Below, piece by piece: positions 1 to 64,000 of a DNA stretch of 64,000 nt (position 1 is the first letter of the stretch; each line of letters starts with the position of its first letter). The position numbers and the translations under genes are program-made. Source of the DNA: Pseudanabaena sp. lw0831 (lineage in GTDB: Bacteria > Cyanobacteriota > Cyanobacteriia > Pseudanabaenales > Pseudanabaenaceae); contig NZ_BBJB01000056.1 of NCBI RefSeq assembly GCF_016584665.1, forward strand, positions 1 to 64,000. Reading direction: 5' to 3'. A model generated the notes under the pieces. That model ran no database searches and was not told the DNA's origin. It saw only the letters and a list, made by a program, of their open reading frames with translations.

Positions 1-8
1 CCCCCTTT

Positions 9-1112
9 TTACTTTCTAAGCATTTTATAGACGACTGTAGCAGTCGCAGTTGGTATTTCTGATTGTTTAAGATTACTGTTGATCTTGCCTAAGCCATCCT
101 CAGTGCCAACCCAGATCTGTTGATTGTGAACAAGTAAATTGATGACTGAACTACTGGGCAAATTATAGATTGATGATGTAATTGCGCCATTGTAGGTATT
201 AGCCAGTACTAAACCATCTCTCATCCCGATCCACAACTCGCCATTTTTATCACTCGCCAGAGCCACAATATCGCGCCCAGTCACAGAATTAATCCGCGCG
301 ATCGCTTTATTGGTATTCGGATTAATTTCAATTACATTACGGGGCGTGCCTGCCCAAATCTTGCCCGATGGCTCCACCGCGATCGCTTGGACAATTTGAC
401 CTGATACATAGGGAATCCTTGCGGTGATTTTGGCTGTCCCCGGATTAATCTTAAACAAGCCATTTAATGTACCAACCCAAATATTGCCAGCATTATCAAT
501 CTGCATCACATTCGCGGCTGTGCCAGGAATATCTGGAAGTCTGGCATATGTCTCAGCATTGTAGGGACTAATTCGAGTAATACCTTGATCAGTGCCTACC
601 CAAATAAAGCCAGCCCGATCCATAGCTAAACTCAGAATCCGACTTGAAGATAATTGGATTGCGATATTTTCAATTTTGCCTGAGTCAGGATCGATTTGGT
701 ACAATCCCGAAGTTGTGCCAACCCAAAAATAACCGCGACGATCTTCTAATAAGGCGGTGACAGTAGAATTTGGTAAAGATATGGAGGCGATCGCTTTTCC
801 AGACCTTTGATCGATTTGCATTAAACCTTGCCAAGTTCCGATCCATAGCCGGCCCTGTTCATCTACGAGGGTTGAGCTAATTCGACTATCTAGGCTTGAT
901 GATGGATTACGGGCAAGACGAATATTTTTTGGTGTGACAAGGTTGTGGCTGTCAGGACTAATCGCAGATGCGTTATTAATGACTCCATAGTTCACGGCGC
1001 ATAGACTAGCTAAGTTAACTGTTATTGCTAATAGTGCTTTTGGGAAAATTTTAGAGAAAGCTTTAGAGAAATTTTTCGAGATCGCCTCAGATATATTTTG
1101 CGTTGTCAACAT
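9..1112 (-). CDS. Secreted two-component-regulator-type beta-propeller protein
   Basis: A 367-residue protein with a hydrophobic N-terminal segment (about residues 27-50) that looks like a signal peptide or anchor. The rest is a run of roughly seven repeats of about 40 residues. Each carries a W(I/V)G(T/M)..GL.(K/R)I signature, for example WIGTWQGLMQI, WVGTTSGLYQI, WVGTDQGITRI and WVGTLNGLFKI. This is the Reg_prop (two-component regulator propeller) repeat, so it should fold as a beta-propeller outside the cytoplasm. In other bacteria such propellers are sensor domains of hybrid kinases, but no kinase or membrane-spanning C-terminus is present here, so a free periplasmic binding or scaffold protein is inferred. 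The ligand is unknown. Confidence 0.85.
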   Translation of the reverse strand: MLTTQNISEAISKNFSKAFSKIFPKALLAITVNLASLCAVNYGVINNASAISPDSHNLVTPKNIRLARNPSSSLDSRISSTLVDEQGRLWIGTWQGLMQIDQRSGKAIASISLPNSTVTALLEDRRGYFWVGTTSGLYQIDPDSGKIENIAIQLSSSRILSLAMDRAGFIWVGTDQGITRISPYNAETYARLPDIPGTAANVMQIDNAGNIWVGTLNGLFKINPGTAKITARIPYVSGQIVQAIAVEPSGKIWAGTPRNVIEINPNTNKAIARINSVTGRDIVALASDKNGELWIGMRDGLVLANTYNGAITSSIYNLPSSSVINLLVHNQQIWVGTEDGLGKINSNLKQSEIPTATATVVYKMLRK

Positions 1113-1180
1113 CTTAATGTCCTCTTTTAAGGGTCAGATGTTAACACAAGAGATTGCGATCGCCACATCAATTTTAGACT

Positions 1181-1293
1181 TATACCAAAACACAAAATGG
1201 TGTAGCCATTTTGTGTTTTTAAAACCCTTACTGGATTTGATTTTCAATCCCCAAAAGTAGCGACACTTTCGAGGATTGGTATTACAGCTCTTT
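1181..1293 (+). repeat. Two-hairpin intergenic element, copy A
   Basis: Hairpin 1 has arms AACACAAAATGG and CCATTTTGTGTT. A linker AAAACCCTTACTGGATTTG follows, then hairpin 2 built on AATCC..CGA..CACTTTCGAGGATT. It ends in TTGGTATTACAG. Related copies lie at 36863-36979 (inverted), 51971-52088 and 57601-57712. The linker is conserved while the stems differ. Confidence 0.75.
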
Positions 1294-1326
1294 GCGCTGC
1301 ATATAGCAATACAGATTTGTCTAGAC

Positions 1327-1385
1327 TATAAAACCCAAAATAGAAAGACGGCGCTTCACGCCGTCTTTCTATTTTGGGTTTTATA
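1327..1385. repeat. Long hairpin, AACCCAAAA-tipped family
   Basis: A perfect 27-bp stem with a 5-nt CTTCA loop. The outer arms are AAACCCAAAA/TTTTGGGTTT and the inner arms TAGAAAGACGGCG/CGCCGTCTTTCTA. It sits just beyond the stop of the FecR gene (minus strand), so it may end that transcript, although no clean U-run follows. Confidence 0.75.
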
Positions 1386-1410
1386 AGCGGCGCAACGCGC
1401 CGCCCTTAGT

Positions 1411-2541
1411 TTATGGTTTTGGTGATGGAGCTACGGGGACAGGGGCAGGTATTTCAGGTTGAACTGGCTGCGGTGGTGGCTCTAGAGGAATAGGCTGTGA
1501 TGGAGGAGGCTCTATCGGTGTTGCCACGGTATTGGTGGTTACAGGAGTAGGAGTAGGCTCATTTGTCCTGACTGGCTCTGTCGGATTGTTAGTAGGAGAT
1601 GTAGTGGTTGGTTTTACTTCTGGAGTGGCTGGAGGCTCATTCTTAGCGGCTGTTTGGTCTCTTTGCTTATTATCAGGCGGATCATCTCGTCGATCATTGC
1701 GATCGCTATTTGCTGTGCCTGAAGTATAAGTAACTTTATTCCGATTATTGTTTTCAGCAGTCTTTGGCAAGTCAGAACGGCGAAACTCGATTGTCTTCGC
1801 TTCTTTAAACGATCCTGTTACCCCAAATTCAGAGTTGATTTGAGGCAAGCTTGCTAACTGAGAGCTAAATCCAAAAATTAGTGTGTTATTGGCAATTCGC
1901 TTATCAATACTTTCTTTGTCAAGGCGTTTTGGCGCAGAAGCTTTGCCATCAGCTTTGATTCTAATTTCTTCCCCTTTGCCAATGGTGACGATCTCTGATG
2001 TGCTTTTTAGCAAAACCGTAACTGTGCCATCGAGAGCAATCACTCGACGCTCTTCGGAAGCCTTTTCGGGAATTTCTAGATATACAGTGCCATCATTACT
2101 CGAAATTTCGCCAAAGGGTGTTTTGACTTGGGCTGGAGATTTGAGATCTTTAGCAGCCCAAGCTACTAAGCGTCCAGAAGTAAATTCAACTTGGTTTTGC
2201 GGCTTAAGGGTTAAGGTTGATTTTCCACCAATTCTGATAATCGCACCACTGCGTAATGTCACTTGAGCAGTTGAGGAGTCCTCGGTGCTAACACTTTCAT
2301 TGACTTTAAGTGGTACACCAATGGTCGCAGGTCTGGCGGATGTGGCATTGATATACTTAACACGCACAGGATAGCTGCGGATTTCACTAATTTCGGCGAT
2401 CGCTTCTGTTGGTAAAGCCTCAGAACTAAACGGTTTAGGAGGCTGATTACCTGTACAACTAGGCAGCCCTATGGCTGCTAGAGATAGGAACAGAAGTGGC
2501 AAAATTTGCCCAGAGATTTTAGATAACTGCCAACGCTGCAT
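1411..2541 (-). CDS. FecR-domain lipoprotein with proline-rich tail
   Basis: A 376-residue protein. The N-terminus has a hydrophobic stretch followed by a lipobox-like LPSC with Cys29, which suggests a lipid-anchored envelope protein. Residues of about 60-200 resemble a FecR domain: VTLRSGAIIRIGGKSTL, FTSGRLVAW, V.TPFGEI and a final ALDGTVTVL. The C-terminal 100 residues are low-complexity Pro/Thr/Glu (PTPTPV, EPPPQPVQPEIP), probably a flexible cell-wall spacer. FecR domains either relay iron-siderophore signals to ECF sigma factors or, as free exported proteins, bind ligand in the envelope. No FecI-type sigma gene or TonB receptor is adjacent, so the second is more likely. Confidence 0.8.
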   Translation of the reverse strand: MQRWQLSKISGQILPLLFLSLAAIGLPSCTGNQPPKPFSSEALPTEAIAEISEIRSYPVRVKYINATSARPATIGVPLKVNESVSTEDSSTAQVTLRSGAIIRIGGKSTLTLKPQNQVEFTSGRLVAWAAKDLKSPAQVKTPFGEISSNDGTVYLEIPEKASEERRVIALDGTVTVLLKSTSEIVTIGKGEEIRIKADGKASAPKRLDKESIDKRIANNTLIFGFSSQLASLPQINSEFGVTGSFKEAKTIEFRRSDLPKTAENNNRNKVTYTSGTANSDRNDRRDDPPDNKQRDQTAAKNEPPATPEVKPTTTSPTNNPTEPVRTNEPTPTPVTTNTVATPIEPPPSQPIPLEPPPQPVQPEIPAPVPVAPSPKP

Positions 2542-2677
2542 CGTAAATTTTTTGTAGAGTCTACAAAGCCAGTTTTTTCGCTATACTAGAAAGTCTGGTT
2601 AAAACCGTAAATTCTAATGTATCTATATTAGTTCTAACTTCGTTGTTTGACCATAGCTATCAGTAATTCTAATTAAT

Positions 2678-2716
2678 ATCTACGTAAACTGTTCTGTAAG
2701 CGCAGTTTACGTAGAT
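2678..2716 (+). promoter_or_regulatory. Hairpin in the rplI leader
   Basis: A perfect 14-bp stem (ATCTACGTAAACTG/CAGTTTACGTAGAT) with an 11-nt loop, starting 71 bp upstream of the rplI start codon. It is not followed by a U-tract, so attenuation or protein binding in the leader is possible. This is inference. Confidence 0.4.
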
Positions 2717-2748
2717 CTATCTTTAAAACGAGTAAGAGTCAAAAGCAC

Positions 2749-3210
2749 ATGGCAAAGAGTAATTTGCAGGTCATGCTGACCAAAAATGTTACAAAATTAG
2801 GTAAACTCGGCGACTTAGTATCTGTAGCGCCTGGTTATGCCCAAAATTTCCTCATACCTCAAGGTATGGCTATTCGGGCCACCACAGGTGTTGTTAGAGA
2901 AGTTGAAAGACGCAAAGAAGTTGAGCGTCAACGTTTGATTGCGATTCGCCAAGAAGCAGAAAGCCGTAAGACTGCACTCTCGACCATTGGCGGCTTTATT
3001 ATCAAGAAAAAAGTTGGCGAAGGTAATGCAATTTTCGGTACTGTGACCGATCGCGAAGTTGCTCAGTTGATTACAGCGAAGTCGATGTTAGAAATCGATC
3101 ACCGCGACATCACGATTCCTGAAATTAATCAAACAGGTACTTTTGATGTTTCGATCAAGCTTCATGCTGAAGTCACCGCAACCATCAAAATCCAAGTTGT
3201 TGCTGAATAA
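2749..3210 (+). CDS. rplI: 50S ribosomal protein bL9
   Basis: A 153-residue protein with the bL9 layout. The N-terminal RNA-binding domain reads VMLTKNVTKLGKLGDLVSVAPGY followed by A.NFLIPQGMA, the family signature. A long charged connecting helix (about residues 48-75, VEVERQRLIAIRQEAE) leads to a C-terminal domain with KVGEGNAIFGTVT. It binds 23S rRNA near the L1 stalk. The length is normal for the family. The gene stands alone, without rpsF/rpsR, and has its own leader hairpin and a terminator-like hairpin after it. Confidence 0.97.
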   Translation: MAKSNLQVMLTKNVTKLGKLGDLVSVAPGYAQNFLIPQGMAIRATTGVVREVERRKEVERQRLIAIRQEAESRKTALSTIGGFIIKKKVGEGNAIFGTVTDREVAQLITAKSMLEIDHRDITIPEINQTGTFDVSIKLHAEVTATIKIQVVAE

Positions 3211-3214
3211 TCAC

Positions 3215-3251
3215 AAAAAAATAGGCGGCGCAATGCGCTGCCTATTTTTTT
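3215..3251 (+). terminator. Terminator hairpin after rplI
   Basis: A stem with one G-T pair (AAAAAAATAGGCGGCGC and its partner, AAT loop) followed by a run of Ts. This is the arrangement of an intrinsic terminator, 4 bp after the rplI stop. Confidence 0.75.
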
Positions 3252-3256
3252 GATCG

Positions 3257-3290
3257 TACGTAATGGCAATTCATGAATTGCCATTACGTA
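3257..3290. repeat. Palindrome with core GCAATTCATGAATTGC
   Basis: A perfect 34-bp palindrome, TACGTAATG plus the conserved 16-bp core. It overlaps the 3' end of pdxA and encodes its last residues and TGA stop. The same core with different outer arms occurs near 6505, 10309 and 23803. Confidence 0.8.
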
Positions 3291-4353
3291 TTTTTGTCAG
3301 TTCAACTGCTAAGGCGATCGCCTCAATCATGCTGGCAGGATCGGCAATACCCTTTCCTGCAATATCAAAGGCAGTACCGTGATCGGGCGATGTCCTCACG
3401 AATGGCAATCCAATCGTCGTATTCACAGCACGATCAAAAGCTAAAAGCTTGACGGGAATTAAACCTTGATCGTGATACATGGCAAGATAAGCATCATGTC
3501 CAAGCTGAACCCGATCGCGATCGCTCCAAGCTCTTGCAGGATTGATCCACATGGTGTCAGGTGGAATCGGATTCGTGAGTTTCACGTTGGGATGCTGCTG
3601 ACGATAACGCTCAATTAAAGGCTGTAACCAGTCACGCTCTTCACGCCCCAATTGCCCCTGTTCGCCACTATGGGGATTGATTCCCGATATGGCAATACGC
3701 GGATTTATAATTCCAAAATCTTGTAACAGTGATCGGCATAACAACTCTAATTTTTGCTCGATCAACTCTGGTGTAAGTTGCGTTGTCACTTCGCTCAAAG
3801 GAATATGCACCGTCGCTAGCAAAGTCCGTAAGACCCAGTCTGTATGAGGCGATTTGCCCACAAATAACATGCCAAAATCATCAACTTGGCTACGCTCGGC
3901 AAGTAACTCAGTTTGTCCTGCGTAGTCATGTCCCGCTTGTTTCCATGCTGACTTTGCGATCGGGGCGGTGACGATCGCATCAAATTCTCCTGATAGAGTT
4001 GCGGCGATCGCGGCTTCTAGATAAGCGAAACTAGCTGCCCCACTAGCCCGATTGCCGATCCCCAATGAAATCTCATCATCGGTGCGGATATCAACAATCT
4101 CTAGGCGATCGGGATCGGTAATCAGTAGGTTGCCATGATTTCTTAACAAATCATAGGTGTCTCTGAGATAGCGATGATCTCCAAACACGGTAACCTCAGC
4201 ATCTAGAGCTAGTAAGGTGCGATCGGCAAGAGATTTTAAAATAATTTCTGTACCAATTCCTGCTGGATCGCCTATAGTGAGAGCTATTCGCGCTCTAGAG
4301 TTTGACTGAGATTTTGAGTTAGAGCTTGTGTGGGGATGCCGCAGAATATTCAT
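3271..4353 (-). CDS. pdxA: 4-hydroxythreonine-4-phosphate dehydrogenase
   Basis: NAD-dependent oxidation of 4-phosphohydroxy-L-threonine, in the DXP-dependent pyridoxal phosphate pathway. Visible family motifs include [39 protein letters not shown] with a metal-binding His, [15 protein letters not shown], and [13 protein letters not shown] with [17 protein letters not shown] place the start at ATG 4353 (360 aa). The longer reading from 4401 would begin inside a strong hairpin and add 16 residues untypical of the family. The C-terminal residues (IRNGNS) and the stop come from the 3257-3290 palindrome, so that element has probably rewritten the end of the gene. Confidence 0.95.
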
Positions 4354-4386
4354 TAAGTTAGTTGAGTAGATGTACATAATTAATTG

Positions 4387-4446
4387 CAAACCCAAAATCA
4401 TAAATTCGCGCCCCCGCAGGGGCGCAAATTTATGATTTTGGGTTTG
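4387..4446. repeat. Long hairpin, AACCCAAAA-tipped family
   Basis: A stem of about 28 bp with one mismatch: AAACCCAAAATCATAAATT outside, GCGCCCC/GGGGCGC inside, and a CGCA loop. It lies between the divergent pdxA and dnaA genes, so it is not simply a terminator. Confidence 0.7.
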
Positions 4447-4477
4447 TCAAGTTGCGCTCCTGCTGGGCGCAACTTGA
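4447..4477. repeat. Second hairpin of the pdxA-dnaA gap
   Basis: An 11-bp perfect stem TCAAGTTGCGC/GCGCAACTTGA with a 9-nt loop, directly abutting the preceding hairpin. Confidence 0.6.
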
Positions 4478-4584
4478 TGGGTTGGGGTAATTTATTTTGC
4501 ACAAGTACTTAAGTAATTCTCCAAAATTTTAATACACGCGATAAGATCGTGATTCGCTGTTAGCCCTCTTGACTAAAACCAACG

Positions 4585-6060
4585 ATGTCTGTTGATATTT
4601 CCTTAGAAACTCTCTGGAATCAAGTTCTCGAACTGCTTGAAAGCCAACTTAGCCGTCCAACCTATGAAGGATGGATTAAAACAGTTGTGGCTGATGAGCT
4701 TACGGCTGATCGCTTGACTATTCGCACGCCCTCAATTTTTGCAAAAAATTGGCTGCATAAATATTATGTTCAAAATATTACAGATGCTGTAACGGAGATC
4801 CTCGGTTATCCCGTGGAAATTCATATTGAGGCGGCTCCAAGTAGTGAACCTCCCACTGGTCAACCTGAACTAAATCTAAATCTCGACGGTGTTGAGATTA
4901 GTCAAGATGGGATGCTAGAAACAGCGATCGCGGCAGAAGCAGTACATGCCATGGCAGCAGCCATTCCCACCACGCTCAACAATGCTCCCAGCAATCCCCA
5001 GTCCGAAACCCATAGCAATGCGCCCCGTCCTAGTAATCTCAATTCTAAGTACAATTTCAATCGTTTTGTAGTTGGCTCTACCAATCGCATGGCTCATGCG
5101 GCGGCGCTGGCGGTGTCCGAGTCGCCTGGACGCGAGTTTAACCCTTTGTTTTTATGCGGTGGTGTGGGCTTAGGCAAAACTCATCTGATGCAAGCGATCG
5201 CCCATTACCGTCTAGAAATCGAACCGAAAGCTAGAATTGCCTATGTATCGACAGAGCAGTTCACCAACGATCTGATCACGGCAATTCGTAAAGATAGTAT
5301 GCAGAGATTTCGGGAGCTATATCGCGAGATCGATATGCTGATTGTCGATGATATTCAATTTATCGAGGGGAAGGAATACACTCAAGAAGAATTTTTCCAT
5401 ACCTTTAATACGCTCTACGAAACTGGTAAACAAATCGTAATTGCAAGCGATCGCCCACCTGCTCAGATTCCTCGTTTACAAGAGCGGCTTTGTTCGAGGT
5501 TCTCCATGGGATTGATTGCGGATATCCAAGTTCCCGATCTAGAGACGCGCATGGCAATCTTGCAAAAGAAAGCGGAATACGACAATCTCAAAATCCCCCC
5601 CGATGTCCTCCATTACATCGCTGCGAGTTACACTTCTAACATTCGCGAATTGGAAGGAGCGTTAGTACGAACTGTTGCCTATATTTCCATTTCAGGACTA
5701 CCGATGACGGTAGAAAATGTTGCACCCGTTCTCAATCCTCCTAAAGAACCTGTGGAAGTATCCGCTGAGATGGTTTTGAGCGTAGTTACGGAAATGCTAA
5801 ATATCGATCTAGCAGATCTATTAGGAAATTCGCGGCGGCGAGAAATCAGCCAAGCCCGTCAGTATGTGATGTATCTTATGCGTCAACATACAAATCTCAG
5901 CTTGCCTAAAATCGGTGAAGCCGTTGGCGGTAAAGACCATACAACCGTGATGTATAGCTGTGAGAAAGTGGCGCAACTACAATCAACTGATGGTGATATC
6001 GCGCAGTTATTGAGGCAGCTAAGCGATCGCATCTATCTCGTCGCTCAAACTAAAAACTAA
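4585..6060 (+). CDS. dnaA: Chromosomal replication initiator DnaA
   Basis: A 491-residue protein with all four DnaA domains. Domain I runs over residues 1-85 ([22 protein letters not shown]). A linker of about residues 90-155 is low in complexity. The AAA+ core has Walker [11 protein letters not shown] (about 192-201), Walker [11 protein letters not shown] (about 251-260) and the sensor/box VII region [12 protein letters not shown]. Domain IV has the DnaA-box-binding signature [15 protein letters not shown] (about 447-461). It binds ATP and unwinds oriC. I see no cluster of DnaA boxes on either side, so the origin is probably elsewhere, as is common in cyanobacteria. A terminator-like hairpin follows. 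Confidence 0.97.
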
Positions 6061-6067
6061 CAAAATA

Positions 6068-6101
6068 GGTAAGGGTGGGCGGCGCACCGCCCACCCTTAC
6101 C
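6068..6101 (+). terminator. Hairpin after dnaA
   Basis: A 15-bp GC-rich stem GGTAAGGGTGGGCGG/CCGCCCACCCTTACC with a CGCA loop, 7 bp after the dnaA stop. There is no U-run, so its terminator activity is uncertain. Confidence 0.55.
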
Positions 6102-6115
6102 ACATCTAAAAAACT

Positions 6116-6496
6116 ATGCATATGATTGATTTTGCTGTTAATGGGACTTTAATGCGAGGGCTAGAGTTAAATGACAACTTGCAGAAAGTTGGGGCAATCT
6201 TTGTGAGAGAAGATGTAACTGCGCCAATTTATCGGCTTTGGACGATCAGCGATCGCCATCCTGCAATGTTACGAGTTAGCGAAAATGGACAAGCGATCGC
6301 CCTAGAAATTTGGTCAGTTACTTTTGATGCTCTAGGGAAAATTTTATTGTCTGAGCCTGCTGGTCTATGTATTGGCAAAATTGTTTTGTCCGATGGACAA
6401 GAAGTTTTAGGCGTTCTAGGTGAACTATTTTTATGTGAAGGTCAAAAAGAAATTACATCCTATGGTGGCTGGCGAGCATACACCGCAAAGCGCTAA
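6116..6496 (+). CDS. Conserved-looking hypothetical protein
   Basis: A 126-residue soluble protein with no signal peptide or membrane segment. The start is ATG 6116 or ATG 6122 (MIDFAVNGTL). I do not recognise a family. The sequence alternates hydrophobic beta-like strands (YRLWTISDRHPAMLRVS, IALEIWSVTFDALGKILLS) with turns, compatible with a small beta-barrel. Two HIP1 octamers and normal host codon use support a real gene. Several short peptides, such as DGQEVLGVLGE, suggest a gamma-glutamylcyclotransferase-like or AIG2-like fold, but that is a guess. It follows dnaA on the same strand after a hairpin and may be separately transcribed. Confidence 0.7.
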   Translation: MHMIDFAVNGTLMRGLELNDNLQKVGAIFVREDVTAPIYRLWTISDRHPAMLRVSENGQAIALEIWSVTFDALGKILLSEPAGLCIGKIVLSDGQEVLGVLGELFLCEGQKEITSYGGWRAYTAKR

Positions 6497-6504
6497 AAAA
6501 CCCA

Positions 6505-6544
6505 AAAAATGTAGGAGCAATTCATGAATTGCTCCTACATTTTT
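6505..6544. repeat. Palindrome with core GCAATTCATGAATTGC
   Basis: A perfect 40-bp palindrome. The outer arms AAAAATGTAGGA and the matching right arm flank the conserved core. It lies between the convergent 6116 gene and the hydrolase gene, ends in a T-run on one side, and could serve as a bidirectional terminator. Confidence 0.75.
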
Positions 6545-8222
6545 ATTTGATTGGTAATTGTAAATGGGAAGGATACTCAGCACCATAAAAAATTTGTTGT
6601 GTGGCTTCCACCAAATCACTGACCGTAGCCTCTGATGGAGATTTCTGCGTATTAGAATGTCGATCGATCGCAGGAAAAGCTGAACTAGCGATCGCTACAC
6701 CAATCCGATGACCTTGGGCAAAATTTTGACAGGTTGGACGTAATTTAATGCGATATTCATTCACCACATCAGATTCAATCCATTCAGGCTCGGTCCATGA
6801 TTTACGGAACTTAGCTCGTAAAACACCCATCGACACCAGCATTTGCTTACCATCAGGATAAATATCTAAGAGCTTAATTACCCAATCAGTATCAGGAGCC
6901 GTGGTAGCAGCATAGAGAATAAATTCGGGAATACCTGCGATCGCAAGATCTTCATCCAGTTTGGCACTCTCATAAATCAATACATCCCAACGATGATGCA
7001 CATTACACTGGTCGTAGAATCCGTAGGGTGTAGCAGAGTTAGGATTACGGGGATCGTAGACGTAGATATCGGGTAATTGGTGATTGATGATTGGTGATTG
7101 GTCGCTTAGTTGTTTTTGAGTAGAGAGATAGAGTTTTTTTGTATGAGTATCTTTTGGGAATTCTGGCAAATATAGCCAGTGATTTTTGCCCATCAAGAAC
7201 ATCTGCACAGGAGCGCGATCGCAGATTCCGTTCTCAATTCCTTTTAACCAAAAATCAAACCAATCAACTTGCAATTGATCGATATGAGAAACAGCAGCTT
7301 CGCCAAAATCAATCTCGCCTACTTTCGGTAGCCAAGGCAGATGCTGCCATGGGGCAACCACTAAATGCTGTGGCTTCTGCGTTGCGGCTTTGGCTTGATG
7401 ATAAGTGTTAATCGTCGCCTCAATAAAAATATCTGCCCATCCAGCAATATGCAATGCAGGTAAATCATAGCGATCGAAATAACTCAGAGGATTTAGCTTT
7501 TGCCAATATTCATCATCAGCTTGCTGATTCCCAATCCAATCAAAAAAGAATTCACCAAAATCACCAAAAGATTCATTCTTAAATATTTCTATTTCACTTA
7601 GTGGCGTAGTAGCTAACCATTTAGACATCTGCTTTTGGGCATCAAAAAGGTTCGTGGCTTGAGGCTCTTGTTTTAAATACCATGCTCGGTTTTGCGCCAA
7701 TTGCAAAGCCCAACCCAAGTCAAAATCCAGACAAAGTGCACCACCAAAATAAAACCAACCGTGATATAAATCCGCCGTTGCCATACTTGGACAGATTGTA
7801 ACTAGCCCTTGAGGCTGTTGCACAGCAGCTTGGAATTGGGTCACCCCTTGATAGGAAAATCCATACATTCCCACATTGCCGCTACTGCTTTCTAGTTCTT
7901 TTGCACACCATTCCACTGTGTCGAAGCCATCATCATATTCATTGCGAAATGGATAGAAATCACCTTCAGAAGTACCACAACCGCGTACATCTTGGATCAC
8001 CACAATATAGCCTTGGCTGGCATACCAACTCGGATGAGCGTAGGTACAGGTAGATGAGATCGCCCTACCATAGGGTAAGCGCATCAATAGTACTGGCAAG
8101 GGCGTAGCAACATTTTTGGGTCGATAAATATCAGCGGTCAAATTAATGCGATCGCGCATGGGGATTTTGACTTGGCGCTGGACATTAACTTGAGAATGGA
8201 ATGCAGTTATTTTAGGAGGCAT
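6543..8222 (-). CDS. CocE/NonD family hydrolase (peptidase S15-like)
   Basis: A 559-residue alpha/beta hydrolase of the X-Pro dipeptidyl-peptidase/cocaine-esterase family. The N-terminal part has V.IPMRDRINLTADIYRP and the oxyanion region RLPYGR. The strand VVIQDVRGCGTSEG comes next, then the nucleophile elbow GFSYQG with Ser123. The acid/His region includes HIAGWADIF and VVAPWQHLPW. The C-terminal third (about residue 330 onward) matches the PepX_C jelly-roll that caps the active site (ILYAATTAPDTDWVIKLLDIYPDG, YRIKLRPTCQNFAQGHRIGVAI). It hydrolyses amide or ester bonds; the substrate cannot be inferred. The start is ATG 8222 rather than the TTG one codon upstream. Confidence 0.92.
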   Translation of the reverse strand: MPPKITAFHSQVNVQRQVKIPMRDRINLTADIYRPKNVATPLPVLLMRLPYGRAISSTCTYAHPSWYASQGYIVVIQDVRGCGTSEGDFYPFRNEYDDGFDTVEWCAKELESSSGNVGMYGFSYQGVTQFQAAVQQPQGLVTICPSMATADLYHGWFYFGGALCLDFDLGWALQLAQNRAWYLKQEPQATNLFDAQKQMSKWLATTPLSEIEIFKNESFGDFGEFFFDWIGNQQADDEYWQKLNPLSYFDRYDLPALHIAGWADIFIEATINTYHQAKAATQKPQHLVVAPWQHLPWLPKVGEIDFGEAAVSHIDQLQVDWFDFWLKGIENGICDRAPVQMFLMGKNHWLYLPEFPKDTHTKKLYLSTQKQLSDQSPIINHQLPDIYVYDPRNPNSATPYGFYDQCNVHHRWDVLIYESAKLDEDLAIAGIPEFILYAATTAPDTDWVIKLLDIYPDGKQMLVSMGVLRAKFRKSWTEPEWIESDVVNEYRIKLRPTCQNFAQGHRIGVAIASSAFPAIDRHSNTQKSPSEATVSDLVEATQQIFYGAEYPSHLQLPIK

Positions 8223-8240
8223 CAAGATATTCTAGGAGTA

Positions 8241-8273
8241 ATTTAGTAGCGCGGCTTCGCCGCGCTACTAAAT
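8241..8273. repeat. GC-rich intergenic hairpin
   Basis: A perfect 15-bp stem ATTTAGTAGCGCGGC with a TTC loop. It lies between two minus-strand genes, just downstream of the 61-aa ORF. Confidence 0.65.
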
Positions 8274-8277
8274 ATTA

Positions 8278-8463
8278 TTAATTCTGCTGCCAATCAGGGA
8301 AGATTTTTCTGATTTCAATCAGCAGATCGTCAAGTTCTTCTAGGGCTTGGATTACATCTATGCTCAAGCTCCCCAAATTATCTTTGAGAGACAATTGCAC
8401 CAATAATTCACGCTTGCTAGCGATCGCCACAAATCTTTCTTTTAGAGCTTCAGGAGTAGACAT
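8278..8463 (-). CDS. Small hypothetical protein
   Basis: A 61-residue, mostly helical acidic protein containing KERFVAIASKRELLVQLS and IQALEELDDLLIEI. The heptad-like spacing of hydrophobics suggests a small helical hairpin or coiled coil. An in-frame HIP1 octamer and the orientation shared with the downstream hydrolase support it as a gene. No function is recognised. It stops just before the 8241-8273 hairpin. Confidence 0.55.
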   Translation of the reverse strand: MSTPEALKERFVAIASKRELLVQLSLKDNLGSLSIDVIQALEELDDLLIEIRKIFPDWQQN

Positions 8464-8519
8464 ATCTCAGGTTTTGTAAGTTATTTATGTATAGCTATAG
8501 CAAATCAAGTCAGGTCATC

Positions 8520-8570
8520 AAACCCAAAAGAGAGTTGCGGCGCGGAGCGCCGCAACTCTCTTTTGGGTTT
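8520..8570. repeat. Long hairpin, AACCCAAAA-tipped family
   Basis: A perfect 24-bp stem: AAACCCAAAA outside, GAGAGTTGCGGCGC inside, GGA loop. It belongs to the same family as the hairpins at 1327, 4387, 30029 and 50775. Confidence 0.75.
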
Positions 8571-8683
8571 TGGCTTGGGATCAAGAGACACAAAGTGTTG
8601 CTTTTTCTAAATAGCTATTTTAACTCAAAAGCTATGAATTACTGATTCAGAGAGTTTAATTCCATCAATTCAAATTATGAAAC

Positions 8684-8773
8684 CAATCTTGGGTTTTCAC
8701 CACCTGTGGTGGTGAAAACCCAAGATTGATTTTGATGAAAGTCAGCCTTTGGCGGACTTTCATCAAAATCAAT
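8684..8773. repeat. Two overlapping long hairpins
   Basis: Hairpin 1 (8684-8728) has a 21-bp perfect stem CAATCTTGGGTTTTCACCAC with a TGT loop. Hairpin 2 (8725-8773) has a 19-bp perfect stem ATTGATTTTGATGAAAGTC with an 11-nt loop. They share four bases, so they cannot both pair fully. The 8464-8831 gap, 368 bp upstream of the phosphohexomutase, holds only these and the 8520 hairpin. Confidence 0.7.
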
Positions 8774-8831
8774 TTATTTACATAATGAGAATTCACGATA
8801 AACTTTACCTAAAAGAAATTTTAAAAGGCTT

Positions 8832-10310
8832 ATGCACGGCAAATTCACATTGCATCCCCCTATACGCTTTGGGACTGACGGTTGGAGAGGCATCATTGCC
8901 GATGACTTTACATTTGATCGCTTAGCAGCAGTTGCACCGATCGCAGCACATATACTTCGCGAAACCTTTGGTGAATCAGGCAGCAACACAATTATTGTTG
9001 GATACGATCGCCGTTTCATGTCCGAGGCTTTCGCCAAACGCACCGCAGAAGCCGTAGCCGCGATCGGATTTGATGTCTTACTTGCTGAAGACTTTGCGCC
9101 AACACCCGCTTTTAGCTGGGCAGCCTACGATCGCAAAGCTTTGGGCGCATTGGTAATTACCGCTAGCCATAACCCTGCGAACTATTCGGGATTAAAAATT
9201 AAGGGTGCATTTGGTGGCTCTGTATCTCCAGATGTGACTGCAAAAGTTGAAGAAATTTTAGAACGTGGTGATTTTGTCTACGAAAGCCTCAAAAAAGGCA
9301 AAATCGAAACTTTTGATGCATGGACAAGTTATTGCCAAGCTTTGCGCGGCAAAGTGAATATTGAGGCGATCAAAGAGGCGATCGCGCAGGGAAAGTTAAC
9401 TATTTTTGCAGACGTGATGCATGGAACCGCAGCAGGAGGTTTGGCGAAAGTTTTAGAATTGCCATCCACAACCCAAGCCAGTCTTATTGAAATCAATAGC
9501 GATACCGATCCTCTCTTTGGAGGAGGTGCACCTGAGCCACTACCTCGCTATATCGCCGAGCTATTCCGTCAAGTCAAAACTTATCGTCATGACCATCCTG
9601 AAAAAACTCTAGTAGGATTTGTGTTTGATGGTGATGCCGATCGCATTGCATCTGTGGATAGCGAAGGTAATTTCCTGAGTTCCCAAATCCTGATTCCAAT
9701 CTTGCTAGAACATCTCGCTAAGCATCGCGGATTTAAAGGAGAACTGATTAAAACGATCAGTGGATCTGACTTAATGCCCAAAGTCGCCGCCCTTTTCGAT
9801 CTTCCTGTTTACGAAACTCCTGTTGGCTACAAGTACATTGCCGAGAGAATGCTCTCTGGGATTCCTTGCCTATTGGGGGGCGAAGAGTCGGGCGGGATCG
9901 GCTATGGCAACCATATCCCTGAGCGTGATGCTTTGCTGTCGGCTTTGTATGTACTAGAGGCGATCGCGCAATCAAATAAAGATTTGAGCGTTCTGTACAG
10001 CGATTTACAAAAGCAAACTAATTTTGTCTCCCATTACGATCGCATTGATAAAAAGCTATCTGGCATGGCTGCGCGGGAGAAACTAGTCTCTACGCTTCAG
10101 CAATTCTCACTGACGGAAATTGCTGGACGGAAAGTAATTGACGCTAAATCTCCTGATGGATTTAAGTTCCGTTTAGCAGATGGAAGTTGGCTCTTAATTC
10201 GCTTTAGTGGCACTGAGCCATTGCTACGTCTCTATTGCGAAGCATCAACGCCTGAACTTGTACATAAAACTCTCAACTGGATTTCCAATTGGGCTGAGCA
10301 ATTCAATTAA
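8832..10310 (+). CDS. Phosphoglucomutase/phosphomannomutase family protein
   Basis: A 492-residue alpha-D-phosphohexomutase that interconverts hexose 1- and 6-phosphates and feeds glycogen, sucrose or nucleotide-sugar synthesis. It has the four expected domains. The N-terminal RFGTDGWRG is followed by the catalytic serine loop ITASHNP (Ser112). The metal-binding loop is FDGDADR (Asp266, Asp268, Asp270). The sugar-specificity loop is GGEESGGIGYGNHIPERD, and the phosphate-binding loop is RFSGTEPLLRLYCEA near the C-terminus. The GEESGG.. loop is the form shared by PGM and PMM enzymes, so the substrate is not settled. Several HIP1 octamers are present. Confidence 0.93.
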   Translation: MHGKFTLHPPIRFGTDGWRGIIADDFTFDRLAAVAPIAAHILRETFGESGSNTIIVGYDRRFMSEAFAKRTAEAVAAIGFDVLLAEDFAPTPAFSWAAYDRKALGALVITASHNPANYSGLKIKGAFGGSVSPDVTAKVEEILERGDFVYESLKKGKIETFDAWTSYCQALRGKVNIEAIKEAIAQGKLTIFADVMHGTAAGGLAKVLELPSTTQASLIEINSDTDPLFGGGAPEPLPRYIAELFRQVKTYRHDHPEKTLVGFVFDGDADRIASVDSEGNFLSSQILIPILLEHLAKHRGFKGELIKTISGSDLMPKVAALFDLPVYETPVGYKYIAERMLSGIPCLLGGEESGGIGYGNHIPERDALLSALYVLEAIAQSNKDLSVLYSDLQKQTNFVSHYDRIDKKLSGMAAREKLVSTLQQFSLTEIAGRKVIDAKSPDGFKFRLADGSWLLIRFSGTEPLLRLYCEASTPELVHKTLNWISNWAEQFN

Positions 10311-10346
10311 AAAGAAGGGGCAATTCATGAATTGCCCCTTCTTTTT
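10309..10346 (+). terminator. Core-palindrome terminator after the phosphohexomutase gene
   Basis: A 38-bp palindrome: AAAAAGAAGGG, the conserved core GCAATTCATGAATTGC, then CCCTTCTTTTTTT. It starts inside the TAA stop and ends in a T-run. It functions plausibly as an intrinsic terminator and belongs to the four-copy core family. Confidence 0.75.
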
Positions 10347-10477
10347 TTGTTACACTCAACTGAAAATTGTCATAGCATGGTGAAGTAGAGGCAAATTAAA
10401 ACCCATACTTTACTTTTGCTATTTTTTGTACTCTACTTAACAATGGATTACTACATTTCTCTACCCGAGGGTTCATT

Positions 10478-10960
10478 ATGCAGATCCAGACTAAGTCACA
10501 AGTTATCGTAAAAGCACGGATTGAAACCGTTTTTGATGTGTCAACAGATAGCCAGAATCTGCCAAAGTTCTTCACTGGTTATCAAGGAATTCCTTCAATT
10601 GTGAGTGCAAAAAATATAGATGGACTACCCCTTCACGAAGGAAGCATCCGCATTGTTGACAATAGCGATGGCTCATCTATTGAAGAAGTTATTGTCTCGC
10701 TAAAACGACCTAAAATGCAGCAATATGAGTTAGTCAAAGGGTTTAAGCCACCATTTTCTTGGTTAGTACGTACTGCTTCTGGACAATGGCTGTATGAAAC
10801 GATAGATACTGAAACAAAAGTTACTTGGAGTTTTGATTTTGAGATCCCCAATATTTTTGCTTACATGATTTTTCGATTGGCGGTGCGACGTTCATTTCAA
10901 CAAGCTCAAGATATTTGTCTTAGAAATTTAAAGGAGTATATTGAAAATCGCAGGGAATAA
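10478..10960 (+). CDS. SRPBCC (START-like) family protein
   Basis: A 160-residue protein beginning MQIQTKSQVIVKARIETVFDVSTDSQNLPKFF, the typical opening of polyketide-cyclase/Bet v1-like SRPBCC domains. These fold as a helix-grip with a hydrophobic ligand cavity. Later strands (EVIVSLKRPKMQQYEL, TETKVTWSFDFEIP) and the C-terminal helix (FQQAQDICLRNLKEYIE) complete one domain and nothing else. The ligand and role are unknown. The gene is monocistronic; its 3' neighbour sigF is on the other strand. Confidence 0.8.
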   Translation: MQIQTKSQVIVKARIETVFDVSTDSQNLPKFFTGYQGIPSIVSAKNIDGLPLHEGSIRIVDNSDGSSIEEVIVSLKRPKMQQYELVKGFKPPFSWLVRTASGQWLYETIDTETKVTWSFDFEIPNIFAYMIFRLAVRRSFQQAQDICLRNLKEYIENRRE

Positions 10961-11006
10961 CCGTCAATCAAGCGGCAGTGATGATAGTAGTTACAGAATA
11001 AAATAT

Positions 11007-11846
11007 TTAACAAGCTTCAGCTTCTAATACACAACGTAAAGTTGATAAGCCTTTTTTGAGTTGGCGAGAAATTGTGACTGCACTTACTCCTAACATTTTG
11101 GCGACTTCTCTTTGAGGGAGATCTTCAATAAATACAAACTCAACAATCTCTCTAGTGCGTTGCTCTAAAACTGCTAAAGCCTGTTGCAACCGGAACTTCT
11201 CATCCTGCTGTAACTGCATATTGCTTTTAGGGTCAGCAACTAGATCGCCAATGGACGCAGCATCTTCCTCTTCAGCACGAATAGGTGCATCAAGACTTAA
11301 AGGAGCGCGATTTTGACAGGCGAGTTTTACTTCTTGCCATTCGATCAGGGTGACTCCTAGAGCATTCGCAACTTCTTGCGCCGAAGGTTCTCTTTGCAAA
11401 GTATTGCGTAACTTTTGCATCACCCGCACTGATTGCTGCTGCAAATCCATCCAACGGCGAGGAATGCGGACTGAAGAACTTTTATCGCGTAAATAATGCT
11501 GGATTTCACCACGAATATAGCGGACAGCAAAAGAACTAAATGCATAACCACGATTTAGTTCAAAGCGATCGACAGCTCCGATTAAACCAAGCGCCCCCAC
11601 CTGTAATAAATCGTCATATAGCTCAGAGTGGCGATCAGCCCAAAAATGCACTTCTTTTTTGACGAGTCCGATATTTAAACGAACAAGGCGATCGCGTAGA
11701 TATGTTGATGGTGCTTTGCGATATTGCTTGAGTAGTTCGAGGGAGGTAGTTTTATCTTCAGCCGAAAACTCACGTACTTTGTGAGTATAGGTGTTGCCAG
11801 AGTGCTCAGAAATATTGGAGTTGACGGCGAATGTTGCGATAGTCAT
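11007..11846 (-). CDS. sigF: Group 3 RNA polymerase sigma factor, SigF-like
   Basis: A 279-residue sigma-70 family protein without region 1.1. Region 2 is clear: YLRDRLVRLNIGLVKKEVHFWA, then YDDLLQVGALGLIGAVDRFEL and FSSFAVRYIRGEIQHYLRD (core binding and -10 recognition). Region 3 (REPSAQEVANALGVTLIEW) and region 4 (VLEQRTREIVEFVFIEDLPQREVAKMLGVSAVTISRQLKKG, a helix-turn-helix for -35 recognition) follow. Size and sequence match the cyanobacterial SigF/SigB-of-Gram-positive type. In Synechocystis SigF is linked to type IV pili and phototaxis; the same role here is inference. No anti-sigma gene is adjacent. Confidence 0.88.
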   Translation of the reverse strand: MTIATFAVNSNISEHSGNTYTHKVREFSAEDKTTSLELLKQYRKAPSTYLRDRLVRLNIGLVKKEVHFWADRHSELYDDLLQVGALGLIGAVDRFELNRGYAFSSFAVRYIRGEIQHYLRDKSSSVRIPRRWMDLQQQSVRVMQKLRNTLQREPSAQEVANALGVTLIEWQEVKLACQNRAPLSLDAPIRAEEEDAASIGDLVADPKSNMQLQQDEKFRLQQALAVLEQRTREIVEFVFIEDLPQREVAKMLGVSAVTISRQLKKGLSTLRCVLEAEAC

Positions 11847-12286
11847 AGTTTTGCCCTGAACTAATCAAGCCCATTGATCAAGTCATTTAAGAAAGCTACT
11901 TGTTTGATGTACTTAGATTAGTTGTTACAGGGGCGATCAGTCACCTTGCAGACTGTTAGGGATTATTAAGGGCAAAAAATAGCTAACACCTAACAGGTTG
12001 TTAGGTGTTACAAATAAAGAGGCTGTCCAGTGCCGATCTGACTGGTTACAATCTTTATTTTCACGATTTAAGCTTCATGGCATCCATAATACGCCCGTAC
12101 AATATCCTTAATTTTTTGCAAATAAAACCTAATCATATTTAGCTTGCCGTTCAGCCAATCTCCATAGGTTTATAAATATGTTGTTAGAGAGCAGAAAGGC
12201 TAGAAAGTGAGATAATAGGAGCGTTGAGATTAAAGTTCAAAATTAACTTTGAGTCTCAATGAACTAATAATGCAAGGTGAATTTGT
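11847..12286. other. Intergenic region between divergent sigF and CHAD genes
   Basis: 440 bp with no supportable ORF. It holds an 11-bp-stem hairpin TAACACCTAAC/GTTAGGTGTTA at 11984-12010 and an imperfect inverted repeat (TTGAGA..AAGTT with AACTTTGAGTCTCAA) at about 12225-12260, just upstream of the CHAD gene. Both divergent promoters must lie here, but no convincing -35/-10 pair stood out. Confidence 0.5.
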
Positions 12287-13270
12287 ATGAAGCCCCAGCC
12301 ATTAGATTTATCGATTAAGCTAGGTGAGTACAGTTATCAAATCATTCAACAAAACTTTCAGAGGATTGTCGAACAAGAAAAAGCCATCTTTGAAGATAAA
12401 GATCCTGAACCTTTGCATCAGATGCGAGTTGGGATGCGCCGTTTGAGAACAGCTATTCAAGTATTTGGCTCTGCGATCGCCTTACCAAAAGCAGTGAGCA
12501 ATCCATCCATCGGAAAAATCGCTAAAAGTTTAGGAGAAACCCGCGATTTAGATGTACTTCAACAAGAACTGATCAGCCGCTACCAGCCTTTGTTGGACAA
12601 TACAGAACTACTGAAGTTTGAGAAAGTTTTGAAGCGTTTGCAAAAAAAACGCGATCGCAGCTTTCTCGATTTACAGAAGACTCTGAATGGCGATCGCTAT
12701 TACGACTTAAAGCAGGGTATCCAATCTTGGCTAGATCGACCCAGATATACAATGATCGGCGATTTGTCAGTTCGAGAAGTTTTGCCCGACTTGCTACTTC
12801 CATTAATCTGTCAACTTTTTCTCCACCAAGGGTGGCTGGGAGGAACAACTATTCAGTCAGAAAAAGTCACAGTGATTTCCATTGAAAATTCTGAGGAGTT
12901 GCATCAACACCTAGAGAAATTCGTCAATGATCTCCATGACCTACGGAAACAAATGAAAGGTATTCGCTACCAAGCAGAGTTCTTTTCAGGCTTTTATGAG
13001 GATTCATACCTTGAGAGAATTGAGGAGTTTAAGACGATCCAAGAAATTTTGGGGCAACTTCACGATCGCGAAGTCTTGCGTCAGTTTTTAGAATCGACAT
13101 TGAATGCAGATTTGGCAAAGGTGCTACCCACTGTAAACCAGACAATGCAGCAGGAACAAATCACATTTTGGCAAAGTTGGCAGCCGATCCAGCAGCATTA
13201 CCTCTCCTTAAAATTTCGCCAATCATTGCGATCGCTACTCTCAACACCGATAGATATTGCACATGCATAA
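12287..13270 (+). CDS. CHAD domain-containing protein
   Basis: A 327-residue, all-helical protein. It has the paired conserved histidine/basic motifs of the CHAD domain: DPEPLHQMRVGMRRLRTAIQVF near residue 42 and VNDLHDLRKQMKGIRYQAEFF in the second half. CHAD domains bind inorganic polyphosphate along a basic channel and often accompany CYTH triphosphatases or polyphosphate enzymes. No CYTH domain is fused or adjacent. The ppx gene lies 13 kb away in this window, so a polyphosphate link is only suggestive. A pyruvate kinase-like gene follows 70 bp downstream on the same strand. Confidence 0.9.
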   Translation: MKPQPLDLSIKLGEYSYQIIQQNFQRIVEQEKAIFEDKDPEPLHQMRVGMRRLRTAIQVFGSAIALPKAVSNPSIGKIAKSLGETRDLDVLQQELISRYQPLLDNTELLKFEKVLKRLQKKRDRSFLDLQKTLNGDRYYDLKQGIQSWLDRPRYTMIGDLSVREVLPDLLLPLICQLFLHQGWLGGTTIQSEKVTVISIENSEELHQHLEKFVNDLHDLRKQMKGIRYQAEFFSGFYEDSYLERIEEFKTIQEILGQLHDREVLRQFLESTLNADLAKVLPTVNQTMQQEQITFWQSWQPIQQHYLSLKFRQSLRSLLSTPIDIAHA

Positions 13271-13340
13271 CTAGCGCATCAGAGACATTAAATCATTCGG
13301 AACTATCCTGCGAATATATAGATTTAGGAACCTTTGATAT

Positions 13341-14903
13341 ATGATTAGCCAAACTTCACCAGTTAGTATCGATCCGCAGTTTTTATCAAGTCCCCATGTC
13401 CTGTTATCGACTCTTCAAGCACTACGCCAGAAAGTTGAAAGCGAAGGAGCCATTACCTTTAACAAATGGCAATCGGGCATTCATCGGGCTGAATTTCTTC
13501 CAAGTGCCTTGAATCTAGCTCAATACCTTGCATTACGTCAGTATGACCTCCGCGAACTCCAATCCGCATTAATGCCTTGGGGATTGTCTTCGTTAGGAAG
13601 GATTGAAGCAAGGGTATTACCCAATCTTGATGCTGTGATTGCGGCGCTAGAAGTAATGTGTGGCAACTACTCTACGGAGAATTTTCACCGCCAACCACTA
13701 GAATCCTTTTTTGAAGGCAATCGTTTGCTTCTCCAGCATACCAAGGAATTATTTGGGATAGCCAGTCCCCATCGGCGGGTCAGAATTATGGTTACATTGC
13801 CCACGGAAGCTGCTACTGACTATGAGTTAGTACGCGAAATTATCCGACGGGGTGCAAACTCTGTGCGAATTAACTGCGCCCATGACAATCCAGAAATATG
13901 GGAATGCATGATCGCTCATGTTCGTCGAGCAGAGCGAGAGAATGGAACCTCTTGTAAAGTGATGATGGATTTAGCTGGTCCCAAGATCCGCACGGGAGAA
14001 GTCCTTAAGCCATCCGATAGAAAGCGGGTATTTCGAGGCGATCGCATCTTGCTCTCGCGGTGTGTACCTAAATCTGACAGTAAATTAGAAACAGGCGAGG
14101 CGATCGCATCACCTGTGGACAATTTCCAAATTTGCTGTACGGTTCCCGAAATCCTCGATTTATTAGTAGTTGATGCACCCGTATATATTGATGATGGCAA
14201 AATTCGTACTCGTGTGGTTGACACTCAATATCGATTGCCAGATGGGCAATTAGGGCTATTGCTTCAAGTAACCCATGCTAGCCCCAAAGGAGTCAAACTT
14301 CGTCCCGAAAAAGGATTGAACTTTCCCAAAACCATTTTATCGCTCAGCCCTCTTACGGCAAAAGATTTAAGCGATTTAGACTTTGTCGCCAGTCACGCAG
14401 ATATTATCGGTTACTCTTTTGTGCAGCAACCTGCTGACATTGATTTACTTCAACAAGAGTTAAGTCTTCGTTTAAATGGAAGATCTAGCCCCGCGATCGT
14501 CGCAAAGATTGAAACGGCGATCGCGGTTTCCAATCTTCCAGAATTAATCATCCATGCAGCAAGTAAACAATCATTTGGTGTGATGATCGCTAGAGGCGAC
14601 TTAGCTGTTGAAATTGGATATCAAAGATTGACGGAGATTCAAGAAGAAATTCTCTGGATTTGTGAAGCAGCTCATGTACCCGTGATCTGGGCTACGCAAG
14701 TGTTAGAAAGTTTGGTCAAAGATGGAGCGCCTTCACGCGGAGAGATGACCGACGCGGCTATGGCTGAACGCGCTGAGTGTGTGATGTTAAATAAAGGTCC
14801 CTTTATTGCCGAAGCAATCACTATTCTCGATGATGTCCTAACTCGGATGGAAGCCCACCAGTCGAAAAAAACGCCCCAGTTACGAGCATTACATTCTTGG
14901 TAA
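13341..14903 (+). CDS. Short, divergent pyruvate kinase
   Basis: A 520-residue protein. A helical N-terminal extension of about 145 residues is of unknown function. A pyruvate kinase core follows: HRRVRIMVTLP, GANSVRINCAHDN (178-183 for NCAHDN), MMDLAGPKIRTGE, IVAKIETAIAV, IARGDLAVEIG and VIWATQVLESL. The core ends at ECVMLNKGPFIAEAITILDDVL, where typical enzymes read CVMLSGETAKG and continue for about 120 more residues. The allosteric C-terminal domain is therefore absent. The usual NFSH becomes NCAH, losing a serine that helps bind K+. PEP-to-pyruvate activity is likely but not assured; a regulatory or altered-substrate role is possible. Confidence 0.85.
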   Translation: MISQTSPVSIDPQFLSSPHVLLSTLQALRQKVESEGAITFNKWQSGIHRAEFLPSALNLAQYLALRQYDLRELQSALMPWGLSSLGRIEARVLPNLDAVIAALEVMCGNYSTENFHRQPLESFFEGNRLLLQHTKELFGIASPHRRVRIMVTLPTEAATDYELVREIIRRGANSVRINCAHDNPEIWECMIAHVRRAERENGTSCKVMMDLAGPKIRTGEVLKPSDRKRVFRGDRILLSRCVPKSDSKLETGEAIASPVDNFQICCTVPEILDLLVVDAPVYIDDGKIRTRVVDTQYRLPDGQLGLLLQVTHASPKGVKLRPEKGLNFPKTILSLSPLTAKDLSDLDFVASHADIIGYSFVQQPADIDLLQQELSLRLNGRSSPAIVAKIETAIAVSNLPELIIHAASKQSFGVMIARGDLAVEIGYQRLTEIQEEILWICEAAHVPVIWATQVLESLVKDGAPSRGEMTDAAMAERAECVMLNKGPFIAEAITILDDVLTRMEAHQSKKTPQLRALHSW

Positions 14904-14959
14904 ATGACCAGCAATTGCATCGATTTTCTTTAATCCACCTAGCTTTTGAGTAATTTCTT

Positions 14960-15148
14960 ATGACTACAAAATTAATCAATGTCGAAGTCGATCTTCAAAA
15001 TCACTACACAGTATCATCCCTAAATCAAGCGATTCAGAATGAATTGATTAAGTATGGAAAGCCGCTTAATTGGATTGTGGTTGATGCAGACAAAGAACAT
15101 CAAAAAGTTCATGTTAAGGCGATTTATCCCACCCATTCGGATAAATAA
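14960..15148 (+). CDS. Small hypothetical protein
   Basis: A 62-residue protein beginning MTTKLINVEVDLQNHYTVSSLNQAIQ, followed by WIVVDADKEHQKVHVKAIY. The pattern beta-helix-beta-beta suggests a small alpha/beta fold. It follows the pyruvate kinase gene by 56 bp on the same strand and could be its last cistron. I do not recognise a family; support is codon use, position and a compact fold-like pattern. Confidence 0.55.
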   Translation: MTTKLINVEVDLQNHYTVSSLNQAIQNELIKYGKPLNWIVVDADKEHQKVHVKAIYPTHSDK

Positions 15149-15284
15149 ATCCTAGTAATTGGCTATGGCTATTACAAATGGGGTCTCAAGTTTAAATTGA
15201 GACGTAAAATTTTTATGAGATGTTGAGATATAAAAATTTTTATAGGATAATGAAGGAACATGAGTCGGCAATAATGAAATAAAC

Positions 15285-16259
15285 ATGAATCTTCTGGCGG
15301 CTGATCAACTCTTGCAGTCTAATATAACCCTGTTGATAGTCGATAATTCAAAAAGCGATCGCGCCACTTATTCTCGTTATCTGCAATCAGACTCAGAAAA
15401 TACCTATCGCATTATCGAATCAGAAACGTTAGAAGAAGGGCTAGAATTGTGGCGATCTCAGCAGCCTGACATTGTGTTGATCGATCTGAATTTGCCCGAT
15501 TGCTGTCGGTAGCGGCGATACATGGCAAGGAGAAGCGACAATTTCCCAACGACTTAGAGACATGAATTCGCCGATGATCGTATTTCTAGTAGTAGATACT
15601 GGCATTGGCATTGCTCTCAATGATTTACAACGACTCTTTCAGCCCTTTGTACAAGTAGATAGCGCACTCAACCGTCAGTACGAAGGCACTGGCTTAGGAC
15701 TTGCTCTGGTCAAGCAGATTAGATTGTCGAATTGCATGGCGGTCAAGTTACGGCTGAGAGTGAAATTGGCAAAGGCAGCCGCTTCACAGTTACGCTACCC
15801 TACGATCTGTCTCAGTCTAGCGCTTCAGAATCTGAACCAACCGTCACAAATTCACTGCAACTAGCTGTAAATCCTGAAAATGCGATCGCGCCACTTATGT
15901 TACTCGCCGAAGATAACGAAGCAAATATTCAAACCTTCACCTCCTATCTGATCGCCGTCAATTACCGTATCATCGTCGCCAAAAATGGAGAAGACGCTGT
16001 TGCCATGGCGAAAGCAAATTCCCCAGATATCATCCTCATGGATATTCAAATGCCAGGCATGGATGGTATCGAGGCAACTAAGCAAATTCGCCTCGATCTT
16101 AACTTGATTAATACTCCCATCATTGCCCTAACTGCTCTAGCGATGGAAGGCGATCGTGAAAGATGTCTAGCGGCAGGAGCCAATTCATATGTGGCTAAAC
16201 CTGTCAAGCTTCGACAACTTAACCTGTTAATTCAGCAATTTTTAGGTTCCGTAAATTGA
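15285..16259 (+). pseudogene. Decayed hybrid histidine kinase/response regulator
   Basis: Three fragments of one multidomain signalling gene. 15285-15512 is the start of a receiver domain (LLIVDNSKSDRATYSRYL, IVLIDLNLPD with the phospho-Asp) that runs out of frame. From about 15500 the sequence becomes the C-terminal half of a HATPase domain (VDTGIGIALNDLQRLFQPF, EGTGLGLALVKQI), so the rest of the receiver, the HisKA domain and the N-box have been deleted. A 5-bp tandem AGATT duplication at 15716-15725 then shifts the frame before VELHGG. From 15732 to 16259 a complete receiver domain remains open (LLAEDNEANIQTF, IILMDIQMPGMDGIEA, VAKPVKL). That part may still be translatable; the kinase cannot be. 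Confidence 0.85.
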
Positions 16260-16523
16260 ATTATCTCGCTGCAAGCGGATGGGAAACTCCAACCTAATGA
16301 GTCGGTAATTATCGATAATGCTACCTTTCATCATGGTGGAAGAATTCGTGAATTAATTGAATCGGCTGGATGTAAATTAGTCTATCTCCCTGCTTATTCC
16401 CCTGAACTCAAGCGCATTGAAAAATGTTGGGCTTGGTTAAAGTCTCGAATTCGCAAACTTTTACACATTTCTGATAATTTACGTGATGCGATGGAGTCTG
16501 TTCTTTCGGCTTCTGCGTCCTAA
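16260..16523 (+). pseudogene. IS630-family transposase C-terminal remnant
   Basis: An open stretch directly after the receiver stop codon and in its frame translates to the end of an IS630/Tc1-mariner-like DDE transposase. VIIDNATFHHGG carries the second catalytic Asp, and LVYLPAYSPELKRIEKCWAWLK carries the final Glu, ending at TAA 16521-16523. The N-terminal two thirds and the left IS end are missing. The A+T-rich stretch to 16690 contains no further gene. CACTTGGCGGCAGC at about 16527-16540 may be part of the right IS end. It marks past transposition at the edge of the helicase cassette. Confidence 0.85.
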
Positions 16524-16690
16524 TACACTTGGCGGCAGCTATAAGCAACGTAACATATTTATTTTATTTTAAAAAATTGATATCTGCCTTTTAGGTGTAT
16601 GCTCATATTTTAATCACAGATTTATCTATTAAAATTTAGAAAAATCAGCTATACTATATAAATGTTTTTACTCAATATTTGGGGGAAGAT

Positions 16691-19600
16691 ATGGAAAAGC
16701 AGTTAATTAGCCAGATTTTAGATACATACTGTACCCAAAGTCATCAAGGTCTATTTTTGCTCAGTATGCCTACGGGGTTTGGCAAAACCCATAGTGTTTT
16801 AGACTTTATCTATAAGAATTACCGTGATTTTGCTAGACAAGGCAGAAAAATTTTCTTTGTTACTAATCTCAAGAAAAACTTGCCTTGGAGAGATTTGCAA
16901 AAGCGTTTTGATGGGGATAATCTTCAAGAAGAGTTTAAAAAGCATGTTTTATTCATCGATAGTAACGTTAACACTATTAAAGCAAATCTATTATCAATAG
17001 AGGATGACATCCCAAAGAGGTATACACAAACACCTCAGTATAAAGAGCTAGTTAAATGTTTGAAGCTAGCAAAAAATATGGACAAAGAGGTTGTGGATTA
17101 TGCAAATCTCAAAATAGAGAGCGAGCTAGAACCAGAATTTCGTAGATTGATTGAACAAGAACTAAGAGATAAAAAAAATTTCAAAGATAAACCATCGCGT
17201 TTACGAGCTATCAAAGAAGATCGAGAATATCAGTGGATTGGAAAGCTTTATCCAGCCATATTTACTGATGAAAAAACAGTGATATTTCTTAGCATCAACA
17301 AATTTATTGTTAAAAATTCGACTTTAATCGAAGCATCTTATTCATTTAAAGAACATCTCAAAAAAGGATCTTTAATCTTTATTGATGAGTTCGATAGCAC
17401 TAAAGAAACTATTCTACAAAACATTATCGAATCAGGGATTAAGAATCGTATCGATCTTATTGATTTTTTTGTTGATATTCATAACCACTTAACCCAGATA
17501 CAAGACCCTAAAAATATCACTAAAAAATCTGATTGGTGGATTAAAGAATCCTCTGGTAAAAAATGGATACCACCTGATGAATTACTTCAAACATTGAGAA
17601 CAAAATCTCAAAATATTTTTAAAAAATATGACCTGCAACACAAATGTAAATCTGATGGAGAAGAGTTCAACAGAAAAAGGAACTTTTTATTTTATGACTA
17701 TAAATTTTATAGCATCTTAGATGCAAAGAAGAAAATTGTTGTTGTTACAGATACTCAGGGGAATATAAATTGGATTCGTACTTGTGATAATGACATTACG
17801 AATTCTGCTGATAATACCTTCATCGATATACGCTCCTTACTTATTGAGCTTAGTAGCTTTTTAACCTATTTTCAAAAAGGGATTAGCTATTTGTCTCAAA
17901 ATTATAAACATTTAAAAGATGAGGGCAAACTAGATAAAGAGCTTTTTGCATTCGAGTTTGCCGTTAAATCCTTACTTCATCATTTCAATGTTGATGACAA
18001 AGACATAGATTTATTGGCTAATAAAATTGTTACTGGAGAGGTCGTATATAAATCACCTCAAAAAGATCTTAAGAAACTATCTCCATTTTATGAGAGTGGA
18101 TTTTCTTATTTCAGCATTATTGATAAAGAAGATCATGATACTTTATCAAAGATTCAAATGATCGAATTCGATCAAACTCCTGAATCATTTTTAGTTGATA
18201 TTTGCAAAAAAGCTATGGTTGTAGGTATTTCGGCAACAGCTAATATAAATTCAAATATTGGCAATTATGATATTGAATATTTAAAAAGCTCGTTGAATGA
18301 ATTATTTTTTGAATTGCAGAATAATGAGATTGCAAGCCTTCAAAAAGCTTATGAAGAAAGTACGAATGGATATAATCGTCTAACTATTAAAGCTGGTTTT
18401 ATTGGTGGCAAATCCCTTGAAGAATCTAAAGTAAATTTGGAACGAGTTTTTGATGACCAAGCAATAGTTAATGATATATATGGAAAATTAAAATTTGAGA
18501 TAGGAAATAAGGAAGATGGAGATAATTCCATTGAGTTTGTCTTTGGTCGTTATGCCAAAATTTTGACGGCATGGAAATATTTTTTAGATAATCATGACTG
18601 TCATGGATTTTTGTGCTTATTAAATAAATTACCTAAAAGAAAAGATCCACAACTTGATTTGGATAAAATCATCGAATATGCTGAGGATTTACTGGATGAT
18701 GATGAATCTACAGATATAGTTGATGATATCTCGAACGTAATTGTTATACTCTCAAGTGAGAATTTTGATAGGGAAAAAGAAAAATTATTAAATGACTTAG
18801 CTAATGGTAAGCGTCGATTTATTATTTCTACTTATCAAACAGTGGGGTCGGGGCAGAACTTGCAATTTAAAATCCCGCAAAATATTCAACCAATACATAC
18901 CAATAATCGAGATAAAGATGAGTATATGGATATTAATGCCATATATTTAGATAAGCCCACTCACCTAATGGTTGCTTTAAATTATGGTAGTGTTTCAGAA
19001 TCTGATCTCATAAAATATATATTTCAATTAGAATTCTTACGAGAAGCAGGAGACATTTCTCCTAAAGAGTTCAAAAGTGAACTTACAAGAGCTTTTAGAA
19101 TATTTTTAAAAGAACCATCAAATAATTACTCTAAAAGATATTTGTATAAGACCAATGCCTACTCTAGTTTGCTAAATAAATTTATTATTCAGGCGATTGG
19201 TAGAATTTGTCGAACCAATATGAAGGCGGATAAAATTCACATTTTGGCTGATATTACGATTAAAGAACATCTTAATAATGTATCTTTGCCAAAAAACATG
19301 ATCTTAATACATGAATATAATGCTCTTGTCAGCGCAGCATCTTTAAACAGTGATATTCCCGATTCACATAATAACTGGATAGATTTGGAAAACAAAGCTT
19401 CGCATGTAAGTTGTAAAACTGCTAGTTACATAAATCAAAGGCTTTTATATGGTTCTTGGTCTGAAGATAGTAAAGAAGAATGGCTAGAAATACGTCAACA
19501 AGTTTTAAGGCAGCCAACAGTTATTGATGATTCTCAATTGATTGATCGTTGGAAACCTCTTTATTTACAACTTCCTATACCAAATAATTTCTATTACTTT

Positions 19601-20161
19601 AATAGACCGAGTGATAGTAATGTGGAAATCTCTTTCTCTAATACAGATTTTACTCTGCTGGATGAGACTACTGTTCGTCTGTCGGAATTAATGAAAATAG
19701 ATTCCTTCTATAAATTGTTTATTAAGAATGGATGGGCAACATCATTTTTGCCTTCTAAGTATATGCTTACGCCTCCAATGTTCAATGATATTTATAAAGG
19801 AGCATTAGGAGAAGTTTGTGGCAAACATGTCTTTGATGAGTTAAATATACCTTTAATTGAGCTAGATGTTAATGAGTTTGAAGTCTTTGACTTTAAAACC
19901 GAAAAAAATGTATATATAGATTTTAAGTTTTGGAGTGGGGCATTTATACGAGATGCTGAAGATGAAATAAGTAAGATTCGCAATAAAATGGAGAAGATTA
20001 AAGCGAATAAAATTATGATTATTAATATTCTTGCTCCAAAGGATCAACCATTTAAAGTGAAAATCCAAAAGGATATATCAATCATTGAGATCCCGTATTT
20101 GTATAGAGATAATAGCATCGACAAAGAAGCAATTAACTTCATTTTAGGAGAAATAAATTAA
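16691..20161 (+). CDS. SF2 helicase with C-terminal PD-(D/E)XK-like nuclease domain (putative defence gene A)
   Basis: A 1156-residue protein. The start is ATG 16691, with GGGGGA just upstream; a TTG four codons earlier is less likely. Helicase motifs visible: Walker A SMPTGFGKT (25-33), Walker B IDEFD (232-235 for DEFD), motif III GISAT (SAT 514-516), RRFIISTYQTVGSGQN (about 707-723), and motif VI QAIGRICR (834-841). The long 200-residue spacing between motifs I and II and the QxxGRxxR form resemble DinG/XPD-type enzymes, but the Fe-S cysteines are absent. Residues of about 1036-1156 look like a restriction-endonuclease fold: GEVCGKHVFDEL with Glu1041, EVFD with Asp1067, and YIDFKFW with Asp1077 and Lys1079. 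The gene is A+T-rich without HIP1 octamers and is coupled to the next gene by TAATG. An anti-phage nuclease-helicase is inferred. Confidence 0.82.
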   Translation: MEKQLISQILDTYCTQSHQGLFLLSMPTGFGKTHSVLDFIYKNYRDFARQGRKIFFVTNLKKNLPWRDLQKRFDGDNLQEEFKKHVLFIDSNVNTIKANLLSIEDDIPKRYTQTPQYKELVKCLKLAKNMDKEVVDYANLKIESELEPEFRRLIEQELRDKKNFKDKPSRLRAIKEDREYQWIGKLYPAIFTDEKTVIFLSINKFIVKNSTLIEASYSFKEHLKKGSLIFIDEFDSTKETILQNIIESGIKNRIDLIDFFVDIHNHLTQIQDPKNITKKSDWWIKESSGKKWIPPDELLQTLRTKSQNIFKKYDLQHKCKSDGEEFNRKRNFLFYDYKFYSILDAKKKIVVVTDTQGNINWIRTCDNDITNSADNTFIDIRSLLIELSSFLTYFQKGISYLSQNYKHLKDEGKLDKELFAFEFAVKSLLHHFNVDDKDIDLLANKIVTGEVVYKSPQKDLKKLSPFYESGFSYFSIIDKEDHDTLSKIQMIEFDQTPESFLVDICKKAMVVGISATANINSNIGNYDIEYLKSSLNELFFELQNNEIASLQKAYEESTNGYNRLTIKAGFIGGKSLEESKVNLERVFDDQAIVNDIYGKLKFEIGNKEDGDNSIEFVFGRYAKILTAWKYFLDNHDCHGFLCLLNKLPKRKDPQLDLDKIIEYAEDLLDDDESTDIVDDISNVIVILSSENFDREKEKLLNDLANGKRRFIISTYQTVGSGQNLQFKIPQNIQPIHTNNRDKDEYMDINAIYLDKPTHLMVALNYGSVSESDLIKYIFQLEFLREAGDISPKEFKSELTRAFRIFLKEPSNNYSKRYLYKTNAYSSLLNKFIIQAIGRICRTNMKADKIHILADITIKEHLNNVSLPKNMILIHEYNALVSAASLNSDIPDSHNNWIDLENKASHVSCKTASYINQRLLYGSWSEDSKEEWLEIRQQVLRQPTVIDDSQLIDRWKPLYLQLPIPNNFYYFNRPSDSNVEISFSNTDFTLLDETTVRLSELMKIDSFYKLFIKNGWATSFLPSKYMLTPPMFNDIYKGALGEVCGKHVFDELNIPLIELDVNEFEVFDFKTEKNVYIDFKFWSGAFIRDAEDEISKIRNKMEKIKANKIMIINILAPKDQPFKVKIQKDISIIEIPYLYRDNSIDKEAINFILGEIN

Positions 20162-22398
20162 TGATTACTATTACCAACCGTTTGCAAATTCTATTTAACA
20201 TTGAAGCTATCGAACGCGATTTTATCTTCATCAGACTCAGTAGAAAAACAAAAGAGAATAAGTGGGTAGGAGCTTCACAACTTGACTCTCTTTTTGGAAA
20301 AGAATTCATGGCTGTAGCAACTCTATTTATAGATAACAAATATGCCTATGCAATGTTCAAAAAAATTACAAATAAAAAGCCCGTAGATATTTATACATTA
20401 ATATCAAAGGCTAGAGACTCCAAACTATTTGATGATGATACTGCTATAACAAAAGTAATACCTGTAGACAATAAAGAGCGCACTGATGGTTATATTCGAG
20501 GTGCTTGGTTAGTACAGATTTTATTTAACTATCTTGCATCATCTAAATCTCGATACGAAAAGTATCAATTTTGTAATCTTACAGGTTCACTTTTTGTAGT
20601 GTTTCAAAGTCCACATAGAAAAGGACATTTAGATATAGCAAAAATAAAAATAGATGCGAAAGATGAAGATTGGTTTCTAAATGTTAGTATTGTGCGATAT
20701 CGCTTGTTATCAGATATAAAGATTGAGTTGGCAAAGATAAAAGATCCCAAACGAAAAGATCAATTAGAGAAAGCTCTAAAAAAGCCTTATTATAGATTAG
20801 AAGGAACTACTTCTACTTCCACTTTCAGAAGACATCTTCCAAGTGATGGCGAACTTGATATTAATTCGACTTATGTTGAGTGTGGCAAAACTAATGAAAA
20901 GGCATCATTGCCATTTCTCGAATTTGGTAGTGTCGAGGCTTTTAATAAAAGTCGAGCGGGTATCTTCCATAATATTTTTAATCTAGCCCAAAAAGATTTG
21001 TCCGAATATATTTCTATTGACTTGTTAGGACGAGATGCTGTTGATTACTGTGAGCTTAAAAATTCGCTAATCAAAGATCCTACACAGATGAACCTTATAT
21101 TAGCTGATCAGAAGATTCACATTGTAGACAAGGTTGGTAGTGAGGAATCTAGGGCTATAATTGATAATTCAAAAGAAATTATCATGAAAGAGTATCGTTT
21201 ACCATCTGAGATAATTACCATTGGGAATGAAGATAAGCCTAACAAACTGAATATAAGAATAATCCATGAAAAGTCTTACTACACAAAGAATAATATGGAA
21301 GAAGAGTATAAATACTCAGATCTAGATCTAAGTATTTATAGGCAGAACATTACTATTGAATCTTTAAAACTTCAAAATAAAAATATTAAGAATATTTTAG
21401 AAACAAGTGTTAAAGAACTGTTAATTAAAAAAGATATCAGTGACCTTAAATTTAGTTTGTTTAAATGGTCTAATTTAGGTTTATCTGGTACTTGGACTTT
21501 TGCGGCTTGGGATGAAGATGAAGAGAATGTTATCTTTATGGAAATTCTTCACGATGGTCAGTTTAGTTTTTCTAGGCGTTCTCAGGATTGCGATCTCTTC
21601 AATATTTCTCAATTTGATGCATATTTAGAGTATATGTCTTACAAGAAATCCGATACAAAAGAATCGGCTACTTATGATGAAGATGATGTGAACCAAAAAA
21701 GGAAAAAGAAACCTAACTTAGAAGGTTTGGTTATTTCTAACGAAGGGGATATAAACCAAATCTTTTCAACGCAGGAAATTACTTTGCCTGATTTAAAAAA
21801 AATACATACTCTTCTTTCAGAGAAAGAGGTGTTATTCCCAGAAGAAATTTCTACAGGATATGTTCTTTCGGAGATAGTTCAACAATTTTTAAAAACATAT
21901 TCTGTTTCCTCACAGCAAGGTTTTAATAGCTTACTAGATGAACTTAAAGAATTTGGCAGTAATACAGTAGACAAAAATGAGTTTTATAAATTGATTGGTA
22001 AACACCTCAGTAAATCTGGAAAAGCAGCAAAGGGTAAAGATCCTGAAAAACTCAGAGATTATTTCTGGGAAATGTATGGAGTTAGATTTATTTTTCCTAA
22101 AGACAATCGAAGTAAAGAAGAAATATTTGACGCTACAGTTGATATTAAGTACTTTGGCGAGACTGATAATGAAGCTTATTACTTTGTTGGCTGTAGTAAA
22201 GCAAGCATACAATCTTCTCTAAAAGATTCTTGTCACTTACGTAAAATTGTTTCAGTCAATAAAGACTCGAAACTAGTGTTTCAACAGCTACTTCCCACAA
22301 TGGATGTTGATTTTGTAAGAACTGGTCAAAGTACAGTTATTCCTTTTCCGTTTAAGTACATTAGAGAATATATGGCAATGAACAAACAAAAGAAATAA
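20161..22398 (+). CDS. Large unassigned partner of the helicase-nuclease (putative defence gene B)
   Basis: A 745-residue protein starting at ATG 20161, which overlaps the stop of the helicase gene by one base (TAATG), so the two are translationally coupled and probably work together. I recognise no domain. It is soluble, Lys-rich and mixed alpha/beta. Visible landmarks are VASQL-like N-terminal strands, a possible dimer or nucleic-acid surface around YYRLEGTTSTSTFRRHLP (residues of about 217-234), SGTWTFAAWDEDEENVIFMEILHDG (about 442-467), a charged linker with KRKKKP (about 515-521), and a C-terminal domain with FWEMYGVRF and YYFVGCSKASIQSSL. A prokaryotic Argonaute/pPIWI-RE-like partner is conceivable, since those pair with helicase and nuclease, but no PIWI catalytic motif is seen. 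Composition matches gene A and not the host. Confidence 0.75.
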   Translation: MITITNRLQILFNIEAIERDFIFIRLSRKTKENKWVGASQLDSLFGKEFMAVATLFIDNKYAYAMFKKITNKKPVDIYTLISKARDSKLFDDDTAITKVIPVDNKERTDGYIRGAWLVQILFNYLASSKSRYEKYQFCNLTGSLFVVFQSPHRKGHLDIAKIKIDAKDEDWFLNVSIVRYRLLSDIKIELAKIKDPKRKDQLEKALKKPYYRLEGTTSTSTFRRHLPSDGELDINSTYVECGKTNEKASLPFLEFGSVEAFNKSRAGIFHNIFNLAQKDLSEYISIDLLGRDAVDYCELKNSLIKDPTQMNLILADQKIHIVDKVGSEESRAIIDNSKEIIMKEYRLPSEIITIGNEDKPNKLNIRIIHEKSYYTKNNMEEEYKYSDLDLSIYRQNITIESLKLQNKNIKNILETSVKELLIKKDISDLKFSLFKWSNLGLSGTWTFAAWDEDEENVIFMEILHDGQFSFSRRSQDCDLFNISQFDAYLEYMSYKKSDTKESATYDEDDVNQKRKKKPNLEGLVISNEGDINQIFSTQEITLPDLKKIHTLLSEKEVLFPEEISTGYVLSEIVQQFLKTYSVSSQQGFNSLLDELKEFGSNTVDKNEFYKLIGKHLSKSGKAAKGKDPEKLRDYFWEMYGVRFIFPKDNRSKEEIFDATVDIKYFGETDNEAYYFVGCSKASIQSSLKDSCHLRKIVSVNKDSKLVFQQLLPTMDVDFVRTGQSTVIPFPFKYIREYMAMNKQKK

Positions 22399-22416
22399 GT
22401 GTTCAGTTTAGTATTT

Positions 22417-22442
22417 AGGCAAGGGGCTTAAGCCCCTTGCCT
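22417..22442. terminator. Palindrome between convergent cassette and bciB
   Basis: A perfect 26-bp palindrome AGGCAAGGGGCTT/AAGCCCCTTGCCT, 18 bp after the stop of gene B and just beyond the bciB stop. It probably terminates both transcripts. Confidence 0.6.
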
Positions 22443-22455
22443 GATTGCCTGAATA

Positions 22456-23652
22456 TTACACTTTTGGTAATTGGTACTGGGCGATGATTCGCTTGGCGAA
22501 TTCGGGAACGTGAGCTTCTAACTTTTTAGGATAGTTGCGGCGCACATATAGAAAATTACGAACAAAATGGGAATCGATGGAAAATCTGCCATATTCCAAA
22601 CCTTTGGGACCGACTTTATTAACGACAAAACTAATGATCCATGCTAGCCAAATTGGAATTGTCATCGCATTGTCGTAAGCAGAAATACCTTGCTGCACAG
22701 CCGCACGGCGATCGCCACTAGAGATAACAGGCTGAGTCTGCAATTGATCCTTGATTAGTTCCAGCATCTCTTTGCCCGTCTCGTTACGCACTACGATCCA
22801 TTGCCAGCCAAAGGTTGCGCCCATGTAGCCCACCACGATATCAGCGAGAGCATTAGTGTAGTCAAAGCAGGTCATGCAAGAAGGTGCAAACACATCCTTG
22901 AGTTCTTTAGTATTTAACCCAAAGAACGGGACTTGCTCGGTAGATCCATCGGAATGCCTAAAATGCACATTAAAGTCCTGCATGAATTCGTAATGCACGA
23001 CGGTTTCAGGCGATCGGCTAGTGGTGTCGAGAAATTTCTGTAAGCCCGATCGCGTCACATTATCCGTACAAGGTGTACCCAATACATAGAGCTTCTCTAG
23101 ACCAAGTTCTTTCTCGACCGTGCGTAACGCTTGAATCTGGCAACCCACCCCGATCGCTAATAATCTCTTGATGCCCGACTGCTCGATTTGCTCCAATACG
23201 GAAAGGTTCGGCGAAAGAGTGGGTTTATTGACCCGCGCAGCCAAGATTTCCTCGCGAGTACGAGCAATTATCGGCTGGGGCTTGAAGCGATCGTCTTTAC
23301 TCGATTGCACACAGACTACACCTTCAACTAAGCCACGCTCTAGCATCTCGATCGCTAGCGTTGACACAATCCCTGTCCATTGTGCACCCTCGATCGGTTC
23401 AGTTTTACGGGCGGCGATCATTTCTTGATGTACGCCGAAATATAATTCTTGTTCATTATCAAGATCGCGCGATCGACCGTGGGACTGAGTTTCGAGTTCG
23501 TCAATATGCTGCGTGATAAATGCACAAGCCTCTTTGACATAATGAATGTAATAGGTATCACAGAGACCGCATTCACTGCACAGTTCTTTGGCAGGGCGAC
23601 GCTGGACATCTCCAAGAGCTTTTGCCTTGCGATGGGATGGGACAACCGACAT
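22456..23652 (-). CDS. bciB: Ferredoxin-dependent 3,8-divinyl (proto)chlorophyllide 8-vinyl reductase
   Basis: A 398-residue member of the FrhB/FdhB family, close to cyanobacterial Slr1923-type proteins. It reduces the C8 vinyl group during chlorophyll a synthesis with electrons from ferredoxin. The N-terminal iron-sulphur motif CSECGLC (Cys25, Cys28, Cys31) is present, as is a second cysteine group in APSCMTCFDYTNALADIVVGYMG (about residues 256-262). Between them lie flavin-binding FrhB regions (LLAIGVGCQIQALR, LYVLGTPCTDN). The only paralogue it could be confused with is the 7-hydroxymethyl chlorophyll reductase of plants. This is a strong marker of an oxygenic phototroph. Convergent with the helicase cassette. 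Confidence 0.92.
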   Translation of the reverse strand: MSVVPSHRKAKALGDVQRRPAKELCSECGLCDTYYIHYVKEACAFITQHIDELETQSHGRSRDLDNEQELYFGVHQEMIAARKTEPIEGAQWTGIVSTLAIEMLERGLVEGVVCVQSSKDDRFKPQPIIARTREEILAARVNKPTLSPNLSVLEQIEQSGIKRLLAIGVGCQIQALRTVEKELGLEKLYVLGTPCTDNVTRSGLQKFLDTTSRSPETVVHYEFMQDFNVHFRHSDGSTEQVPFFGLNTKELKDVFAPSCMTCFDYTNALADIVVGYMGATFGWQWIVVRNETGKEMLELIKDQLQTQPVISSGDRRAAVQQGISAYDNAMTIPIWLAWIISFVVNKVGPKGLEYGRFSIDSHFVRNFLYVRRNYPKKLEAHVPEFAKRIIAQYQLPKV

Positions 23653-23740
23653 TTTGCTATTTCTGACTAGATGGATCTAGCTAGATCATATCTTTTTTGG
23701 GCTATTGGCGAACTTAGGAATGCAATGCACAAAGCCCTAA

Positions 23741-23775
23741 AAACTGTACCGCCCGCGAAGGGGGCGGTACAGTTT
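23741..23775. repeat. Intergenic hairpin upstream of bciB
   Basis: A 14-bp perfect stem AAACTGTACCGCCC/GGGCGGTACAGTTT with a 7-nt loop, between bciB and the kinase gene. Confidence 0.6.
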
Positions 23776-23802
23776 CTGGTTCTGTTTTTTAATTGTGCCG
23801 AC

Positions 23803-23838
23803 GCATGTAGAGGCAATTCATGAATTGCCTCTACATGC
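23803..23838. repeat. Palindrome with core GCAATTCATGAATTGC
   Basis: A perfect 36-bp palindrome: GCATGTAGAG outside the conserved core. It lies just downstream of the minus-strand kinase stop at 23850. Confidence 0.75.
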
Positions 23839-23849
23839 ATCGCTTTATT

Positions 23850-24932
23850 TTAAAGTGGAATTGAAATACAAAGATTTGTACCAATATTTTCTTGGCTTTG
23901 AATGTCTATATTGCCGCCATAAAATTCAACTAAAATCTTCGCTAGAGTTAAGCCTAGTCCCATACCCTGTTGTTCATAAAATTGGCGCTCAAATTGCATA
24001 AATGCACCGATATCAACGATTTGGGAATCAGTCATGCCGCGCCCGCTATCCTTGATATTAAATATCCATGCACTGTCAGTAACCTGACTACTGAGAACGA
24101 CCTTACTACCCTTTTGGGAATATTTGAAGGCATTATCAATTAGCTCTCCAGTAATTTTAGTTAAGTCTTCTGACGAAATTGTGAGATCGAATTCCGCAAG
24201 ATCTAGCTCTAAGTCATCTAGGCGATCGCATGACTTTGCCTTACGCTTGCTCAGAGTAGTTATCATCATTTTGCTATTGCAAGGATATGTCGAGGTAAAT
24301 CTGGTCATACCTTGCGATCGCATGACTATTAATCGGCTGTAGAGCAAATAGTTTTGGATCAGTCGATAGAGACGATCGGCAGATTGATGAATACCATCAG
24401 CATATTCATGAACTTCAGATGGCAGTAGCTCTTCGCTTTGCATCATCATCAACTCTGACAGTCCCATGATTCCTGAAAGTGGAGTCTGCAACTCGTGGGG
24501 CAGAGATAGGGTAATGCTAGTCCGCAACGCTTCCATTTTCTCTTCAAAGCGTTTTTCGATAGCTTTTTGTTTACCGAGACGTACAGCGATCGCTTCTAGT
24601 AATTCATCTTTGGTGCAAGGCTTTTCTAGATAATCATCAGCACCTAAAGCCATGCCCCTACGGCTACTGCGCCGATCCATCATCGAGGTCAAAAAGAGAA
24701 AAGGGACAGTACTTAAGGTTTTATCTTGACGTAATTGCTCGAGGACTTCATAACCGTTGAGGATGGGCATCATTACATCACAAAGAATCAAATCAGGATG
24801 TCTTTGGCTTGCCAGACTTACTCCTCTTTCCCCATTTTCGGCAGTAATTACGTCAAACCCCTCCACAGAAAGCAAATCTTCTAAAGAATCGCGAATTAAG
24901 TCTTCATCTTCGATGACTAATATGCATGTCAT
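23850..24932 (-). CDS. Receiver-histidine kinase hybrid protein (2)
   Basis: A 360-residue soluble protein with an N-terminal receiver domain (ILVIEDEDLIRDSL, phospho-Asp in LILCDVMMP, Lys in YLEKPCT). A HisKA region with the phospho-accepting His in SLPHELQTPLSGIMGLSELM (about residues 147-160) follows. The HATPase domain has N-box LIDNAFKYS, G1 DSGRGM and G2 MGLGLTLAKILVEFYGG. No sensor or membrane segment exists, so it acts inside a phosphorelay, using the receiver as input. It lies 157 bp downstream of a kinase with the same architecture and probably belongs to the same pathway; the stimulus is unknown. Confidence 0.9.
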   Translation of the reverse strand: MTCILVIEDEDLIRDSLEDLLSVEGFDVITAENGERGVSLASQRHPDLILCDVMMPILNGYEVLEQLRQDKTLSTVPFLFLTSMMDRRSSRRGMALGADDYLEKPCTKDELLEAIAVRLGKQKAIEKRFEEKMEALRTSITLSLPHELQTPLSGIMGLSELMMMQSEELLPSEVHEYADGIHQSADRLYRLIQNYLLYSRLIVMRSQGMTRFTSTYPCNSKMMITTLSKRKAKSCDRLDDLELDLAEFDLTISSEDLTKITGELIDNAFKYSQKGSKVVLSSQVTDSAWIFNIKDSGRGMTDSQIVDIGAFMQFERQFYEQQGMGLGLTLAKILVEFYGGNIDIQSQENIGTNLCISIPL

Positions 24933-25005
24933 ACTTTTTGTTCGTTTTTATTCAGATATTACCCATTTAACATTATGGGCGATCAGCAAAGTAGATATTA
25001 TAGCG

Positions 25006-25064
25006 ATTGACACTTTATCCAAAAGAGAGTCGCGGCGCGACTCTCTTTTGGATAAAGTGTCGAT
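25006..25064. repeat. Long hairpin between the two kinase genes
   Basis: A nearly perfect 29-bp stem with arms ATTGACACTTTATCC and AAAAGAGAGTCGCG and almost no loop. A second small hairpin TGTGGGGCATAGCCCCCACA follows at 25064-25083. It separates the two kinase cistrons and may lower expression of the second. Confidence 0.65.
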
Positions 25065-25089
25065 GTGGGGCATAGCCCCCACACCACTT

Positions 25090-26199
25090 TTAAACGGGGA
25101 AGGAAGTTTGCTCACGCTCTAGCAAAATTGTAAAAACTGCACCTTTTGGCTGATTACTGGTTACTGAGATAGCACCTTTATGAGCTTCAATCATCATTTT
25201 ACAGAAAGAAAGCCCTAAGCCAATTTGGGAGACCCCCAGCACAATATTGCCAACTTCATACTTTTCAAATATCACCTGTTTTTGCTCAGGGCTTATGCCC
25301 ACACCACAATCAATTACTTCAATCTTGATTAAATCTTGGCGATCGGGATTTTTTGGCAAACATTCAACCCTGAGAATAATAGAACTCTGCTGTGGAGAAA
25401 ACTTGATCGCATTATCAAGTAAATTGTCTAACACACGGCGAATTAAGTGCTTATCCCCAAGGGTATAAGCTGGTTCCGTGGCAAATTCACCTAAAAGTTG
25501 GATTTGTTTACTGGTGGTGAGAGTCTCAAAATCTGCGATCGCTGATTTTGCTATTTCAGTTATATCGAACTTAGTGCGATTGAGAATCAGTTTATTGGCT
25601 TCGATCCTACCGATGGTCAAAATATCATCAATCAGAAAACGCATTTGCTCGATTGTTTTGCCAATTTGGTCAATCCTCTTTTTGGCGCGATCGGGCAGAT
25701 CTAATACTTTGAGAGAATCACAGCCCAACAAGATCCCAATCAAAGGATTGCGAAGATCGTGGACGATCGTTTGCATCATTTCCTCGCGCAACATCATCGT
25801 CTCTTGAATGCGATCGTATTGCGACTTAATTCGCAACATCGATCGCACACGGGCGCGGAGTTCGTGGCTGTTAATTGGCTTACTGATAAAATCATCGGCT
25901 CCAGCATCCAGACAACGGGCCAGATCTTCTTTGTCCGATAGGGCGGTGACGATAATTATTGGGATATGCTGCCATTGACGATCATGCTTAAGTTGCTGAC
26001 ACACCTCAATACCATCCATATCTGGCATCATTACATCTAGCAAAATGAGGTCAGGATTAATGGTGGCAAGAGAGGCAATCGCATCCGCCCCGTTGTCTTT
26101 ATGATGCAGCTCATACCCCTCTTTAAACAGCAAAATTTCGATGACATCAAAATTAGCTGGCTCATCATCTACGACCAAAACTACTTGTTTATTTCCCAT
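25090..26199 (-). CDS. Receiver-histidine kinase hybrid protein (1)
   Basis: A 369-residue protein with the same plan as its downstream neighbour. The receiver has VVLVVDDEPANFDVI, the phosphorylation site LILLDVMMPDMDGIEV and FISKPI. HisKA has His in QTIVHDLRNPLIGILLG (about residue 147), and the HATPase domain has LLDNAIKFS, IDCGVGI and LGLSFCKMMIEAHKG. It is cytosolic, with no transmembrane or PAS domain. Together with the next gene it makes a tandem pair of receiver-input kinases; sequence similarity between them is modest outside the catalytic motifs, so they are old paralogues or parts of a relay. No output regulator lies nearby. Confidence 0.9.
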   Translation of the reverse strand: MGNKQVVLVVDDEPANFDVIEILLFKEGYELHHKDNGADAIASLATINPDLILLDVMMPDMDGIEVCQQLKHDRQWQHIPIIIVTALSDKEDLARCLDAGADDFISKPINSHELRARVRSMLRIKSQYDRIQETMMLREEMMQTIVHDLRNPLIGILLGCDSLKVLDLPDRAKKRIDQIGKTIEQMRFLIDDILTIGRIEANKLILNRTKFDITEIAKSAIADFETLTTSKQIQLLGEFATEPAYTLGDKHLIRRVLDNLLDNAIKFSPQQSSIILRVECLPKNPDRQDLIKIEVIDCGVGISPEQKQVIFEKYEVGNIVLGVSQIGLGLSFCKMMIEAHKGAISVTSNQPKGAVFTILLEREQTSFPV

Positions 26200-26283
26200 A
26201 CTTTACATATATAAGCTTGGAGCGCCTCATAATATAGACAAGGTTAACTGAATGTACCTTCTATTCTGACAGGTTTTCATTTA

Positions 26284-26385
26284 CCATGACTTAAGTACTT
26301 GTACAAAATAATTTACCTAAATTTGTAAGGTTGTGCCCCGCAGGGGCACAACCTTACAAATTTGGGTTTGCAATTAATTTCGCGG
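26284..26385 (+). repeat. Intergenic repeat, copy 2 (shared with 4371-4520)
   Basis: It begins CATGACTTAAGTACTTGTAC, continues AAAATAATTTACC, and contains a 23-bp-stem hairpin (26315-26367, AAATTTGTAAGGTTGTGCCCC arm, GCA loop). It ends TTTGGGTTTGCAATTAATT. The end blocks match copy 1 inverted at 4371-4520. Confidence 0.65.
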
Positions 26386-26394
26386 AAACAGCTC

Positions 26395-27981
26395 ATGACT
26401 TCAGATGTCAAAACCCTAGCAGCGATCGATGTTGGTACAAATTCCATTCATATGGTAATTGTGCAAATTCAGACTTCGATCCCTAGTTTTAGCGTAATTG
26501 AGTCGGAAAAGGCAACAGTGAGGCTAGGAGAGCGTTGTGCTCAAACAGGAAATTTGACTGAAGATGCGATGAAGCGATCGCTAGAAGCTCTAAAGCGATG
26601 TCAGGAAATCTGCCGCACTTTTAAAGTTGAAGAAATTGTGGCCGTGGCGACAAGTGCGACCCGTGAGGCTCCTAATGGTCAGGATTTTATCCGCCGCATT
26701 TATGAAGAATTAGGCTTGCATGTTGAAGTTATCTCAGGGCAAGAAGAAGCCAGACGCATATATTTAGGTGTCATCTCCGCGATGGAACTCAAAGATGAGC
26801 CGCATTTGCTTGTTGATATTGGTGGCGGTTCGACAGAGATGATTTTGGGGGATGGTCGCGATCCGTTACATCTTAGTAGTACAAAAATTGGGGCAGTCCG
26901 CCTAACTGATTTATTTGTTAAAACTGATCCCATTTCGCAACCAGAATACGATCGCTTATTAGGTTACATTCTTGGCTCGATTGAGCGTCCCACCGATGAC
27001 TTGAGATCGCTGCTTAAAGATAAACTTGAGGGCAAGACATTAAAGGCGATCGGCACATCAGGTACGATCGAGACTTTGATATCTCTACATGCTAAAGAAA
27101 AACTGGGACTAGTTCCTAATCCTCTCCAAGGTTATGAGCTTCCCTTTGCGGATTTAGAAAATATTGTTTGGCGCTTACGCCGTGCAAATTTAGAAGAACG
27201 CACAGCCATGGTGCGCCAAAAGCGAGCCGAGATTATCTTAGCGGGAGCAATCGTTCTCTTAGAAACCATGCGTTTATTGGCAGTTCCCAAAATCATGCTT
27301 TGTCAGCGAGCCTTGCGCGAAGGCTTGGTGGTTGATTGGATGATCCGTCATGGCTATATCGAAGATGGTTGGCGCTATCAAAGCACAATTCGCGATCGCA
27401 GTATTCTCAAGCTTGCCGATAAATATGGCATTGACACTAAATATGCTAAGCAGGTTGCTGAACATGCCCTAAGTCTATTTGATCAAACAAAGGGGATTTC
27501 CCATGAATGGGGCGATGATGAAAGACATTTGCTCTGGGCGGCGGCGATGCTGCATAACGCGGGACATCACGTCAGCCACGATTCTCACCACAAGCATTCC
27601 TATTATTTAATTCGCAATGGTGAGTTGTTGGGTTATACCGAGTCAGAGATTGAGGTGATCGCCAATCTTGCCCGCTATCACCGCAAGAGTGAGCCGAAGA
27701 AAAAACATGATAATTTCCAACGTTTAGATAGTGAGCGTCTGAAAGTATTTGTGCGTCAAGCCAGTACATTTTTGCGGATAGCTACCGCCCTTGATCGTCG
27801 CCAAATTGGTGCGATCGCCTCAATTCGGGTGGTTTGTAATCCTCAGACTCGTGCTTGTGGGTTGCAACTAGTACCTAGGCAGCCCAATGATCCTTGCACC
27901 TTAGAGCTGTGGAGTCTTGATTATAAGAAACAGCCATTTGAAACTCAGTTTAACTTTACGCTGTCAGTATCCTTAGTGTAG
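26395..27981 (+). CDS. ppx: Exopolyphosphatase/guanosine pentaphosphatase family protein
   Basis: 528 residues from ATG 26395. A TTG 33 bases upstream lies in the hairpin repeat and is rejected. The N-terminal ASKHA fold has the phosphate-1 loop AAIDVGTNSIHMVIV, then VVATSATREAPNGQDF, VISGQEEARRIYLG, the phosphate-2 loop VDIGGGSTEMILG and the adenosine loop AIGTSGTIETL. The C-terminal part is HD-like (LLWAAAMLHNAGHHVSHDSHHKHSYYLI), as in long Ppx proteins. It removes phosphate from polyphosphate ends and may act on pppGpp. It is plausibly connected to phosphate storage. Confidence 0.94.
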   Translation: MTSDVKTLAAIDVGTNSIHMVIVQIQTSIPSFSVIESEKATVRLGERCAQTGNLTEDAMKRSLEALKRCQEICRTFKVEEIVAVATSATREAPNGQDFIRRIYEELGLHVEVISGQEEARRIYLGVISAMELKDEPHLLVDIGGGSTEMILGDGRDPLHLSSTKIGAVRLTDLFVKTDPISQPEYDRLLGYILGSIERPTDDLRSLLKDKLEGKTLKAIGTSGTIETLISLHAKEKLGLVPNPLQGYELPFADLENIVWRLRRANLEERTAMVRQKRAEIILAGAIVLLETMRLLAVPKIMLCQRALREGLVVDWMIRHGYIEDGWRYQSTIRDRSILKLADKYGIDTKYAKQVAEHALSLFDQTKGISHEWGDDERHLLWAAAMLHNAGHHVSHDSHHKHSYYLIRNGELLGYTESEIEVIANLARYHRKSEPKKKHDNFQRLDSERLKVFVRQASTFLRIATALDRRQIGAIASIRVVCNPQTRACGLQLVPRQPNDPCTLELWSLDYKKQPFETQFNFTLSVSLV

Positions 27982-28027
27982 ATAGGGTTAGAGCTTATCG
28001 CTAGCTCTACCTACTGAGATTTATCGT

Positions 28028-30007
28028 ATGGAAGGCTCTCTCTCTTTACTGATTATTATTGCGATCGTAGCAGGTGTTTTTGCTCGTGCGATCGCGAATT
28101 TTTTTCGTGTGCCGAGCATTGTTTTTTTGTTGATTTTTGGCGTAGCTTTGGGGGGGAATGGCTTAAATTTGGTGCAGCCACGTCTATTGGGGGATGGATT
28201 AGAGGCGATCGTATCGATTTCTGTTGCCCTGATTTTGTTCGATGGCGGACTGAATCTGCAACTAAAAGAGCTTGGCAAAGTCTCGGCAAGTTTACGCAAT
28301 TTAATTACGATTGGAACTCTGATCACCTTAATTGGAGGAGGAATTGCCGCCTATTGGTTGAGTGAATTTCCTTGGACGATCGCCTTTTTATATGCGGCTT
28401 TAGTGGTGGTGACTGGGCCAACGGTCATTAATCCAATTATCGAAGAGGTCGGACTCGATCGCCGCCTTGCAACAATTCTCGAAGGGGAGGGTGTGTTAAT
28501 TGATGCGATCGGTTCAGTGCTTGCAGTTGTTGTCCTCGATGTCGCTTTAAATCCGACTTCTGGAGCTTTTGCCGTGGTCAGCGATCTAGGATTGCGGTTA
28601 GGTGTTGGTGGTGTGCTGGGTGCGATCGCGGGTTGGCTATTGGGAAAATTTTTACAACGTGCTGCCTTTCTAGCCGAAGACACTAAAAGCGCAGTGGTGG
28701 TGGCGGCGGTATTAGGACTATTTGGGACTGCTCAAGAAATTCAAAGCGAATCGGGACTAACGGCGGTTGTCTTAATGGGAATTGTTTTACGTGCTTCCGA
28801 AATCCCCAATAGTCGAGCTTTACTCAAATTTAAGAGCCAACTTGTGGCTCTCATGGTTTCAGTTCTGTTTATTTTACTTTCTGCAAATCTTTCCATTCCT
28901 AGTATCTTTGCCCTTGGCTGGGGCGGCGTGCAGACAGTGCTTTTTCTGATGTTTATTGTCCGTCCGATCAATGTGATTGTCAGCACATGGAATAGCAGCT
29001 TCACATGGCGACAAAAGGCTTTTCTATCATGGTGTGCCCCCAGAGGAATTGTCGCTGCTTCCGTAGCTTCGCTCTTTTCGATTTTATTAACCGAACGAGG
29101 AGTCAATGGCGGTGAATCAATTAAGGCTTTGGTCTTCCTCACGATCGCAATGACTGTTTTTTTGCAAGGGTTATCCGCCAAATTTGTGGCAAAACTCCTA
29201 GGACTAAATCAACCTGACATTTCGGGATTGGTTGTTGTGGGCAGTAATCCAATCGGGATTTTAGTCGCACGTTTATTTCAAGCAAATGGTCAGCGCGTGG
29301 CGCTTATCGATACCAGTGCTGAGCTTTGCAAGCAAGCCGCCGAATACGATATTCCTGCTTTTGTGAGTAATGGCTTAGATGCTAAATCTTTAGCTGAAGC
29401 GGGATTGGACTCGGTGGGAACCTTTGTGGCTCTAACTATTAATACCGATGTGAATATCGTAATCGCTCAAATTGCGGCGAAGGAGTTCAATCCGCCGAAA
29501 GTATTTGCGGTTTATATTAAAGAGGCTGAAGGCGATCGCAATGGAGCGCCTGAAGTCCAGCAAGCTTTTAGCGCTCGTGTGCCGATTAAAACTTGGAACC
29601 AATATATTCTGCAACGGGAAGTGCGAGTTGGTGAATTTCTACTGATTGAAGAAGAACTTGAAGAGCAGTTAAATCGTTTTAATACGATGTTTAATGCAGG
29701 GATATTACTGCCATTGCTGTTTGAGCGCAAAGGTCAATTACAAATCGTATCTGCGGATATGTTATGGGAAAAAGGCGATCGCATTTTATATTTGCTATAT
29801 ACCCCCAAAGCCTTGTCGCCTGCTCAAAGCGAAGTTCTGCCTCCTAATACCTTAGACATAACGCCAGTGGTTCTTTCAGATCTCGATATTGCTCAAAAGA
29901 CTAATGACTCTAATGGGATTGGTTCGCGCAGCAAAAATGATGATATTGCTTCAAGTCCAGATTATTTCTTGAAAATGGCAAAGGATATTCTAAATAGGCG
30001 ATCGTAA
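28028..30007 (+). CDS. Monovalent cation:proton antiporter with C-terminal RCK/TrkA-like domain
   Basis: A 659-residue CPA1-type transporter. About 11-12 membrane helices occupy residues 1-390 (MEGSLSLLIIIAIVAGVFA onward), with the conserved ion-site region VVVTGPTVINPIIEE and LEGEGVLIDAIGSVLAVV (acidic residue in the fifth/sixth helix). From about residue 396 a Rossmann-like nucleotide-binding domain begins (DISGLVVVGSNPIGILVARLF, VALIDTSAELCK, GLDSVGTFVALTINTDVNI), resembling TrkA-N. A further TrkA-C-like part extends to about 595. It exchanges Na+ or K+ for protons, gated by a ligand such as NAD(H). The last 60 residues are disordered. It follows ppx by 46 bp on the same strand and is perhaps co-transcribed. 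Confidence 0.9.
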   Translation: MEGSLSLLIIIAIVAGVFARAIANFFRVPSIVFLLIFGVALGGNGLNLVQPRLLGDGLEAIVSISVALILFDGGLNLQLKELGKVSASLRNLITIGTLITLIGGGIAAYWLSEFPWTIAFLYAALVVVTGPTVINPIIEEVGLDRRLATILEGEGVLIDAIGSVLAVVVLDVALNPTSGAFAVVSDLGLRLGVGGVLGAIAGWLLGKFLQRAAFLAEDTKSAVVVAAVLGLFGTAQEIQSESGLTAVVLMGIVLRASEIPNSRALLKFKSQLVALMVSVLFILLSANLSIPSIFALGWGGVQTVLFLMFIVRPINVIVSTWNSSFTWRQKAFLSWCAPRGIVAASVASLFSILLTERGVNGGESIKALVFLTIAMTVFLQGLSAKFVAKLLGLNQPDISGLVVVGSNPIGILVARLFQANGQRVALIDTSAELCKQAAEYDIPAFVSNGLDAKSLAEAGLDSVGTFVALTINTDVNIVIAQIAAKEFNPPKVFAVYIKEAEGDRNGAPEVQQAFSARVPIKTWNQYILQREVRVGEFLLIEEELEEQLNRFNTMFNAGILLPLLFERKGQLQIVSADMLWEKGDRILYLLYTPKALSPAQSEVLPPNTLDITPVVLSDLDIAQKTNDSNGIGSRSKNDDIASSPDYFLKMAKDILNRRS

Positions 30008-30028
30008 TGACTTATCGCAATTTGTCAT

Positions 30029-30083
30029 AAAGCCCAAAAGACGAGTGGCGGCGCTTTGCGCCGTCACTCGTCTTTTGGGCTTT
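30029..30083. terminator. Long hairpin, AACCCAAAA-like tips
   Basis: A 26-bp stem with one G-T pair: AAAGCCCAAAAGACGAGTGGC outside, CGGCGC/GCGCCG inside, TTT loop. It lies between the convergent antiporter and glnN genes. Confidence 0.65.
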
Positions 30084-30101
30084 AGTTCCTCAAACTGTCA
30101 A

Positions 30102-30158
30102 CTGCAAACGATAAGTAAAAAGCGGCGCAATGCGCCGCTTTTTACTTATCGTTTGTAG
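30102..30158. terminator. Second long hairpin between antiporter and glnN
   Basis: A stem of about 27 bp: AAACGATAAGTAAAAAGCGG and its exact partner, AAT loop, with T- and A-tracts on both sides. Suitable as a bidirectional terminator next to the glnN stop at 30168. Confidence 0.65.
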
Positions 30159-30167
30159 AAATTGAAA

Positions 30168-32339
30168 TTACTTAATGAAAAGCATTTCTTGGTATGTAGG
30201 CAATGGCCATAGGTCATCGGCAACTTCACCTTCCAAGGCATCGACATAGCCACGGATTCCATCCATTAAAGGACGTACAGTATGCGAGAGATACTGCATA
30301 TGATCTTCAACAGTAGCAAAATCGTGTTTTGTCAAAGCATCACTGAGCTTGCTAACTCCATCGATCGCAAGCTTAGTTAAAGAAGCAACCTTCTCGATGG
30401 TTTCTTTATCAAAGTCAACACCAATCTCTTTCAAGCTGAGAGAAGTATTGCTGAGATCAGCAAGATAGCGGGTTGCCGCAGGATAAATCAAAGTTTTCAC
30501 CATGCTGATAACAAGCTTAGCTTCAACTTCAATCGACAGAATGTACTGTTCAGCGTAAGTCTCAAAGCGGCTAGCCAACTCAACAGGAGTTAAAACACCC
30601 TCTCTACTAAACAACTCTTCGATGTAAGTCTCTTTGAAAACAGGCAATGCGTCAGGGGTAGCACGAAGATTGGCTAATCCGCGTTCGGCTGCGAGCTTAT
30701 GCCATTCTTCAGAGTAGCCGTTACCATTGAAAACTACTGCGCCGTGTAGTTCCATTACTTCTTTGAGAACTGTAGTAATAGCAGCATTCAAGTCAGCACC
30801 CTTAGCCATTGCGCCTTCAAGCTTCTCAGCCATCCAGTCGAGAGACTCAGCAAGGATGGTGTTCATGGCGACAAGTGGACCAGCCACGGATTGATTAGAA
30901 CCCACAGCGCGGAACTCAAAACGATTGCCAGTGAAAGCAAAGGGAGAAGTACGGTTGCGATCGCCTGGATCTTTTGGCAAGATTGGCAAGGTGTCAACGC
31001 CAATATTCATAGAACCTTTGGCGGATGAACTCTTCAGGTCGCCTTTAAGGATTTGCTCGAATACATCCTCAAGTTGCGAACCTAGATACATCGAGATAAT
31101 CGCAGGAGGAGCTTCGTTTGCACCTAAGCGGTGATCGTTGCCAGCCGTTGCAACTACAGCACGGAGCAGAGATCCATATTTGTGAACCCCACGAATGATC
31201 GCACCACAGAAAACTAAGAATTGAGCATTGGAGTGAGGTGTATCACCTGGATCAAGCAAGTTACCTTGGGTAGAGTTGCCGACTGACCAGTTAACGTGCT
31301 TACCAGAACCATTAATACCTGCAAATGGCTTTTCATGAAGTAAGCAAACAAACCCATGTTTCTTCGCTGTGAAACGAAGCAGAGTCATGAGCATTTGCTG
31401 GTGATCGGTAGCTACGTTAGCAGCTTCAAAAAATGGTGCGATTTCAAATTGACCAGGAGCAACTTCGTTGTGACGAGTTTTGGCAGGAATGCCAAGGCGA
31501 TACAAGCGCTCTTCCACGTCTTGCATGAAGACTTGCACACGCTCAGGGATTGCACCAAAGTAATGGTCGTCAAACTGTTGTCCCTTAGCCGATGGCTTAC
31601 CAAATAGGGTGCGACCAGTTAGCAAAATGTCGGGACGAGAGTTAGCAAAATTGGCATCTACCAAGAAATATTCTTGTTCAGCACCACAGCTAGAGTTGAG
31701 CGGAGCAACATCCTTCGCACCCATCAGTTTTAAGACTTTGGTGGCTGCTTTATTCATAGCTGCGTTCGATCGCAACAATGGAGTCTTCTTGTCTAGAGCT
31801 TCACCAGTCCAAGAAACGAAAACTGTAGGGATACAGAGGGTAGAACCATTGTCTGTTTCCATGATATAAGCAGGGCTAGTGACATCCCATGCTGTATAGC
31901 CACGAGCCTCGAAGGTAGAACGGATACCGCCGTTGGGGAATGAAGAACCATCGGGTTCACCTTGTACAAGAACTTTGCCTGCAAATTCGGTAATCACCGA
32001 ACCATCGCTCTGAACTGAAATAAAGCCATCATGCTTTTCAGCAGTAATGTTAGTCAAAGGATAAAAGACGTGGGCGTAATAAAGTGCACCTTTTGAGATT
32101 GCCCAATCTTTCATCGCTAAGGCGATCGCGTCAGCTACTGAGCTATCAAGAGTTTCACCAGTTAGAATCGTTTTCTTGATCGATTTGAAGACTGTCTTAG
32201 GAAGACATTCTTGCATCTTGCTCAGAGTAAACACATCGGTCGCCCACATCTCTTCCAAGCGCTTTGGTGCTTTCTTGGGCATTGGCTCGCGATTGGTGAT
32301 CTGATAAATGGCTTGAATGCGCGACTCGTTTCCGCTCAT
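30168..32339 (-). CDS. glnN: Glutamine synthetase type III
   Basis: A 723-residue GSIII enzyme, which forms glutamine from glutamate, ammonia and ATP as a dodecamer. The length is typical of GlnN and far above type I (about 470). Visible signatures are VFVSWTGEALDKKTPLLRS, LNSSCGAEQEYFLVD (active-site Glu), TRHNEVAPGQFEIAP, NGSGKHVNWSVGNS (about residue 345), NEAPPAIISMYLG and RFEFRAVGSNQSVAGP (about 470-485). In unicellular and filamentous non-fixing cyanobacteria glnN is induced under nitrogen starvation by NtcA. I searched the 170-bp upstream gap for GTA-N8-TAC and found no good match, so regulation is unproven. Confidence 0.96.
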   Translation of the reverse strand: MSGNESRIQAIYQITNREPMPKKAPKRLEEMWATDVFTLSKMQECLPKTVFKSIKKTILTGETLDSSVADAIALAMKDWAISKGALYYAHVFYPLTNITAEKHDGFISVQSDGSVITEFAGKVLVQGEPDGSSFPNGGIRSTFEARGYTAWDVTSPAYIMETDNGSTLCIPTVFVSWTGEALDKKTPLLRSNAAMNKAATKVLKLMGAKDVAPLNSSCGAEQEYFLVDANFANSRPDILLTGRTLFGKPSAKGQQFDDHYFGAIPERVQVFMQDVEERLYRLGIPAKTRHNEVAPGQFEIAPFFEAANVATDHQQMLMTLLRFTAKKHGFVCLLHEKPFAGINGSGKHVNWSVGNSTQGNLLDPGDTPHSNAQFLVFCGAIIRGVHKYGSLLRAVVATAGNDHRLGANEAPPAIISMYLGSQLEDVFEQILKGDLKSSSAKGSMNIGVDTLPILPKDPGDRNRTSPFAFTGNRFEFRAVGSNQSVAGPLVAMNTILAESLDWMAEKLEGAMAKGADLNAAITTVLKEVMELHGAVVFNGNGYSEEWHKLAAERGLANLRATPDALPVFKETYIEELFSREGVLTPVELASRFETYAEQYILSIEVEAKLVISMVKTLIYPAATRYLADLSNTSLSLKEIGVDFDKETIEKVASLTKLAIDGVSKLSDALTKHDFATVEDHMQYLSHTVRPLMDGIRGYVDALEGEVADDLWPLPTYQEMLFIK

Positions 32340-32507
32340 GATTATTTTAGGGATTAATTATTGTCAGATTTGTCCAATCATACTCAAGATATATTTATCA
32401 AATGGCTAAAAAAGATACCGAATCGATTACACATGATTGGTATAGCAACGCACAAAATTTAATGATGTAATGATACTGTTGGCAATATTGCTTGTGATTT
32501 ACAAAAG

Positions 32508-34142
32508 ATGATGAATGCGATCGCCATTGATTTTGGTAGTAGTAACACTGTGATTGCGCGATGGAATATTGCCACAAATCAGCCTGAAACCATGATTTTT
32601 GAGAATCTTAATCGTCCTGCACCTTTGAATGGTCTTGTCCCATCATTGATGTATGTGCAGAATGCCCAAGCAGAAATAGTCGAAATCGGTCAGCGGATCA
32701 TCGATCAAGGTAAAGATCGCCCCCAACCCAGATTATTTAATCAAATCAAACGGCGGTTAGTGGCAAATGTAAATTATGTTCCTAAACTTGATGGAGTTAA
32801 AGTAACACCTGAATGGTTAGGTAATCAGTTTTTGCGCGAACTGTCAAAGGAACTGCGATCGCAACAGATTTTTGCATCGGAAATAATCTTGACGGCTCCT
32901 GTCCAATCCTATGAAAAATATTTGCGCTGGCTGGAGGTATCTAGTACTGAAATATTTGCGCCCAATCTGCCGACATTACAAACGCCTCTTATTCGGATTC
33001 TTGATGAACCAACGGCTGCGGCTCTCGGCTATGAGGCGATCGCTCCTAGTGCGTTAGTATTAGTAATCGATTTTGGTGGTGGCACATTAGATTTATCACT
33101 GGTGCGATTACCAAAGAGTGAAAATATCGCCAAATGGGGAGAACAAATCGGTGTCAATCGCAATGAATGGACAGAGCATAGAGCCGAGGCGATCGCTAAG
33201 ACTGGATATACAATCGGTGGGGAAGATATCGATCAATGGTTAGTCCAAGATTATTTAGAAAGCCGTGAAGAAATTGCTGGTACAAATGCAGTTACGAATT
33301 TAAGTCTTCTTAAGTTCTTGATGGAACGAATTAAAATCACACTTTCAGAAACTGAAACAGCTTCCGAAATCTTTTTTGATCTGACTACGCAATCTGCGAT
33401 CGAGATTACCTACACTCGTCAACAACTAGAGAAGTTATTAGAACAAAAAGGATTTTATCGGGTTCTGCAATTAGCGATCGATGAATTAATCAATCGCTCA
33501 TTTAACAAAGGAATTCTCAAAGGGGATATTAAACAGATTCTCTTAGTCGGTGGTTGTACGCTGATTCCATCGGTGTGTTCATTTGTTGAGAACTATTTTA
33601 AAACAGGAAAAGTATATAGTCACAGCCCCTTTGAAGCGATCGCCCATGGCGCTTTGATGCTCAGCCAAGGTGTTGGTCTGCAAGATTATCTATTTCATTC
33701 CTATGCCATTCGCTATTGGGATCGCAGTGCAGAGCAGTGGAAATATCAGCAGCTATTTCGACGAGGACAAGTCTATCCGACTCGTCGCCCCGTAGAGCTA
33801 TTACTCAGAGCAACTCAACCAAATCAATCCGAAATTGCGCTCACTATCGGCGAACTAGAAAGTCGCCCCATAGGTGCAGCAGAAATAAGTTTTGATGGCG
33901 ATCGCATAGTCATGCAATTCGGACAAAAAGCTAAAGAAACTTTTCAACCACTACAAGCTGATGCTAAGGGAGAGGGAATGCCACAGGCGATCGCCCTGCT
34001 CGATCCTCTTGGACAACCTGATTGCGATCGGCTCAAAGTTCTATTTAGCATTAGTGACAAGCGAGAATTACTAGTAACAGCGATCGATTTACTGACTCAA
34101 CGCCAATTGTTAAGCGATTATCCTGTCGCCAAGCTGCACTAA
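32508..34142 (+). CDS. Hsp70-family (DnaK-like) ATPase protein
   Basis: A 544-residue protein. The actin-like ATPase domain shows the phosphate-1 loop AIDFGSSNTVIARW, LDEPTAAALGYEA, the phosphate-2 loop VIDFGGGTLDLSLV, GGEDIDQWLVQDYL, and the adenosine motif ILLVGGCTLIPSV. The C-terminal region (about residue 395 onward) is only about 150 residues and is beta-rich. It lacks the canonical peptide-binding and lid domains, so this is a non-canonical Hsp70 like other cyanobacterial short members, perhaps with a specific client. No grpE or dnaJ gene is nearby. Start ATG 32508, or 32511 one codon later. Confidence 0.9.
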   Translation: MMNAIAIDFGSSNTVIARWNIATNQPETMIFENLNRPAPLNGLVPSLMYVQNAQAEIVEIGQRIIDQGKDRPQPRLFNQIKRRLVANVNYVPKLDGVKVTPEWLGNQFLRELSKELRSQQIFASEIILTAPVQSYEKYLRWLEVSSTEIFAPNLPTLQTPLIRILDEPTAAALGYEAIAPSALVLVIDFGGGTLDLSLVRLPKSENIAKWGEQIGVNRNEWTEHRAEAIAKTGYTIGGEDIDQWLVQDYLESREEIAGTNAVTNLSLLKFLMERIKITLSETETASEIFFDLTTQSAIEITYTRQQLEKLLEQKGFYRVLQLAIDELINRSFNKGILKGDIKQILLVGGCTLIPSVCSFVENYFKTGKVYSHSPFEAIAHGALMLSQGVGLQDYLFHSYAIRYWDRSAEQWKYQQLFRRGQVYPTRRPVELLLRATQPNQSEIALTIGELESRPIGAAEISFDGDRIVMQFGQKAKETFQPLQADAKGEGMPQAIALLDPLGQPDCDRLKVLFSISDKRELLVTAIDLLTQRQLLSDYPVAKLH

Positions 34143-34149
34143 GCGTTCT

Positions 34150-34186
34150 ATCAGAATTGGCGGCGCTCCGCGCCGCCAATTCTGAT
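34150..34186. terminator. GC-rich hairpin between convergent genes
   Basis: A 16-bp perfect stem ATCAGAATTGGCGGCG with a CTCCG loop, 8 bp after the Hsp70-like stop and adjacent to the stop of the minus-strand gene. Confidence 0.6.
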
Positions 34187-34189
34187 TTA

Positions 34190-34870
34190 CTAGAGTGCTA
34201 GCTCCAATGAAAAGCCCACACGACTGTCATAAATTAAAGGCGATCGCCGCCATTCGATTTTTGTCCCCAATCGGAAATTCTTGGTAATTGCATAACTAGT
34301 TGAGAGCGCAGTCGTACTCATCTCCAGATTGCCACTGGGAGAAGTAAAAGTGTGACTCAGCCGCAAATCAGAATTATTGGGTGATAAAACCAAAATCCCC
34401 AGCAATCCTACATCTAAGCCTGAAATTTGTGGGCGATCTAGCTGATTAAATTGACGATATCCCACAATCGGCGCAATATTCCAATAGGAACCCAATGGGA
34501 GAGCATAGTACCGAATATTCGCCTGAAAATCGCTTTCTCGACCACTAAACTCATTCTGATAGCTACCACTCACCGTCAAAGGTGACTGCCCCACAAATAA
34601 ATCTTCAACGCCAGCCTCAACCCCAAAAGAATTGTTGCGTGAGGTAAGCCCAACTCTCAGCTTGGTATTAAAACTAGGCGTATGATAAATATCTTCTAAA
34701 AGATCGGGTGGTTTCTCTAGCCACCGTTGCAATACAGGACTACTCTCGATCACTTGGCGATCGATTTCTAAATCATTTGCACGTCGTGACATTTTGACAT
34801 CGCCATAGACTGCGGTGCTAACACTAAAGTAAGAAATTGCAGCTATAGCGATCGCCCAAGTTTTTGTCAT
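34190..34870 (-). CDS. Exported beta-rich protein, possible outer-membrane barrel
   Basis: A 226-residue protein with an N-terminal signal peptide (KTWAIAIAAISYFSVSTAVYG). The mature part has many alternating aromatic strands (LRVGLTSRNNSFGVEAGVEDLF, LTVSGSYQNEFSGRESDFQANIRYYAL, FRLGTKIEWRRSPLIY) and ends with RVGFSLELAL, a terminal strand pattern seen in outer-membrane barrels. I do not recognise the family, but conserved cyanobacterial envelope proteins of this form exist. No partner gene is adjacent. Confidence 0.7.
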   Translation of the reverse strand: MTKTWAIAIAAISYFSVSTAVYGDVKMSRRANDLEIDRQVIESSPVLQRWLEKPPDLLEDIYHTPSFNTKLRVGLTSRNNSFGVEAGVEDLFVGQSPLTVSGSYQNEFSGRESDFQANIRYYALPLGSYWNIAPIVGYRQFNQLDRPQISGLDVGLLGILVLSPNNSDLRLSHTFTSPSGNLEMSTTALSTSYAITKNFRLGTKIEWRRSPLIYDSRVGFSLELAL

Positions 34871-35006
34871 AAATTTTGAGTTGACTGTCGTAGTTTAAGT
34901 AATGTGGACGCGCACATGAATTAATTATGCACAGATCTTCTCGTATTGAACCTCTAGATTCAACCGCCAAAATACTTTTATAGCGATATCCACCCTTCTT
35001 TGCTAT

Positions 35007-35059
35007 ATAAAAGCGAGAAAGAGAGGGGCGCTTTGCGCCCCTCTCTTTCTCGCTTTTAT
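35007..35059. repeat. Long perfect hairpin upstream of the subtilase
   Basis: A perfect 25-bp stem TATAAAAGCGAGAAAGAGAG with GGCGC inside and a TTT loop. It sits in the gap between divergent genes, so it is not a terminator for either one. Confidence 0.65.
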
Positions 35060-35145
35060 TATAGTCGCTGCAAAGCTCAGAAGTTTTTGATTATGCTAGT
35101 AAATATGCGGGTGCAAAGTCCTTTAGACAATAAACGGAAATAAAA

Positions 35146-36807
35146 ATGCGTAGGTCAGGTTGGTTTGTCGGTTGGATTTTGTTAGGTATGTCTACTAGCC
35201 CTGCAATTTGGGCATTAGACAAATCAGTCGATCTCCAAGGCATAGATGCACGCACTTTACAAAAAGCACCCTATAACCTTTCTGGGAAAGACGTTTTTAT
35301 CGGACAAGTTGAGCTAAGTCGTCCTAGTCGTTTTGCTGTAGATAAAGTCTCTAATAAACTTTTACAACTCGATCGCATCATTGTTCAACCCTACGAAGTC
35401 TTTTTTCGTGACGGTAAAGCTATCCCGAATCGCAATGTCGATGATCATTCCGCGCAAGTTGCCGCCGTGATCATTAGCCAACATAAAGTCCGTCGCGGGG
35501 TTGCCCCTGAGGCAAAGCTGCTATCTTCAGCTTATTCGCAACGCCGCCAAGATGGACAACCTGAAGCCTGCATCGCCGCTCAGCATGTCGCCCGACAATA
35601 CAACGGTACGGTTCGTGCTATTAATTTCAGCTTTGGTGAACTCCTCAGCGAAGACCCGCGCCCCAATCCAAAACTTGATGGCGATGCTTTACTAACACTA
35701 TGCGTTGATTGGATCGCTGCTACTTATAACACTGTACCGATCGTTGCAGGAAACCAAGGCAAAGGCGGTATTCCCATCCCCACCGATCTGTATAACGGAT
35801 TTACGGTCGGATTTACCCGTGAGGTCGATGGCATTTACCGTCAACTAGATCGCGGCAATTTGATTGATGAGCCATATCTCGATCGCAACAGTAATGGCAA
35901 ATACGATCAAGGTGAAGTATTTAGCGATATCAATAAAGATGGGAAATGGACATCAGGAGTCGAAAGCCCCATTGATGGTAGACGCTCAATGGCAATACTA
36001 GCTCCCGGAAATAACCTTAAACTTCCGACCTTGCAAGGTAAATTCAAAAGTGCTAACGGTTCCAGCTTTGCTACCCCTCACGTTGTCGGGACGATCGCAC
36101 TCTTACATGAATATGCCAATCGTCAAATCGCCATTGGCAACTGGGGCATTGATGCGCGTCGCCATGAATTGATTAAAGCGGTGCTGATTAACTCTGCTGA
36201 TAAGCTCAAAGATCGCGGTGATGGCAAAATCCTCGGTATGTCTAAGACTATTCTGGATGCTTTTGGCAAAACATGGATCGACACCGAAGCCTATCCTAGC
36301 CGTGAGATCCCCCTCAGTCGTAGTCTTGGGGCAGGACAACTCAATGCCAATCGGGCTTTTCAGCAATATAGAGCAGGGCAGCAATCTCCCATTAATGGAT
36401 CAACAAATATCTCAGCGATCGGCTGGGATACAAATATTGTCGAAGTTGATAAATATCAAGAATATGTTTTTAGCGATCCCTTAGTTGCTGATAGTTTTAT
36501 TTCGGTAACGTTAACTTGGGATCGTCAAGTTAAGCTCAACGACAAAAATGGTAATGGACTATTTGATATTGGCGAAGGGTTTAGCGATGAAGGTTTTAAT
36601 AAAGTTGAGTTGTATTTGATGCGATCGCAAGATACTGATATTTCTCAAAATATCTGGTCATCAGTCAGTCAAATTGACAACTTACAGCATATTTTCATAA
36701 AAATTCCCATAACAGGCAAATACAAACTTAGAGTTGTATTTAAGTCTCCCCAAACAAATATAGTCAGCCAGCGTTATGGCTTAGCTTGGTGGGCAAAAAA
36801 TTCATAA
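35146..36807 (+). CDS. Exported S8 subtilisin-like protein with an altered catalytic Asp
   Basis: A 553-residue protein with an N-terminal signal sequence (WFVGWILLGMSTSPAIWA). The S8 histidine block is DDHSAQVAAVI (His101) and the serine block GSSFATPHVVGTIALLHE (Ser307). The oxyanion asparagine lies in VPIVAGNQGKG. The first block, normally VAVIDTG or VGVIDSG, reads FIGQVELSRP, placing Glu56 where the catalytic Asp should be. Calcium-loop-like segments occur at DRNSNGKYDQGE, DINKDGKW and DKNGNGLFDIGE. The C-terminal 130 residues look like a beta-sandwich P-domain or pre-peptidase-like domain. Proteolysis may be weak or lost; otherwise it acts in the periplasm or outside. Confidence 0.85.
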   Translation: MRRSGWFVGWILLGMSTSPAIWALDKSVDLQGIDARTLQKAPYNLSGKDVFIGQVELSRPSRFAVDKVSNKLLQLDRIIVQPYEVFFRDGKAIPNRNVDDHSAQVAAVIISQHKVRRGVAPEAKLLSSAYSQRRQDGQPEACIAAQHVARQYNGTVRAINFSFGELLSEDPRPNPKLDGDALLTLCVDWIAATYNTVPIVAGNQGKGGIPIPTDLYNGFTVGFTREVDGIYRQLDRGNLIDEPYLDRNSNGKYDQGEVFSDINKDGKWTSGVESPIDGRRSMAILAPGNNLKLPTLQGKFKSANGSSFATPHVVGTIALLHEYANRQIAIGNWGIDARRHELIKAVLINSADKLKDRGDGKILGMSKTILDAFGKTWIDTEAYPSREIPLSRSLGAGQLNANRAFQQYRAGQQSPINGSTNISAIGWDTNIVEVDKYQEYVFSDPLVADSFISVTLTWDRQVKLNDKNGNGLFDIGEGFSDEGFNKVELYLMRSQDTDISQNIWSSVSQIDNLQHIFIKIPITGKYKLRVVFKSPQTNIVSQRYGLAWWAKNS

Positions 36808-36846
36808 AAAAGTAAAAGCCTCGCGCAGCGAGGCTTTTACTTTTTT
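36806..36846 (+). terminator. Intrinsic terminator after the subtilase gene
   Basis: A stem AAAAAAGTAAAAGCCTCGC with its partner, GCA loop, ending in a T-run. It begins within the stop region of the subtilase gene. Confidence 0.75.
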
Positions 36847-36862
36847 GCTGTAAATTAAGCGA

Positions 36863-36979
36863 GCTTATACTAATTGCCGAAAGTTTGGCGACACTTTCGG
36901 CAATTAAAAAACAAACCTAGTGAGGGTTTTGATAGCTCAAAATGGCGTAGCCATTTTGAGCTTTGGTTTTGATGTTATT
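36863..36979 (-). repeat. Two-hairpin intergenic element, copy B (inverted)
   Basis: Read on the minus strand: AAATAACATCAAAAC, hairpin GCTCAAAATGG/CCATTTTGAGC, linker AAAACCCTCACTAGGTTTG, then hairpin AATTGCCGAAAGTGT..CTTTCGGCAATT. It starts at the TAA stop of the 36975 gene, as copy C starts at the cupin-gene stop. Confidence 0.75.
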
Positions 36980-37619
36980 TAGGAGCCGCAGCATTAGGAC
37001 GCACAAACTGTGCGTCCACAAAACCTAGCTCAAACAATTGCTGATAAGCTTGTGAACCCAAATCGCGAGTTGGCGCTTGGCTACGAATCAACTGAATTAA
37101 CAAAGGTACAGCTAATTCAGGCTGATTTTTGGCACGATAGACTACAGCAAGCTGATAGGTTGCCTCATCACGCAACTGAGCTGTTTGTAAAGCCTTGCGG
37201 CGATGACTATCAGAAATGCGATTATCAATTCCTGAAAAGCTTGTCGTTAACTCTTGATAAAAATTTGATAGCTGGTTAAACACTTGGCGCGCATCTTGCA
37301 ACTTAGTGACAGCTTGATCGTAATTTTGCTGACTAATTGCGGTCATCGACTCCGACATCAATCGCTGTCCACCCGAAATACTAAACACACTACTCTCAAG
37401 AGAATTGGGCTTAGTAGGCTCTAAAGGCTGAGCTTGGGGAGAAGCGACGGGCTGTGACTGGGCTAGAAGTTGCTGCGCTGAAGCAGCATTTGGCGCGATC
37501 GCCCCTAGAGACAGCCAAGCAGCAGAGACAAGAGAAACAACTGCGGCTGGCAAAGCAGACTGAAACGGAAGAGGATTAGCGAAAGATGTGGACATAGGTT
37601 GCAAATTCTGGATGCTCAC
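36975..37619 (-). CDS. Exported helical-repeat protein of unknown function
   Basis: A 214-residue protein; start GTG 37619 or ATG 37595. It has a long hydrophobic signal segment (LPAAVVSLVSAAWLSLGAIAPNAASA) with an AxA cleavage site, so it is periplasmic. A Gln/Pro-rich spacer follows, then helical pairs (MTAISQQNYDQAVTKLQDARQVF, YQLAVVYRAKNQPELAVPLLIQLIRS) that resemble tetratricopeptide repeats. No enzymatic motif is present. The stop codon coincides with the start of repeat copy B. Confidence 0.65.
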   Translation of the reverse strand: MSIQNLQPMSTSFANPLPFQSALPAAVVSLVSAAWLSLGAIAPNAASAQQLLAQSQPVASPQAQPLEPTKPNSLESSVFSISGGQRLMSESMTAISQQNYDQAVTKLQDARQVFNQLSNFYQELTTSFSGIDNRISDSHRRKALQTAQLRDEATYQLAVVYRAKNQPELAVPLLIQLIRSQAPTRDLGSQAYQQLFELGFVDAQFVRPNAAAPK

Positions 37620-37981
37620 AGAAAGTAATGAATTTTAGGTGGAAACTTGGTTGAATAATTTAAAAAATAAATTTAAAAGCAAATTTAATTTTTTAAATTA
37701 ATTTCTTAAACATTCGTCTAAAACTTTTTGCTATGGTAACACCCCAACATAGACTAAATACCTATTATAAAGTATCCGCCAAAAAGTATAGGCAATGGTT
37801 TTGTGCCGTCGCATAGTTATTTGTTGAAGTGTTGTAAAGCAAATGTGACATCTTGCGTGATATTCTTAGTAACGTTGTAGGCAGCTACATCCAAGTCTTT
37901 GGACACCCAATTTCGTTTGAGTAATATCTCAAATAACAGTTCTTCACTCAAATAATCAGCAATTTTCGCTAAAAGCCAACA
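37620..37981 (+). other. A+T-rich region upstream of the atp operon
   Basis: 362 bp without a supportable ORF. It begins with a very A+T-rich stretch (37655-37710) and must contain the atp operon promoter and a long leader. TATTATAAAG at about 37760 is a possible -10, but no matching -35 was found. I see no long hairpin here, unlike most other gaps. Confidence 0.45.
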
Positions 37982-38416
37982 GTGAAGATTATTCCCGCAA
38001 AAAACAGTACAGCTTCGCAGGCGATTGTAGACAGCTCGTCTCCATCAGAATCTGATGGAATGGATGAATACAACCGTCTTAAATTCAAGCTGCTAATGCT
38101 AACCATCATCTCTGGACTAGCTATTGGTCTAGTTGTGTTGTGCGTGTATGGATGGAACATTGCACTCAGCTATTTTGTCGGTGCAGTGGTCGGTGCTATC
38201 TATCTTAGGATGCTTTCCAAAGGAGTAGATCGTTTGGGCAAACAGTCCAAGCGGCTCGGTTATGCTCGCTTTGGCGTATTTGTAGTTCTAATAGCGATCG
38301 CCGCCAAGTCAGAACAATTGCAGGTTTTGCCAGCATTTTTTGGCTTTATGACCTACAAACTTGCTGTTTTAGCGATTCTTGCTCAAGATTTGACAGGTGT
38401 GTCTCATTCTCGCTGA
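37982..38416 (+). CDS. atpI: ATP synthase assembly subunit I
   Basis: 144 residues from GTG 37982. An ATG at 38060 would give 118 residues, closer to the usual cyanobacterial length, and neither start has a good ribosome site. The protein has four hydrophobic segments (LLMLTIISGLAIGLVVLCVYGW, ALSYFVGAVVGAIYLRML, FGVFVVLIAIAA, FFGFMTYKLAVLAILA). It is the non-structural first cistron of the operon and helps assemble the c-ring in other bacteria. It is 32 bp ahead of atpB. Confidence 0.85.
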   Translation: MKIIPAKNSTASQAIVDSSSPSESDGMDEYNRLKFKLLMLTIISGLAIGLVVLCVYGWNIALSYFVGAVVGAIYLRMLSKGVDRLGKQSKRLGYARFGVFVVLIAIAAKSEQLQVLPAFFGFMTYKLAVLAILAQDLTGVSHSR

Positions 38417-38448
38417 TTTGACCTCTTACAGGTTGTAACATATCGAAC

Positions 38449-39210
38449 ATGATCGATCCAGTAATTTTTAGCCATCAAAACAGTTTTGCCGCACTAGAAG
38501 TGGGTAAACACTTTTATTGGCAGTTCGGTAACCTAGCGGTACATGGTCAAGTATTAATCGTTAGCTGGATTGTAATGGGCGTAGTACTTGTTGCTGCAAT
38601 CATCGGATCTAGCACTGCCAAAGCTGACCAACATGTTCCCGCAGGTTTTCAAAATTTCATGGAATATGCTCTGGAATACGTTCAGAGCATTGCCAAAGAC
38701 CAAATTGGCGAGAAGCATTATAGAGAATGGGTACCATTTGTTGGTAGTCTATTCTTGTTTATCTTCGTATCAAATTGGGCTGGAGCACTAGTTCCTTGGA
38801 AACTAATTAAACTACCTGAAGGCGAACTTGGTGCACCTACTGGTGACATTAATACCACTGTCGCTTTGGCTTTGTTAGTCTCTCTAGCCTATTTCTATGG
38901 GGGATTGAAGAAGCGTGGACTGGAATTTTTTACCAGATACGTTCAAGCTTCACCGTTTCTCCTTCCTTTATGGGTTCTAGAAGACTTTACGAAACCACTC
39001 TCCCTGAGCTTCCGTCTTTTCGGAAACATTCTCGCGGATGAGCTAGTAGTTGGTGTTATGGTTCTCCTAGTGCCTTTGTTTGTTCCTTTGCCATTAATGG
39101 TTTTGGGACTATTTACCAGCGCAATCCAAGCCCTGATTTTCTCAACACTTGCCGCGTCTTACATTGGTGAAGCAATGGAAGGTCATGGAGATGAAAGTCA
39201 CGAGCATTAG
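38449..39210 (+). CDS. atpB: ATP synthase subunit a
   Basis: A 253-residue integral membrane stator subunit of the thylakoid Fo sector, forming the proton half-channels. It has the conserved helices, including [25 protein letters not shown] with the essential Arg facing the c-ring and the C-terminal [27 protein letters not shown]. Length and sequence are normal for cyanobacteria and chloroplasts. Confidence 0.97.
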
Positions 39211-39318
39211 ATGGCATTTGACTTTTCATTTCTATAATTTCACAATTGCATTTTTATATTGTATTTCGCTCTTGTATTCTGTAAATCCTTCTCTCCAGCA
39301 AATTAACTAAAAAAGTAA

Positions 39319-39573
<255 letters not shown>

Positions 39574-39585
39574 GAGTTAATTAAA

Positions 39586-39617
39586 AAGAAGCTATGAGTG
39601 TTTGCTCTTAGCTTCTT
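39586..39617 (+). promoter_or_regulatory. Intercistronic stem-loop between atpE and atpG
   Basis: A perfect 9-bp stem AAGAAGCTA/TAGCTTCTT with a further GAG/CTC pair inside. It may stabilise atpE mRNA or attenuate downstream genes, matching the excess of c over other subunits. It overlaps the alternative upstream start of atpG, favouring ATG 39655. Confidence 0.45.
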
Positions 39618-39654
39618 CGTGACTCTAGCAACTGAATTTTTTGGCAAAATAACT

Positions 39655-40152
39655 ATGATACTTTTAAACCTTGTCTCAACTGTTCTGCTTGCTGCGGAAG
39701 CTGTCGAGCAGAAGGGTGGATTATTTGATGTTAATGCCACTCTCCCCATTATGGCGGTGCAATTCATTGTTTTTGTGGCACTTCTCAACGTTATTTTCTT
39801 CAAGCCTCTAAGTAAAGCGATCGATGATCGTGACGATTATGTTAGAGAGCAGATTATTGGAGCGAAGGAACGTCTAGAGAAAGCTGAGTTAGTTGTAAAG
39901 CAATATGAGCAAGAGCTTGCTACTGCTCGTAAAGCCACTCAAAACGTTTTAGCTACCGCTCAAGCGGGCGCAAATAAGATTCGTAACGAACGTATTGATG
40001 CAGCTATGGCAGAAGCAAAAGCAAAAGTTGCAACTGCTAAGGCTGAAATCGAAAAACAAAAGCAAGATGCCACAGCATCTTTGGATACAGAAGTGGAGTC
40101 ACTCAGTCGCCAAGTTCTAGAAAAGCTTTTGGGTAACTTAGTAAGATCCTAG
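39655..40152 (+). CDS. atpG: ATP synthase subunit b'
   Basis: 165 residues from ATG 39655 (a GTG at 39598 lies inside the stem-loop). An N-terminal membrane helix (AVQFIVFVALLNVIFFKPLSKAI) precedes a long charged coiled coil rich in Ala, Lys and Glu. The b' subunit pairs with b as a heterodimeric peripheral stalk, an arrangement restricted to photosynthetic bacteria and chloroplasts. Confidence 0.93.
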   Translation: MILLNLVSTVLLAAEAVEQKGGLFDVNATLPIMAVQFIVFVALLNVIFFKPLSKAIDDRDDYVREQIIGAKERLEKAELVVKQYEQELATARKATQNVLATAQAGANKIRNERIDAAMAEAKAKVATAKAEIEKQKQDATASLDTEVESLSRQVLEKLLGNLVRS

Positions 40153-40217
40153 TCTTCATAATCCTAGATAGCTTCTGTCTGGCTTCTGGCTGATATTGAG
40201 TAATAGAAATAACGTTT

Positions 40218-40751
40218 ATGATTAGCAATTTCGTTTTACTTGCTAGCGAAGCAGGCGAGTCTTCAGGAATTGGGTTTAATACCGATATTCTTGAAACTAA
40301 TGTAATTAACTTAGTAATTGTCGTAGCTTTTCTGGTATATGCAGGTCGCGGGTTTCTTGGCAAAATCCTCTCAACTCGCTTGGAGTCGATCCAGTCAGCG
40401 ATTAGTGATGCAGAGAAACGTCAAAAAGAAGCAACAGATAAGCTAGTAGTGCAGCAAGGAAAATTGGCTCAGGCAAAAACTGAAGCCGAGAACTTGCGTA
40501 AACAAGCTGAAAATGACGCCAAGAACGCGGCTGATTTAATTTTGGCAACGGTAGATGCAGATATCGCTCGTTTGCGTGAATCTGCGGATCAAGAGATTGC
40601 AACGGAACAGGAACGAGTAATCGTGCAATTGCGTCAGCAAGTTGCCGATAAAGCTCTTGCTAGTGTGCAGTCATACTTTGATCGCGGTTTGAGTGAATCT
40701 ACTCAAATTGAACTAATCGACCGTAGCATTGCCCTTTTGAGTTCTGACTAG
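40218..40751 (+). CDS. atpF: ATP synthase subunit b
   Basis: 177 residues. The N-terminal membrane helix is NVINLVIVVAFLVYAGRGFLGKIL, followed by a long coiled coil (ISDAEKRQKEATDKLVVQQGKLAQAKTEAE). Eight bases separate it from atpH. It is the partner of b' in the stator stalk. Confidence 0.95.
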   Translation: MISNFVLLASEAGESSGIGFNTDILETNVINLVIVVAFLVYAGRGFLGKILSTRLESIQSAISDAEKRQKEATDKLVVQQGKLAQAKTEAENLRKQAENDAKNAADLILATVDADIARLRESADQEIATEQERVIVQLRQQVADKALASVQSYFDRGLSESTQIELIDRSIALLSSD

Positions 40752-40759
40752 GAGAAAAC

Positions 40760-41317
40760 ATGAAATCTAGTTCTGTTAGTCAAGCAGTCGTTGCTCCCTA
40801 TGCTGAGGCTTTGATGTCCTTAGCCCAAGAGCAAAATCATTTAGATGCGATCGCCAAAGATGTACGTTTAATTAGCGAAACTCTTGCTGATTCAGTTGAA
40901 TTAACTCAACTTTTCGCAAGTCCTCTAGTTGGTGCAAATGTCAAAAAAGGTGTAATTGAAAGTGCATTTGGTTCTTCGGTTAACGTTTTGACCAAAAGCT
41001 TTCTACTTCTATTAGTGGATCGCAAACGCATTGCCTTCTTGAGCGAAATCATCAGCCAGTTTCAAGCTTTATTGCGTGTTATTGATGGCGTAGCTCTTGC
41101 AGAAATCACATCTGCTCTGAAATTGAGCAGATCTCAAGAGGATAGCCTTCGCGATCGCGTCAAAGCGATGACTAAATCTAAGAGCGTCCAGCTTGACATA
41201 ACCATCAATCCTGATTTGATCGGTGGCGTAATCATCAAAGTTGGCTCTCAGGTAGTAGATGCCAGTATTCGCGGGCAGCTACGTCGTCTTAAGACAAGCC
41301 TAACCGCAGGCGTTTAG
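40760..41317 (+). CDS. atpH: ATP synthase subunit delta
   Basis: 185 residues. VVAPYAEALMSLAQEQNHLDAIAKDV opens the six-helix N-domain that binds alpha. The C-terminal part ends in NPDLIGGVIIKVGSQVVDASIRGQLRRLK, the family's most conserved stretch. It links the peripheral stalk to F1. Start ATG with GGAG just upstream. Confidence 0.95.
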   Translation: MKSSSVSQAVVAPYAEALMSLAQEQNHLDAIAKDVRLISETLADSVELTQLFASPLVGANVKKGVIESAFGSSVNVLTKSFLLLLVDRKRIAFLSEIISQFQALLRVIDGVALAEITSALKLSRSQEDSLRDRVKAMTKSKSVQLDITINPDLIGGVIIKVGSQVVDASIRGQLRRLKTSLTAGV

Positions 41318-41435
41318 AAGGTAAGAGTAATTACGAATTACGAATTACGATCCAATCATCAAAAAGCTAATAGCTAAATGCTAATAGCCAAATCCCACAA
41401 ACATTAAAAACAAATCGATCGCTGATAATTGGTAA

Positions 41436-42962
<1,527 letters not shown>

Positions 42963-42963
42963 T

Positions 42964-43025
42964 TTCATAAAACTAGCAATAAAAAAGAGGGCATATGCCC
43001 TCTTTTTTATTGCTAGTTTTATGAA
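42964..43025. terminator. 62-bp perfect palindrome after atpA
   Basis: TTCATAAAACTAGCAATAAA followed by AAAGAGGGCA/TGCCCTCTTT and the full mirrored arm, with a T-run in the descending arm. It starts 1 bp after the atpA stop and ends the atp transcript. Confidence 0.8.
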
Positions 43026-43067
43026 TTAGAAATTTAGGATTGCTATCTATAATATAGGAATTAAGAA

Positions 43068-44513
43068 GTGAAGCATAAAATTATTGCCATTGTTGTAATC
43101 AGTTCTATTATTCTGTTTTTATCTAGTAGTTTAAGACATATATTTTTTCATTCAACTGCCAATGATTTAGGGATTTTCGATCAGTCAGTTTATTTGATCA
43201 GTCAAGGGGAAAAGCCTATTTCTTCACTTCTTGGATTCCATATCTTAGCTGATCATGCTGCATTTATTTGGTATCCAATAAGTCTTTTTTATAGGATTTA
43301 TCCAAGTGTATATTGGCTTTTTGCAATTCAATCTATTGCATTATCTTTAGGAGCATATTTTGTTTATCAACTTTCATTACAACAAGGATTAAAAGAAAAA
43401 CAGTCTCTAGCAATAGCAATAATTTATTTACTTTACCCAACTATAATTAGTGCTAATCTTTTCGACTTTCACCCCGATACAATAGCTCTACCCAGCTGTT
43501 TTTGGTTGGTTCTTATAGCGCGCCAAGCAAATCAAAGTAATTATAAGACTTCATTAATTAAGTTTTTTACGGCAATTTTAATTATTGTTAGTTGTAAAGC
43601 TGTTTTAAGTCTGACAGTATTAATGACGGGAATATGGCTTGTATTTTTTGAAAAAAAAAGAATCTATGGCTTAATTGCTATAATACTAGGTTTAAGTTGG
43701 TTTATTATTTCAACTCAATTTATAATTCCATATTTCGGGTCAAATGCTGCGTCAATTAGCCGTCATCTAACTCATTACAGTTATATTGGCAACTCATTTA
43801 TTGAAATTGTAACTAATACTTTCTTTAAGCCACAAATTTTAATTAATCATGTTATTTCTTTCTCAATTTTATTTTACTTACTAAGTTTAATCCTTCCTGT
43901 TATTTGGGGATTATCTCTCAAATATTTGAATCCAATAATATGTGGATCACCTCAATTATTAATGTGCATCTTGTCATCTAATAAAAGTTTCTATACAGTT
44001 GGATATCAATACACATTGCCTATAGTAACATTTTTATTTTTGGCTGTAATTTCTAATATTAAAACTCAAAGCTATTGCTTAAAAAACAAAAATATAATTT
44101 TAATTTTAGTGGTTTTAGGATTTCTCATCTCGTTTAATCCTCATATTGATATAGGTAGTAATATAGGTCGAGACTTTTCATCTTTGACATACAGTTTACA
44201 AGCGAGTGATAAGGCAGTCAAAATTATTAATGAATTGGATAACTTACGAAAAGATGGATATAAAGGTAGTGTGTTAACTACTGCAAAGATAATTCCACAT
44301 TTATCTCATAGATTTATTATTAAGCTGGCAGATGAGAATATATCCAAAGATGAAATTGGAACATTTGATTACGTTTTACTCAATACTCATTATCCAATTT
44401 TGACAAGTAGCAGAGAATTTGCAAAAAGCTTATCTGAGGAATTAAAAATTGATATCAGATATCAGATGTTTTTCCATGAGAATGGCATTTTATTATTTGT
44501 TAAAGAGATATAG
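43068..44513 (+). CDS. DUF2079 multi-pass membrane protein
   Basis: A 481-residue protein starting at GTG 43068 with AAGAAG upstream. It has about ten hydrophobic segments, the first at residues 4-24. DUF2079 landmarks are visible: NDLGIFDQSVYLIS, LADHAAFIWYPISLFY, YLLYPTIISANLFDFHPDTIALP and an internal SCKAVLSLTV. The family resembles GT-C glycosyltransferases, and a lipid-linked sugar transferase role is inferred. The gene is A+T-rich with no HIP1 octamer, unlike the atp genes before it, and lies exactly where atpC would be expected. Confidence 0.85.
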   Translation: MKHKIIAIVVISSIILFLSSSLRHIFFHSTANDLGIFDQSVYLISQGEKPISSLLGFHILADHAAFIWYPISLFYRIYPSVYWLFAIQSIALSLGAYFVYQLSLQQGLKEKQSLAIAIIYLLYPTIISANLFDFHPDTIALPSCFWLVLIARQANQSNYKTSLIKFFTAILIIVSCKAVLSLTVLMTGIWLVFFEKKRIYGLIAIILGLSWFIISTQFIIPYFGSNAASISRHLTHYSYIGNSFIEIVTNTFFKPQILINHVISFSILFYLLSLILPVIWGLSLKYLNPIICGSPQLLMCILSSNKSFYTVGYQYTLPIVTFLFLAVISNIKTQSYCLKNKNIILILVVLGFLISFNPHIDIGSNIGRDFSSLTYSLQASDKAVKIINELDNLRKDGYKGSVLTTAKIIPHLSHRFIIKLADENISKDEIGTFDYVLLNTHYPILTSSREFAKSLSEELKIDIRYQMFFHENGILLFVKEI

Positions 44514-44677
44514 ATCTATTATTTGGTGAGGCGATAGCATCGCTCTAATTTTTGATGAATAGGCGATCACTATTTGGAGATTTGAATGATGGGCGATCGT
44601 ATTTGCTCAAGTTAGCTATTGGTTGCTGATACGACCATAGATATAGAAGTCTTTTTAATAACGCATATTGCTCTCCC

Positions 44678-45840
44678 TTAGGACAAAATTTCTTGCAGAT
44701 TCACAACAACCCAATCTTGGTCTTTCTCTGTCAATCCATAATATAAAGGGATACTAATTGCACTTTTATAATACATTTCTGATTTCGGGAAATCACCTTG
44801 ACGAAAACCTAGATTTTGATAATAGGGATGGGTATGTACGGGAATATAATGCAGATTTACCCCAATTCCTACTTGGCGAAGATGCTCGAATACCTGACGA
44901 TGAGTTTTGCTGATTTTGTCAAGATTTAAACGAATTACATACAGATGCCAACTAGATTCGGTATCAAAATGCTGGTATGGCAAAGTAAGCGGTAAATCTT
45001 GCAATAAATGATTATAACGTTGGGCTAAAAATCGCCGCCTAGTTATAAATTTATCCAATCTTTGGATCTGACTTGCCCCCAATGCTGCTTGAATATCGGT
45101 CATGCGGTAATTAAAACCTAGCTCTAATTGCTGGTAATACCAACCACCATGAACTTCACCTTGCATTAAATCTGGATTGCGCGTAATGCCATGCGATCGC
45201 AAACGGAGCAATTTTTCATACAAATCTTTGCGATTAGTTAACACCATTCCGCCTTCTCCAGTAGTGATAATCTTGACTGGATGAAAGCTAAACACAGCTA
45301 AGTCAGAAAACTCACAACTGCCGATCGCTTTGTTCTGATATTTACCACCGATCGCATGGGAAGCATCTTCTATTACCTTAAAGCCATACTGTTGAGATAG
45401 AATCGAAATTTTCTTCATATCGCAGGATTGACCTGCAAAATGTACGGGTACTAAAACTTTGGGTAAACATCCTAACTGAGCCACTTTAGCTAACTTTTGC
45501 TCTAATAGATCGATACTCAGGTTATAGGTATCTAGATCAATGTCCACAAAATCAACTTTAGCGCCGCAATACAATCCACAATTTGCCGAAGCGACAAAGG
45601 TATTTGGTGAAGTCCAGAGATAATCCTGCTCACCTAAGTCAATTGCTAAACAAGCAATATGCAAGGCAGCCGTAGCACTAGAAACAGCGATCGCATACTT
45701 AACATCGCAGTAATCAGCTACAGCTTGCTCAAAGCGATTAACTGCCGAACCTTGAATTAGCCAGTCTGACTGCAAAACTTCAATCACACTTTGAATGTCG
45801 GCTGCATTAATGTCTTGTCGTCCGTAGGGAATATAAGCTG

Positions 45841-45844
<4 letters not shown>
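44678..45844 (-). CDS. pseC: UDP-4-amino-4,6-dideoxy-N-acetyl-beta-L-altrosamine transaminase
   Basis: A 388-residue PLP-dependent aminotransferase of the DegT/DnrJ/EryC1/StrS family, the second step of pseudaminic acid synthesis. It opens IPYGRQDINAADIQSVIEVL and has AVSSATAALHIACLAI, the PLP region VIEDASHAIG and the Schiff-base lysine in FSFHPVKIITTGEGGMV. The C-terminal half carries GFNYRMTDIQAALGASQ. The adjacent damaged pseB overlapped it by four bases (ATGA). The PseC assignment rests on this pairing and on sequence resemblance. Later pathway genes are not in this window. Confidence 0.88.
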
Positions 45845-46906
<1,062 letters not shown>

Positions 46907-46986
46907 TTATTAAAACTCTAACCCATACGCTCAAGCGTTAAGATATTGATTGGTTCGTAGATGCGGTTTCGGGGTATCCCAAATCA

Positions 46987-47844
46987 ATGGCTGTTAAACT
47001 TGCGCTGGATGATAAACAAGAAATACTTCGCCTCTATCGTGAGTCTGATGCGACCACGACTCAGTTGGCGAAGCAGTTTGGCATTAGTACGAGTACAGTC
47101 CTGCGACTGCTACAAGAGCTAATTCCTACTGAGGAGTATCGACAATTGGTAGGTCAAAAAAAGGCTGACGGGAAAAGAGGATCGCGGATAAATTACGATA
47201 TTGGTGGTTTTCAAGTAAATCAGCTTGCGTTAATTCCTGACGATTTGTCACTGGCTCCCGATCCCAGCAACTATATTTATGATCAAGATGATGAAACTGA
47301 TCAAGATGATGAAACTGATCAAGATGATGAAACGGCGATCTCGATGGATGACATAGATGAAACGCTAAATATGGCAGATGGTGAAATCGACGAAGATGAA
47401 GATGACGAAGATGAAGATGATTTGGTTGATGAGGATAATCTTGATCTTGATGAAGATGAGCTAGACGATGAAGATGCTAATGAATCTGGCTTATCGATGT
47501 TTGAAGATCTACGAGGTAGTCATAGCAACAGCGATCGCCTTGAAATTTTGCCACTAGACAGAGCTGAATTGCCGCAAATTTGCTATATTGTCGTCGATCG
47601 CATTGCGGAGATTATTACTCGACCACTCAAAGACTTTAAAGATCTTGGGGAAATTCCTGCCGAAGAGTCACTGTCAAAAACAATTCCAATTTTTGATAAT
47701 CATCGTGTTGCAAGGCGTTTCTCTCATCATAATCAGCGTGTGATTAAGTTTCCTAGCGATTTGATTCATATTACTCGTCCCAAACTTGTCCAAAAGGGCA
47801 TTACCCGTATTTTGTTTAGTGGGCAGGTATATACATTAAATTAA
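46987..47844 (+). CDS. Helix-turn-helix protein with acidic repeat region
   Basis: A 285-residue protein. Residues 1-55 form a resolvase/transposase-type helix-turn-helix (DDKQEILRLYRESDATTTQLAKQFGISTSTVLRLLQEL). Residues of about 97-175 are extremely acidic and include three exact DQDDET repeats. The C-terminal 100 residues (LPQICYIVVDRIAEIITRPLKDFKDL, RRFSHHNQRVIKFPSDL) form a conserved-looking domain I cannot name. A DNA-binding regulator whose acidic linker mimics or excludes DNA is possible. It has HIP1 octamers and so is a resident gene and not an IS fragment. Confidence 0.8.
   Translation: MAVKLALDDKQEILRLYRESDATTTQLAKQFGISTSTVLRLLQELIPTEEYRQLVGQKKADGKRGSRINYDIGGFQVNQLALIPDDLSLAPDPSNYIYDQDDETDQDDETDQDDETAISMDDIDETLNMADGEIDEDEDDEDEDDLVDEDNLDLDEDELDDEDANESGLSMFEDLRGSHSNSDRLEILPLDRAELPQICYIVVDRIAEIITRPLKDFKDLGEIPAEESLSKTIPIFDNHRVARRFSHHNQRVIKFPSDLIHITRPKLVQKGITRILFSGQVYTLN
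47281..47334 (+). repeat. Three tandem 18-bp coding repeats
   Basis: GATCAAGATGATGAAACT occurs three times, the last copy differing by one base, and encodes DQDDET x3. The near identity at DNA level suggests recent slippage expansion. Confidence 0.9.
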
Positions 47845-47853
47845 AAAAAAGAT

Positions 47854-47890
47854 GTAATGATGCACCGCGCAAAGCGCGGTGCATCATTAC
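47854..47890 (+). terminator. Hairpin after the HTH gene
   Basis: A perfect 17-bp stem GTAATGATGCACCGCGC with an AAA loop, starting 10 bp after the stop codon. Confidence 0.6.
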
Positions 47891-47927
47891 CAATTGAGTA
47901 AAAGGCAAAAATAAAAAGGCAAATATT

Positions 47928-48758
47928 GTGTTAACGCTTTCCCCAGCGCGGCAAAAGTTTTGGCAAATTGCTCATATGCCAGACCATGACATGTCCATTG
48001 ACCATCTGCTCGAAGGGGCTTTGGCGATCGCATGGGAAGAATATCCGCGCATGGATCTTGGGCATTATCGAGCGATCTTTGATCGCATGGCTGAGGATTT
48101 ACAGCCAAGGCTAGCCAAGATTCATTACCCACTCAAAGTAGTAAAAGAGATTAATCACTACCTGTTTGTCGAGCAAGGTTTTTGCGGGAATGATCACGAT
48201 TATTACGACCCACTTAATAGCTTCATCACTGATGTGCTAGAACGGCGATTGGGCATTCCCCTATCGCTATCACTGGTTTATATGGTGATTAGCGATCGCC
48301 TTGGGTTTCCGATGGATGGGATTAGTTTCCCAGCGCATTTTATTATTCGTCCTCGCCATCCCGATCTAGAGATTTTCATTGATCCCTATAATAAAGGTGA
48401 AATTTTATTTCCCGAAGATTGCGCGGCGAAGTTGACGCAGCTATATGGCTATGACATCCCCCTTCAGCCCGAATATCTCGAACCCGTTAGCATTCGCCGC
48501 ATCTTAGATCGATTGCTCAATAATCTCAAGCTAATCTATCTGCGTCGCCGTGAGCCTACTAAAGCATTGGCTGCAATCGAGCGATCGCTAATGCTCAATC
48601 CCGATGTGCCAACCCAATGGCGCGATCGCGGTTTGATTTGTTATCAACTTGATCGCCATACCGAAGCAAGAATCGATCTAGAGAATTATTTACAACAGGT
48701 TCCCTATGCAGAGGATGGTCGCATAATTTTGCAATTAATCGAAGAAATTAAAAGCTAG
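47928..48758 (+). CDS. SirB1 family protein (transglutaminase-like, with TPR-like tail)
   Basis: A 276-residue protein from GTG 47928. The N-terminal two thirds match the SirB1/transglutaminase-like family: EINHYLFVEQGFCGNDHDYYDPLNSFITDVLERRLGIPLSLSLVYMVISDRLG and GISFPAHFIIRP, with the Cys-like and His-containing positions of that fold. The C-terminal part has helical repeats (EPTKALAAIERSLMLNPDVPTQWRDRGLICYQL) like TPRs. The molecular role of SirB1 proteins is not established. Monocistronic by context. Confidence 0.88.
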   Translation: MLTLSPARQKFWQIAHMPDHDMSIDHLLEGALAIAWEEYPRMDLGHYRAIFDRMAEDLQPRLAKIHYPLKVVKEINHYLFVEQGFCGNDHDYYDPLNSFITDVLERRLGIPLSLSLVYMVISDRLGFPMDGISFPAHFIIRPRHPDLEIFIDPYNKGEILFPEDCAAKLTQLYGYDIPLQPEYLEPVSIRRILDRLLNNLKLIYLRRREPTKALAAIERSLMLNPDVPTQWRDRGLICYQLDRHTEARIDLENYLQQVPYAEDGRIILQLIEEIKS

Positions 48759-48805
48759 GAAAATTCCTCGTAAAGAATCTCCCATCGTCTAGACATAAGT
48801 CGGGC

Positions 48806-48892
48806 TTACCCCCTTTAATTCCCCCTTGCAAAGGGGGAAAACGAGAAATCTGGTTCCCTCTCCTTTGCAAGGGGAGGGTTAGGGTGGGGTAA
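48806..48892. repeat. Imperfect intergenic inverted repeat of the CCCCCTT/TTGCAAAGG type
   Basis: TTACCCCCTTTAATTCCCCC and TTGCAAAGGGGG, mirrored by TTTGCAAGGGGAGGGTTAGGG and TGGGGTAA. Long G/C tracts of this type recur in cyanobacterial gaps; the MITE at 60854 carries a related inner palindrome. Confidence 0.6.
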
Positions 48893-48911
48893 ATTTACAG
48901 AGAGAAATCAC

Positions 48912-49802
48912 CTAGTATAATTCTTTGAGCATCATCGCTAATTTACCTTTGTCTTGCCAACCCGTATAGGCACTATAAACGCAGCGATCGCAGACACTTA
49001 CAAACACATGGTTAACTTGCAAGGCATTTGTCCAAACCCAGAGCTTTGTGTCATCTGAACCAGTGTGGATTAATTTAGCTTTTTCAAAATTTTGATGATC
49101 GGTTTCAGTAAGATCAAGCGATCGCAATTTTGTAATTAGCAGCGATGCAGAATCATTCTGAATCGGCGCAATTACAGGGTTTCCCCAAAACTCACGCACA
49201 GTGACCGCAACTCTAGGATGATTTTTGAGAGGGGCATGGCGGATACCATCTAGGCGAACAAAAGTGGCTTGGGCAAACTGCGAACATCCAACAGGCACAG
49301 TGCCATCAGTATTGTTGCCAATATCACCAACGACGGTAAGTACTGGGATTTTTGAGGCGATCGCTTCGGCAATAGAGCGGCGATTTTTGCCTAAGTCACG
49401 AGCCATCAAGGGGAACCATCGAAATGGATCGAATAGTCTTCCCAAGTCAGAACCACCAACAGGTGAAGCAACTAAAGCAAAGCTATGAATTTTAGGTAGC
49501 CATTCTGGATGACGATCTAAAACTTCTAACCAGATTAAAGCCCCCATTGAATGAGCGACAATTCGCCATGGTAACTCTGGGTGTTTGGCGATCGCCTCGG
49601 TTGCAATGTTTTCGACTTTAATTATTAATGGGGCGATCTCTAGCCATGTATTCACCCAGCCTAGATCTGGTGTATAGATGATCGTGTTTGAGTAGGCTAG
49701 CGATTTGGCTAATTGAGCAATATCGTGGAAAGTATCCGCCCAGCCATGCTGTGCAAACAATACAAAGGCTTGTTCTTCTTGCGGTATGAACTGATTGGAC
49801 AT
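48912..49802 (-). CDS. Alpha/beta hydrolase family protein
   Basis: A 296-residue serine hydrolase. The nucleophile elbow is VAHSMGALIWLEVL (GxSxG-like HSMG, Ser near residue 88) and the oxyanion region ALFAQHGWADTFHDIAQLAKSL. A late acid/His region is TVVGDIGNNTDGTVPVGC and DGIRHAPLKNHPRV. The first 230 residues look like a lipase/esterase fold; the C-terminal 60 (DDTKLWVWTNALQVNHVFV) resemble nothing I recognise. Substrate unknown. Confidence 0.82.
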   Translation of the reverse strand: MSNQFIPQEEQAFVLFAQHGWADTFHDIAQLAKSLAYSNTIIYTPDLGWVNTWLEIAPLIIKVENIATEAIAKHPELPWRIVAHSMGALIWLEVLDRHPEWLPKIHSFALVASPVGGSDLGRLFDPFRWFPLMARDLGKNRRSIAEAIASKIPVLTVVGDIGNNTDGTVPVGCSQFAQATFVRLDGIRHAPLKNHPRVAVTVREFWGNPVIAPIQNDSASLLITKLRSLDLTETDHQNFEKAKLIHTGSDDTKLWVWTNALQVNHVFVSVCDRCVYSAYTGWQDKGKLAMMLKELY

Positions 49803-49837
49803 TTTTTAGAGCTATAGCGATCTCTACTCAAGTTATA

Positions 49838-49878
49838 GCAAGAAAAAAGACGGTGCGACGCACCGTCTTTTTTCTTGC
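49838..49878. repeat. Long hairpin upstream of the hydrolase gene
   Basis: A perfect 20-bp stem GCAAGAAAAAAGACGGTGCG with a one-base centre, between two minus-strand genes. Confidence 0.65.
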
Positions 49879-49892
49879 AGTAATTGTCATTA

Positions 49893-49945
49893 AAGAATTA
49901 GGCAATAATTTCAGCACTTTGTGCTGAAATTATTGCCTAATTCTT
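49893..49945. repeat. Long hairpin that encodes a gene end
   Basis: A 25-bp perfect stem AAGAATTAGGCAATAATTTC with AGCAC inside and a TTT loop. The stop and final residues RIRQ of the adjacent minus-strand gene lie in its right arm. Confidence 0.7.
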
Positions 49946-50574
49946 ACACCTCTATACATAACGACCTCACCACCGTCAGGTTTTTGACTGGGTTTAGAGT
50001 TGTTTTTTGTTTCAGATTTTGAATTTGCTTTAGGTTCACTGAAATCCGATGTAGTTATTAATTCACTTTGTCTAACTTGGCTAGCCCCAGCGCCTGCACC
50101 AAAACTTCTAGCTATTTTTTCCAACGGTTGCGAAATTAATGAACAACCAATTAACGCTGTAACTCTGGCAACTTCAGCCATTAAATTTTCGGGTGATAAG
50201 CGTGGGAGTACATCAGATGCCCCGCGCCGAATCGCCCAACTATGTTCAATATCTTTGATTTTTTCCTGTCTGGGATTAAACAATACAACTTTTGTGGGAG
50301 CCTTTTGCTTGGTTAGCCATTGACAAACCGATGATGACTGCAATGTCTCTGAGCTGGGACTTTTGATCGCCATATCCATGATTAACAGATCTGGTAGCTC
50401 GTGCCGATCGCATTTTTCTAGATACTGCACTAAATCCAAGGAAATATTTTCCCAAATCACATCCAATTGCTGAGTTGCCAAAGCTGTCTGCCACAATTCA
50501 CCTTGTGCTTTGTCTGTGTGCATCATTAAAACAGCTTTTTTTGTTTCAGCCATTGCTTTATCTAGTTCCCCCAT
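49930..50574 (-). CDS. Receiver-like (pseudo-receiver) domain protein
   Basis: A 214-residue protein. Residues of about 10-135 look like a response-regulator receiver: KKAVLMMHTDKAQGELWQTAL, LPDLLIMDMAIKSP with an Asp at the phosphorylation position, TKVVLFNPRQEK and RRGASDVLPRLSPENL. The N-terminal acidic pocket is weak (HTD in place of DD), so phosphorylation is uncertain. The C-terminal 70 residues are Ser/Lys/Gln-rich. Start ATG 50574; ATG 50553 (MAETKK) is an alternative. The stop lies in the 49893-49945 hairpin. No kinase is nearby. Confidence 0.72.
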   Translation of the reverse strand: MGELDKAMAETKKAVLMMHTDKAQGELWQTALATQQLDVIWENISLDLVQYLEKCDRHELPDLLIMDMAIKSPSSETLQSSSVCQWLTKQKAPTKVVLFNPRQEKIKDIEHSWAIRRGASDVLPRLSPENLMAEVARVTALIGCSLISQPLEKIARSFGAGAGASQVRQSELITTSDFSEPKANSKSETKNNSKPSQKPDGGEVVMYRGVRIRQ

Positions 50575-50774
50575 CAAGATGAGTCGTCTAACGTTAAGTT
50601 TTGATTATGGCAATAGATTAACCGATCTTACTGTTTCATTTTGTACCCTAATTAACTAAATTTCAAACAGATGATACAAACGGCGGAGGCTCTCATTTTA
50701 AAAAGTGGTTTTGTGATAAGCATTGCTGCACAAGTTGATAGATCTTTTTATATGGGCACTAAGTCACTAGGCAA

Positions 50775-50837
50775 AAAATATAACCCAAAATGCAAATCGC
50801 TCGCTAGGCGGGAGATTTGCATTTTGGGTTATATTTT
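50775..50837. repeat. Long hairpin, AACCCAAAA-tipped family
   Basis: Outer stem AAAAATATAACCCAAAATGC with AAATC, a mismatched GC-rich inner part and a loop near CTAG. It overlaps the stop codon (50829-50831) of the peroxiredoxin gene. Confidence 0.65.
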
Positions 50838-51392
50838 GATAGTCGCCATACCTTGTTGCCAATCCGCAGGACAAACTTCATTCTCATGAATCTGGGTATG
50901 TTGAATTGCTTTAAGAGTGCGAAGAGTCTCGTCAATGCTTCTACCAAAGGCAAGATTATTAATAGTGGCATGTTGAACAATACCTTCTTTATCAATAATA
51001 AATAAACCACGCAAGGCGATACCTAACAAGGGATCAAGAACATTAAAAGCTGTGGCGATCGCTTTAGTCAGATCGGAAACAAGTGGACATTTAATATCGC
51101 CACCTAGTCCTCCATCAGCAAGCGATGTTTGAATCCAAGCTAGATGAGCGTACTGACTATCTACAGAAATACCAATGACTTCAGTATTTAATTTGGCAAA
51201 TTCGGCATAGCGATCGCTGAAAGCAATCACTTCAGTAGGGCAGACAAAAGTAAAGTCGAGCGGATAAAAAAATAGGACAACATATTTATTTTTTTGGTAG
51301 CTAGAAAGCTTGATTTTTGTAAATTCCTGATCAACTACAGCATCAGCTTCAAAGTCTGGAGCAGGATTGCCAACCCTTAAAAATTCCGCCAT
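50829..51392 (-). CDS. Typical 2-Cys peroxiredoxin
   Basis: 187 residues from ATG 51392 (MAEFLRVG). An upstream in-frame extension runs through two hairpins and is rejected. The peroxidatic cysteine lies in [15 protein letters not shown], the resolving cysteine in [12 protein letters not shown] near the C-terminus, and the conserved structure motif in [13 protein letters not shown]-like sequence. It reduces hydrogen peroxide and alkyl hydroperoxides with thioredoxin. The last residues (MATIKI) are read out of the 50775-50837 hairpin. Confidence 0.94.
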
Positions 51393-51409
51393 AGCAAGTT
51401 CAACCAAAT

Positions 51410-51448
51410 TAAAGTTATTGAGGGCGCTGTGCGCCCTCAATAACTTTA
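51410..51448. repeat. Hairpin upstream of the peroxiredoxin gene
   Basis: An 18-bp perfect stem TAAAGTTATTGAGGGCGC with a TGT loop, adjoining the next hairpin. It sits in the leader of the minus-strand peroxiredoxin gene and is not a terminator of that gene. Confidence 0.65.
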
Positions 51449-51496
51449 CCAAAAAAGCGTGATGCGGCACAAAGTGCCGCATCACGCTTTTTTGGT
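51448..51496. repeat. Second hairpin of the peroxiredoxin-cupin gap
   Basis: A 23-bp perfect stem ACCAAAAAAGCGTGATGCGG with CAC inside and an AAA loop. Confidence 0.65.
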
Positions 51497-51549
51497 TTTA
51501 GATTTTAAGATGCTATTCTAAGAATCAATCAGCTTTCTAAATTGCAGTT

Positions 51550-51975
51550 ATGTCACCAGTAAAAGAAGCTCCTTCAGCATTAGCTAGCATTGCAAATCTC
51601 AGTGGAGAATCATTAAATACTCATGGGCCAACTGTAGAACGGCCTTGGGGATCATTCACTACTCTTGAAGAAGGGCGAGGCTACAAAATCAAGCGCATTG
51701 AAGTCAAATCAGGACATCGCCTCAGTCTGCAAATGCACCACCACCGCAGCGAACATTGGATTGTGGTTTCGGGGACTGCCAAGGTGACCTGCGGTGATAA
51801 AGAAACAATGATCAGTACCAATCAATCCACTTATGTACCTAAATGTACAGCGCACCGATTAGAAAATCCTGGGATAATCCCGTTGATCTTAATCGAGGTG
51901 CAGAACGGCGAGTATTTGGGCGAAGATGACATTATTCGCTTTCAAGACGACTATGCGCGTCACGAAAAGAAATAA
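51550..51975 (+). CDS. Mannose-6-phosphate isomerase type II-like cupin
   Basis: A 141-residue single cupin. ERPWGSFTTLEEGRGYKIKRIEVKSGHRLSLQMHHHRSEHWIVVSGTAKVTCG is the C-terminal isomerase domain usually fused to GDP-mannose pyrophosphorylase (ManC). The metal ligands sit in QMHHHRSEHW, and PKCTAHRLENPG closes the fold. As a stand-alone domain it should interconvert fructose 6-phosphate and mannose 6-phosphate. The aminotransferase 300 bp downstream suggests a nucleotide-sugar neighbourhood. Its stop coincides with the first bases of repeat copy C. Confidence 0.9.
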   Translation: MSPVKEAPSALASIANLSGESLNTHGPTVERPWGSFTTLEEGRGYKIKRIEVKSGHRLSLQMHHHRSEHWIVVSGTAKVTCGDKETMISTNQSTYVPKCTAHRLENPGIIPLILIEVQNGEYLGEDDIIRFQDDYARHEKK

Positions 51976-52088
51976 CATCAAAACACACAAAATGGCGTAG
52001 CCATTTTGTGTGTTTAAAACCCTTACTGGGTTTGGTTTTTAATTTCCAAAAGTGTGCAGACACTTTTGGAAATTAATATAATTACAGA
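51971..52088 (+). repeat. Two-hairpin intergenic element, copy C
   Basis: AAATAACATCAAAAC, hairpin ACACACAAAATGGC/GCCATTTTGTGTGT, linker AAAACCCTTACTGGGTTTG, hairpin AATTTCCAAAAGTGT..ACACTTTTGGAAATT, ending AATATAATTACAG with a TATAAT at 52077-52082. The gap to 52280 otherwise holds the next hairpin and no ORF. Confidence 0.75.
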
Positions 52089-52105
52089 GCTGTGATCTCA
52101 AACCC

Positions 52106-52167
52106 GAACCACAAAATTTTTAAAAAGTATTGCAAAGCAACACTTTTTAAAAATTTTGTATGGTTCA
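52106..52167. repeat. A+T-rich long hairpin
   Basis: An 18-bp perfect stem ACAAAATTTTTAAAAAGT with a 13-nt loop, extended by GAACC/GGTTC across a bulge. It lies between the cupin and aminotransferase genes. Confidence 0.6.
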
Positions 52168-52280
52168 TTTGCTCGGAAATTACTTTAAAACAAGGGGCGC
52201 GATGCGCCCTTCGTTTTTTTTGATAACAAGCAATGGCGATCGCGTTTAAAATAGTTGAGGCAATCTAAAATCGTTTCAAC

Positions 52281-53405
52281 GTGAATAAAATTCCTCCCTT
52301 TGATGCATCGCAGCAATATCAACAAATTGGCGATCGCCTCAATAAAGCTGCATTAGACGTACTAGCATCGGGGCAATACATTGGTGGACAGACCGTAAGT
52401 CAGTTTGAGACTGAGTTTGCTAATTATATTGGCTCAGCTACTGGATCTAATTATGGTATTGCTTGCAACTCAGGTACTGATGCTTTGTATTTAGCTATGC
52501 GAGCTTTGGATATTGGGGAGGGTGATGAAGTCATTACTTCACCATTTACATTTTTTGCTAGTGCGGAAACGATTAGCATGACGGGGGCAAAACCAGTATT
52601 TGTCGATATTGAAGCGCATAGCTTCAATATGAATACCCAACTAATCGAAGCTGCCATCACCAGTCGGACTAAGGCGATCATGCCAGTACATTTGTTTGGA
52701 CGATCCACTGATATGAATGGTTTGATGGCGATCGCACAAAAGCATAATCTCTATGTGATCGAAGACTGCGCTCAGGCGACAGGTGCAATTTTTGATGGGC
52801 AGAAGGTGGGAAATATTGGCGATGTGGGCTGTTTTAGCTTTTATCCAACCAAAAATCTGGGCGGCTGTGGCGATGGTGGGATGATGACCACCAAAAATGC
52901 TGAAGTTGCTGATAAGTTACGGATTTTGCGTGAACATGGAAGCCCCAAGCGCTATTACCACGAATATATCGGTATGAATTCGCGTCTTGATGCGTTGCAA
53001 GCAGCTTTATTACAAGTGAAATTGCCCTACCTCGACAAATGGAATGCTCAACGACGCGAAATTAGCGATCGCTACACGGATCTTCTGAAGGAGGCACATA
53101 TTCCTCATCTTGTATCACCTCACCATTGTTCTGGTAGTGTCTGGAATCAGTACACAGTATGTATCGGTGATGGCAAACGCGATTATGTGCAAGCTCAATT
53201 GCGCGAGCAAAATATTATTACGATGATTTACTATCCTTTGCCCTTGCATTTGCAATCGGTATATAGCAACCTTGACTATAAAAAGGGCGATTTCCCTGTT
53301 ACTGAGAATATTTGCGATCGCGTTTTATCTTTGCCAATGTTTCCAGAACTCAGCGAAGATCAGCAAGATCGAGTCGTCAATACTTTAAAAAATATTCTCA
53401 AATAG
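52281..53405 (+). CDS. DegT/DnrJ/EryC1/StrS aminotransferase
   Basis: 374 residues from GTG 52281. The fold-type I sugar aminotransferase pattern is clear: IPPFDASQQYQQIGDRL, GIACNSGTDALYLAMRALDIGEGDEVITSPFTFFASAETI, VIEDCAQATGA, the PLP lysine in FSFYPTKNLGGCGDGGM and EHGSPKRYYHEYIGMNSRLDALQAALLQVKL. It transaminates a nucleotide keto-sugar at C3 or C4. It resembles the ArnB/WecE/DesV-type group rather than PseC. Substrate not determinable; the upstream cupin isomerase suggests polysaccharide synthesis. Confidence 0.92.
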   Translation: MNKIPPFDASQQYQQIGDRLNKAALDVLASGQYIGGQTVSQFETEFANYIGSATGSNYGIACNSGTDALYLAMRALDIGEGDEVITSPFTFFASAETISMTGAKPVFVDIEAHSFNMNTQLIEAAITSRTKAIMPVHLFGRSTDMNGLMAIAQKHNLYVIEDCAQATGAIFDGQKVGNIGDVGCFSFYPTKNLGGCGDGGMMTTKNAEVADKLRILREHGSPKRYYHEYIGMNSRLDALQAALLQVKLPYLDKWNAQRREISDRYTDLLKEAHIPHLVSPHHCSGSVWNQYTVCIGDGKRDYVQAQLREQNIITMIYYPLPLHLQSVYSNLDYKKGDFPVTENICDRVLSLPMFPELSEDQQDRVVNTLKNILK

Positions 53406-53412
53406 TATTTGC

Positions 53413-53445
53413 GCTTGTTTACCCGCCTTCGGCGGGTAAACAAGC
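53413..53445. terminator. Hairpin after the aminotransferase gene
   Basis: A perfect 15-bp stem GCTTGTTTACCCGCC with a TTC loop, 7 bp after the stop, in a convergent gap. Confidence 0.6.
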
Positions 53446-53474
53446 CACTCCAAAGCGGCGCATCGCATCGCTTT

Positions 53475-54062
53475 TTATTGTCCAAATGCTAAAACTTGCT
53501 CAACTGTCAGGGCAAAGCCATCTACTACCGTCGATAAAATTGGCATATCGCCTGTATAGATCTTGTCCTCATACTGCCCATCCACCCATAGACATATGGT
53601 TATTTGCCGCATTTCTGGATCAATAATCCAATATTCATTAATTCCTCTGGCTGCATACTCTGTACGTTTATAGCGATAGTCGCGATCGCGATTTTCTTGC
53701 CCAGGGGAAACTACCTCAACGACCAAAACAGGTGCTGGCATGATCATTGAAACAAAATTACGGGACGATGCTTGTAAATATGCTGCTGAATCTTCAGTAA
53801 TTATCATTAGATCAGGAATACGACAAGTTGATCTTTTTCCTGAAACTGCAATTTCAGTGTTGTAAAGAATTAATGCAAAGGGAATATACTTAGCAAACTC
53901 GAACAGCAAAAACTTAGCAATACTAATATTCCCGAATGATTTGGTCGGAACTTTGACTAATTCTCCGTTTACAAGCTCATAGCGATCGTCTGTACCATCG
54001 TCATAACTGAAATACTCTTCTATTGTCATCAGTTTAGAGGGGCTAGCAATAGCTAAAGTCAT
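53475..54062 (-). CDS. Uma2 family (DUF820) putative endonuclease
   Basis: A 195-residue PD-(D/E)XK-like protein. MTIEEYFSYDDGTDDRYELVNGELV opens the family, and CRIPDLMIIT and VLVVEVVSPGQENRDRDYRYKRTEYAARGINEYWIIDP contain the candidate metal-binding Asp, Glu and Lys. Uma2 genes occur in many copies in cyanobacteria and their role is undetermined. It stands alone. Confidence 0.9.
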   Translation of the reverse strand: MTLAIASPSKLMTIEEYFSYDDGTDDRYELVNGELVKVPTKSFGNISIAKFLLFEFAKYIPFALILYNTEIAVSGKRSTCRIPDLMIITEDSAAYLQASSRNFVSMIMPAPVLVVEVVSPGQENRDRDYRYKRTEYAARGINEYWIIDPEMRQITICLWVDGQYEDKIYTGDMPILSTVVDGFALTVEQVLAFGQ

Positions 54063-54104
54063 AATTCAGATCCTCTATTACGCATAACAGGATTGTATCA
54101 AATC

Positions 54105-54159
54105 CAATTTAGTAAATATTGCGTCCTGCTTTCGGCGGGACACAATATTTACTAAATTG
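54105..54159. repeat. Long hairpin upstream of the ATPase-like gene
   Basis: A 17-bp perfect outer stem CAATTTAGTAAATATTG and an inner GTCCTGC/GCGGGAC stem separated by a mismatch. Confidence 0.6.
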
Positions 54160-54191
54160 CCCATTTTTAACTGTTGTATGCGGTCGCTAGA

Positions 54192-54224
54192 AAGTAAAGG
54201 CGATGCAAAGCGTCGCCTTTACTT
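54192..54224. repeat. Short hairpin upstream of the ATPase-like gene
   Basis: A 15-bp stem AAGTAAAGGCGATGC with one G-T pair and an AAA loop. Confidence 0.5.
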
Positions 54225-54324
54225 ATAATAATCACATCTGCATTCGGGAAAGTCATGGGCATTCTTAACTCAATGTTTGCCAAGCGCTATCTATACCTGT
54301 GTTCCTAAGTCCCAAAATTAAACT

Positions 54325-56286
54325 ATGACCAAATTTGACTTTCTATCAGACACTCAAAAAACTTGGCACTACATGGATGTAGATCAAGTATTGGCGGCTT
54401 TAGAGTCTTCGATAGAAGGTTTATCCTATGTGAATGCACGTCAAAGATTGCGACATTTTGGAGCTAATAAACTACCGCGATCGCGTCCAATCAGCAAAGT
54501 TCTCATACAACCTCTAATTAATCCTTTAACTTATCTACTATTAGGATCAGCAATTTATCTGCAATGGAATGGAGCAGAAGGATGGGCTTTGATTTCTGTG
54601 GGCGTATTGCATAGCGGGGTTGGTATTTGTCTTGCATTATGGTCAATTAAAACTAAGGAGAAAGTCAGTCGAGATCGCCCTCAGCGTCGCCAAAATGAAC
54701 CTTCTAATTCGGTAATGGTATTACGCGATCGCGAAGAAATGGAAGTGCCATCGCGTGACTTGGTACTGGGTGATGTGATGGTACTAAGAGAAGGCGATCG
54801 CCCTAATGTCGATCTGCGATTACTGGAGACTTCAGAAGATTTACGGGTAAATCAAACCAACTTGGGCGGCGAGGCAATTTGTTCTAAGCGACCTGATCTT
54901 ACATTTGAGGAGAAAACACCACCACTTGAATGCAGCAACATGATCTATGCAGGAACAGAAATTTCCGCAGGAAGTGCTAAGGGTATCGTGATTGCCACCA
55001 GTCGTTTTACCCAAGAACAGGCGGCTCTAGTGAAAGAAAAGCCATTCTCAGTGATCCATTCTGAATTGCGTCAATTGCGTCAGGTCTGGATCGGGCTGCT
55101 GCTATTAGTGACGACTACGGCGATCGGCTTTGCGTGGCAACGCGGAATAACGATCAATGCGATGACCGCTGCCGCCTTGATTGTTAGCACCTATCCTCAA
55201 AATTTGTTGCGAATTGCTACTCAGGTACAATTATTTGGGATGCGCGATCTTGCTAAACAGCGAATATGGGCAAGATTTCCTTCTATATTAGATACGATCG
55301 CTAGAGTGACAACGATTGTGCCGATTGTCGAGTCGGATGTGGTACTGAGCTTTGATGATTTGAGTCGTGCTGGTATTGAATGGCAAGGATTAATCAGAGC
55401 TTCAGAAGATGATTCTGTTGCCTTTAGCGAAGTAATTGGAATTAAAACCCATAGTTACTTTGATGCTCCTCAAGAGAAAATTCGTCAATGGCAAGACAGC
55501 CGCCAAAAATCTCGCCAAAAACCTTTAAATGTAGTTGCTGTAATTGGAAATGATATTGAAGATATTCCTCTACTGAGAGCCGCCGATGTGGGCATATGCG
55601 ATCGAACCTGTCGCAAAGAATTGCAAGATAGTTCAGGCATAATTTTACCAAAAGAAGACTTCCATTATTTACCGACCGCTATTCTCGAAGGAAGAGCCAC
55701 ATTTGATCGGTTGCAACGTACTGCATTGCTCACCGCTACTAGTTCCTTCACTTTAGCAGTGCTAACCCTGATGGATACTGCCGCAGGATTCTCAATGCCG
55801 CCATTGCAGATAATCTGGGTCGGGGCGATCGCTACACCAATTGTTGCTTTCCCACTGGTGCTAGAACCTACGCATGAGAGCCTTTTAACTCAACCAGCAC
55901 ACCGTTTTCAAACCATGTTGCGCCCTAGTAATTACCTTCGCATTTTGCTAGCTGTTACTGCGACGATCACTGCTATTTCCGTAGTTTTCTGGCTAAAATA
56001 TCAAGGGCAAGCCGCGATGTTTTCCCAAGCGCGATCGATGGCATTTGTGACCCTTGGTTTTAGTCAGATTTTCCATGCCTGTGCGATCGCGCGTCGTAGC
56101 ATAGTCAGTAACTTACCGCTGGTATTCGGCATAACTTTTATCGCTATCTGTCAAATAGCCTTTGTACAAGTCCCTTGGTTTGGGGATCTGATGGCAACAG
56201 TTCCTTTAAGCGGGGTTGAATGGGCGATCTCAATTCTCAGTGCCACGGCTGTATTTTGGGTGCAAGAGCTAATCAAAACTAGTTAG
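54325..56286 (+). CDS. Degenerate P-type ATPase homologue lacking the phosphorylation site
   Basis: A 653-residue membrane protein that aligns along its length with P2-type cation ATPases. The N-terminus has [36 protein letters not shown], the actuator domain has [29 protein letters not shown], and there are membrane pairs at about 60-105, 252-290 and 470-650. The catalytic marks are missing. TGES is replaced by LGGEA (180-184) and PEGLP by YPQNLL. The stretch that should carry the phosphorylated Asp in DKTGT reads [13 protein letters not shown] (about 330-342), and the nucleotide-binding domain of about 200 residues is gone. The hinge TGDGxND is IGNDIED. The frame is intact with HIP1 octamers, so a conserved non-pumping role is inferred. 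Confidence 0.85.
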
Positions 56287-56335
56287 CTCTTGCTATATAA
56301 TACTTTCAGCACAATTACCTAGGTTTTCGACGCGC

Positions 56336-57544
56336 ATGGACAATACCCTCGATACTCAAGCTATGCGGAGGGCTTTGCACAAGTCCCCTAATTATTTTCG
56401 TCAAAGCTTTGGACATGGAGAAGAAGCCGAATCAACTATGCGATCGCAATATCATAGTGACTTGATCCAAACGATTCGAGAGCATGACTATGTGTATACG
56501 CAAGGTGATGTAACGATTTATTTGGCGAAATCCTTTGGTTTTTGTTGGGGTGTCGAAAGAGCGGTGGCGATGGCTTATGAAACACGCACGCAGTTTCCGA
56601 ATGAGAAAATTTGGATTACTAACGAAATTATTCATAACCCTTCGGTTAACGCTAAGCTGAAGGAGATGGAAGTTCAATTTGTACCTGTTGCCGAAGATGG
56701 AACTAAAGATTTTTCAGAAATTGGAAAGGGCGATGTGGTGATTTTGCCCGCTTTTGGCGCAAGTGTTCAGGAAACTCAGTTGTTTGATCGCCTCGGCAGC
56801 AAAATTGTAGATACGACATGTCCATGGGTGTCGAAAGTATGGAATCGGGTTGAGAAGCATAAAAAAGCAGACTTTACTTCCATTGTTCATGGCAAGTACA
56901 ACCATGAAGAGACGATCGCTACCAGTTCCTATGCCAAGCGATATCTAGTCGTATTGAACATTAAAGAAGCTGAGTATGTGTCTAATTACATGCTCAATGG
57001 TGGCGACCGCCTAGAATTTCTCGCAAAATTTAGCAGAGCCATTTCAGAAGGTTTCGATCCAGATTGCGATTTGGTAAGAGTCGGTGTTGCCAATCAAACC
57101 ACTATGCTTAAGGGAGAAACCGAAGCGATTGGTAAATTGTTTGAAAAGACGATGATGCAAAAATATGGCGTGGAAAATCTCAATGAGCATTTTCTTGCTT
57201 TTAATACAATTTGCGATGCGACTCAAGAACGCCAAGATGCGATGTTTGAGATTGTAGAAGAAGATCTCGATTTGATGATCGTCATTGGTGGTTACAATTC
57301 ATCGAATACAACCCATTTGCAAGAAATTGCAATAGATCGCAATCTTCCTTCCTATCACATTGATGATGTGCATCGGATTCTTTCGGCTGAGGCGATCGAT
57401 CATAAGCCTTTGGGTAAAGCGATCGAGCAAGCCACAAATTGGCTACCCACAGGCAAGATCAAAGTTGGCGTAACTTCAGGTGCATCAACCCCCGATCGCG
57501 TTGTCGAAGATGTCATCAACAGGATTTTTACTTTAAAAGGCTAA
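56336..57544 (+). CDS. ispH: 4-hydroxy-3-methylbut-2-enyl diphosphate reductase
   Basis: A 402-residue Fe-S enzyme, the last step of the MEP pathway, giving IPP and DMAPP. The long cyanobacterial/plant form is seen. The three cluster cysteines are Cys70 ([14 protein letters not shown]), Cys162 ([11 protein letters not shown]) and Cys293 ([14 protein letters not shown]). The acid/base motif [11 protein letters not shown] and the C-terminal [17 protein letters not shown] are present. It lies 49 bp after the ATPase-like gene on the same strand and may share its transcript. Confidence 0.97.
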
Positions 57545-57600
57545 TCTCAAATCTTGACAGACAAGGCGTTTAGGCGCTTGATTCTCTATTTAAAATTGAA

Positions 57601-59051
<1,451 letters not shown>

Positions 59052-59059
59052 GCTTTCTA

Positions 59060-59098
59060 AAAAAAAGAGGGAGCGCAGCGCGCTCCCTCTTTTTTTTG
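59060..59098 (+). terminator. Intrinsic terminator after ahcY
   Basis: An 18-bp stem AAAAAAAAGAGGGAGCGC with an AGC loop followed by eight Ts, 8 bp after the ahcY stop. Confidence 0.85.
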
Positions 59099-59121
59099 TA
59101 ATTAATATCATTTTATAAGTT

Positions 59122-59511
59122 ATGCCCCAAACAAAAATCTATGGAAACGCTGATTTTATTCAGCAAAATCGTGAACCTCTATCAACTACCATTCATTCCT
59201 GCGTAGTTGATGCGCTCAACTATCCTCCAGAAAAGAAGTTTCAGAGATTCTTTCCATTGCAATCTGAAGACTTTGAGTATCCTAGCGATCGCACTGAAAA
59301 ATATATCATCATCGAAATCCTACTGTTTGCAGGACGTACTGTAGAAGCAAAGAAAAATCTCTATCGCTTATTATTTGAACGTCTAAAAGAAAAATTGGAT
59401 ATTGCTCCATTAGATATTGAAATTATTTTAATCGAGACTCCAAGCCATAATTGGGGCATTCGTGGGGTGTCTGGGGATGAGTTGAACTTGAACTATAAGG
59501 TAAACGTCTAG
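59122..59511 (+). CDS. Tautomerase family protein
   Basis: A 129-residue protein of the tautomerase/MIF superfamily. MPQTKIYGNADFIQQNREPLSTTIHSCVVDAL has Pro2 as the catalytic base. FFPLQSEDFEYPSDRTEKYIIIEILLFAGRTVEAKKNLYRLL and IEIILIETPSHNWGIRG are typical of the longer tautomerase_2-like members. The substrate is unknown. It overlaps nothing and is followed 3 bp later by the acetyltransferase gene, so the two form an operon. Confidence 0.87.
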   Translation: MPQTKIYGNADFIQQNREPLSTTIHSCVVDALNYPPEKKFQRFFPLQSEDFEYPSDRTEKYIIIEILLFAGRTVEAKKNLYRLLFERLKEKLDIAPLDIEIILIETPSHNWGIRGVSGDELNLNYKVNV

Positions 59512-59514
59512 TCT

Positions 59515-59988
59515 ATGAGTGAACTTAATCTTGATTTTCGCCTAGCACAATTTATTGATATCGATCCACTGATGGAACTTGTGCAGGAGTTCTATCAATT
59601 TGAGAGTATCGCTTTTGATGAAGGTGTAGTCAAAGCATTTATTGCTTTGCTGAGTGATGAACAATTTGGAGTGATTTGGCTAATTTGCGATCGAGATCGA
59701 CCGATTGGATATGTTGCCCTGACCTTCTTTTTTAGTATGGAATATCACGGACGCTGTGGACTTGTTGATGAGTTATATATCCGTGAAGACTATCGTGGTC
59801 GAGGTATTGGCAAAAAAGTATTTAAGCTGATTGAAGGATATCTACAAAGTCAAAAAATGCGATCGCTATCTCTAGTTGTAGACTTCTGGAACGAGCCAGC
59901 CGAAGCCCTCTATACCAAACTAGGGTTTTGCCGCGAAAAACGTCACTTGATGGTCAAGCAGATAGACAGCTATTATCCATTGCTATAG
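59515..59988 (+). CDS. GNAT family N-acetyltransferase
   Basis: A 157-residue GNAT protein. The acetyl-CoA site appears in LVDELYIREDYRGRGIGKKVFKLIE, with the R-G-x-G loop. WNEPAEALYTKLGFCREK is the C-terminal strand-helix typical of the fold. It acts on an amine of a small molecule or protein N-terminus; nothing identifies it. Starts 3 bp after the tautomerase stop. Confidence 0.9.
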   Translation: MSELNLDFRLAQFIDIDPLMELVQEFYQFESIAFDEGVVKAFIALLSDEQFGVIWLICDRDRPIGYVALTFFFSMEYHGRCGLVDELYIREDYRGRGIGKKVFKLIEGYLQSQKMRSLSLVVDFWNEPAEALYTKLGFCREKRHLMVKQIDSYYPLL

Positions 59989-60028
59989 AAGTCAGCTTAA
60001 ATAGTTGTTAGGGACTTGCCATTAATTA

Positions 60029-60094
60029 AAGTACCTGTGGCTTCGACTTCGTTCAGCCAACTTTGGCTGAACGAAGTCGAAGCCACGGGTACTT
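60029..60094. repeat. Very long hairpin between convergent genes
   Basis: A 32-bp stem with one T-G mismatch: AAGTACCTGTGGCTTCGACT outer arm and TCGTTCAGCCAA inner arm, 2-nt loop. It lies 41 bp after the acetyltransferase stop and 29 bp from the gvpL/F stop. Confidence 0.7.
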
Positions 60095-60122
60095 AGTGGG
60101 ACATTTTTTCTCAGTAAGTACC

Positions 60123-60818
60123 TTAAGACAAAAAATGATAGGGCGGCAAAGCATCACTCCATGAAATCTGCCAATAGGAATGTTGAGCTTCCCAGGATCG
60201 CAATGATTTTTGCAAAAAGTCAACCTGCGATCGCGGCAACAAAGCATACACCCGCACATCCTCCGAACCTTGAGTCTCCACATGCTGAAATTCAGGTTTA
60301 TAGATATCAGGATTTAAGCTGTTAGTAATCATCTGACGATAGTCGAGAACTTCCTCTTGTAACTGCGATCGCCATTGTTCCTGTTGCAGATATTGCGATC
60401 GCTTAGCCAAGAGATAATCTTTGCCTTTGAGATTAGCAACAGCTTCAGTTTTAGGTGCGATCGCCGAACCAGTAATCAAAAATTCCGCATATCCATCTAA
60501 TCTCTCCAAACTTGCTAATAATCTTTCACCTTCTTCTTTCAAATAAGTTTCTAAAGCCCCAGTAGACACAAACGCCGTCCCAAATCGCAAAGGTAAAAGC
60601 GTGCGCTGATTAAACAACTCACAAATTAAGCGATCGTGCTGAACGATCGCCTGCATTAAAGACTGCTCAGGCAAAAGCTTCAATGCCTCAATATCCACAT
60701 CTGGCTCAACTACCGCAATTAAGCGATCGCACTGCAAATACTGAATAGGCTTACCCATAATTCCCATCGGCAAATCGTCTGGAGTGGGCGCAAGTAAAAT
60801 CGCAAAGGTATAAAGCAT
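60123..60818 (-). CDS. GvpL/GvpF family gas vesicle protein
   Basis: A 231-residue member of the GvpF/L family: YTFAILLAP, the core IVQHDRLICELFNQRTLLPLRFGTAF, LEERLLASLERLDGYAEF and a C-terminal domain ending VYALLPRSQVDFLQKSLRSW. GvpF sits on the gas-facing side of vesicles and helps assembly; GvpL is an associated assembly factor. The usual gvpA, gvpC, gvpN, gvpJ/K and gvpV/W genes are not in this window, so the gene is either detached from the main cluster or a relic with another role. Confidence 0.87.
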   Translation of the reverse strand: MLYTFAILLAPTPDDLPMGIMGKPIQYLQCDRLIAVVEPDVDIEALKLLPEQSLMQAIVQHDRLICELFNQRTLLPLRFGTAFVSTGALETYLKEEGERLLASLERLDGYAEFLITGSAIAPKTEAVANLKGKDYLLAKRSQYLQQEQWRSQLQEEVLDYRQMITNSLNPDIYKPEFQHVETQGSEDVRVYALLPRSQVDFLQKSLRSWEAQHSYWQISWSDALPPYHFLS

Positions 60819-60844
60819 TGTTTCTGTTTTCTTGTTCTCCTCTC

Positions 60845-61039
60845 CCTCTGGGAGCTACCGTGTACACACAAGTCTAACTGTCTACGTTTCGATTTTTCTA
60901 AGCCCCCTAAATCCCCCAATTCTGGGGGAGTTTGAAAGAGTTTTATTTTCTTGTCCCCCCAGAATTGGGGGCTAGGGGGCGATTAATTGTTGACTTGACT
61001 GGGTTTTATGACTTGTGTGTACACGGTAGCCCTCTGGGA
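60845..61039. mobile_element. 177-bp MITE-like element with 9-bp target duplication
   Basis: 21-bp perfect terminal inverted repeats GCTACCGTGTACACACAAGT (60854-60874, plus C) and their complement at 61010-61030. CCTCTGGGA flanks both sides as an exact direct repeat (60845-60853 and 61031-61039). The centre holds CCCCCAATTCTGGGGG-type inverted repeats and no ORF. A 9-bp duplication fits several IS4/IS5-like transposases; the mobilising element is not in the window. Confidence 0.85.
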
Positions 61040-61060
61040 GAGAGGGGCTAGGGGTGAGAG

Positions 61061-61885
61061 CTATCTTTTCAGCTTAATCTGCTTAGGAACCTTAATCTCA
61101 TGGGTCTTGTGAAAATCGTCTTGTACCTTTGCTGTTAGGCTTTTAGAGACGCGCTTTACCACAAACCCCAGCACTCCATCACCTGTTTTTTGGAGCATAT
61201 CCTGAGACAAGAGCTGAATGAATTGGGGAAATTGCAGCGTCACAGTGAGATTTAAATCCCACTCAATACTGGTCATCACCCAATTTTGTCCTAACTTCTG
61301 ACCTGCTTGTAAATCTAGAGGCTTCTCCTCCAAGCGCATCTCGGCTTGAAAATCCACCTCATAGCCCTGTGGAGCTTGATTTGGAATCGGAATTGTGGTG
61401 ATGCGATATACCGAGTTTTCATCAGGAGGTAATAAATTTAGCCCTACCCGCGCATCAACTTGGAAACCCATAGCACCGACTTGCCCCACACCCATGGCAT
61501 AGCCCATTTCCCCAATCGGGTCAGCCTTAAAGGGATGAGCGCAACGCCTGAACCAACCTTGATGAGCATTAAGGTACTTCATCACCGTCAGCTTATCGGC
61601 AAACAAATCCATGTAGCCAATGTAGTGATTATGAAATGAACTTTTATCACCCTTTAGAGATTGCTTAAGATCCTGATTTTGCTCAGGGCTTTGCTTATTT
61701 TCTGAGACCTGTTCATCAGCATCTGGATCTTGAAGATCGAACTTAGAATCATCATTACCTGTGCCATAGGTAGCCAGCATGGCGGCTTCCTGTGCAGGTG
61801 TTAACAAAAAATCAGAGTCGCTTTCTCCCAATATTTCTGGATTTGGCTCTTGATTTGCAGGCGATCGCATTGGTTCTTGCTGCAT
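61061..61885 (-). CDS. DUF1997 family protein
   Basis: A 274-residue protein. The N-terminal 95 residues are Asp/Gln/Glu-rich and probably disordered. From about residue 96 the DUF1997 domain begins: VMKYLNAHQGWFRRCAHPFKADPIGEMGYAMGVGQVGAMGFQVDARVGLNLLPP, then EVDFQAEMRLEEKP and ending FVVKRVSKSLTAKVQDDFHKTH. The family is conserved in cyanobacteria and plastids and its function is unknown. The last residues precede the MITE by 21 bp. Confidence 0.85.
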   Translation of the reverse strand: MQQEPMRSPANQEPNPEILGESDSDFLLTPAQEAAMLATYGTGNDDSKFDLQDPDADEQVSENKQSPEQNQDLKQSLKGDKSSFHNHYIGYMDLFADKLTVMKYLNAHQGWFRRCAHPFKADPIGEMGYAMGVGQVGAMGFQVDARVGLNLLPPDENSVYRITTIPIPNQAPQGYEVDFQAEMRLEEKPLDLQAGQKLGQNWVMTSIEWDLNLTVTLQFPQFIQLLSQDMLQKTGDGVLGFVVKRVSKSLTAKVQDDFHKTHEIKVPKQIKLKR

Positions 61886-61968
61886 GACAAATATCCTAAA
61901 GCTGCTTATGCGCTAGTTGTTAACTATTTCCATCATAATAGTCTTAGAAGTTCGATTAGGGAAAGCAT

Positions 61969-63261
61969 ATGGCTCCGCGTACAGCAGTGATGGAGGCCGT
62001 CGAAAAGCTCAACTATCGGGTCACGATAGGTGATGTGGCGGCACAATCTGGACTTAGTTTGAATGTAGCACAGCGTGAAGTTCTGGCGCTTGCCTCGGAG
62101 ACTGGGGGCAATATCCAAGTTGCCGAGTCGGGCGAAATTGCCTATAAATTTGCGCCAAATTTTCGTCAAGTCCTTGTCAGTCGTTCATTTTGGCTACAGG
62201 TCAAGGAATGGCTAAAGGGCGCATGGAAATGGGTGTTTTACGCGATCCGTATTTCCTTTGGTATTTTGCTGATTGTTTCGATTTTGATCGTAGTACTGGG
62301 CATTATTGCCGCGACGATCGCGATCCAAAGTCAGGGACGCAGCGACAACGATCGCGATGATCGCCGTAACGAAAATCGTGGCGGTGGTGGTGGCTTTATT
62401 TGGCTCGGTGGTTGGGGTAGTCCCTTCGGCAACCCATTCATCATGTTCGATCCTTACTACTACGAACCAGAGCAAGTCCGTAAGCGCGATCCCGATGAAA
62501 TGGGCTTTTTGGAAAGCGTATTTTCATTTTTGTTTGGCGATGGCAACCCCAACGCCGATCTTGATGAACGTCGTTGGCGTGATATCGCATCAATGATCCG
62601 TAGTAATAATGGAGTTGTCATTGCTGAGCAAATAGCGCCCTATCTCGATGAAACTAGCCGTCTAGAGGGTGATGAATATTTTGTGATCCCCGTGCTGTCA
62701 AAATTCAATGGTTTTCCTGAAGTCAGCGACGCGGGAACCCTTGCCTATAAATTTCCTGAATTGCAAAAGGTCGCCTCAGAGCGCAAATCCAAAACTAGCA
62801 GTTCCTATTTGCAAGAAAAACTTTGGAAATTCAGCCAAGCCTCTCAAGGCAAAATAGCTTTAGCGATCGGCTTAGGTGTTTTTTATCTAGTTGCCTCGCT
62901 ATATCTGGGCAGTTTGTTAGGCGATCCGCGCCTCGCTAAGTCCCTTGTCGGATTTTTAGGCTTTATCAAAGCGGCTTATGGCTTCCTGTTAGGCTATGCA
63001 GTGCTATTCCTGTCAACACCTGCGGTGCGATATTTTGTCCTGCAATTTTTGAATAAGGGTATAGAAGATCGCAACCAAAAGCGGGCGACCAATGCTGAAA
63101 AGTTACAAAAGCCATCGACAGCTTTGCGTGAAAAGCTAGATTTTGCGAAGACTTTTGCGATGAAACAAGAGGCGATCGATCAAGATAATCTTGCCTACAC
63201 CACCGAGCAAGATTTGGCGGATCAAGAATATGCCAAAATGCTCAAAGAGCAAAACCCATAG
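61969..63261 (+). CDS. Membrane protein with duplicated winged-helix-like domains
   Basis: A 430-residue protein. Residues 3-65 look like a winged helix (VEKLNYRVTIGDVAAQSGLSLNVAQREVLALA, ending ESGEIAYKF). A membrane helix (about 85-113, WVFYAIRISFGILLIVSILIVVLGIIAATIA), an Arg/Asp/Gly-rich loop and an FLESVFSFLFGDGNPNADLDERRW segment follow. A second copy of the winged-helix ending appears at VSDAGTLAYKFPEL (about residues 255-268). Two further hydrophobic segments lie at 293-345, and the tail is charged. It resembles conserved cyanobacterial proteins with plastid relatives; the role is unknown. Confidence 0.82.
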   Translation: MAPRTAVMEAVEKLNYRVTIGDVAAQSGLSLNVAQREVLALASETGGNIQVAESGEIAYKFAPNFRQVLVSRSFWLQVKEWLKGAWKWVFYAIRISFGILLIVSILIVVLGIIAATIAIQSQGRSDNDRDDRRNENRGGGGGFIWLGGWGSPFGNPFIMFDPYYYEPEQVRKRDPDEMGFLESVFSFLFGDGNPNADLDERRWRDIASMIRSNNGVVIAEQIAPYLDETSRLEGDEYFVIPVLSKFNGFPEVSDAGTLAYKFPELQKVASERKSKTSSSYLQEKLWKFSQASQGKIALAIGLGVFYLVASLYLGSLLGDPRLAKSLVGFLGFIKAAYGFLLGYAVLFLSTPAVRYFVLQFLNKGIEDRNQKRATNAEKLQKPSTALREKLDFAKTFAMKQEAIDQDNLAYTTEQDLADQEYAKMLKEQNP

Positions 63262-63289
63262 TTTTGGGGCAGCTAAGCTGCCCCAAAAT
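63261..63289 (+). terminator. Hairpin overlapping the end of the 61969 gene
   Basis: A 13-bp stem GTTTTGGGGCAGC/GCTGCCCCAAAAT (outer pair G-T) with a TAA loop, starting at the last base of the stop codon. Confidence 0.6.
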
Positions 63290-63319
63290 ATTTATTCGCG
63301 ATTTTTTTAAAGATAAACA

Positions 63320-63712
63320 ATGAGTCAAAAAGAAGTAATCCTAACCGACAAAGCGCCTGCTCCTGTTGGCCCCTATAATCAAGCGATCGCAGTTCCTGCC
63401 ACCAGCAAGTTAGTTTTCATGGCGGGACAAATTGCGATCGATCCTGCTGTTGGCAAAGTCGTTGCTACCACAATCGAAGAACAAACCGAGCAGGTTCTCA
63501 AAAACATTCAAGCTGTTCTCGCTGAAGCAGGTGCAGATTTTGCCAATGTCGTTAAAACCACCGTCTTCCTAGTAGATATGGCAGACTTCGCCGCCATGAA
63601 TGCAATCTATGGCAAATATTTCACTGCTCCCTATCCTGCTCGTTCTTCAATTCAAGTCGCCAAATTGCCCCTTGATGTTCGAGTAGAAATCGAGTGTATC
63701 GTCGCGATTTAA
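63320..63712 (+). CDS. ridA: RidA family reactive-enamine/imine deaminase
   Basis: A 130-residue Rid/YjgF/YER057c protein. The opening EVILTDKAPAPVGPYNQAI and the C-terminal PARSSIQVAKLPLDVRVEIECIVA, with the active-site Arg, are typical, as is VFMAGQIAID. It hydrolyses 2-aminoacrylate-type enamines formed by PLP enzymes and protects them from inactivation. A trimer is expected. Confidence 0.95.
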   Translation: MSQKEVILTDKAPAPVGPYNQAIAVPATSKLVFMAGQIAIDPAVGKVVATTIEEQTEQVLKNIQAVLAEAGADFANVVKTTVFLVDMADFAAMNAIYGKYFTAPYPARSSIQVAKLPLDVRVEIECIVAI

Positions 63713-63713
63713 C

Positions 63714-63771
63714 GTAGGGTGGGCAATGCCCACCTCAATCAATTTTAAATAGGTGGGCATTCCACCCTACA
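63714..63771. terminator. Hairpin between ridA and the aldolase gene
   Basis: Stem GTAGGGTGGGCAATGCCCACCT and AGGTGGGCATTCCACCCTAC with a two-base bulge and a 15-nt A+T-rich loop, just after the ridA stop. Confidence 0.55.
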
Positions 63772-63790
63772 TTCAGAATTTGAGGTAATA

Positions 63791-64000
63791 GTGAAAAGTT
63801 TGTGGAGCGATCGCGAGGCTGCAAAATATCAAAGTGATTTGGGATTAAGAGTATATACATCACAGCTACTGGGACGAGATCCATCGTTGGTGCTGCATGG
63901 TGGTGGTAATACTTCCGTCAAAATCCGTGAGCAGAATCTGGTTGGGGAAGAAGAAGAGATTCTCTATGTTAAAGGAAGCGGCTGGGATTTAGAAACGATC
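63791..64000 (+). CDS. Bifunctional class II aldolase/short-chain dehydrogenase (partial)
   Basis: The first 70 codons only; the gene continues beyond the window. From GTG 63791 it reads KSLWSDREAAKYQSDLGL, RVYTSQLLGRDPSLVLHGGGNTSVK and LYVKGSGWDLE. HGGGNTS is the phosphate-binding motif of class II aldolases, and the whole opening matches the long rhamnulose-1-phosphate aldolase/alcohol dehydrogenase type fusion. The dehydrogenase half is assumed and not visible. Confidence 0.82.
   Translation, partial: MKSLWSDREAAKYQSDLGLRVYTSQLLGRDPSLVLHGGGNTSVKIREQNLVGEEEEILYVKGSGWDLETI

What the first reader, a model, noticed from the sequence alone, without database searches (positions are those of the whole stretch)
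16691..22398. Two-gene helicase-nuclease cassette with an unassigned 745-aa partner
Seen: gene A carries SF2 helicase motifs (SMPTGFGKT, DEFD, GISAT, QAIGRICR) and a C-terminal E...D...DxK pattern of PD-(D/E)XK nucleases. Gene B starts at the TAATG overlap with gene A. Both are A+T-rich with no GCGATCGC octamer across 5.7 kb, while flanking host genes have many. The cassette lies next to an IS630 tail and a decayed kinase. Known: coupled helicase-plus-nuclease genes in such places are often anti-phage systems (BREX, DISARM, Hachiman and pPIWI-RE families share parts of this logic). Gene B matches none that I can recall. Inference: an undescribed or poorly described defence system in which gene B recognises the target or controls the helicase-nuclease.
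Basis: partly seen in the sequence, partly recalled or inferred. Interest (0 to 1): 0.87.

Follow-up and report, generated by a model that had tools for sequence, protein, structure and literature searches.

The report
Cyanobacterial DdmDE plasmid-elimination gene pair
The two genes are a cyanobacterial version of DdmDE, an already described bacterial system in which a DNA-guided Argonaute-like protein calls in a helicase-nuclease to destroy invading plasmids; the find is a new, quite diverged member of a known kind.

Summary
In detail: two overlapping, A+T-rich genes without HIP1 octamers. The interpretation "undescribed defence system" is not. Gene A is DdmD: PADLOC DdmD 5e-53, PDB DdmD 5e-54, Foldseek ranks 1-21 all DdmD or DdmDE entries. 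Gene B, named by no Pfam, NCBIfam or PADLOC model, is DdmE, a prokaryotic Argonaute: a profile of seven cyanobacterial copies finds L. casei DdmE at 1.8e-23 and V. cholerae DdmE at 1e-6, and its predicted structure matches DdmE at Z 26.7, against 11.3 for the best other Argonaute shown. The pair is conserved: 69 of 80 loci with B also hold A or a piece of it. It is sporadic (7 of 386 cyanobacterial genomes; 3 of 26 of the genus; the window's own counted in both), sits at a site that is empty in relatives, and moved recently (dS 0.14-0.16 against 0.8-1.4 in flanking genes) under purifying selection. By homology it should eliminate plasmids rather than phages; nothing was tested at the bench. 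Verdict: new member of a known kind. PADLOC's DdmE model misses this protein.

The parts
16691..20161 (+). gene A, ddmD homologue, 1156 aa: SF2 helicase (Walker A 26-33, DEFD 232-235, SAT 514-516, QAIGRICR 834-841) with C-terminal PD-(D/E)XK nuclease (E1041, D1067, D1077, K1079)
20161..22398 (+). gene B, ddmE homologue, 745 aa: long prokaryotic-Argonaute fold
20159..20163 (+). TAATG stop/start overlap joining the two genes (A stop 20159-20161, B start codon 20161-20163)
   Evidence: similar tight coupling (-60 to +60 nt) in 48 of 50 loci with both ORFs long
16571..16690 (+). left flank that travels with the cassette; the alignment to the P. frigida copy starts at 16571
   Evidence: similar sequence (16542-16640, 76%) lies beside the FrhB/FdhB-type gene in L124, which lacks the cassette
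22420..22439 (.). palindrome CAAGGGGCTTAAGCCCCTTG between gene B and the convergent FrhB/FdhB-type gene; also printed beside that gene in L137, a relative without ddmDE
15562..16259 (+). decayed histidine kinase/response regulator next to the cassette (context, not part of the system)
16260..16524 (+). IS630-type transposase tail (context); recognised by eye

Best explanation
It is a DdmDE plasmid-elimination system. Inferred from the characterised DdmDE systems: gene B (DdmE), an Argonaute that cannot cut by itself, carries a short DNA guide and base-pairs with matching plasmid DNA; it then recruits gene A (DdmD), which leaves its resting dimer, loads on the displaced strand, travels along it with its SF2 motor and damages the plasmid with its PD-(D/E)XK domain. 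Shown here: identity of both proteins by sequence and predicted fold, intact catalytic motifs of A, a conserved gene pair, recent horizontal spread, purifying selection. Not shown: guide type, target choice, plasmid loss, or any action on phages.
For: DdmD: PADLOC 5e-53, PDB DdmD 5.3e-54 and, for the V. cholerae protein, 1.6e-43, Foldseek ranks 1-21 are DdmD or DdmDE entries, E 2e-57 to 5e-20, then DinG at 1e-11. DdmE: phmmer 1.9e-7, profile 1.8e-23 and 1e-6, Foldseek ranks 1-6 are DdmE chains, VIA Z 26.7 over 615 residues at 3.5 A, best non-DdmE row Z 11.3. Pairing. Co-occurrence: the 7 of 386 cyanobacterial genomes with a DdmD match are the 7 with near-full-length B; the 14 control genomes gave none. 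Intact motifs. Selection: dN/dS 0.22-0.26. Mechanism: review PMC12409362 (passages read).
Against: Gene B shares only 15-18% identity with the solved DdmE chains in structural alignment and is missed by PADLOC's DdmE model, so details of guide or target use could differ. Nothing read here reports bench work on a member of this clade. One relative sits on a 292-kb plasmid, so the range cannot be all plasmids; the review says DdmDE mainly targets small ones. The inactive PIWI domain is not proved.
Confidence: 0.92

Rival explanations
1. An anti-phage system: the same two proteins chiefly recognise phage DNA.
For: Mobile, sporadic helicase-nuclease pair, as many anti-phage systems are (general knowledge).
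Against: The named family acts on plasmids (PMC12409362 passages); the related ApsAB showed no activity against eight E. coli phages (PMC11096173 passages). Phage DNA might still be hit as a side effect.
Confidence: 0.08
2. An ApsAB-type system (Argonaute-like ApsB with helicase-nuclease ApsA), the sister family, ApsAB-like members of which are reported from some cyanobacteria.
For: Same architecture of A; PMC11096173 passages report ApsAB-like systems in some cyanobacteria.
Against: B is significantly similar to DdmE by sequence, whereas that paper found no similarity between ApsB and DdmE. The ApsB MID pattern (Y409, K413, Q431 followed by G, K489 in ApsB) is absent from B: Y-x3-K occurs only at 63, 296 and 491, and QG only at 586, none in the MID stretch. 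A is 1156 aa, while ApsA numbering passes 1435. No ApsA or ApsB sequence was in hand for a direct tree.
Confidence: 0.03
3. A housekeeping DNA-repair helicase-nuclease pair.
For: SF2 helicases and PD-(D/E)XK nucleases occur in repair enzymes; DinG and XPD are the next structural matches of A.
Against: Present in 7 of 386 cyanobacterial genomes and 3 of 26 of the genus; the site is empty in relatives; foreign composition; broken copies are frequent.
Confidence: 0.01
4. A dead cassette that no longer works.
For: Neighbouring kinase and transposase are decayed; several cyanobacterial copies elsewhere are broken, and L124 looks like a relic.
Against: Both ORFs here are intact, with the catalytic motifs of A and dN/dS 0.22-0.26 against P. 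frigida.
Confidence: 0.05

Closest known systems
DdmDE of Lactobacillus casei (PDB 9iw3, 9ix4, 9ixm)
   Same: Best PDB sequence match of both proteins and best Foldseek match of both models; helicase-nuclease plus long Argonaute.
   Different: 15-22% identity in the Foldseek alignments; different phylum; no bench data for the cyanobacterial pair.
DdmDE of Vibrio cholerae VPI-2 (PDB 8u3k, 9ezy, 8u0u, 9bgk and others)
   Same: Same architecture; the model of B aligns over 615 residues at 3.5 A, Z 26.7, the highest Z of all rows.
   Different: Weak direct sequence match of DdmE (E 0.003; 1e-6 with a profile); here the pair sits beside an FrhB/FdhB-type gene, not on VPI-2.
ApsAB of E. coli ST38 (PMC11096173)
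   Same: Helicase-nuclease with an Argonaute-like partner, anti-plasmid, on a mobile island (passages).
   Different: B resembles DdmE and lacks the ApsB MID motif; A is shorter.

Membership tests
DdmDE | DdmD: SF2 helicase with C-terminal PD-(D/E)XK nuclease, similar over its length to DdmD | tested here: met
DdmDE | DdmE: long prokaryotic-Argonaute fold similar to DdmE | tested here: met
DdmDE | ddmD and ddmE adjacent in one operon | tested here: met
   Adjacency is met: 1-nt overlap here; 48 of 50 loci with both long ORFs within -60 to +60 nt. Co-transcription was not testable.
DdmDE | DdmE catalytically inactive PIWI (no DEDX tetrad) | tested here: inconclusive
   No residue of B from 437 to 735 is acidic in 70% or more of the 51 aligned sequences, which argues against a family-wide tetrad; but five acids there (E521, E539, D689, D715, D717) are invariant in the seven rows of A1, and no residue-level superposition was possible.
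DdmDE | Named by PADLOC's own DdmE model (PDLC04131); a tool's criterion, not a defining trait | tested here: not met
   No match for the window protein; the model matches 23 of the 51 sequences of A3.
DdmDE | Short DNA guides; autoinhibited DdmD dimer; handover to the target | not testable with these tools
   bench work
DdmDE | Elimination of plasmids | not testable with these tools
   bench work
ApsAB | ApsB MID motif (Y-x3-K ... QG ... K) | tested here: not met
   against the residues named in PMC11096173 (passages); the pattern does occur in the MID stretch of 2 of the 51 aligned DdmE, so it is a weak criterion by itself
ApsAB | Gene A groups with ApsA rather than DdmD | not tested
   no ApsA sequence was fetched
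BREX, DISARM, Hachiman, pPIWI-RE | A PADLOC match of gene A or B to a component of these | tested here: not met
   (E up to 1): DdmD and two weak Cas3 models for A; none for B

The most novel reading that the evidence does not exclude
Cyanobacteria and methanogenic archaea share a distinct, diverged DdmDE clade (support 100), whose DdmE here escapes a standard defence model, and which may use other guides or choose other targets than the solved systems: it lives in hosts that often keep many plasmids (recalled), one copy rides on a 292-kb plasmid, and two of the three archaeal copies found have a UvrD/PD-(D/E)XK gene directly upstream.
Probability: 0.2. Interest if true: 0.5.

Novelty: new member of a known kind. 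Interest (0 to 1): 0.3.

Why it matters
It turns an 'unassigned 745-aa partner' into a testable Argonaute, places intact-looking DdmDE pairs in cyanobacteria and methanogens, and shows that a scan with PADLOC's 2023 models finds DdmD here but not its partner, so such systems could be scored as incomplete. If active, it could explain poor plasmid maintenance in such strains, and its recent transfer between Pseudanabaena species (cassette dS 0.14-0.16, flanks 0.8-1.4) gives a natural comparison of genomes with and without it.

Tried and rejected
Pfam and NCBIfam gave no accepted name for either protein (ResIII on A was below its cut-off). A viral-contig scan for B found 0 relatives among 342 pattern matches. 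Among 72,556 plasmid records only one holds B (Nostoc pn2); five hold a match to A, four of them at 21-41% identity in other bacteria.

The site between the sigma-factor gene and the FrhB/FdhB-type gene was considered as a defence hotspot. Stretches were fetched from 18 of the 25 other genomes of the genus; in 10 of the 18 the sigma gene lay in the stretch: 5 have at most 290 bp between the two genes, and the other 5 hold ddmDE (L129), large kinase-like ORFs (L123, L132; by eye) or one small gene (L124, L137). It is a variable site; it was not shown to be a defence hotspot.

A conserved third gene was looked for by clustering 539 neighbouring ORFs (25 largest clusters shown): none of those goes with the cyanobacterial copies in general; the recurring neighbours in seven Nostocales loci look like the shared flanks of one site.

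Whether DdmDE in cyanobacteria or archaea is already in print is open. Searches of an open-licence library: 'DdmDE' (25 papers, 24 listed), 'DdmE'+'Argonaute' (10), 'DdmDE'+'cyanobacteria' (2), 'DdmDE'+'archaea' (16, 15 listed), a wider one on defence systems in cyanobacteria (170, 15 listed), two or more of 'DdmD', 'DdmE', 'Methanosarcina' (6). I read passages of four papers only; PMC12259885 cites DdmDE in its reference list alone. PMC11096173 says that the broad ApsA/DdmD family ranges from cyanobacteria to Enterobacterales, so cyanobacterial members of the family at large are known. Three primary DdmDE papers looked up were not held. In one search families that are not listed are not excluded.

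Full report
What is there. Gene A (16691-20161, 1156 aa) and gene B (20161-22398, 745 aa) overlap by one base, as described. The cassette is 31.1% G+C against 42.8% for the rest of the window and holds 0 of the window's 100 HIP1 octamers. Upstream lie a decayed kinase/regulator and, by eye, an IS630-type transposase tail. The host is a Pseudanabaena by inference: B is 91% identical to copies in P. frigida and another Pseudanabaena MAG.

Gene A is DdmD. PADLOC's DdmD model matches at 5e-53; two Cas3 models match weakly (0.0015 and 0.0044) at the N-terminal helicase motifs. Among PDB sequences the best matches are DdmD of L. casei (5.3e-54) and of V. cholerae (1.6e-43) (organisms). An AlphaFold2 model (34 sequences, pLDDT 84.8) has DdmD or DdmDE entries at Foldseek ranks 1-21, followed by DinG and XPD helicases. 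In the 34 aligned sequences, the window's included, the helicase residues and E1041, D1067, D1077 and K1079 are invariant; 33 of the 34 match the PADLOC DdmD model.

Gene B is DdmE. It matches no Pfam, NCBIfam or PADLOC model at E up to 1, but phmmer against PDB sequences finds one DdmE (9iw3, L. casei) at 1.9e-7 and that of V. cholerae at 0.003, and a profile of seven cyanobacterial copies finds them at 1.8e-23 and about 1e-6. The model (51 sequences, pLDDT 85.7) has six DdmE chains as its best Foldseek matches (4e-33 to 4e-23), then human and other Argonautes from 4e-9. VIA-align gives Z 26.7 (3.5 A, 615 residues) to V. cholerae DdmE and 11.3 to the best other Argonaute shown. In the 51 aligned sequences the C-terminal TVxPFPFK...E and a cluster in the likely MID region (Y374, Q395, K423, D425) are nearly or fully invariant, while no residue of B from 437 to 735 is acidic in 70% or more of the rows. 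This fits a PIWI domain without a catalytic tetrad but does not prove it: five acids there (E521, E539, D689, D715, D717) are invariant in the seven cyanobacterial rows of A1.

The pair is conserved. A scan of one genome for each of 84,980 species found 96 relatives of B, of which the best 80 were kept. 69 of these 80 also give a match to A, in a few only to a piece of it (for example L083); of the 11 others, 9 lie at a contig end and 2 (L078, L085) carry only fragments of B. In the 50 loci with A of 950 aa or more and B of 550 aa or more, all 50 pairs are on one strand and 48 are spaced -60 to +60 nt; the exceptions are L090, by my reading a start-codon artefact of the longest-ORF rule, and L096, where B is split by what looks like an IS21-type gene pair. 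By record title 24 of the 80 are cyanobacteria and 3 are methanogens; most of the rest are Bacillota and Bacteroidota. In a tree of 51 DdmE the cyanobacteria are one side of a branch (95) and, with three methanogens, form a well-supported group (100) on a long branch; it was a quick search with SH-aLRT support only, and three rows (L100, L098, L055) are long.

Distribution and mobility. In 386 cyanobacterial genomes, the window's own included, the DdmD family is found in 7, and in 0 of 14 control genomes. They are the same 7 that carry near-full-length B; one search lists 11 genomes with a match to B, the other four being one decayed copy (G030) and three matches at E 9e-5 to 6e-4 that are probably chance. 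In the genus, 3 of 26 genomes have B, the window's own included, all beside the same FrhB/FdhB-type gene. In five relatives the sigma-factor gene and that gene lie at most 290 bp apart, so the site is empty. L124 keeps about 100 bp similar to the cassette's left flank (76%) and short collinear pieces that look like a relic of ddmD (E 0.02-0.1). Against P. frigida the cassette is 92.8-98.2% identical in the eleven 500-bp windows from 16801 to 22300, with dS 0.14-0.16 and dN/dS 0.22-0.26, while three neighbouring genes have dS 0.8-1.4: the cassette moved between species long after the flanks diverged and is kept under purifying selection. Against the second MAG, L022, B has dS 0.17 and two neighbours 0.36 and 0.99. 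Broken copies are frequent elsewhere: 8 of the 24 cyanobacterial loci (L026, L028, L031, L040, L044, L046, L065, L083) read as broken, sequencing errors not excluded. One intact-looking copy is on the 292-kb Nostoc plasmid pn2.

How it works. By homology to the characterised DdmDE (PMC12409362, passages read): DdmE binds DNA guides, finds plasmid DNA, recruits DdmD from an inactive dimer, and DdmD translocates on the strand and damages the plasmid; mainly small plasmids are hit. PMC12904381 (passages) tells the same story with the two names exchanged in one sentence. All mechanistic steps are inferred for this pair.

What it is not. PADLOC names no component of BREX, DISARM, Hachiman or pPIWI-RE in either protein. 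It is not ApsAB by similarity of B to DdmE and by absence of the ApsB motif from its MID stretch, though a tree with ApsA was not made. It is not a core repair system.

Verdict. A new, diverged member of a known kind.

Noticed in passing
L030:75-2426 and L041:90-2525: In two of the three methanogen loci found, a gene with UvrD helicase C-terminal and PD-(D/E)XK_1 domains lies directly upstream of ddmD on the same strand (Pfam); possibly a third component, possibly a separate system.
   Followed up: partly
L061:1288-2418 and eight other Bacillota loci (L050, L054, L059, L063, L064, L067, L086, L090): A recurring neighbour of ddmDE in nine Bacillota loci; the one tested has a WYL domain (E 7.7e-6), perhaps a regulator.
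   Followed up: partly
L002:4570-10133: ddmDE carried on the 292-kb Nostoc plasmid pn2: an anti-plasmid system on a plasmid.
   Followed up: no
L028, L029, L031, L045, L046, L065, L083: Seven Nostocales loci share flanking genes around one ddmDE site; L029 looks intact, while the other six are broken or cut by a contig end: repeated loss at one site.
   Followed up: partly
L124 (G398), between the sigma-factor gene and the FrhB/FdhB-type gene: Short collinear matches to the cassette's left flank and to ddmD, without the cassette: a likely relic (weak E-values).
   Followed up: partly
L096:2963-7605: ddmE split by two genes that look like an IS21-type insertion (by eye).
   Followed up: no
window 12027-16570: CHAD, pyruvate-kinase-like, broken kinase and IS630 tail lie between the sigma-factor gene and ddmDE here, but are absent at that place in P. 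frigida.
   Followed up: partly
window 43068-44513: Second A+T-rich stretch, in a HIP1-free gap (41953-45193): a DUF2079 membrane-protein ORF.
   Followed up: partly
PADLOC model PDLC04131 (DdmE): The model matches only 23 of the 51 DdmE sequences of A3 and not the window's, while the DdmD model matches 33 of the 34 of A4: complete systems may be scored as incomplete.
   Followed up: yes
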